Below, one piece after another: positions 1-23,788 of a stretch of 23,788 nt of DNA. The position numbers and the translations under genes are program-made. How positions within the stretch are numbered: the first letter of the stretch is position 1; each line of letters opens with the position of its first letter. This stretch comes from a virus: the IMG/VR virus record IMGVR_UViG_3300006845_000039, positions 1-23,788 of that record, one strand, 5' to 3'. The notes under the pieces were generated by a model, which worked only from the letters and a program-made list of their open reading frames with translations, had not been told where the DNA came from and ran no database searches.

Positions 1-33
1 TTGGCCATTTTCTCTGGTTCGTTCGCGAAATCC

Positions 34-173
34 CTTGTGCCGCAACGGTTTTCGGCGTTCTGAAAGTGGTTGTGCTGCAACGTGTTTCAGGCTACCTAGT
101 CAGACGTGCAGGTGGTGGTGGAAGTCGTTGTGCCGCAACGGATATGAGTGGACGAATGTTGTTGTGCCGCAAC
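34..173. repeat. Four copies of a 13-bp imperfect palindrome upstream of the terminase genes
   Basis: The motif GTTGTGCCGCAAC occurs exactly at 127-139 and 161-173, as CTTGTGCCGCAAC at 34-46 and as GTTGTGCTGCAAC at 69-81. The ends GTTG and CAAC are inverted repeats, so each copy is an imperfect dyad, and all four have the same orientation. Start-to-start spacings are 35, 58 and 34 bp, giving two similarly spaced pairs. No convincing gene is present in 1-254. Position just before the small terminase gene fits an operator or activator array for the late operon, or a packaging recognition site bound by the small terminase. The sequence does not decide between these. Confidence 0.7.
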
Positions 174-254
174 ACTTTTCGACCGTGACAGAGAGTGAAC
201 GCGTGTCGAACGGGTGTCCGGTTACGCTGCGTTCGGTGGAGGAGGTGGCGAACG

Positions 255-695
255 ATGGCGGGCACTGATGCGGAGCGGATGCGCCGGGTGCGTAGGCACA
301 ACAAGGGCGACCACTCGATGTGTACCGCGAAGACGTGCACGGAGGTTCGGGCGGACGCGGCGACGATGCTCGCCGCGTCGGTGGTACCCTCGGCGCCTGT
401 CGTGCCGGGGCCGGGCCGGGAGGGTGCCGCCGGGCCTATCCAGGCGGCCGTGACGGCGTTTGTGGACGCGCTGCCATACCAGGAGGGCGACCCGCGTCGG
501 CTGCTGTGTCTGATCGCGGTTCAGTTGGCCCGGCGGGTCGACGAGACGGGGGCGGTGCCGGCGGCGGTGGCCGAGCTGCGCAAGCTGCTGATGCAGTTGA
601 CGGAGGTCCCGAACGGTCCGGCGGGACCGGTGGATGAGATCCGGTTGCGTTCGGCGCAGCGTCAGTTGGATGCCATCATTGCGAAGGCTGCGTAG
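255..695 (+). CDS. Putative terminase small subunit
   Basis: This 146-residue protein directly precedes the large terminase, the usual place for the small subunit, which binds the packaging site on phage DNA and hands it to the motor. The N-terminus is basic and carries a cluster of potential metal ligands (RRHNKGDHSMC followed by KTC). I associate this motif with actinophage small terminases, but I cannot show homology here. The rest is a helical region rich in Ala, Leu and Arg, ending in RSAQRQLDAIIAKAA, a plausible oligomerisation helix. The ATG at 255 is chosen because GGAGGAGG lies just upstream; the upstream in-frame ATG at 195 has no such site and would add an Arg-rich non-native-looking stretch. 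It is followed 2 nt later by the large terminase. Confidence 0.65.
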   Translation: MAGTDAERMRRVRRHNKGDHSMCTAKTCTEVRADAATMLAASVVPSAPVVPGPGREGAAGPIQAAVTAFVDALPYQEGDPRRLLCLIAVQLARRVDETGAVPAAVAELRKLLMQLTEVPNGPAGPVDEIRLRSAQRQLDAIIAKAA

Positions 696-697
696 CG

Positions 698-2215
698 GTG
701 GGCACCGCGGTCCTTGACGCCCCGCTGTTGGGGAACCAGACGCCCCGGTTCCAGTTGATGCCGCAGATCACGGTGAGCCAGGCGCAGGATGCGATCGACA
801 TCTATGAGGCGTGTGGTCAGCGGCTGGACGACTGGCAGGAGCTGTGTCTGCACAACGGTTGTGGGCTGCGCGAGGACCTGAATTGGGCGTCGTTTGAGAA
901 CGGCGTGGTGGTGCAGCGGCAGAACGGCAAGGGCGCGGTGATCGAGGCGCTGTGTCTGGCTTCGTTGTTCATCTGGGGCAACCAGAAGACGATCTATGCG
1001 GCGCATCGTTTGGACACGGCCCAGTCGACGTTTAGCCGGGTGCGGGCGTTGGTGGAGACGACAGCGGATCTGACCCGACGGTGCAAGAAGATCAACGACT
1101 CGGATTATGCGATCACCCTGCTGACCGGGGCGACGATCGAGTTCAAGACCCGGACGGCCAGCGGCGGCCGTGGCCTGACCGGCGATCTGGTCATCTTGGA
1201 TGAGGCGCTGGAGTTGAACATCGAGCAGATCAAGGCTTTGGTGCCGACTCTGCTGGCGCGCGTGTATGCGCAGCTGTGGTACTTCTCCACGGTTCCGGCA
1301 TTTGGTGACCAGCATCTTTGCACGGTGCGGGCGCGGGCGCAGGAGGGTGACTCGGGTCTGTCGTGGGTGGAGTGGGGTGTCGACAAGGCTGACGACCTGG
1401 ATGATCCGCGCACGCTGGCCGCGGCGAATCCGGCCTACGGGATCAGGCTTTCGCAGGAGCGGCTGCGTCACCTGCGGAAGATCCTCGGCGATGACGGGTT
1501 CAAGACCGAGTGTCTGGGGATCTGGCCGGAGTTGGCGGCCGGTACGGTGCTGTCGCCGTCGCGGTGGAAGGCGATGTTGGATGCGTCGTCGCGGCGGGCG
1601 CCCGGGTCGGATGTGGTGCTGTCGCTGGACATGACACCGATGCGTGACGTGGGGACGATCGGGATGCACGGGTTCCGCCAGGACGGGCTTGAGCATGTGC
1701 AGGTGGTCGACTTCGCGCCGGATGTGGATTGGATGGTCGGCCGGGCCGGGCAGTGGCAGGAGGCGGTGGACCCGGCGCTGTGGGTGATCGACGGCCGTAA
1801 CGGTGTTCACGCGTTTCTGGACCAGCTGAAGGCGGTGGGGATCAACCTGCTTGATCCGGTGATGGTTCGCGCGTTGACTGGCCGGTTGAAGGAAAGCGAG
1901 ACGGTGCCGGAGATTCCGCGGGGGTCGCTGTTGGTGTTGGATGCTCAGCTGGCTTCGGATGCGGTGGGGCAGTTCATCGATGCGTTCAACCGTAAGGCTG
2001 GGTCGCCGTTGCGCCATGTCGGGCAGGAGCCGTTGGATTTGGCGATCCCGAACTCGCAGGCGAAGGTGGGCGAGCACGGGCAGATCATGTGGACGCGGAA
2101 GTTGTCGGAGGTGAATATCTCACCGACGGTGGCGGTGACGAATGCCCGGCTGGGGTCGTTCCTGTGGCTGGCCCGGCCGAGGGCGAAGGCGCTGCAGAAA
2201 CCGTGGGTGGTCTAG
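698..2215 (+). CDS. terL: Terminase large subunit (packaging ATPase/nuclease)
   Basis: This 505-residue protein is the DNA packaging motor that pumps phage DNA into the prohead through the portal and cuts concatemers. The ATPase signature is clear: a Walker A-like QRQNGKGA at about residues 73-80, the form usual in actinophage terminases, and a Walker B DLVILDEA at 163-170 with the catalytic Glu. The C-terminal half has the pattern of an RNase H-like nuclease: Asp311 in LSLDMTP, an acidic IDGRNGV strand near 360-370, and LDAQLASDAVGQ near 415-425 as the likely third acidic site. Length is normal for the family. The start is GTG at 698, 2 nt after the small subunit. Its stop overlaps the stop of a reverse-strand gene. 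Confidence 0.95.
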   Translation: MGTAVLDAPLLGNQTPRFQLMPQITVSQAQDAIDIYEACGQRLDDWQELCLHNGCGLREDLNWASFENGVVVQRQNGKGAVIEALCLASLFIWGNQKTIYAAHRLDTAQSTFSRVRALVETTADLTRRCKKINDSDYAITLLTGATIEFKTRTASGGRGLTGDLVILDEALELNIEQIKALVPTLLARVYAQLWYFSTVPAFGDQHLCTVRARAQEGDSGLSWVEWGVDKADDLDDPRTLAAANPAYGIRLSQERLRHLRKILGDDGFKTECLGIWPELAAGTVLSPSRWKAMLDASSRRAPGSDVVLSLDMTPMRDVGTIGMHGFRQDGLEHVQVVDFAPDVDWMVGRAGQWQEAVDPALWVIDGRNGVHAFLDQLKAVGINLLDPVMVRALTGRLKESETVPEIPRGSLLVLDAQLASDAVGQFIDAFNRKAGSPLRHVGQEPLDLAIPNSQAKVGEHGQIMWTRKLSEVNISPTVAVTNARLGSFLWLARPRAKALQKPWVV

Positions 2216-2511
2216 CTAAGCGTGGCGTCAGGTCCGTCATGCCGAACACGGGCAAGTGTGGCCTCGTGGAAGGGGAAGGAGGAGAGCCCGGCCAGGTCGG
2301 TCATCGAAGGGAACGTGATGATCCCGTCGGGCAACTCCACGGTCAGGCTCACCGCGCTGCCGTCTACCGCGACCTCCGCAGCCACGAGCCGCCCTTTGGT
2401 TGCCTGCGGGCTGTCGGGCAGGTGTACGTCGATCTCCCGCCCGATCGATGAGTCGAAGGCATTGGGAGCGAAGACGGCTCCGGGCGCGCGGTGCGTGAAC
2501 GTGACCTGCAT
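2212..2511 (-). CDS. Reverse-strand small protein of unknown function
   Basis: A 99-residue protein encoded against the direction of the late operon; its stop codon overlaps the terminase stop. I do not recognise a named family. The composition looks like real protein: alternating hydrophobic segments (GRLVAAEVAVDGSAVSLTVELPDG) suggest a small beta-rich fold, and there are no membrane segments or Cys. The alternative forward reading frame of this stretch has no ribosome binding site and an irregular composition. The ATG lies 7 nt after a TATCGT -10 hexamer on the reverse strand, so the message is probably leaderless. A perfect dyad overlaps that -10. The gene is probably expressed separately from the structural genes, perhaps in the lysogen (inference). 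Confidence 0.65.
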   Translation of the reverse strand: MQVTFTHRAPGAVFAPNAFDSSIGREIDVHLPDSPQATKGRLVAAEVAVDGSAVSLTVELPDGIITFPSMTDLAGLSSFPFHEATLARVRHDGPDATLS

Positions 2512-2627
2512 GGGTCTGACGATACGTCAGCGGGTCCAGTCGTCCGGCCTGCGCGTCACCTGACCGACTCTCTACGCCTTACGCTGTTCACGCCGTACAG
2601 TGTTTTCAAAGGTGAGGGGTGGATCGG
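2512..2627. promoter_or_regulatory. Divergent promoter region with a perfect dyad
   Basis: This 116-bp gap separates two divergent genes. On the reverse strand a TATCGT hexamer (forward 2519-2524) fits an actinobacterial -10 element, with a weak -35-like CGGACG (forward 2541-2546) 16 bp upstream and the ATG 7 nt downstream. The dyad CTGACG-ATA-CGTCAG (2516-2530) covers the -10 and is a good operator candidate. Toward the forward gene, TACAGT at 2596-2601 is a possible -10, but no matching -35 is visible. A ribosome binding site GAGGGG (2614-2619) serves the ATG at 2628. Confidence 0.45.
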
Positions 2628-2873
2628 ATGACTACATTCGAAAGCGCCGTCGACGTCACGGCGACGATTCCAAGGGTGGAAGATCCGCCGATCCGCCGGA
2701 CCAGGGCGCTGCGCCTGACCGTGCTGCCCAGCTTCCACACGGTGATGCAGCTGGCCGGTGCCGGGCTGGCCCTGTACGGCACCTACCTGAAGTTCGGCAC
2801 CGCGGTGGCGATGATCGCGGCGGGGGTGCTCACCGCCGCGGTGTCCGCGCTCCGCGAGGGCGGCAAGATCTAA
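2628..2873 (+). CDS. Small membrane protein of unknown function
   Basis: An 81-residue protein with a polar N-terminus (about 1-33, several Thr, Arg and Pro) followed by two closely spaced hydrophobic stretches, roughly 35-56 and 58-74, ending in LREGGKI. It is likely a two-segment inner-membrane hairpin, or one long hydrophobic region. Small membrane proteins between the terminase and portal genes are common in actinophages, but their role is not known to me. The ATG at 2628 is preferred because GAGGGG lies 8 nt upstream; a GTG at 2619 would overlap that site. The stop codon TAA is immediately followed by the portal ATG, so the two are probably co-translated. Confidence 0.65.
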   Translation: MTTFESAVDVTATIPRVEDPPIRRTRALRLTVLPSFHTVMQLAGAGLALYGTYLKFGTAVAMIAAGVLTAAVSALREGGKI

Positions 2874-4058
2874 ATGGGGCTGGGGCGGCTCGTGGCGGGC
2901 GAGCAGATGCGCTCGACGCAGATCAGCGTGAAGGACACCATCACGAACGCGACCGCCACCTACTTCATCACGGACAACCTCGGCCCGACCTGGGCGACCT
3001 CGTCGGCGTACCGCGGTGCGATGCAGATCCCCGGCGCGTGGCGGGCCGCCACGTTCCGGTCGGGTGTGCTGGGCATGCTGCCGTGGCACGGCTACCGCAA
3101 GCTGCCACGCCAGCCGGAGGAGCTGATCGTTCCGACGCCGCCTCTGTTGGAGCAGCCCAACCCGCCCGACACCCGGCTGACGACGTTCGCGTCTACGGCG
3201 TTGGACTTCATCTGGCACGGCAACGGGATCTGGGTGGTCGCGGCCCGGGATCGGACGGGTTGGCCGACGGCGGTGGTGCCGGTGCCTGCGGTGTCGGTGG
3301 GGGTGCGCCGGATCACCGAGTATGCCGATTCGCCGTTGCCGGTGGGGGCGTTGGAGTATGCGATCGGCCGGTTGCGTCTGGGTTCCCGCGATGTGATCCA
3401 TTTCAAGCGTCCGGGTGAGCCGGGGGCGGTGCGTGGCATGGGTGTGCTTGAGGCGCATCTGTCCACGTTGAACCTGGCGCAGGAACAGTCCAAGCAGGCT
3501 CAGTCCATCAGCCGCCATGGTGTGCCGACGGGTGTGTTGACGACCACGAACCCGGACGCGTCGAAGCAGGACATGATCGATGCGAAGGCGTCGTGGCTTG
3601 AGTCGCAGGCGACTCGGACGATCGCGGCGCTCGGCCCGACGGTGCAGTTCCAGCCGTTGTCGTGGAACCCCGAACAGCTGCAGATGGTGGAGGCGCGCAA
3701 GTTCACCCTGACCGAACTGGAGCTCATCTTCGAGCTGCCGGTCGGCTGGCTGGGCGGCACCACCAGCTCGCGCACCTACGCCAACATTGAGCAGGATGTC
3801 GCGAACCTGATGAAGTTCCCCGGGCCCGGTGCTGATGTGGCCCAGTTCGAGCAGACCCTGACGTTGGCGTTGCCGCCGGCGGTGTGTGCCCGCGCGAACC
3901 TGGACGCCCTGTTGAAGTCGGACACGCTCACCCGCTATCAGGCGTACCAGATTGCGTTGGGTGGCAAGCCTTTCCTGTCGGTGGATGAGGTGCGTGAGGA
4001 TGAGCACCGGGCGCCGATGCCTGTCGTCGACGGCGGGTTTGAGGGCGGCTACGAATGA
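2874..4058 (+). CDS. Portal protein, HK97 family
   Basis: The portal forms the dodecameric ring at one head vertex through which DNA enters and to which the tail connects. The 394-residue sequence matches the HK97-type portal pattern: early TVFRS/GVLGMLP-like segment (AATFRSGVLGMLPWHGYRK, residues about 60-78), a middle part with IWHGNGIWVVAARD and VIHFKRPG, then GMGVLEAH, GVPTGVLTT and the late FELPVGWLGGTTSSRTYANIEQ region. The length is at the short end of the family. It begins directly after the previous stop codon and overlaps the next gene by ATGA. Position after the terminase and before the protease agrees with the assignment. Confidence 0.9.
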   Translation: MGLGRLVAGEQMRSTQISVKDTITNATATYFITDNLGPTWATSSAYRGAMQIPGAWRAATFRSGVLGMLPWHGYRKLPRQPEELIVPTPPLLEQPNPPDTRLTTFASTALDFIWHGNGIWVVAARDRTGWPTAVVPVPAVSVGVRRITEYADSPLPVGALEYAIGRLRLGSRDVIHFKRPGEPGAVRGMGVLEAHLSTLNLAQEQSKQAQSISRHGVPTGVLTTTNPDASKQDMIDAKASWLESQATRTIAALGPTVQFQPLSWNPEQLQMVEARKFTLTELELIFELPVGWLGGTTSSRTYANIEQDVANLMKFPGPGADVAQFEQTLTLALPPAVCARANLDALLKSDTLTRYQAYQIALGGKPFLSVDEVREDEHRAPMPVVDGGFEGGYE

Positions 4059-6910
4059 AGACGTTGGCCAGCCTGGACTATGACGAGCTGCACGCGCGGG
4101 CGGTGGCGGCGTCGCGGCTGCCCGCCCTCGACGATGACGACGGCGGCGACTATGCCGGGCTGGATGTGGTTGAGGATCAGACCCGCTCCGGGTATGGCGA
4201 TGTCGCGGTGACGTCGGATGCGTGGCTGCGGGACCGGGCCAACGCGGTCTTGCGCGGCTTGCCGGATCTGCCCCGGCCGTTGCTGGAGCCGCTGCTGCTG
4301 CTCGACGCGGACGACTTGGCGTTCGTGCTCAAGGTTGCGCTCGATGAGCTTGCCCCGCACACGCGGACGTTCAACCCGGAGGCACACAAGCGTTGGCCGA
4401 AGGGGCATCCGCTCGCCGGGAAGTTCCGGCCAATGATCGAGTTGTTGAAGCTGGCCATCACCCAGTTCGATCCGAAGAAGGACAAGAACCCGTTTGACCA
4501 GTTCAAACGGCCGCAGTTGTTGAAGGCTGCCCGGGATCTGGGCATCAAGCTGGACCGGGGCGAGGGCGAGGACTCGATCGCGGCGAAGCTGCTGGCGCAC
4601 CTCAACCCAAATGCCAAGCCCGCGCCTGTTGCGAAGAAGGCTGCCCCGGTGAAGAAGGTGGCCGCAGCGGCTGTGCCGAACGATGGCCTCGACGCGCTCG
4701 ACGCGCATCGGCTCAGGAGCTTGGCGCTCGAGTACGACGTCATTCCCGCCGGCCGGGACACCAACAAAACTCGCGACGAGATCGTTGACGAGTTGCGTGC
4801 GTTGGGTGCGCTGGCCCCGGACGTCAGGTTCCGGCGCAACGATGAACGCAAGGATCTGCTGGAGCGGCTGAAGAACTTGGGCCGCCGCGAGCCGGCCGAT
4901 GCCGGGCCGCTGGAGCGTGCGGTGATAGCACTGGCTGAAGACGTGGACCGGAAGACGGTTGCGAAGCAGCTGCGTAAAGAGGCGGATTCGGTTGGCCGCA
5001 AGGAGGATGCGGACACGCTGCGGTTCCTGGCGTCGGATTTGGCGCGGAAGAAGGCGGAGCCTCCGCCGTACCTCAACGACAGGGGTCGCATTGACCTGGT
5101 CAAACTCGCGGAGCATCACGGCGTTGATATCCGAAAGTGGATGCCGTTGGACAAGCCGCCGAAGCAGGGCATGCCGATGCTCCAGTACCGGGCCGACAAC
5201 CCGTTCGACACCCAGTTCCGGAGCTTCGCTGAGAACCTGGGCAACCCGGGGCGGCCTATGTCGCGAGCAACGGCGATCCGTGAGGCCCGAGCTGGCGCGC
5301 GGTTCGAGCGAGATCAGTATGACGATGCGGTTGCTGGGCGGGGTATTTGGAGTTATCCCGGCCGGGCTGACGAACGCAAGGATTTGATCGCCCGTGGCCT
5401 TGAGGTGGCGTCGGTCCTTGAGCAACTGGCGGATCTGGTCGAGGCGGCGAAGGTGCCGGCGGCAAAGCGTGCGCCTACCTTGGGAGCGACGTCGCTGGGG
5501 GAGATCGTGCCGGTTGACGAGACACGGTTCAAGCCGCGGCACATTAAGGAGGCTCTCTCCCACCGCGGTGAGCGAATCCCCGATGGCTTCGCGCACCGTG
5601 GCAGCGGCACCGAACTGGTCCGAAACCCTCACGCACCCAAACGGCCGGGGCTCAACGATGCCGAGAACCGCGCCTTGGACCTGTGGACGCTCGGCGTCGT
5701 GGCGGACGGGCTCAACGGGTCGCTTCGCCGGGGCCGCAACGTCCACGGGGAGATCAAAGGCCCGACCGGGAAGATCGACCTGGATGAGACTCTGCGCTAT
5801 GTCCGGGGCGCCATCGCCGACAGCCGCCTGACGCAGGACACCGAACTGTGGCGTGGAGCGCTGGTGAGCAAGGCCGACTTCCGCCGGCTCGTACCCGGCG
5901 CCCTGTACACCGACCTCGGGCTGCTGGCCACGTCGACGGAGGAGATGGGTGCCCGGCACACCATCGCCTGGCGGCAAAGCAACGGATCAGTCCCGTCGGG
6001 TAGGGTGCCGGTGCTGTTCAAGATTCTCGCCCCGGCCGGCACGAACGCGGCGCTCGGTCACGAGCGGGTGAAGGAAGTGCTCCTGCCGGACGGGCAGGAG
6101 CTACGCGTGGTCCGTGTCGATGAGAGTGTGTCGCCACCGGTCGCGGTGATGGAGGTCGTTCCTCCCCTGCGGGAGCCGGGGGTGGTGCGTGGACGGTCAA
6201 TCGTCGACGACTTCGACTACGACAGCGCAACCCAGGGGCCAAGCGGTTCCCACTTCAGTAAAGGCGTGCCCGATTCCTGGCTCGGTACGATCCAGCAGGC
6301 GCAAGGCTTTGACGGCAAGCCGAAAGTCGTCACGCGCCAGGAGATGGATGAGACCGTCAGGGGCGGCGCTACTCAGGTGTTCCGCGCGGTCAGGCAAACA
6401 GACGGTGGCAAGACACCGGCCGAGCTTGCCGAGCAGTACCGCAGCGGTCCGCTTTACCCGGGCACCGGGGTTTACGGCAACGGGACGTACGCCACGCCGC
6501 AGCGCGAGGTTGCGATCAAGTATGGCGACGAGAAGACCATGCTGCGTATGGCTTTGCGCCGCGACGCCAGGGTGATCTCTATCGAGGATCTGAACAAGCT
6601 GCGGTCCCGTACCGGTATCACCGCCACCGCATCGAAGATGGCCGACGAGCGTCAGGCAGAGTTGAACAGGGTCGACCCGAAGGACACCGCCGCGATCAAG
6701 GCGATCACGGACAAGTATGAGAAGTTGGCCGAGCGGCAGGGTTCCCGTAGCCGGATCGCGCAGGACCTCGGGCGGGTGGCGGCGCTGCTGGGCTACGACG
6801 CCATCTACGTGCCAAGCGACTACCGTGGACCTGCGTCGAAGAACGATTACCAAACCGAGTATGTGATCCTGAATCGGACCGCCACCATTGTTGAGGAACC
6901 GCAACTATGA
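4055..6910 (+). CDS. Large head-region protein with two ADP-ribosyltransferase-like domains
   Basis: This 951-residue protein overlaps the portal by ATGA, the position of MuF-like minor head proteins that can be packaged with the DNA. Residues 1-135 are an acidic N-terminus ending in a KRWPKGHPLAGKF motif. Residues 148-183 and 213-252 look like two SAP or Rho-N type helix-loop-helix modules joined by a Lys/Ala linker. A first ADP-ribosyltransferase-like domain spans about 575-705: ELWRG (Arg600), ATSTEE (Ser627) and KEVLLP (Glu674), matching the R-S-E plan of exotoxin-type enzymes. A second, different one spans about 760-945: VFRAV (Arg777), YGNGTY (807-812), AIKYG and QTEYVIL (Glu935), resembling the PARP-type G-x-G-x-Y and E-Y-[IV] motifs. 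I did not see a clear MuF core. It may be injected with the genome to modify host proteins (inference). Catalytic activity is unproven. Confidence 0.7.
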   Translation: MKTLASLDYDELHARAVAASRLPALDDDDGGDYAGLDVVEDQTRSGYGDVAVTSDAWLRDRANAVLRGLPDLPRPLLEPLLLLDADDLAFVLKVALDELAPHTRTFNPEAHKRWPKGHPLAGKFRPMIELLKLAITQFDPKKDKNPFDQFKRPQLLKAARDLGIKLDRGEGEDSIAAKLLAHLNPNAKPAPVAKKAAPVKKVAAAAVPNDGLDALDAHRLRSLALEYDVIPAGRDTNKTRDEIVDELRALGALAPDVRFRRNDERKDLLERLKNLGRREPADAGPLERAVIALAEDVDRKTVAKQLRKEADSVGRKEDADTLRFLASDLARKKAEPPPYLNDRGRIDLVKLAEHHGVDIRKWMPLDKPPKQGMPMLQYRADNPFDTQFRSFAENLGNPGRPMSRATAIREARAGARFERDQYDDAVAGRGIWSYPGRADERKDLIARGLEVASVLEQLADLVEAAKVPAAKRAPTLGATSLGEIVPVDETRFKPRHIKEALSHRGERIPDGFAHRGSGTELVRNPHAPKRPGLNDAENRALDLWTLGVVADGLNGSLRRGRNVHGEIKGPTGKIDLDETLRYVRGAIADSRLTQDTELWRGALVSKADFRRLVPGALYTDLGLLATSTEEMGARHTIAWRQSNGSVPSGRVPVLFKILAPAGTNAALGHERVKEVLLPDGQELRVVRVDESVSPPVAVMEVVPPLREPGVVRGRSIVDDFDYDSATQGPSGSHFSKGVPDSWLGTIQQAQGFDGKPKVVTRQEMDETVRGGATQVFRAVRQTDGGKTPAELAEQYRSGPLYPGTGVYGNGTYATPQREVAIKYGDEKTMLRMALRRDARVISIEDLNKLRSRTGITATASKMADERQAELNRVDPKDTAAIKAITDKYEKLAERQGSRSRIAQDLGRVAALLGYDAIYVPSDYRGPASKNDYQTEYVILNRTATIVEEPQL

Positions 6911-7077
6911 CACCAGAACTGTCCCACGCATGCGGGCGGATCAAGGCCGTTCTCAATCTGGCTGAGGACAGTCCGCAGATGGCCGAGTTGATGGAGGCTG
7001 CGCGGGCAGCGAAGACCGTTGACGACCTGCCCAACTGGGCGCTAGCAGTATGGAACTACGCAAGGACTCTCGAATGA
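6907..7077 (+). CDS. 56-residue protein of unknown function
   Basis: A small gene beginning with ATGA inside the stop codon of the ADP-ribosyltransferase gene and ending with ATGA into the next gene. The product is MTPELSHACGRIKAVLNLAE..., mostly helical by composition, with AVWNYARTLE at the end. No motif is recognised. Tight coupling to both neighbours argues that it is real. A role as partner or inhibitor of the large upstream protein is possible only by position. Confidence 0.6.
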   Translation: MTPELSHACGRIKAVLNLAEDSPQMAELMEAARAAKTVDDLPNWALAVWNYARTLE

Positions 7078-7193
7078 CATTGCCTGACGACATCCTCGAG
7101 GAGGCCGCCAACCGGCTGGTCGCCGACGAGGAGTACATGATCATAGACGCGCCTGATCCGGTCGAACCGGCCGAGGACGAAGACGAAGACTAA
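7074..7193 (+). CDS. 39-residue acidic protein of unknown function
   Basis: Starts with ATG overlapping the preceding stop (ATGA at 7074-7077) and ends at TAA 7191-7193. The product starts MTLPDDILEEAANRLVADEE and finishes with the acidic tail VEPAEDEDED. It has no recognisable family. The overlapping start supports translation, but at this length the call is tentative. The acidic tail could mimic nucleic acid or bind a basic partner (speculation). Confidence 0.5.
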   Translation: MTLPDDILEEAANRLVADEEYMIIDAPDPVEPAEDEDED

Positions 7194-7215
7194 GGGCCAC
7201 TACAGGGAGGAAGGC

Positions 7216-7473
7216 ATGGCGACCAAAGACGACACCACCAAGGCGGCCCCGGGCAAGGCGGCAACACCCGCCAAGCCGGCCGAACCAGCCGTCACACCGA
7301 AGGGCCCGGCCAAGGCTGCGGCCGAACCCAAGGACGAGCAGGAGGCGAAGCCGGAGCGGGTCAGCACCTGCGTCGTGAACGACGGCCAAGGCATGCACGT
7401 CGGTGACGCGGTCAACGGCATGGTGTGCTCCTACCACGCCATGCACTACGACGCCCACGGGAACCGGCGATGA
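7216..7473 (+). CDS. Small Lys/Ala/Pro-rich phage protein with a conserved-looking C-terminus
   Basis: An 85-residue protein preceded by a clear GGGAGGAAGG ribosome binding site. Residues 1-48 are low-complexity Ala, Pro, Lys and Thr, likely disordered. The C-terminus (about 50-85) is ordered in appearance: STCVVNDGQGMHVGDAVNGM then CSYHAMHYDAHGNRR, with two Cys and three His that could bind a metal. I do not recognise a named family. It overlaps the prohead protease by ATGA, suggesting a head-assembly role. Confidence 0.65.
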   Translation: MATKDDTTKAAPGKAATPAKPAEPAVTPKGPAKAAAEPKDEQEAKPERVSTCVVNDGQGMHVGDAVNGMVCSYHAMHYDAHGNRR

Positions 7474-8099
7474 CCACCGAAACCCACTTTCGTAGCTACC
7501 GGCCCGACCTCGAGGTCAAGCGTGAGGGCGATGGTCGCACCGTCGTCGGGATAGCCGTGCCCTACAACGCGCCCACCCGCATCCACGACCACCTCGTCGA
7601 GGAGTTCGTCCGCAACGCGTTCGACGCCCAGATCAACGCGCCGCAGCGGGTCAAGTATGCGCGTGAGCACGTCAAGCTCGGCGGCATCCTCATCGGCGCC
7701 CTGTCGCACATGCGTGACGACGCGGCCGGCCTGTATGTGGAGATGCGGGTTTCCCGCACCCCCACCGGCGACGAGACGCTGGAGTTGGTCAAGGACGGTG
7801 CCCTGCCCGACTTGTCGATCTGGTTTGAGGAGCGCACCAACCGCCGCGCCCCCGGTGGGGTGGTGCAGCGGGTGAAAGCGCACCTGCGTGAGGTGGCATC
7901 GGTGTTGGAGGGCGCCTACGGGGATCTGGCCACGGCGACCGGGGTGAGGTCTGCGGCTGCGTTCGCCGAGCCGATGGTCATTGACGACCTGGAGATGGAT
8001 CTGCGCCGCAAGGCGGAGCAGTTTCTGTCTGGCCTCCCGGATCCGGTGGACCACGAGTTGGAGATGCGGCAGCTGCGTCTGGGCATGCCGATCCGATGA
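7470..8099 (+). CDS. HK97-type prohead maturation protease
   Basis: A 209-residue serine protease of the HK97 prohead type, which acts inside the immature head and trims head proteins before DNA packaging. The expected pattern is present: GIAVPYNAPTRI near the N-terminus, YAREHVKLGGILIGAL with the likely catalytic His67, DDAAGLYVEMRVSRTPTGDE, and ALPDLSIWFE with the likely nucleophile Ser116. The ATG at 7470 overlaps the previous stop as ATGA; an upstream ATG at 7425 would run back through the previous gene and lacks support. It lies between portal and capsid genes, as in HK97-like phages. Confidence 0.9.
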   Translation: MTTETHFRSYRPDLEVKREGDGRTVVGIAVPYNAPTRIHDHLVEEFVRNAFDAQINAPQRVKYAREHVKLGGILIGALSHMRDDAAGLYVEMRVSRTPTGDETLELVKDGALPDLSIWFEERTNRRAPGGVVQRVKAHLREVASVLEGAYGDLATATGVRSAAAFAEPMVIDDLEMDLRRKAEQFLSGLPDPVDHELEMRQLRLGMPIR

Positions 8100-8809
8100 G
8101 CCGCAGCCTGGACCAGTTGGATGATGATGCGCTGCGCCTGCGGGCGGCGCCGTTCCTGGCTGGTCCGGTACCCGCGTATGGGCTGCGGGTCGATGTCGCC
8201 TCCGGTGTGGAAGCCCTCGACGATGTCGCCTCCGGATTGCGTCGTGCCCGGTTCAAGACCGGCCGCAAGGCGCTCTACCGCACTGCCCGCAGTGTGGACG
8301 ACCTCGATAGTGAAGAACTCGCCACCGCCGTAGCGCGTGCCGCGGGCCTCAACCCGAGCGAGGTGTACCGGGCATCCGATTCGGAGCTGTACACCGCACT
8401 GCCCGACGAAGACATCCTCCTCAGTCTCGACCTGCCGGACCTACCCGACGACGAGCTACGCGCGATCCTGGACCGGTTTGCGGTACCGGCACCAGCCGAC
8501 GTCGCCCTCGCAGATTGGGCGCAGACCGCCCTCATCGACCGCACCCAGGCCGGGCGGCAGCTACGTGCCGTGGACGCGCTCACCGGCACCGCGGCGCGGC
8601 ATCCGGGTGAGTGGGCGGTCGACGGCGACCAGTTGACCCCGGTCGGCTTTCCCGGCGCCTGGCGCTCCGCGGGCGTCATGCCCTCCGACGCCGAACAGTC
8701 CTATCTCGACGCGATCCGTCCCGCCATTGCCGCCCTGCGGCCCGCGTTCGATCGCCGTCGCCGCGGCCTCTGGTACGAGCAGATGACAGCCATGCTGGGG
8801 TCGGTATGA
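8096..8809 (+). CDS. Phage head-region protein of unknown function
   Basis: A 237-residue soluble protein coupled by ATGA to the protease upstream and to the next gene downstream. It is acidic and rich in short Asp/Leu helices (DDLDSEELATAVARAAGL, LPDLPDDELRAILDRFAVPAPADVALADWAQTALI). A short internal repeat VASGVEALDDVASGLRRAR lies near residues 34-52. The C-terminus is basic (RPAFDRRRRGLWYEQM). No family is recognised. Placement between protease and major capsid would suit a scaffold or minor head protein, but the capsid protein seems to carry its own N-terminal scaffold domain. Confidence 0.65.
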   Translation: MSRSLDQLDDDALRLRAAPFLAGPVPAYGLRVDVASGVEALDDVASGLRRARFKTGRKALYRTARSVDDLDSEELATAVARAAGLNPSEVYRASDSELYTALPDEDILLSLDLPDLPDDELRAILDRFAVPAPADVALADWAQTALIDRTQAGRQLRAVDALTGTAARHPGEWAVDGDQLTPVGFPGAWRSAGVMPSDAEQSYLDAIRPAIAALRPAFDRRRRGLWYEQMTAMLGSV

Positions 8810-9057
8810 AGATGCGCATGGTCCGCAACGGCCGCACACTCGACACGGTCACCGTCGACGACGACAACGTCACCTACCGGACCGGCCGGGCCCGCCCGGT
8901 GGTTGAGGCCGAGGCCTCCCGCGGTCGCCGTCCCGCCGACTTGGTTGGCACCTCCAACGGGCATGTCGGGTTCGTTGAAGGGCCGGCGCACACCACCTAC
9001 GCCACGTGGGCCGGGGCTGATGTGCTGGCGACGCTGCCGGATCTTCCTGCGGCCTGA
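8806..9057 (+). CDS. Small phage protein of unknown function
   Basis: An 83-residue protein whose ATG overlaps the preceding stop (ATGA). It begins MKMRMVRNGRTLDTVTVDDDNVTYRTG, a beta-like segment, followed by a basic RRPADLVGTSNGHVGFVEG section and a C-terminal TYATWAGADVLATLPDLPAA. No named family. The start is fixed by coupling; the longer reading frame from 8611 lies inside the previous gene and is rejected. It is the last gene before the capsid leader. Confidence 0.6.
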   Translation: MKMRMVRNGRTLDTVTVDDDNVTYRTGRARPVVEAEASRGRRPADLVGTSNGHVGFVEGPAHTTYATWAGADVLATLPDLPAA

Positions 9058-9241
9058 TACCGTGTGAAACGACCTTAACGCTGGACACCGACACCCCGGC
9101 CTCTTGGCAGGATCGCGAGCACCCCGGCCTACGTCATCGGCGCCATCTAAGGCGCGCGCGCCGGCTTCCTCGTCCTGGGACGCCGACACCCCGGTCACTC
9201 GGAGCGACAAAATTCCTTGTGACCCCACGGGAGTGGTTGTC
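9058..9241 (+). promoter_or_regulatory. 184-bp leader of the major capsid gene, with repeats and a possible promoter
   Basis: This gap breaks the otherwise tight gene coupling. It starts with TGATACCGT (9055-9063), which fits an extended -10 (TGnTAnnnT), with no clear -35. GGAC[A/G]CCGACACCCCGG occurs at 9083-9099 and 9178-9194 (16 of 17 identical), and its core ACCCCGGCCT is repeated at 9093-9102 and 9121-9130. A perfect palindrome GGCGCGCGCGCC lies at 9151-9162. The ribosome binding site GGGAG (9229-9233) precedes the GTG start at 9242. A separate promoter or a stabilising mRNA leader for abundant capsid production is the natural reading, but it is an inference. Confidence 0.35.
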
Positions 9242-10636
9242 GTGTCAGCAGAAAACTCCTACCTGGTTGGTCTGCGTTCGCAGTATGACCAACTCAAGAG
9301 ATCCATCGCCGGGCTTCAGTCCCGCGCGTCCGATGCCAAGCGTGACCTGACCACTGAAGAGCTTCGCTCCGTCATCGAGATGGGCGAGAAGGCGCAGGGC
9401 CTGTTCACCCAGATCGAGAGCCTTACCGAGATCGAGTTGCGCAACGCGCAGGTCGACGCGATGGCTGCCAGGGTTGCTGCGGCTACGCGGCCCGGCGGTG
9501 AGGGTGACCCCGGCGGGGAAGGCGACGGCGGGGAAGGCGGGACCGGAGGTGGCACCAGCGACGGCCAGTTCCGCACCCTCGGCGGCACCCGCACCCAAGA
9601 CCGCGACCCCGGCACCTATATCCGCGGCTCCCAGTTCTCCTTCGTCGGCGACCACTACCGGTCGTCGAAGATCGGCGACCGGGACGCCGCCGAACGACTC
9701 ACCCGCCACGCCAACGCACTACGCGACAACCAGCATCTGCGTGACGTTCTCGGCGGCGGCGCCACGACGTTCGGCGCCGGCCTGGTACCGCCGGTGTGGC
9801 TGGCCGAACAGTACGCGCCGATCCTTCACCGCAGGTTGCGTCTTGCGGGCCAGGTCCGGCAGGTCCCTTGGCCCGGCTCGCCGATGCCGTGGTCGATCCC
9901 GATCTCCGGCACCGCCGCCACCGGCACAGTGGTCGCTGAGGGCATCAACCCGGGCGAGACCGACCCGTCGTACACGGTTCTCACGGTCACCCCGAAGACG
10001 ATCTCCGGGTTCTCTGAGGTGTCGCGGCAGATGCTGGAGGCGTCGAACCCGGCTGTTGACGCGCTGATCTGGGAAGACCTGATCGGCAACTTCTTCGACA
10101 ACTGCGAGATCGAGTTCATCACCGCGCTCACCGCCCAGTCCGGTGTCAACACGGTGACGGTTTCGGCGGGCACGGCCACCACGACTGACATTCTCAACCA
10201 GCGTTCCGGCCTGCTCGACGCCATCTCGGCCGTGTCGGACAACAACGCCGGCGATCCGAACATTTTCGCGGGCCGTAACAGCCGCTGGACCACCTATCTG
10301 AAGTTCCAGGACACGGTGGGCCGGCCTTTGATCCTTGCGCAGCAGTACAACCCACAGAATGCGATCGGTCGGGGTGACCTCACCCAGGCGTACGCGACGG
10401 CGGTGCAGGGCAGCCTGGAGAACCTGGCGGCTGTCACCTCGCCGACGATCGCGGCATCGACCGGGTTTGTGGTCAACGGCAACGAGTTGCTGTTCTCCTA
10501 CAGCCCACCCATGCAGTTCCGGTTCGAGGAGCCGGCCGGCCCGGCACTGATCCGCGTCGGTGTGTGGGGATACGAGGCGTCGGTGACCGGCCGTCGGCCG
10601 AAGGCCATCACAAAAATCACCTACTCGGGTAGCTGA
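9242..10636 (+). CDS. Major capsid protein, HK97 fold
   Basis: A 464-residue protein forming the icosahedral shell. Residues about 5-82 are a helical, charged stretch (LRSQYDQLKRSIAGLQSRA...) typical of the delta or scaffolding domain that the prohead protease removes. A Gly/Glu-rich linker at 84-106 would be the cleavage region. The rest follows the HK97 capsid plan: GGATTFGAGLVPPVWLAEQ, PWPGSPMPWSIPISGTAATGTVVAEGINP, TVTPKTISGFSEVSRQMLEAS, and the C-terminal ELLFSYSPPMQFRFEEPAGPALIRVGVWGYEA. The start GTG at 9242 follows GGGAG with 8-nt spacing. An upstream TTG at 9104 would add a Ser/Pro/Arg-rich tail and has no ribosome binding site. The gene stands apart from its neighbours on both sides. 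Confidence 0.93.
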   Translation: MSAENSYLVGLRSQYDQLKRSIAGLQSRASDAKRDLTTEELRSVIEMGEKAQGLFTQIESLTEIELRNAQVDAMAARVAAATRPGGEGDPGGEGDGGEGGTGGGTSDGQFRTLGGTRTQDRDPGTYIRGSQFSFVGDHYRSSKIGDRDAAERLTRHANALRDNQHLRDVLGGGATTFGAGLVPPVWLAEQYAPILHRRLRLAGQVRQVPWPGSPMPWSIPISGTAATGTVVAEGINPGETDPSYTVLTVTPKTISGFSEVSRQMLEASNPAVDALIWEDLIGNFFDNCEIEFITALTAQSGVNTVTVSAGTATTTDILNQRSGLLDAISAVSDNNAGDPNIFAGRNSRWTTYLKFQDTVGRPLILAQQYNPQNAIGRGDLTQAYATAVQGSLENLAAVTSPTIAASTGFVVNGNELLFSYSPPMQFRFEEPAGPALIRVGVWGYEASVTGRRPKAITKITYSGS

Positions 10637-10641
10637 TGTCG

Positions 10642-10700
10642 TCCGTTCCGTCGGCACGGGACCTGGGAGGGAACCCGTGCCGCGGAACGGATTCCCTCCC
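10642..10700 (+). terminator. Strong hairpin with interlocked inverted repeats after the capsid gene
   Basis: The left arm 10642-10660 pairs with the right arm 10674-10691 over 18 bp with a single bulged T. The 13-nt loop contains GGGAGGGAA (10665-10673), which is perfectly complementary to TTCCCTCCC (10692-10700) directly after the stem. The two pairings form an A-B-A'-B' arrangement. With no nucleotides linking the stem to the tail, both cannot form fully together, so they are probably alternative folds. There is no U-run. The position, just after the capsid stop and before the next ribosome binding site (AAAGAAAGG), suggests a partial terminator, mRNA stabiliser or attenuator. Confidence 0.7.
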
Positions 10701-10715
10701 AAAGAAAGGCAACCC

Positions 10716-12107
10716 ATGACGACTGAGACCACCGGCACACCAACGGTTCAGGTCGCCTTCATCTACCGCGACGAGGTCAGCTACTCGTGGCACGAGTCGA
10801 TGTGGGAGATGTTCTCCTACGACCGCGACCACGGCCGGCACCTGCATCAGCGGCGCCTCGCGATCCGCACCCATCCGATCAGGATGGTCCAGTCACGCAA
10901 CCTGGTGGTGAAGGCGTTTCTCGACGACACCGACGCCGAATGGCTGCTGTGGATCGACACCGACATGGGGTGGCGGCCGGACGCCCTGGAGCGGCTGCTT
11001 GCCGCGGCCGACCCGGTGAAGGCGCCGATGGTGGGCGGCCTGTGTTTCGGGCTGTGGCCGACCGGCTACGACGGCATGGGTGGGCTGCGGTTCGATGTCA
11101 GGCCAACGCTTTTCCGGATCGCTACACGAGTCAAGGACGGGGCGCCGGTGTACTCGCCGATGCCGTCCTATCCCGACGACACCGTGGTTGAGGTGCACGC
11201 CACCGGTTCGGCGTTCGTGCTCATCCACCGCACAGTGTTCGAGAAGGTACGTGCCGAGCACGGTGACCGCTGGTACGACCAGATTGTTGACGGCGACGGC
11301 GAGACTATGGGCGAGGACATCTCGTTCTGTCTGCGGGTCGGGGCGCTCGGTCTGCCGATGTTCGTCGACACCGGCACGCCGACAAGTCACCACAAGCAAC
11401 TGTGGCTCGGCGAACAGGACTTCTGGGCCCAGCACGCCGAGCAGCGCATGGCCAACCCCGCACCCGATCTGCCGATCTTCACACATCTGCCTGCGACCTT
11501 CGACGCCCTCGCCCGTAACCGGCATGACCACGACGGGATGCTCAAGTTCCACGCGGACCTGGACCGCTACCTGGCCATCATCTATGCGACCAAGCCCGAG
11601 GTGATTGTCGAGACCGGCACCCGCACAGGGGCGTCAGCGAGGTGGTTCGGCCTCAACAGCGGTGCCGACGTGATCACGGTTGACGTATCTCGGCCAGCCG
11701 ACCTACATGAGGGCGACACGATGACCTTCATGAGCGGCAGGACCATCACCTTCGTCACCGGCGACGCGGCCGACCCGGAGGTTGCCGCGAAGGTGGCCGA
11801 GTTGGTTGCTGGCCGCCGCTGCATGGTGACGCTCGACTCCGACCACTCCGGCCCACACGTCGCCAAGGAAATCGACCTGTACGGGCCGCTCGTCACGCCC
11901 GGCTGCTATCTCGTGGTCGAGGACACGATTTTCGGCTACGGCGAGGACGCCAAGGCGCAGCACGGGATGGCCGATATCGAGGGGTCGCCGCTGGATGCCG
12001 TGCTCTCCCATCTGGTCGGTAACCCCGAATGGTTGCGTGACGTAGCCATCGAGCAGTCGCACCCGATCGGATCGAACCCCGCAGGGTGGTGGATCCGCAA
12101 TGGCTGA
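10716..12107 (+). CDS. Glycosyltransferase fused to a CmcI/rhamnosyl O-methyltransferase-like domain
   Basis: A 463-residue two-domain enzyme. Residues about 10-230 form a GT-A glycosyltransferase: QSRNLVVKAFLDDTDAEWLL, then LWIDTDMG with the DxD metal/nucleotide-sugar motif (Asp81, Asp83), GSAFVLIHR, and GEDISFCLRV, the usual late acidic helix. Residues about 275-463 are a SAM-dependent methyltransferase of the CmcI/rhamnosyl O-methyltransferase type: IVETGTRTGASARW (glycine-rich SAM loop), VITVDVS (acid for ribose), ITFVTGDA, LDSDHSGPHVAKEIDLYGPLV and CYLVVEDTIFG. It probably attaches a sugar and methylates it, or a partner's sugar. The ATG at 10716 follows AAAGAAAGG; an in-frame ATG at 10677 lies within the hairpin. 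It overlaps the next glycosyltransferase by 8 bp. Confidence 0.8.
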   Translation: MTTETTGTPTVQVAFIYRDEVSYSWHESMWEMFSYDRDHGRHLHQRRLAIRTHPIRMVQSRNLVVKAFLDDTDAEWLLWIDTDMGWRPDALERLLAAADPVKAPMVGGLCFGLWPTGYDGMGGLRFDVRPTLFRIATRVKDGAPVYSPMPSYPDDTVVEVHATGSAFVLIHRTVFEKVRAEHGDRWYDQIVDGDGETMGEDISFCLRVGALGLPMFVDTGTPTSHHKQLWLGEQDFWAQHAEQRMANPAPDLPIFTHLPATFDALARNRHDHDGMLKFHADLDRYLAIIYATKPEVIVETGTRTGASARWFGLNSGADVITVDVSRPADLHEGDTMTFMSGRTITFVTGDAADPEVAAKVAELVAGRRCMVTLDSDHSGPHVAKEIDLYGPLVTPGCYLVVEDTIFGYGEDAKAQHGMADIEGSPLDAVLSHLVGNPEWLRDVAIEQSHPIGSNPAGWWIRNG

Positions 12108-12816
12108 CATCATTGTCGTCACTCCCTCTCGTGGTCGTGCGGCGCGGCTGCGGGAGATGGTCGAGGCCGTCCATTCCACCGCGTTGGGTGACGTGCGTGT
12201 GATGGTCGGCCTCGACCTTGACGACCCGGCCGACTACGAGGCGACGATTCCTGAGTGGGTTGGCAACATCTCTTCGTACCGTGGTCCGCGTAAGTCGTTG
12301 TGCGGGTGGACGAACCATCTCGCGCTGCAGGCGCTCGACGGGCCGAACCCGCCCAGGTATTTGGCCTCCCTCGGCGACGACCACCGGCCCCGTACGCACG
12401 GTTGGGACCGCGTCCTCATCGAGGCGATCGAGAACATGGCCGGGCCGGGGTTCGCGTACGGCAACGACCTTTTGCAGGGCAAGGCCATGCCCACTGCGTG
12501 GGTGGTGTCGGCGGAGGTGGTGCGGGCGTTGGGTTGGATGATGCTGCCCGGCTGTGCGCACATGTACGTGGATGCGGCTGTGCTCGCCCTGGGCCAGGCT
12601 GCGGGTCGGATCGCCTACCGCGCGGACGTGATCGTCGAGCATGTGCATCCGTTGGCGGGCAAAGCCTCCTGGGACACCTCCTACCGCGAGTCCAATGCGG
12701 ACGGACGGTATGCGGCTGACCGGGCGGCGTTCGAGGCGTGGCGGGTAGAGCAGCTGGCGGCAGACGTCACGGCCGTGGAGACGCTGGTCTACGAGAGGCA
12801 GGCGAGAGGCGCATGA
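12100..12816 (+). CDS. Glycosyltransferase, GT-A fold
   Basis: A 238-residue protein starting IIVVTPSRGRAARLREMVEAV, a typical GT2-like N-terminus, with SLGDDHRPRTHGWD at about 90-103 supplying the metal-binding acidic motif and YVDAAVLALGQAAGRI at about 156-171 as the usual late helix. It overlaps the preceding glycosyltransferase/methyltransferase by 8 bp and the connector gene by ATGA, so it is made with virion components. It likely adds a sugar to a capsid or tail protein. Acceptor and sugar cannot be read from the sequence. Confidence 0.8.
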   Translation: MADIIVVTPSRGRAARLREMVEAVHSTALGDVRVMVGLDLDDPADYEATIPEWVGNISSYRGPRKSLCGWTNHLALQALDGPNPPRYLASLGDDHRPRTHGWDRVLIEAIENMAGPGFAYGNDLLQGKAMPTAWVVSAEVVRALGWMMLPGCAHMYVDAAVLALGQAAGRIAYRADVIVEHVHPLAGKASWDTSYRESNADGRYAADRAAFEAWRVEQLAADVTAVETLVYERQARGA

Positions 12817-13193
12817 CCACACCAGTTGAAATCGCTTGGCCGCCAACGCTGGCCAACCTCAAGGTGGACATGGGAGTCCAGGCCGACGACCTCCGCAAGG
12901 ACGACCAGCTGACCTACGACCTCAACGCCGCCTTCGCCTTCGTCAAGGACCGCAAGAAAGGCGTCTACCGCTTCGACCTCACCGACCCCGACCAGCTCGA
13001 GCTTCCCGAGCCGGACCACGACTTCCGGCTGGGGATTCTGCGGCTGGCCGCCCGCTGGAACGACCGGCGCCGCACGAAGGACGGCATGGTGCAGATGCAG
13101 GAGTTGGGCATCGGTCGTGTCGCCTCCACGGATCCGGACATTGACCGGATGCTGCGCCTGGGCCGCTTCAACGGTGCGGGGGTGTTCGCGTGA
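12813..13193 (+). CDS. Head-tail connector, gp6-like adaptor
   Basis: A 126-residue, mainly helical, acidic protein. It contains DDQLTYDLNAAFAFVKDRK near the N-terminus and FRLGILRLAARWNDRRRTKDGM near the middle, the pattern of HK97 gp6-like connectors that attach under the portal (GxxxLAaRWyrRRnSpdG in relatives). The C-terminus SIDRMLRLGRFNG-like (PDIDRMLRLGRFNGAGVFA) is also usual. The ATG at 12813 overlaps the upstream stop (ATGA), and the gene ends in a GTGA overlap with the next. Confidence 0.8.
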   Translation: MTTPVEIAWPPTLANLKVDMGVQADDLRKDDQLTYDLNAAFAFVKDRKKGVYRFDLTDPDQLELPEPDHDFRLGILRLAARWNDRRRTKDGMVQMQELGIGRVASTDPDIDRMLRLGRFNGAGVFA

Positions 13194-13564
13194 GCAGCCC
13201 GGTGAAGGAAGCGGCTCAGCAGCTGGTGCTGGCATTCAAGACAGTGCCCGGTGTGGGTGGTTCGGTGTACACGGACCCGTCCGCGCCGAACATTCAATGC
13301 CCGGCAATCGTGCTCGGCCCGCCGACGCTGTTGTTGGAAAGCGGCCGCACCATGCCGACGGAAGCGCATTTCCCTGTCTGGGTGGTGGTCGACGATCCGG
13401 GTGAGCTTGCCATCGAGAAGCTGTGGGAGTTGGCGCCAGCCGTATCTGCGGCAATCGACGAGTACACCACCGGAGTGGTGAACCAACCAGCTACACCATT
13501 CCCGTTCCCGCATGGCGCCACGGATCTGCCGTCGTATCAACTCATCGCGGAGGTGCCTCTCTGA
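13190..13564 (+). CDS. Putative tail terminator or head-tail joining protein
   Basis: A 124-residue protein starting with GTG in a GTGA overlap with the connector. Features are PAIVLGPPTLLLESG, HFPVWVVVDDPGELAIEKLWELAPAVSAAI and a C-terminal SYQLIAEVPL, a small alpha/beta pattern with a central helix. This resembles the tail terminator proteins that cap the tail tube and join it to the head, and the position just before the tail tube gene agrees. A different connector protein cannot be excluded. Confidence 0.65.
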   Translation: MSSPVKEAAQQLVLAFKTVPGVGGSVYTDPSAPNIQCPAIVLGPPTLLLESGRTMPTEAHFPVWVVVDDPGELAIEKLWELAPAVSAAIDEYTTGVVNQPATPFPFPHGATDLPSYQLIAEVPL

Positions 13565-13986
13565 TGACCCAGCCAATCTCCCGCAAGCTCAAAGCTGCCG
13601 TACTCGCCTTGGGCGGCAACGCTTTTCAGTGGCAGCTCAAGGACTACCAGGTTCTGAACAACACAGAGGACGGCGAAAAGTTCTACGTCTACGGCGACGG
13701 CAGTGCCGCCACCGAGTTCTTCGAGGAAGCAGAGCCCAGCTACGCCTTGCAGTTGGTGTTCTTCAGCGACTGGCGTCTCAACGGTGTCTCGGACTACCTG
13801 TGGGACAACGACCAGCTGACCGTCGCCTACCAGATCGATCACCACCCGGAGCTTGCGGGCGAGAAGATCCGCCTGACCGGCACTTTGAAGATCAAGGCAC
13901 CGAACGTGGGTGGCGAGGTGCGCACCACCGAGATGACCGAACTGACGCTGCCGGTGATCGGCAAACCCACCAAGACAAGGTTGTGA
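13564..13986 (+). CDS. Putative major tail tube protein
   Basis: A 140-residue protein whose ATG shares one base with the preceding stop (TGATG). The sequence is beta-rich (FQWQLKDYQVLNNTEDGEKFYVYGDG, YALQLVFFSDWRLNGVSDYLWDNDQLTVAYQID, then IRLTGTLKIKAPNVGGEVRTTEMTELTLPVIGKP), with the late alternating strands and terminal ELTLPVIGKP expected for siphovirus tail tube proteins, which stack as hexameric rings. It sits between the tail terminator and the chaperone. The neighbouring 179-residue protein is the other candidate for tube or decoration. Confidence 0.65.
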   Translation: MTQPISRKLKAAVLALGGNAFQWQLKDYQVLNNTEDGEKFYVYGDGSAATEFFEEAEPSYALQLVFFSDWRLNGVSDYLWDNDQLTVAYQIDHHPELAGEKIRLTGTLKIKAPNVGGEVRTTEMTELTLPVIGKPTKTRL

Positions 13987-13990
13987 TCCT

Positions 13991-14530
13991 ATGGCGCTGA
14001 CCTCGAAGCTTTCGCTCTCGGTGACGGCCGACTACACGAAGGCACTTGACCTGGCGTCCGGCAAGGTTCCGCTGTCGAAGATCTATCAGGCGGTGCTCAA
14101 CACGGGAACCGCTGTGGGGCAGGCGGATCTGATTTTCCACGACCAGCGCACCCTCGCCCCCTCCGCGACTGAGGACCTGGATCTGGCCGGTGTGCTCGCC
14201 GACGCATTCGGAACGACGCTCACCTTCGTCCGCGTGAAGGGCCTGATCGTGGCGGCGCTTGGTGTGACCGACGCCAACGGTGTGGTCATCACCCCGAACG
14301 TCAACAACGTGGTGGTCGGTGCCGCCGCTGGTGCCCCGTGGACGACACTGCTCAACTCCACGGGCACGGTGACGCTGCGCCCTGGCACGTTCTTCGCGGC
14401 GGTCGCGGGCGCGACGGACAACATCGGCTACGCGGTCACTGCCACCACCGCCGACCTGCTGAAGGTGGCCAACTCTGCCGGGTCGACGAGCGTCACCTAC
14501 GACGTCATCGTGATCGGAGCGTCTGCGTGA
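13991..14530 (+). CDS. Conserved-type virion protein, role uncertain
   Basis: A 179-residue beta-rich, Thr/Ala/Val-rich protein: LSVTADYTKALDLASGKVPL, ADLIFHDQRTLAPSATEDLDLAGVLADAFGTTLTFVRVKGLIVAALG, and a C-terminal VANSAGSTSVTYDVIVIGASA. I recognise this general pattern from phage structural clusters, where it occurs as a virion protein of unclear position, but I cannot place it. It may be a tail tube decoration or a second tail protein. The ATG is 4 nt after the previous stop without a strong ribosome binding site, so it relies on coupling. It overlaps the chaperone gene by GTGA. Confidence 0.6.
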   Translation: MALTSKLSLSVTADYTKALDLASGKVPLSKIYQAVLNTGTAVGQADLIFHDQRTLAPSATEDLDLAGVLADAFGTTLTFVRVKGLIVAALGVTDANGVVITPNVNNVVVGAAAGAPWTTLLNSTGTVTLRPGTFFAAVAGATDNIGYAVTATTADLLKVANSAGSTSVTYDVIVIGASA

Positions 14531-14796
14531 TCACGTTCAAGGTGACCCCGGACGGCGGCGAGCCGTACACGGTGACGGCCACCTCCCGCGACGCGTACGT
14601 GTGGGAGAAGACCAGCCGCGGCAAGACCGTGAAGACCGCGCTGGAGGGCGGGTCGATCGTGGACCTGACGGAGATCGCCTACTACGCCGTCCGTAGGCAA
14701 GGCCTTTTCACCGGCACCTTGCAGGAGTTCGCCGCCAGCCACGACATCGACGCGGCCGAGGAAGACGAGCCGGACCCTACCCACCCGGCTCCCTGA
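14527..14796 (+). CDS. Tail assembly chaperone, short (G-like) product
   Basis: An 89-residue protein starting with GTG in a GTGA overlap. It has a small N-terminal beta section (ITFKVTPDGGEPYTVTATSRDAYVWEK), a helical middle (IVDLTEIAYYAVRRQGLFTGTLQEFAASHDI) and an acidic Pro-rich end (AAEEDEPDPTHPAP). This is the plan of the short form of siphovirus tail assembly chaperones, which bind the tape measure during tail building. An open reading frame in the -1 frame continues past its stop and looks like the second half of the longer form. Confidence 0.75.
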   Translation: MITFKVTPDGGEPYTVTATSRDAYVWEKTSRGKTVKTALEGGSIVDLTEIAYYAVRRQGLFTGTLQEFAASHDIDAAEEDEPDPTHPAP

Positions 14797-14960
14797 GCCG
14801 GGTGCTGATCCAGCTTGCTTGTGCGACTGGGATCCCGCCGGGTGTGTGGGCGGCGGAGGGGGAGCGGGCGATTGTCACCGCGGTCGAGCTGCTGACACCG
14901 AAGCGCAAGGGGCACACCGAAGACGACGAAGAGGACGATGGTCCGCAGATGTCCGGATAG
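14793..14960 (+). CDS. -1 frameshift extension of the tail assembly chaperone (T-like part)
   Basis: Downstream of the short chaperone and in the -1 frame there is an open stretch encoding LSRVLIQLACATGIPPGVW, a typical second-domain pattern, then AAEGERAIVTAVELLTPKRKG and an acidic tail ending at TAG 14958-14960. The -1 frame is open back at least to 14700. An independent start is unlikely: the first GTG (14802) has no ribosome binding site. The slip site is not certain; CTCCCTGA at the short form's stop and CCTTTTC at 14703-14709 are candidates, neither canonical. The gene is directly followed by a GGAGGGG site for the next gene. Confidence 0.6.
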   Translation: MSRVLIQLACATGIPPGVWAAEGERAIVTAVELLTPKRKGHTEDDEEDDGPQMSG

Positions 14961-14969
14961 GAGGAGGGG

Positions 14970-15464
14970 ATGGCATCGCAGGCGTTGACGGTGCACGTGT
15001 CCACCTCCGGTGTCCGCCAGGTCCTGCGGGCGTTCGCACGGTTGCCGAAGGAGGCCAGCGAACAGATCCGCGACACCAGCCTGCGTCTGGCGCAGGACCT
15101 CGCCGATGATGTCGCCCATGCCGCCAGGGCGCGGGGTGGTCAGGCGGCGTTGATGGCCCCGACGGTGAAGGCGGTGCGGGATCGGGTACCGGCGATCACC
15201 GCGGGCGGCGCCACGCGTGTGGGCCGGCACCATGCTTCGGCGTGGCGGCTGCTGTTCGCGTCCGAGTTCGGGATGAACCGCAGGAGCGGCTGGTATGCGG
15301 CGGCGCAGTACCGGGCATCGACCGGCCGCCAGTATGGCCCGCATCTTGGTGCCCACAGCTACTGGTTTTTCAAGGAGGTCGGGCGGCACGAGGGCGACAT
15401 CGAACGGGCGTGGGGCCGGTCTGCTGACGCGATCGTCCGCTCGTTCAGGCGGGGTGGTGTGTGA
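14970..15464 (+). CDS. HK97 gp10-like neck or tail completion protein
   Basis: A 164-residue basic protein with a helical N-terminal part (GVRQVLRAFARLPKEASEQIRDTSLRLAQDLADDVAHAARARGG) and a C-terminal region with FASEFGMNRRSGWY and GAHSYWFFKEVGRHEGDIERAWGRSADAIVRSF. This matches the general look of HK97 gp10 family neck proteins. The location just before the tape measure and after the chaperone is unusual compared with lambda-like order, where such proteins precede the tail tube. It has a strong ribosome binding site, GGAGGGG, directly before the ATG. Confidence 0.65.
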   Translation: MASQALTVHVSTSGVRQVLRAFARLPKEASEQIRDTSLRLAQDLADDVAHAARARGGQAALMAPTVKAVRDRVPAITAGGATRVGRHHASAWRLLFASEFGMNRRSGWYAAAQYRASTGRQYGPHLGAHSYWFFKEVGRHEGDIERAWGRSADAIVRSFRRGGV

Positions 15465-16873
15465 TGGCCACGGCGACCCGCACGATCAAAGTCAAGTTCG
15501 ACGGTGACGAGAAGGGCCTGATCGCGGCTGCCGCCGCGTCTGGTATCGCTATCGAGCGTTTCGAGAAGCAGGCCAACAAGTCCACGAAGAGCCTGTCCAA
15601 GTCGGGTGGTCTGCTCGGCGACGGGCTGCTTGATGCGCTGGGTGCGCTGCCGTCTCAGTTGAAGGGTGCGGCGATCGTGGCGGGTGCCGGTATCGGGGTG
15701 GCGATGGGGCCTGCCCTGGCGTCTGCGCTGATCGCCTCGGTGCTGCTTGTTGTGGGCGGTGGTGTGCTGGCCGCCGGAATTGTGGGTGCGGCCAAGTCGC
15801 CGAAGGTGGCCAAGGCGTGGCAACGCTTCGCCCGTCAGGGCGCGGTGGTGTTCGAGCGGTTCAGCCAGCCGTTCATCAAACCTTTGGAACGTGCGGCGCG
15901 CACGTTCGGGTTTGCGTTGGCGCGGATGGAGCCGACCATCCGGCGCATCGGCCAGACGATGGCGCCCATCATCGACAAGTTGGCGCCAGGGTTCGCGTCG
16001 ATGCTGGAGAACGCGCTGCCTGGGATCCTGGCGGCAACCGAGGCAGCTTTGCCGCTGTTCCAGATCTTGGCCGACAATCTGCCTGGCATCGGGACTGCCT
16101 TGACCGGTTTCTTTCAGGCGATCGCCGCGGGTGGGCCTGGCGCTGCGGCGTTCTTCTCCGGGTTCCTGGGCTGGGTTCAGAACATCCTGCCCCAGCTTGG
16201 CCGGATCCTTACCTGGGTCCAGGATTTGGGCCCGAAGATCGATGCGTTCAGCGCGAGACTGACTCCACTCAAAGAGGCGCTGGAGTCTGTGGGCCGGTTC
16301 ATCAGCGAGGGCATGGCCAGCGCCCGCGAAATCTTGACCAAGTGGTTCAAGGAAAACGAGGAAAGCCTCAGGGTCTTCGTCATCGAGGCGTCCGGGTTCA
16401 TCAAGGACACCGGCCCCGCATTCAAGCTGATCATCCAGGGGATCGCCATCTCGTTCGCGATGTTCGTGTCCAACGTGGCGCTGCTGGTGCACTGGCTGAA
16501 CCAGCTGAAGAACTGGTGGCACGACAACAAGCACTGGCTGCTCAACTTCAGCCCGTTACTGGGCATGATCTCCAGCCAATCCAAGGGCATCCCTGGTATC
16601 GGCGCCCGAGCCAAGGGCGGCGACGTGTTGCCGCACCGCGACTACCTCGTCGGCGAGGAAGGCCCCGAGATCCTGCGAATGGGATCACGCTCGGGCACTA
16701 TCGTCCCCAACCATGCGATGCCCACCGGAGGCGGTGGCGGCGACATGCCCCCGATCATCATCGAGAACCACATCGAGATCGGCGGCGAGGTCGTCCGCGT
16801 CGTCCGCACCGAGATCAAGGCGTCCAACCGCGCAACGAAACGTGCCGTCCTGGCGGGGGCGTACGCGCTATGA
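15464..16873 (+). CDS. Tail tape measure protein
   Basis: A 469-residue protein that sets tail length and is ejected with the DNA. The N-terminus (TRTIKVKFDGDEKGL) is followed by a helical stretch, a long hydrophobic segment at about 69-110 that can span membranes, and amphipathic helices to about 370. The C-terminus has the widely seen tape measure motif GDVLPHRDYLVGEEGPEILRMG and TIVPN. It is short for the class; at about 1.5 angstroms per residue the tail would be near 70 nm (rule of thumb). The start could be ATG 15464 (TGATG) or the adjacent GTG 15461 (GTGA). Its stop lies 2 nt from the end of a reverse-strand gene. Confidence 0.88.
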   Translation: MATATRTIKVKFDGDEKGLIAAAAASGIAIERFEKQANKSTKSLSKSGGLLGDGLLDALGALPSQLKGAAIVAGAGIGVAMGPALASALIASVLLVVGGGVLAAGIVGAAKSPKVAKAWQRFARQGAVVFERFSQPFIKPLERAARTFGFALARMEPTIRRIGQTMAPIIDKLAPGFASMLENALPGILAATEAALPLFQILADNLPGIGTALTGFFQAIAAGGPGAAAFFSGFLGWVQNILPQLGRILTWVQDLGPKIDAFSARLTPLKEALESVGRFISEGMASAREILTKWFKENEESLRVFVIEASGFIKDTGPAFKLIIQGIAISFAMFVSNVALLVHWLNQLKNWWHDNKHWLLNFSPLLGMISSQSKGIPGIGARAKGGDVLPHRDYLVGEEGPEILRMGSRSGTIVPNHAMPTGGGGGDMPPIIIENHIEIGGEVVRVVRTEIKASNRATKRAVLAGAYAL

Positions 16874-16875
16874 AC

Positions 16876-17544
16876 CTACTCCTCCTTGACCCAGGTGCCG
16901 CAGTTGCTACTGGCGAAGTCGTGCCCGACCTCCAGCGTGACGGACGGACGACCCCCGGCGGGGATATCCGCTGCGAGAACGTCCCGCGCGTTGGTGCCGG
17001 ACTTGTAGATCGCCCAGTAGCAGTTAGCGCCGGGATCGACCGCGGCGGCGACACGGTAGGTTCCCGGCGCGACATCCTTGCCGACAGTCCACATGCCTTC
17101 GGGGATCGAGTTCGAGCCGGCCACGTTGGTGCCAGCCGGGGCTGTGGCTGTCGGGTTTTCCCTGACCCACGTACCGCAATCGTGGCTGTAGAAGTCCTGC
17201 CCCACATTCAGGACAACGGTTGGCCTGCCACCGTCAGGTATGTCGTTGGCGACGATGTCCCTTGTGTTGGAGCCGGTTCTGTAAACCGCCCAGTAGCATC
17301 CGGCATCCGCACGGACCGCGGCGGCGGTCCGGTAGGTGCCCGGTTGTATGTCGTCACCGACGGTCCATGTTCCTTCGGGGATCGTGTCTGGGCCGGGCGT
17401 TTCGGCGGGGGCAGCCCCGCCCGCGATAGGGCCTATGCGGTCGAGGATCCCCGATTCCCGCGCCACCAGCGTGCCGCCCACCAGCGCCACAAAGATCGGG
17501 ACGGAGATCAGAAGCCCCTTCACGGCGGGATTCATCTTGCTCAT
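16876..17544 (-). CDS. Membrane-anchored protein with two repeated disulfide-type domains
   Basis: A 222-residue protein on the strand opposite to the late genes. Residues 7-28 are a single hydrophobic segment (AVKGLLISVPIFVALVGGTLVA) with a short Lys-containing N-terminus, a signal anchor that would place the rest outside the cell. After an Ala/Pro linker there are two homologous units, about 54-129 and 146-221, offset by exactly 92 residues. Each has IPEG.WTVG, PGTYR.AAAV, CYWA.Y and CGTWV, with paired Cys (83/123 and 175/215) likely forming disulfides. I know this domain type from actinobacterial secreted proteins but not its function. The ATG at 17544 has a GGGAG site upstream; 13 upstream codons are excluded. 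Independent orientation suggests a lysogenic conversion or superinfection exclusion gene (inference). Confidence 0.8.
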   Translation of the reverse strand: MSKMNPAVKGLLISVPIFVALVGGTLVARESGILDRIGPIAGGAAPAETPGPDTIPEGTWTVGDDIQPGTYRTAAAVRADAGCYWAVYRTGSNTRDIVANDIPDGGRPTVVLNVGQDFYSHDCGTWVRENPTATAPAGTNVAGSNSIPEGMWTVGKDVAPGTYRVAAAVDPGANCYWAIYKSGTNARDVLAADIPAGGRPSVTLEVGHDFASSNCGTWVKEE

Positions 17545-17627
17545 GTCACTCCCATCGATAGTCAGCCGCCGAGCGTGACACACCCCGGCGTTGATCGGTG
17601 TCGGCCGATCGGACGGGGGACAGTCGC
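17545..17627. promoter_or_regulatory. Divergent intergenic control region
   Basis: This 83-bp gap lies between the reverse-strand membrane protein gene and the distal tail genes. It must hold the promoter of the reverse gene. The dyad GATCGG-TGTCGG-CCGATC (17593-17610) is a possible operator. On the reverse strand TATCGA just before the ribosome binding site is -10-like, but I see no well-spaced -35. Toward the tail gene, GGGGGA precedes the ATG at 17628. Confidence 0.35.
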
Positions 17628-19667
17628 ATGACCGTCACCCTCACCTACGACCCAGCCCTGTCCCGGGTGCGGATCACCGCGGACACGTTGGCCGCCGCCG
17701 ACACCGCCACCATCGAGCGGTCCACCGACCAAATCCTGTGGACCACCGTCCGCGGTGGCGCCGCAGTGCCCGTGCCGCAAGGCGGGCTCGTGCTGCCCGG
17801 CACCGCCGGCAACTACGCCTCCACCCCCGACACCGCGGTGCTGGACATCACCGGCGACGTCGACCTGCGCGCCGACGCGAAACTAACCAACTGGGCCTCC
17901 GGCGCATCCCAGCAGCTGATCGGCAAATACACCACCGGCGGCAACCAAAGGTCCTACCGGCTGGCGATCACCGGCACCGGCCTGGTCCAGATGCTTTGGA
18001 GCGATCTGGGATCCAACGACGTCCCGCTCAACTCGACCATCGCCGTCACACCGGATCCGGCCACCGGCCGGCTGGCGGTCCGGGCCACCCTCGACGTCGA
18101 CAACGGCGCGGCCGGGCACACGGCCACGTTCTACACCGCAGCGACCCTGCGCGGCCCGTGGGTGCAGCTGGGTGCCCCCGTCGTCGGTGCAGGCACCACC
18201 TCGATCTTCTCCGGCACCGCCGTCCTCGAGGCGGGCTCACGGGATGCCGGAACCGCCAACCTCGCCACGGGCACCATCTACGCCGCGGAGGTCCGCAACG
18301 GCATCAACGGCACGGTGGTCGCCTCGCCCCGCTTCAACCAGCTGGCCACCGGCACCACCGGGTTCACCGACACCTCAGGGCGGGTGTGGACCGTCAACGG
18401 CACCGCAACGATCTCCGGCGGGCAGATCACGGTCGACGACTACGAGTTCGTCTCCGGCATGGCCAACCATTACCGCATCCGGGGGATCGAGACTGGGGCG
18501 ATCACCCTCGTCGGTGTCGGCGTGGCAGTGACCGGCAACAACGCGTCGCTTGCCCCGGCCGGCCCGGCCGACTATTCGATGGAGCCGGGCGACACCAAGA
18601 TAGTCCTGGCGTCGATCCGTAACTCGGGGACGGGCACGGTCAACGTCCCCGCCGGGTGGGCGATGATGCGCCAGTTCGGCAACGCGGCACTGCTCAGCAA
18701 GGTCCACGCCGCAGGTGACGCCACCCCCACCGTCACCTTCTCCGGCGGCATCGCGAACGCGGACACGCTGGCGCAGATGGCGGTGTGGATGCGTGCCGAC
18801 TCGACGGCCGCCACCGGCACCGACCAGCTGAACGGCTCGGCGCAAAACGTTGCCTACCCTGCGTTGACGATCCCCGCCGACAACATGCTCACACTGCTGG
18901 CCGCGTGGAAACAGGACGACACCTCCGGTGTGACAACCATCGCCGGGATGGCCGAGGTCGGTGAGGCCAGCTCCACCGCCGGCGACGACGCCAGCCAGGC
19001 ATGGGACTGGCTGGTCCAAGGGCTCAAGACGGACATCGTGGCTGGCTCGTTCACGTTCGGCGGTGGCGGCAGCGCCATCTCCCGCGCTGCGGCGGTCGCG
19101 GTCGGGCACGCGTCTTTCCTCAACCAGCAGACCGGTTCGATCACACCGGTTTTGGACCGGTGCTGGCTCAAGTCCGTGACCCGCCCGTTTTTGAACCGGC
19201 CGGTGACGGTGGTCGACTGGTCGCCGGAGGAACGCCCCTCACGCAACGGCGCCTTCCCCGCGGTGGGCCGCACGCTGGAGATCGGGGTGAGCGACGTTGC
19301 GGGCGGCATCGTGTTCGACCTGGACCTGCACGTGTCCAGCCGTGAGGACGCCCAAACCCTGGACTACATACGGGCGTCCGGGGACATCCTGTTCCTGCAC
19401 ATCCCGTTGGGGTGCGAGATCCCGGGCGGGCATGTGTGCCTGGACACGAGCGCGTCGCGGCGGCCGCGGCCGCGGGGTTCGTCGCGGGTGTTCACCCTGC
19501 CGCTGCGGCAGTGCGCCGCCCCAGGCCCCGATGTGGTCGGCGCCACGTCGACGTGGCAGACCGTCCTCAACTCCTACGCCTCGTGGGCGGCGGTGCTGGC
19601 GGCCAACCCGACCTGGGCGGACCTGCTGGCCCGGGTCGCCCCACCGTCGGAGGTGATCGTGGCATGA
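17628..19667 (+). CDS. Distal tail (Dit-like) protein with two large insertions, one LamG-like
   Basis: A 679-residue tail-tip protein. The N-terminal 50 residues (VTLTYDPALSRVRITADTL..ERSTDQILWTTVRGG) look like an Fn3 or Dit-type strand set. Residues about 54-265 form a LamG/concanavalin-like beta-sandwich (LVLPGTAGNYASTPDTAVLDITGDVDLRA...). The core resumes with DDYEFVSGMANHYRIRG (271-287), is broken by a second beta-rich insertion (about 288-497), and resumes with GSITPVLDRCWLKSVTRPFLNRPVTV to the C-terminal STWQTVLNSYASWAAVLAANPTWADLLA. The insertions are likely carbohydrate-binding modules used in host contact (inference). The ATG at 17628 is chosen for its GGGGGA site; a GTG at 17598 lies in the dyad. 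It overlaps the next gene by ATGA. Confidence 0.75.
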   Translation: MTVTLTYDPALSRVRITADTLAAADTATIERSTDQILWTTVRGGAAVPVPQGGLVLPGTAGNYASTPDTAVLDITGDVDLRADAKLTNWASGASQQLIGKYTTGGNQRSYRLAITGTGLVQMLWSDLGSNDVPLNSTIAVTPDPATGRLAVRATLDVDNGAAGHTATFYTAATLRGPWVQLGAPVVGAGTTSIFSGTAVLEAGSRDAGTANLATGTIYAAEVRNGINGTVVASPRFNQLATGTTGFTDTSGRVWTVNGTATISGGQITVDDYEFVSGMANHYRIRGIETGAITLVGVGVAVTGNNASLAPAGPADYSMEPGDTKIVLASIRNSGTGTVNVPAGWAMMRQFGNAALLSKVHAAGDATPTVTFSGGIANADTLAQMAVWMRADSTAATGTDQLNGSAQNVAYPALTIPADNMLTLLAAWKQDDTSGVTTIAGMAEVGEASSTAGDDASQAWDWLVQGLKTDIVAGSFTFGGGGSAISRAAAVAVGHASFLNQQTGSITPVLDRCWLKSVTRPFLNRPVTVVDWSPEERPSRNGAFPAVGRTLEIGVSDVAGGIVFDLDLHVSSREDAQTLDYIRASGDILFLHIPLGCEIPGGHVCLDTSASRRPRPRGSSRVFTLPLRQCAAPGPDVVGATSTWQTVLNSYASWAAVLAANPTWADLLARVAPPSEVIVA

Positions 19668-20788
19668 GGCCGGTCTCCGCCGCGTTCCTGCGCACCGTCA
19701 AAAGCAGCCACAGCATGCTTGCCCGGGCCCGGGTGTGCACCTCGTTCCAGACCGGCACCAACCCGGCCGGCACGCAGATCCCCATCATCGACGGTGACGT
19801 CCGGTTGGACGGCACCGCCCAGATCCGCTCCACCCTGGACCTGACCACCGACGGGAACCGGATGTGGCCCACCCATTCGGACTCGCTGTTCGCCCCTTAC
19901 GGCAACGAGGTTTTCGTCGAGCGTGGGGTGCGCTACAGCGACGAGCAGGTCGAGATGGTCGGGCTCGGGTATTTTCGGATCCAAGGACCGGAGCAGGAGA
20001 GCGCACCGGCCGGGCCGATCCGTCTGTCGGGCCGCGACCGGATGGCCGGCATCGTCGACGCCCGTCTGGTCGAACCGCAGCAGTTCCTGGCCGGTGCCTC
20101 GCTCGGGTTCATCATGGACACGCTTGTCACGCAGGTGTATCCGGATGCGGTGATCGAGTGGGACGACAACACCGACGACGCCGTCATCACCCGCTCGATG
20201 ATCTGTGAGCAGGACCGGTTCGCTTTCCTGGACGATCTGGTCCGGGCGCGGGGGAAGATCTGGCATTGGGACCACCGCGGGATCCTGGTGATCCGGTCGG
20301 TTCCCGACCCGACGGATCCGGTGTTCGAGGTGCATTCGGGTGCTGGTGGGGTGCTGCTGCGCGCGGCCCGCACCCTGTCGCGTGACGGGGTGTACAACGC
20401 GGTCGTGGCCACGGGCACAGGCGCGGACACACTCATCCCGGCGCATGCGGTGGCGATCGACAACAACCCTTTGTCTCCAACATTTTTCTACGGCCGGTTC
20501 GGGCCGGTGCCGAGGTTCTACACGTCGCCGTTCCTGTTCAGTGACACTCAGGCGTCCGACGCGGCGGCGGCGATTCTGCGGCAGTCGCTGGGGTTGCCGT
20601 ACGCGGTCGACCTGACCGCGGTGCCAAACCCGGCGCTGGAGCCGCACGACCCGATATCGGTGCGGCCCGGAACGGGGCAGGGCCGGGAAACCCATGTGCT
20701 GCAAACACTGACGATCCCGCTGCGTGCCGGTGAGGCTATGGCCGGGTCGACGCGGGAGCAAACCGTTGTGCTGGTGGGGAGTCTGTGA
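19664..20788 (+). CDS. Tail baseplate protein, DUF5047-like
   Basis: A 374-residue protein starting MRPVSAAFLRTVKSSHSMLARARV, with IPIIDGDVRLDGTAQIRSTLDLTTDG near residues 40-65. I recognise this N-terminus as the DUF5047 type found in actinophage tail clusters. The middle (QFLAGASLGFIMDTLVTQVYPD, CEQDRFAFLDDLVRARGKIWHWDHRGILVIRS) and the C-terminus resemble the Tal/hub type proteins that close the tail tip. Placement after the Dit-like protein supports this. Start ATG 19664 overlaps the previous stop (ATGA). A longer in-frame extension lies inside the previous gene and is rejected. Confidence 0.75.
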   Translation: MRPVSAAFLRTVKSSHSMLARARVCTSFQTGTNPAGTQIPIIDGDVRLDGTAQIRSTLDLTTDGNRMWPTHSDSLFAPYGNEVFVERGVRYSDEQVEMVGLGYFRIQGPEQESAPAGPIRLSGRDRMAGIVDARLVEPQQFLAGASLGFIMDTLVTQVYPDAVIEWDDNTDDAVITRSMICEQDRFAFLDDLVRARGKIWHWDHRGILVIRSVPDPTDPVFEVHSGAGGVLLRAARTLSRDGVYNAVVATGTGADTLIPAHAVAIDNNPLSPTFFYGRFGPVPRFYTSPFLFSDTQASDAAAAILRQSLGLPYAVDLTAVPNPALEPHDPISVRPGTGQGRETHVLQTLTIPLRAGEAMAGSTREQTVVLVGSL

Positions 20789-21447
20789 TGCCGTCGTTCA
20801 CACCGAACTTTGCGATCCCCTACCAGACGCTGGCCGACCCGCCGCACGGGCCGGACCTGGGAGAGGACGGGTTCATCGCCGTGGACTCCGCGCTTTCCGG
20901 TCTGGATGTGCGTGTTGACGCGCTTGAGGCGGCGGCGAAGTTCACCCGCATCGCCGAGTCCGTGCTCGTCGGCACCACCGCCTCTGTCACCTTCTCCTCG
21001 ATCCCGGCCACCTACCGCGCGTTGCAGCTGCACGTGGTATGCCGTTCGGACACGGCCGCGCTGGCAACGAACCTGCTCATGCGGTTCAACGGCGACACAG
21101 CCGCCAACTACGACCACCAGGACGTGGGTGGGCAGGCGGCAGCACCTGCCGCGTCTGAGCTGCTGGCACAGACCTCGATCCAGATCAAGGAGATGACCGG
21201 TGCATCTGTCGCGGCCAACCACCCGGCCGCGTTCACGATCAACATTGCCTGGTATGCGGGGGCAACGTTCCTCAAGCTGGTCAACGCTCAGTCCACCTGG
21301 TCCAACGGCACCGCCTCCGGGTCGCTGGTCACCCGCAACATCTCCGGCCGGTGGCGGTCCACGGCCGCCATCAACTCGATCACGCTGCTGCCTGCGGCGG
21401 GGAGCTTCATCGCCGGATCCAGCTTCGCGCTGTATGGGCTGCCATAA
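20788..21447 (+). CDS. Putative minor tail/receptor-binding protein
   Basis: A 219-residue protein with an N-terminal phage-attachment type sequence (FTPNFAIPYQTLADPPHGPDLGEDG), a short coiled segment (VDSALSGLDVRVDALEAAAKF) suited to trimerisation, and a C-terminal beta-rich head (FSSIPATYRALQLHVVCRS, NYDHQDVGGQ, ISGRWRSTAAINSITLLPAAGSF, GSSFALYGLP). This C-terminal pattern recurs in actinophage tail fibre and receptor-binding proteins. The start is ATG 20788 (TGATG) or the adjacent GTG 20785 (GTGA). It is the last tail gene before the lysis block. Confidence 0.65.
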   Translation: MPSFTPNFAIPYQTLADPPHGPDLGEDGFIAVDSALSGLDVRVDALEAAAKFTRIAESVLVGTTASVTFSSIPATYRALQLHVVCRSDTAALATNLLMRFNGDTAANYDHQDVGGQAAAPAASELLAQTSIQIKEMTGASVAANHPAAFTINIAWYAGATFLKLVNAQSTWSNGTASGSLVTRNISGRWRSTAAINSITLLPAAGSFIAGSSFALYGLP

Positions 21448-21462
21448 GAAGGGAGGTCGATT

Positions 21463-22386
21463 ATGCCGACGGGACAGCAGCTTGAGGCCGAGCCCTGGTG
21501 GTTCCGGGAGATCATCACCGCTGAGCTGGACTGGTTGGGCGACGAGATTTGCCGCCGTGTCGGCAGGCCCCGGGATGCGTTCGGCACGAAGGGAAACTAC
21601 AGCCATCTGTCTGGCGGTCACCGGTCGCAGGAGTGGATTCTCAACTCCGACTACTGCAGCAACACGTCCTACACCGTCCAGTCGGGACTGTCCGGCGAGC
21701 AGCCGCGCCACATCGCGGCGGCCGATTTCACCCCGGGGGCGTGGGGGACGTCCGCGAACCGGGCTTTGGTGGCGGCACAGACCCGGGCGCTGTGGGACGC
21801 TGCGAAACGCGGTGAGTTGACCGGGGTCAGGCAGATCCAGGGGACGTTGGATGGGCGGATGCCGATCGGCCTGAATGTGTTGTCCGGGTCGACCATGACC
21901 CCTGACTCCAGCCATCTGGATCACTGGCATTTGACGTTCGACCGCAAGTACATGCGCGACGCCGGGTTGATGTCCCGCATCGCCGACCTCGTAGGAGGAG
22001 ATATGCCCACCGAAGGCGAACGGAACATCGGTTACGCCATTCAGAACGGTTTGTTCGGCGTTGAGGAGCCGGTGGCGCACCTGCCCGCCGAGTCGGGGTT
22101 CCCTGCCCGCGAATGGCCCAGCCCGTTCGCCGAGGTCCTCAAGGCTCTGGTGGAGGGCCGGGATGCGAAGCTGCCGGCGTTTGCGGCCATCCCGGCACGC
22201 ACGTGGGTCAACGGCACCTCGCAGCGGCTCACAGCCATCGAGGCGAAGCTGGCCGGCCTGGCCCAGCCTGCGCCGGCGGTCGTGGACGTCGCGGCGTTGG
22301 TGGCCGCGCTGCGCCCGGAGCTCGAGGCGGCGGCGGAACGGGCGGTACGCAAGGTCCTCGGCAAGCTCGACGAACCCACGGTATGA
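21463..22386 (+). CDS. Endolysin, M15-like peptidase with C-terminal domain
   Basis: A 307-residue lysis enzyme that cuts peptidoglycan cross-links or stem peptides. The N-terminal domain (about 1-165) carries a metallopeptidase-like set: GGHRSQEW (His53), RHIAAADF (His83, Asp88) and HLDHWHLTFD (His151, Asp153, His154, His156), consistent with a zinc-binding M15-type fold, though the spacing between His83 and Asp88 is shorter than the classic SxHxxGxAxD. Residues 181-307 form a separate helical part (MPTEGERNIGYAIQNGLFG..., then a coiled LTAIEAKLAGLAQPAPAVV.. and PELEAAAERAVRKVLG), probably for wall binding or multimerisation. Ribosome binding site GGGAGG lies 6 nt before the ATG. It overlaps the next gene by ATGA. 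Confidence 0.8.
   Translation: MPTGQQLEAEPWWFREIITAELDWLGDEICRRVGRPRDAFGTKGNYSHLSGGHRSQEWILNSDYCSNTSYTVQSGLSGEQPRHIAAADFTPGAWGTSANRALVAAQTRALWDAAKRGELTGVRQIQGTLDGRMPIGLNVLSGSTMTPDSSHLDHWHLTFDRKYMRDAGLMSRIADLVGGDMPTEGERNIGYAIQNGLFGVEEPVAHLPAESGFPAREWPSPFAEVLKALVEGRDAKLPAFAAIPARTWVNGTSQRLTAIEAKLAGLAQPAPAVVDVAALVAALRPELEAAAERAVRKVLGKLDEPTV
21991..22002 (+). promoter_or_regulatory. Strong internal ribosome binding site within the endolysin gene
   Basis: The sequence GTAGGAGGAGAT lies directly before an in-frame ATG at 22003. GGAGGAG is as strong as any start site in this window, and spacing is 5-7 nt. It falls exactly at the boundary between the peptidase and C-terminal domains, so it is unlikely to be chance alone. 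Confidence 0.65.
22003..22386 (+). CDS. Internal in-frame product: C-terminal endolysin domain
   Basis: Translation from the internal ATG would give a 127-residue protein identical to endolysin residues 181-307, without the catalytic domain. In several known endolysins of Gram-positive phages an internal start makes free copies of the binding domain that oligomerise with the full-length enzyme. The helical, repeated-Ala C-terminus is compatible with assembly. The product is predicted from the ribosome binding site and domain boundary only. Confidence 0.5.
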   Translation: MPTEGERNIGYAIQNGLFGVEEPVAHLPAESGFPAREWPSPFAEVLKALVEGRDAKLPAFAAIPARTWVNGTSQRLTAIEAKLAGLAQPAPAVVDVAALVAALRPELEAAAERAVRKVLGKLDEPTV

Positions 22387-22652
22387 GCATGGACCCGCAG
22401 CCGGTTGTGGTCATCACCCTCAAGGAGATCTGGGAGGCGGTGACCCGTCTGACCGGGCGTGTTGACGTGCTCATCACACAGCAGGACACCCTGTCGCGTG
22501 ACCAGGCCAACCATGAGCGGGAGTCCGACGCCGTCCGTAAGGATCATGAGGATCGGCTGCGGTCGTTGGAGCGGCGGCAGTGGCCGTTGCCGACCGTGGC
22601 GGTGTTGGTGTCGCTGTCGGCGCTGGCCGCTGTGATCATTCCGAAGCTTTAG
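22383..22652 (+). CDS. Small coiled-coil protein with C-terminal membrane segment, lysis region
   Basis: An 89-residue protein coupled to the endolysin by ATGA. Residues about 12-64 are a charged helix likely to be a coiled coil (LKEIWEAVTRLTGRVDVLITQQDTLSRDQANHERESDAVRKDHEDRLRSLERR shortened in reading), followed by a hydrophobic segment at about 69-86 and PKL at the end. The layout resembles XhlA-type membrane proteins found with endolysins and holins. It may assist membrane disruption or tether the lysis complex. The start could also be the second Met at 22389. Confidence 0.65.
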   Translation: MSMDPQPVVVITLKEIWEAVTRLTGRVDVLITQQDTLSRDQANHERESDAVRKDHEDRLRSLERRQWPLPTVAVLVSLSALAAVIIPKL

Positions 22653-22663
22653 GAGGGGAAACT

Positions 22664-22960
22664 GTGCAAACGCAACCGGCACCGACTCAGACCCGCCACC
22701 CGTGGCGGGCCACCCTGCGCACGATCTTCGCGGCCGGGCTCGCGCTCGCGTCGCTGGCGCCCACGATCGCCGCGGTGGGCGGGCTCGACAAGCTGACCGC
22801 GACACCGGCCGTGGCCCAGGTGCTGGCGGTGTGCGGCATCATCACACGGGTGATGGCGATCCCAGGTGTGAATGATCTGCTGCGGAAGGTTCTGCCGTTC
22901 TTGGCGACCGACCCAAAAGCGCCGGAGCCGCCGGAGTACGTGTCGAGGCTGCGCGGGTGA
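22664..22960 (+). CDS. Putative holin
   Basis: A 98-residue protein starting at GTG 22664 after an AGGAGGGGA site. It has a basic N-terminus (TRHPWRATLRT) and two hydrophobic segments, about 17-38 (LRTIFAAGLALASLAPTIAAV) and 49-68 (AVAQVLAVCGIITRVMAIPG). The C-terminus is polar (ATDPKAPEPPEYVSRLRG). Size, topology and position after the endolysin fit a holin that opens the inner membrane at the time of lysis. The RHPWRATLRT start is a pattern I associate with actinophage holins. Confidence 0.7.
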   Translation: MQTQPAPTQTRHPWRATLRTIFAAGLALASLAPTIAAVGGLDKLTATPAVAQVLAVCGIITRVMAIPGVNDLLRKVLPFLATDPKAPEPPEYVSRLRG

Positions 22961-23208
22961 GCCGTAAGCACGGCTTCCGCTGGGCGTTCCTGACCATCAC
23001 CGCGTTGGCGGTCGGGTGGGAGCTGTTCGCGAGCTTCGACGGCAGCACCGACACGGAGCCGTGGACGAACCTCATCGTCGAGTACGTGCCGGATGAGGTC
23101 ACGTTCGCGGCGATCGGCGCGCTGGTGCTGTGGCTGCCGATCCACTTTATGATCAGGTACCGACGCAAAGCCAAGGCAGACAAGGAGAACATGCATGATC
23201 AGGGCTAA
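22957..23208 (+). CDS. Small two-segment membrane protein, possible second holin or antiholin
   Basis: An 83-residue protein starting with GTG in a GTGA overlap with the holin gene. Two hydrophobic segments lie at about 8-26 (RWAFLTITALAVGWELFA) and 48-67 (VTFAAIGALVLWLPIHFMI), with a strongly basic C-terminus (RYRRKAKADKE). The topology is like that of the previous gene, which suggests a holin/antiholin pair or an accessory lysis protein. It overlaps the next gene by 14 bp. Confidence 0.6.
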   Translation: MSRKHGFRWAFLTITALAVGWELFASFDGSTDTEPWTNLIVEYVPDEVTFAAIGALVLWLPIHFMIRYRRKAKADKENMHDQG

Positions 23209-23428
23209 GTTCCGGTGCGCCAGCGTCACCTTCTACGGCGACCCGGCCAACCCGGACGCGTCGCGGCAGTACATCCTCACCGCCATCTACGACAACACCA
23301 CCGAGGAGAACCGGCGCTTCAGCAAGGCGACGCCGTACGGCGAGTTGAAGATGAACGTCGACAACCCGGCGGCACAGCTTGAGGTGGGAAAGATTTACTA
23401 CCTCGACTTCACCGAGGCTGACGCGTGA
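23195..23428 (+). CDS. Small phage protein of unknown function
   Basis: A 77-residue soluble protein with an AAGGAG ribosome binding site in the end of the preceding gene. The beta-rich sequence (RAKFRCASVTFYGDP, YILTAIYDNTTEENRRFSKATPYGELKMNVDNPAA, VGKIYYLDFTEADA) resembles small proteins often found in actinophage genomes; I know no function for them. It ends in a GTGA overlap with the following gene. Confidence 0.65.
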   Translation: MIRAKFRCASVTFYGDPANPDASRQYILTAIYDNTTEENRRFSKATPYGELKMNVDNPAAQLEVGKIYYLDFTEADA

Positions 23429-23688
23429 GCGGGCATCCTGCAGGTACCCGCGAGGCGTATACCGCGGCCGTGGAGGGCCGCCATCCGGGCGTGGTGGGCA
23501 TCGTGCGGTACTTCGCATGGTCGCATCTGCCTACGCACCTTCAGGCGGTCAGCATGCCGTTGGGGCGTCTGGCGTTGGAGATGGTGGAGACGCTGCCGGA
23601 CGGGCCGGAGTTGACGGCCGGGCTTCGTAAGCTGTTGGAGGCCAAGGACTGCTTCGTGCGGGCCGCGTTGGACGCGTCGGACGAGTAG
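23425..23688 (+). CDS. Small helical-hairpin protein, possibly Acb2/Tad1-like
   Basis: An 87-residue protein starting at GTG 23425 (GTGA). The second half is two predicted helices separated by a short turn: HLQAVSMPLGRLALEMVETL, then LPDGPELTAGLRKLLEAKD and CFVRAAL. The turn and helix pattern LP.G.E....L.KL.EA.....AA resembles the Acb2/Tad1 hairpin family (phage proteins that bind cyclic nucleotide signals and block CBASS or Thoeris immunity). The comparison is from memory and cannot be scored here. It may equally be an unrelated small actinophage protein. It is the last gene in the window. Confidence 0.6.
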   Translation: MSGHPAGTREAYTAAVEGRHPGVVGIVRYFAWSHLPTHLQAVSMPLGRLALEMVETLPDGPELTAGLRKLLEAKDCFVRAALDASDE

Positions 23689-23729
23689 ACTGGCCTTCGC
23701 CTACGACCAGAGGGTTGCTCAGCTTTTGA

Positions 23730-23758
23730 GGCCGGGTTTGTGCGGGCGCGCCTCGGCC
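23730..23758 (+). terminator. Possible weak hairpin after the last gene
   Basis: GGCCGGG (23730-23736) can pair with CCTCGGCC-type sequence at 23752-23758, seven pairs including one G-T, with a 15-nt loop. There is no U-run. It lies 41 bp after the stop of the last gene. The rest of 23689-23788 shows nothing I can name. Confidence 0.25.
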
Positions 23759-23788
23759 ACCCACATGTGAGATCAACAAATGCGCTCG

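Follow-up and report, generated by a model that had tools for sequence, protein, structure and literature searches.

Virion glycosylation is regarded as a rarity among phages, known from a few mycobacteriophages. In Che8, Corndog and Myrna the virion proteins are glycosylated by the phages' own glycosyltransferases (GTs) (PMC12363180; PMC11600133), of which Che8 gp110 and Corndog gp38 are essential (PMC12363180). Glycans have been reported on the Che8 capsid (PMC11256854, PMC12363180), tail tube proteins of mycobacteriophages are modified (PMC12363180), and cluster O glycosylation is said to act on both capsid and tail tube (PMC11600133). In STIV, the essential viral GT A197 has been proposed to glycosylate the major capsid protein of that virus (PMC10551542). 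On domain analysis, Che8 gp108 (L253 6172-7347), which is annotated as a glycosyltransferase only, displays a Glycos_transf_2 domain fused to a TylF/Methyltransf_24 domain and therefore the Che8 glycans may be methylated. Furthermore, Wildflower of cluster O (Corndog type) carries an O-methyltransferase and three GTs within its head operon, and the Actinoplanes phage phiAsp2 has a three-gene GT/methyltransferase cluster, pas33-pas35, in which pas34 joins a GT2-family domain and a Methyltransf_24 domain. Given gp108, Wildflower and pas34, the theme of GTs together with an O-methyltransferase is already known in cultured phages. The initial annotation of the DNA analysed here had invoked mycobacteriophage glycosylation as a precedent to which a methyltransferase would be added; the precedent is real and closer than stated, and the methyltransferase is not new, as Che8 gp108 and cluster O already have one.

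The window spans an entire IMG/VR virus record (23,788 bases), and its predicted genes are those of a tailed-phage late region: terminase (698-2215), portal (2874-4058), prohead protease (7470-8099), HK97 type major capsid protein (9233-10636, + strand; phrog_2263, Pfam Phage_capsid), head-tail connector (12813-13193, + strand; phrog_5938), major tail protein (13564-13986), tape measure (15464-16873) and tail genes up to about 22 kb. Between the capsid gene, which is immediately 5', and the connector gene lies a cassette of two intact ORFs, hereafter GT1-CmcI and GT2. The two overlap by 8 nt, and GT2 overlaps the connector gene by the 4 nt ATGA.

The first ORF (10716-12107, + strand) encodes one protein of 463 residues, whose ATG at 10716 is preceded by AAAGAAAGG; an alternative in-frame GTG is found at 10677. 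Its first part (10716..11519, about residues 1-268) is a GT-A glycosyltransferase domain and the second (11520..12107, about residues 269-463) a SAM-dependent O-methyltransferase domain of the RMNT_CmcI type. In the ORF 10677/10716-12107, phrog_34859 'glycosyltransferase' matches residues 62-250 (5e-17) and RMNT_CmcI (PF04989) residues 288-474 (104 bits against a cut-off of 23.2, E 1e-29), while Pfam Glycos_transf_2 remained below its cut-off on GT1 (13.4 bits vs 23.3). The residues conserved among homologues include, in GT1, the GT-A signature DTD, GED (ED 200-201) and HxK (H225) and, in the second domain, the SAM-binding ETGTRTG and the acidic LDSDHS and VVED. DTD 81-83 corresponds to the DxD metal motif and is invariant in the homologue alignment.

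The AlphaFold2 model of the fusion protein has a mean pLDDT of 87 and a pTM of 0.58, hence the relative placement of the two domains is uncertain. The best fold match of the GT1 model is STIV A197 (Z 19.0, 2.4 A, 175/191 residues), followed by the glycosyltransferase domain of human LH3 and Mimivirus R699. A197 is likewise a viral GT-A enzyme, but it belongs to an archaeal virus, shares 15% identity and has no methyltransferase domain. For the methyltransferase domain the fold matches are CmcI (Z 15.3 over 159 residues), MycF (15.2), MeT1 (14.7) and MycE (14.6), as well as SpnH. The acidic metal pair E186-D187 of CmcI aligns with E402-D403 of the fusion protein, a pair that is invariant in 24 homologues, and the first metal-site aspartate was assigned by sequence, as a putative ligand, to LDSDHS. 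CmcI, MeT1 and MycF, which share the Pfam family, the fold and the aligned pair, are however stand-alone enzymes of antibiotic or polysaccharide pathways. The models thus support a putative sugar O-methyltransferase, the rhamnosyl/CmcI-like assignment that the initial annotation had given to this domain, and its description of a GT-A enzyme fused to a CmcI-like methyltransferase is borne out by both family matches and both folds.

GT2 (12100..12816, + strand) is a second GT-A glycosyltransferase, with GDDHRPR and EHVHP motifs. It matches phrog_14945 'glycosyltransferase' (6e-36) and gave no match to Pfam Glycos_transf_2. The GDDH motif is invariant among homologues, and the model (pLDDT 92) finds by Foldseek sugar-transferring GT-A enzymes such as WrtF. 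The family match, the fold and the intact ORF agree with the second glycosyltransferase that had been annotated after the fusion gene. In Streptomyces phage Francob (L251 8372-10096) a GT2 homologue is grouped with a further GT and with a nucleotidyltransferase inside the DNA-replication genes, which suggests that the same GT family is put to a different use there.

Phage GT genes accompanied by an O-methyltransferase, as with Che8 gp108 and Wildflower gp33, are thus present in the cassette, and gp108 has the same GT-A plus O-methyltransferase architecture as GT1-CmcI. However, its methyltransferase is TylF and not RMNT_CmcI, and the genes for gp108-gp110 are at the right genome end, not adjoining the capsid gene. 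Within the subset of pairs compared by BLASTP/hhalign, the cassette proteins showed no significant match to Che8 gp108-110; for gp110, neither BLASTP against GT1 (no significant match) nor hhalign against the GT2 profile detected a relation. In Wildflower, the GTs and methyltransferase are between portal and protease, the methyltransferase is separate and TylF-type, and gp36 is a member of the Che8 gp110 family. In phiAsp2 the methyltransferase is on a GT2-family domain instead of GT1, pas35 is Che8 gp110-like and no GT1 match was reported. The type of system is known, and the novelty lies in the families of its enzymes, in its constant position beside the capsid gene and in tailoring genes that can be exchanged.

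The nearest relative, L001 (77% identical), has the same order of capsid, GT1-CmcI and GT2. Between the window and L001, dN and dS are 0.12 and 0.60 for GT1 (dN/dS about 0.2), 0.26 and 0.83 for the CmcI domain (0.31) and 0.17 and 0.77 for the capsid (0.22). Both halves of the fusion protein are under purifying selection, similar to the capsid. Relatives were gathered by enzyme sequence alone, ignoring gene order, and reduced to 209 non-overlapping loci; a single-sequence scan of genome contigs for enzyme relatives gave no match, while an alignment query did. The loci were surveyed with HMMs in six frames, as gene calling alone missed genes on miscalled strands, and GT1 is present at 155 of them. 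Wherever a capsid gene could be recognised, GT1 is downstream of it on the same strand (146/146), although these loci are akin to one another and not independent trials; they do cover several capsid lineages and deep GT1 branches. The distance from capsid to GT1 ranges from 53 to 3146 bp, with a median of 560. Six of the nine GT1 loci without a recognisable capsid begin within 310 bp upstream of GT1, and the only possible exceptions to the linkage are L002, L022 and L218. At least two PHROG families, phrog_2263 and phrog_10, are represented among the capsids next to GT1, together with a type that resembles phrog_10 weakly.

Common descent may account for part of this conserved position. Nevertheless, the order kept in L001, the dN/dS values and the 146/146 loci indicate that the arrangement is not due to chance, and the coupling to structural genes first proposed from the window holds, with overlapping genes, capsid on the 5' side, connector on the 3' side and GT1 behind the capsid throughout. 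The GT2 family is not capsid-linked by itself, since a capsid was found at 3/41 GT2-only loci. Against 50,697 deposited phage records GT1 yielded marginal matches only and so appears almost absent from cultured phages. It also occurs in genomes of actinomycetes, where some copies clearly belong to prophages and are surrounded by head genes; prophages with GT1 next to their capsid gene are carried, for example, by Amycolatopsis pretoriensis (L023), Acrocarpospora (L026) and Nonomuraea (L028). Among cultured phages the closest capsid relative is Cracklewink, which lacks a GT gene between its capsid and adaptor genes. In the window and most relatives of the same capsid type no gene intervenes between capsid and GT1. 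In phages with a phrog_10 capsid, one or two conserved small genes (~80-aa proteins) often stand between capsid and GT1; in L091, L175, L014 and others, one product ends in ...SGDPAVH..LAELGYE and a second has ...HWPADDPVV...VEQATAAPGEKR..., neither with a Pfam match above cut-off.

Where genes were called, the CmcI domain forms part of the GT1 protein at 17 loci and is encoded by a separate nearby gene at 22; a Methyltransf_23 gene takes its place at 18, and 34 showed no gene of this kind. The cassettes also include an NAD-dependent epimerase (one cluster of 25 genes, whose representative has a Pfam match at 1e-37), a TylF O-methyltransferase (2e-23), GT-B and extra GT2-type enzymes. A sulfotransferase considered in L014 fell under the cut-off (18.6 vs 27). 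On the GT1 tree the tailoring type changes at least 32 times, compared with 57 when labels are shuffled. Exchangeable tailoring genes are what a glycan assembly line would be expected to require, and if their products did not act on one glycan, it would be hard to account for the exchange of sugar-tailoring enzymes at a single site beside the capsid.

The cassette probably serves to attach a short, O-methylated glycan to a protein of the virion head, most likely the major capsid protein. The gene context thereby supports well, as a probable reading, the O-methylated particle glycan suggested by the initial annotation. What we observed are the families of the enzymes, their intact catalytic motifs, purifying selection, a gene order locked to the capsid and tailoring swaps; we infer an acceptor protein, a donor sugar, an order of steps and a glycan on the particles as follows. 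GT1 would transfer a sugar from the host nucleotide-sugar pool to the head protein; GT2 would add a second sugar to the product of GT1; and the CmcI-type domain would methylate a sugar hydroxyl using SAM and a divalent metal. The cassette would be translated together with the head genes, and its expression should be late given that GT1 is fixed behind the capsid and overlaps head genes. Glycans of the Che8 type are reportedly located at C-termini (a finding attributed to Freeman, 2023). The capsid C-terminus of the window (...RRPKAITKITYSGS) shows no Ser/Thr-rich tail as a candidate glycan site, which counts against the capsid as acceptor. Two further points weigh against the proposed function: the window contains no nucleotide-sugar genes, and the GT2 family on its own does not go with the capsid.

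Phage GTs that modify host surface sugars are well known. The cassette could act in this way during infection or lysogeny, for receptor masking or superinfection exclusion, leaving the virion unmodified, and the prophage copies of GT1 in actinomycete genomes would suit such a role. We nonetheless regard it as unlikely, since the same gene is fixed behind the capsid and overlaps head genes, neither membrane anchor nor flippase is seen in the cassette, and the search for a promoter-like site from capsid to connector, a weak test, found none. Modification of the host surface is listed among the possible roles of phage GTs (PMC10202952).

It is also rather improbable that the acceptor is a virion protein other than the major capsid protein, such as the connector, the tail tube or a small head protein. 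The modified tail tubes of mycobacteriophages (PMC12363180) and the small genes often found between capsid and GT1 in phrog_10-capsid phages are in line with this possibility; however, the lack of an intervening gene in the window and most relatives of its capsid type means that the ~80-aa protein cannot be a universal acceptor. As the capsid neighbourhood is the sole conserved context, capsid and tail, which the initial annotation had named together, are not separable. Glycosylation of phage DNA bases, as a hypermodification against nucleases, is very improbable. GT2 homologues in Streptomyces phages such as Francob do adjoin genes for a nucleotidyltransferase, a dNMP kinase and replication. 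The window, however, shows no gene for base hydroxymethylation or of TET type, GT1 goes with capsid genes, and the sugar acceptors of its fold neighbours are proteins or glycans. Both the host-surface and the DNA readings are less likely than glycosylation of a head protein. The occurrence of one GT family behind the capsid in every readable case suggests that uncultivated phages of actinomycete type commonly glycosylate their heads and can exchange methyl and other tailoring. GT1 provides a sequence marker for glycosylated phages and points to actinomycete genomes for testing.

The 79 bases between capsid and GT1 (10637..10715, + strand) form a strong hairpin (-41.6 kcal/mol, z -4.0). Its ten loop bases 10664-10673 (TGGGAGGGAA) match, without a mismatch, the complement of 10692-10701 (TTCCCTCCCA), which immediately precede the ribosome-binding site of GT1, an arrangement that resembles an H-type pseudoknot. 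Other copies, in many covarying versions, are found at L045 6089-6181, L134 7620-7703, L157 5818-5893 and others. We compared 46 gaps of 60-130 nt behind capsid genes with 150 other gaps, using 60 shuffles: a pseudoknot-like structure beats all 60 in 30/46 post-capsid gaps and in 24/150 of the others, and the median hairpin z is -3.18 and -0.83, respectively. The matching complement is retained in 28 distinct loop helices, with a mean of 9.4 bp vs 3.9 bp when partners are swapped, but these helices were chosen for complementarity and it is therefore the shuffle test that carries the weight. The element matches no Rfam family, and its stem lengths vary too much for MAFFT alignment. Since it follows both capsid families, the RNA is to be counted with the capsid message and not with the glycosyltransferase genes; that it protects the capsid mRNA or limits downstream translation is a guess. 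A wider reading can be offered tentatively, in which GT1 would be a capsid-dedicated protein GT family, near-absent in cultured phages and common in uncultivated actinomycete-type ones, that builds interchangeable O-methylated or otherwise tailored head glycans, while a covarying pseudoknot RNA following the capsid gene would control how much capsid is made relative to downstream product.

Two further genes of the window were noted. A single minus-strand gene within the tail module (16879-17544) encodes a 222-aa protein in which an IPEGTWTVG-DIQPGTYR-like repeat is duplicated and the N-terminal part includes a hydrophobic stretch; it looks like an extra gene expressed in lysogeny. Beside the portal gene, 4055-6910 encodes a large protein of 951 aa with no Pfam match; at the equivalent position L001 (2771-4309) encodes an ADP-ribosyltransferase domain (6e-11) and a weak 2'-5' RNA ligase domain, and the next gene there is a GNAT acetyltransferase.
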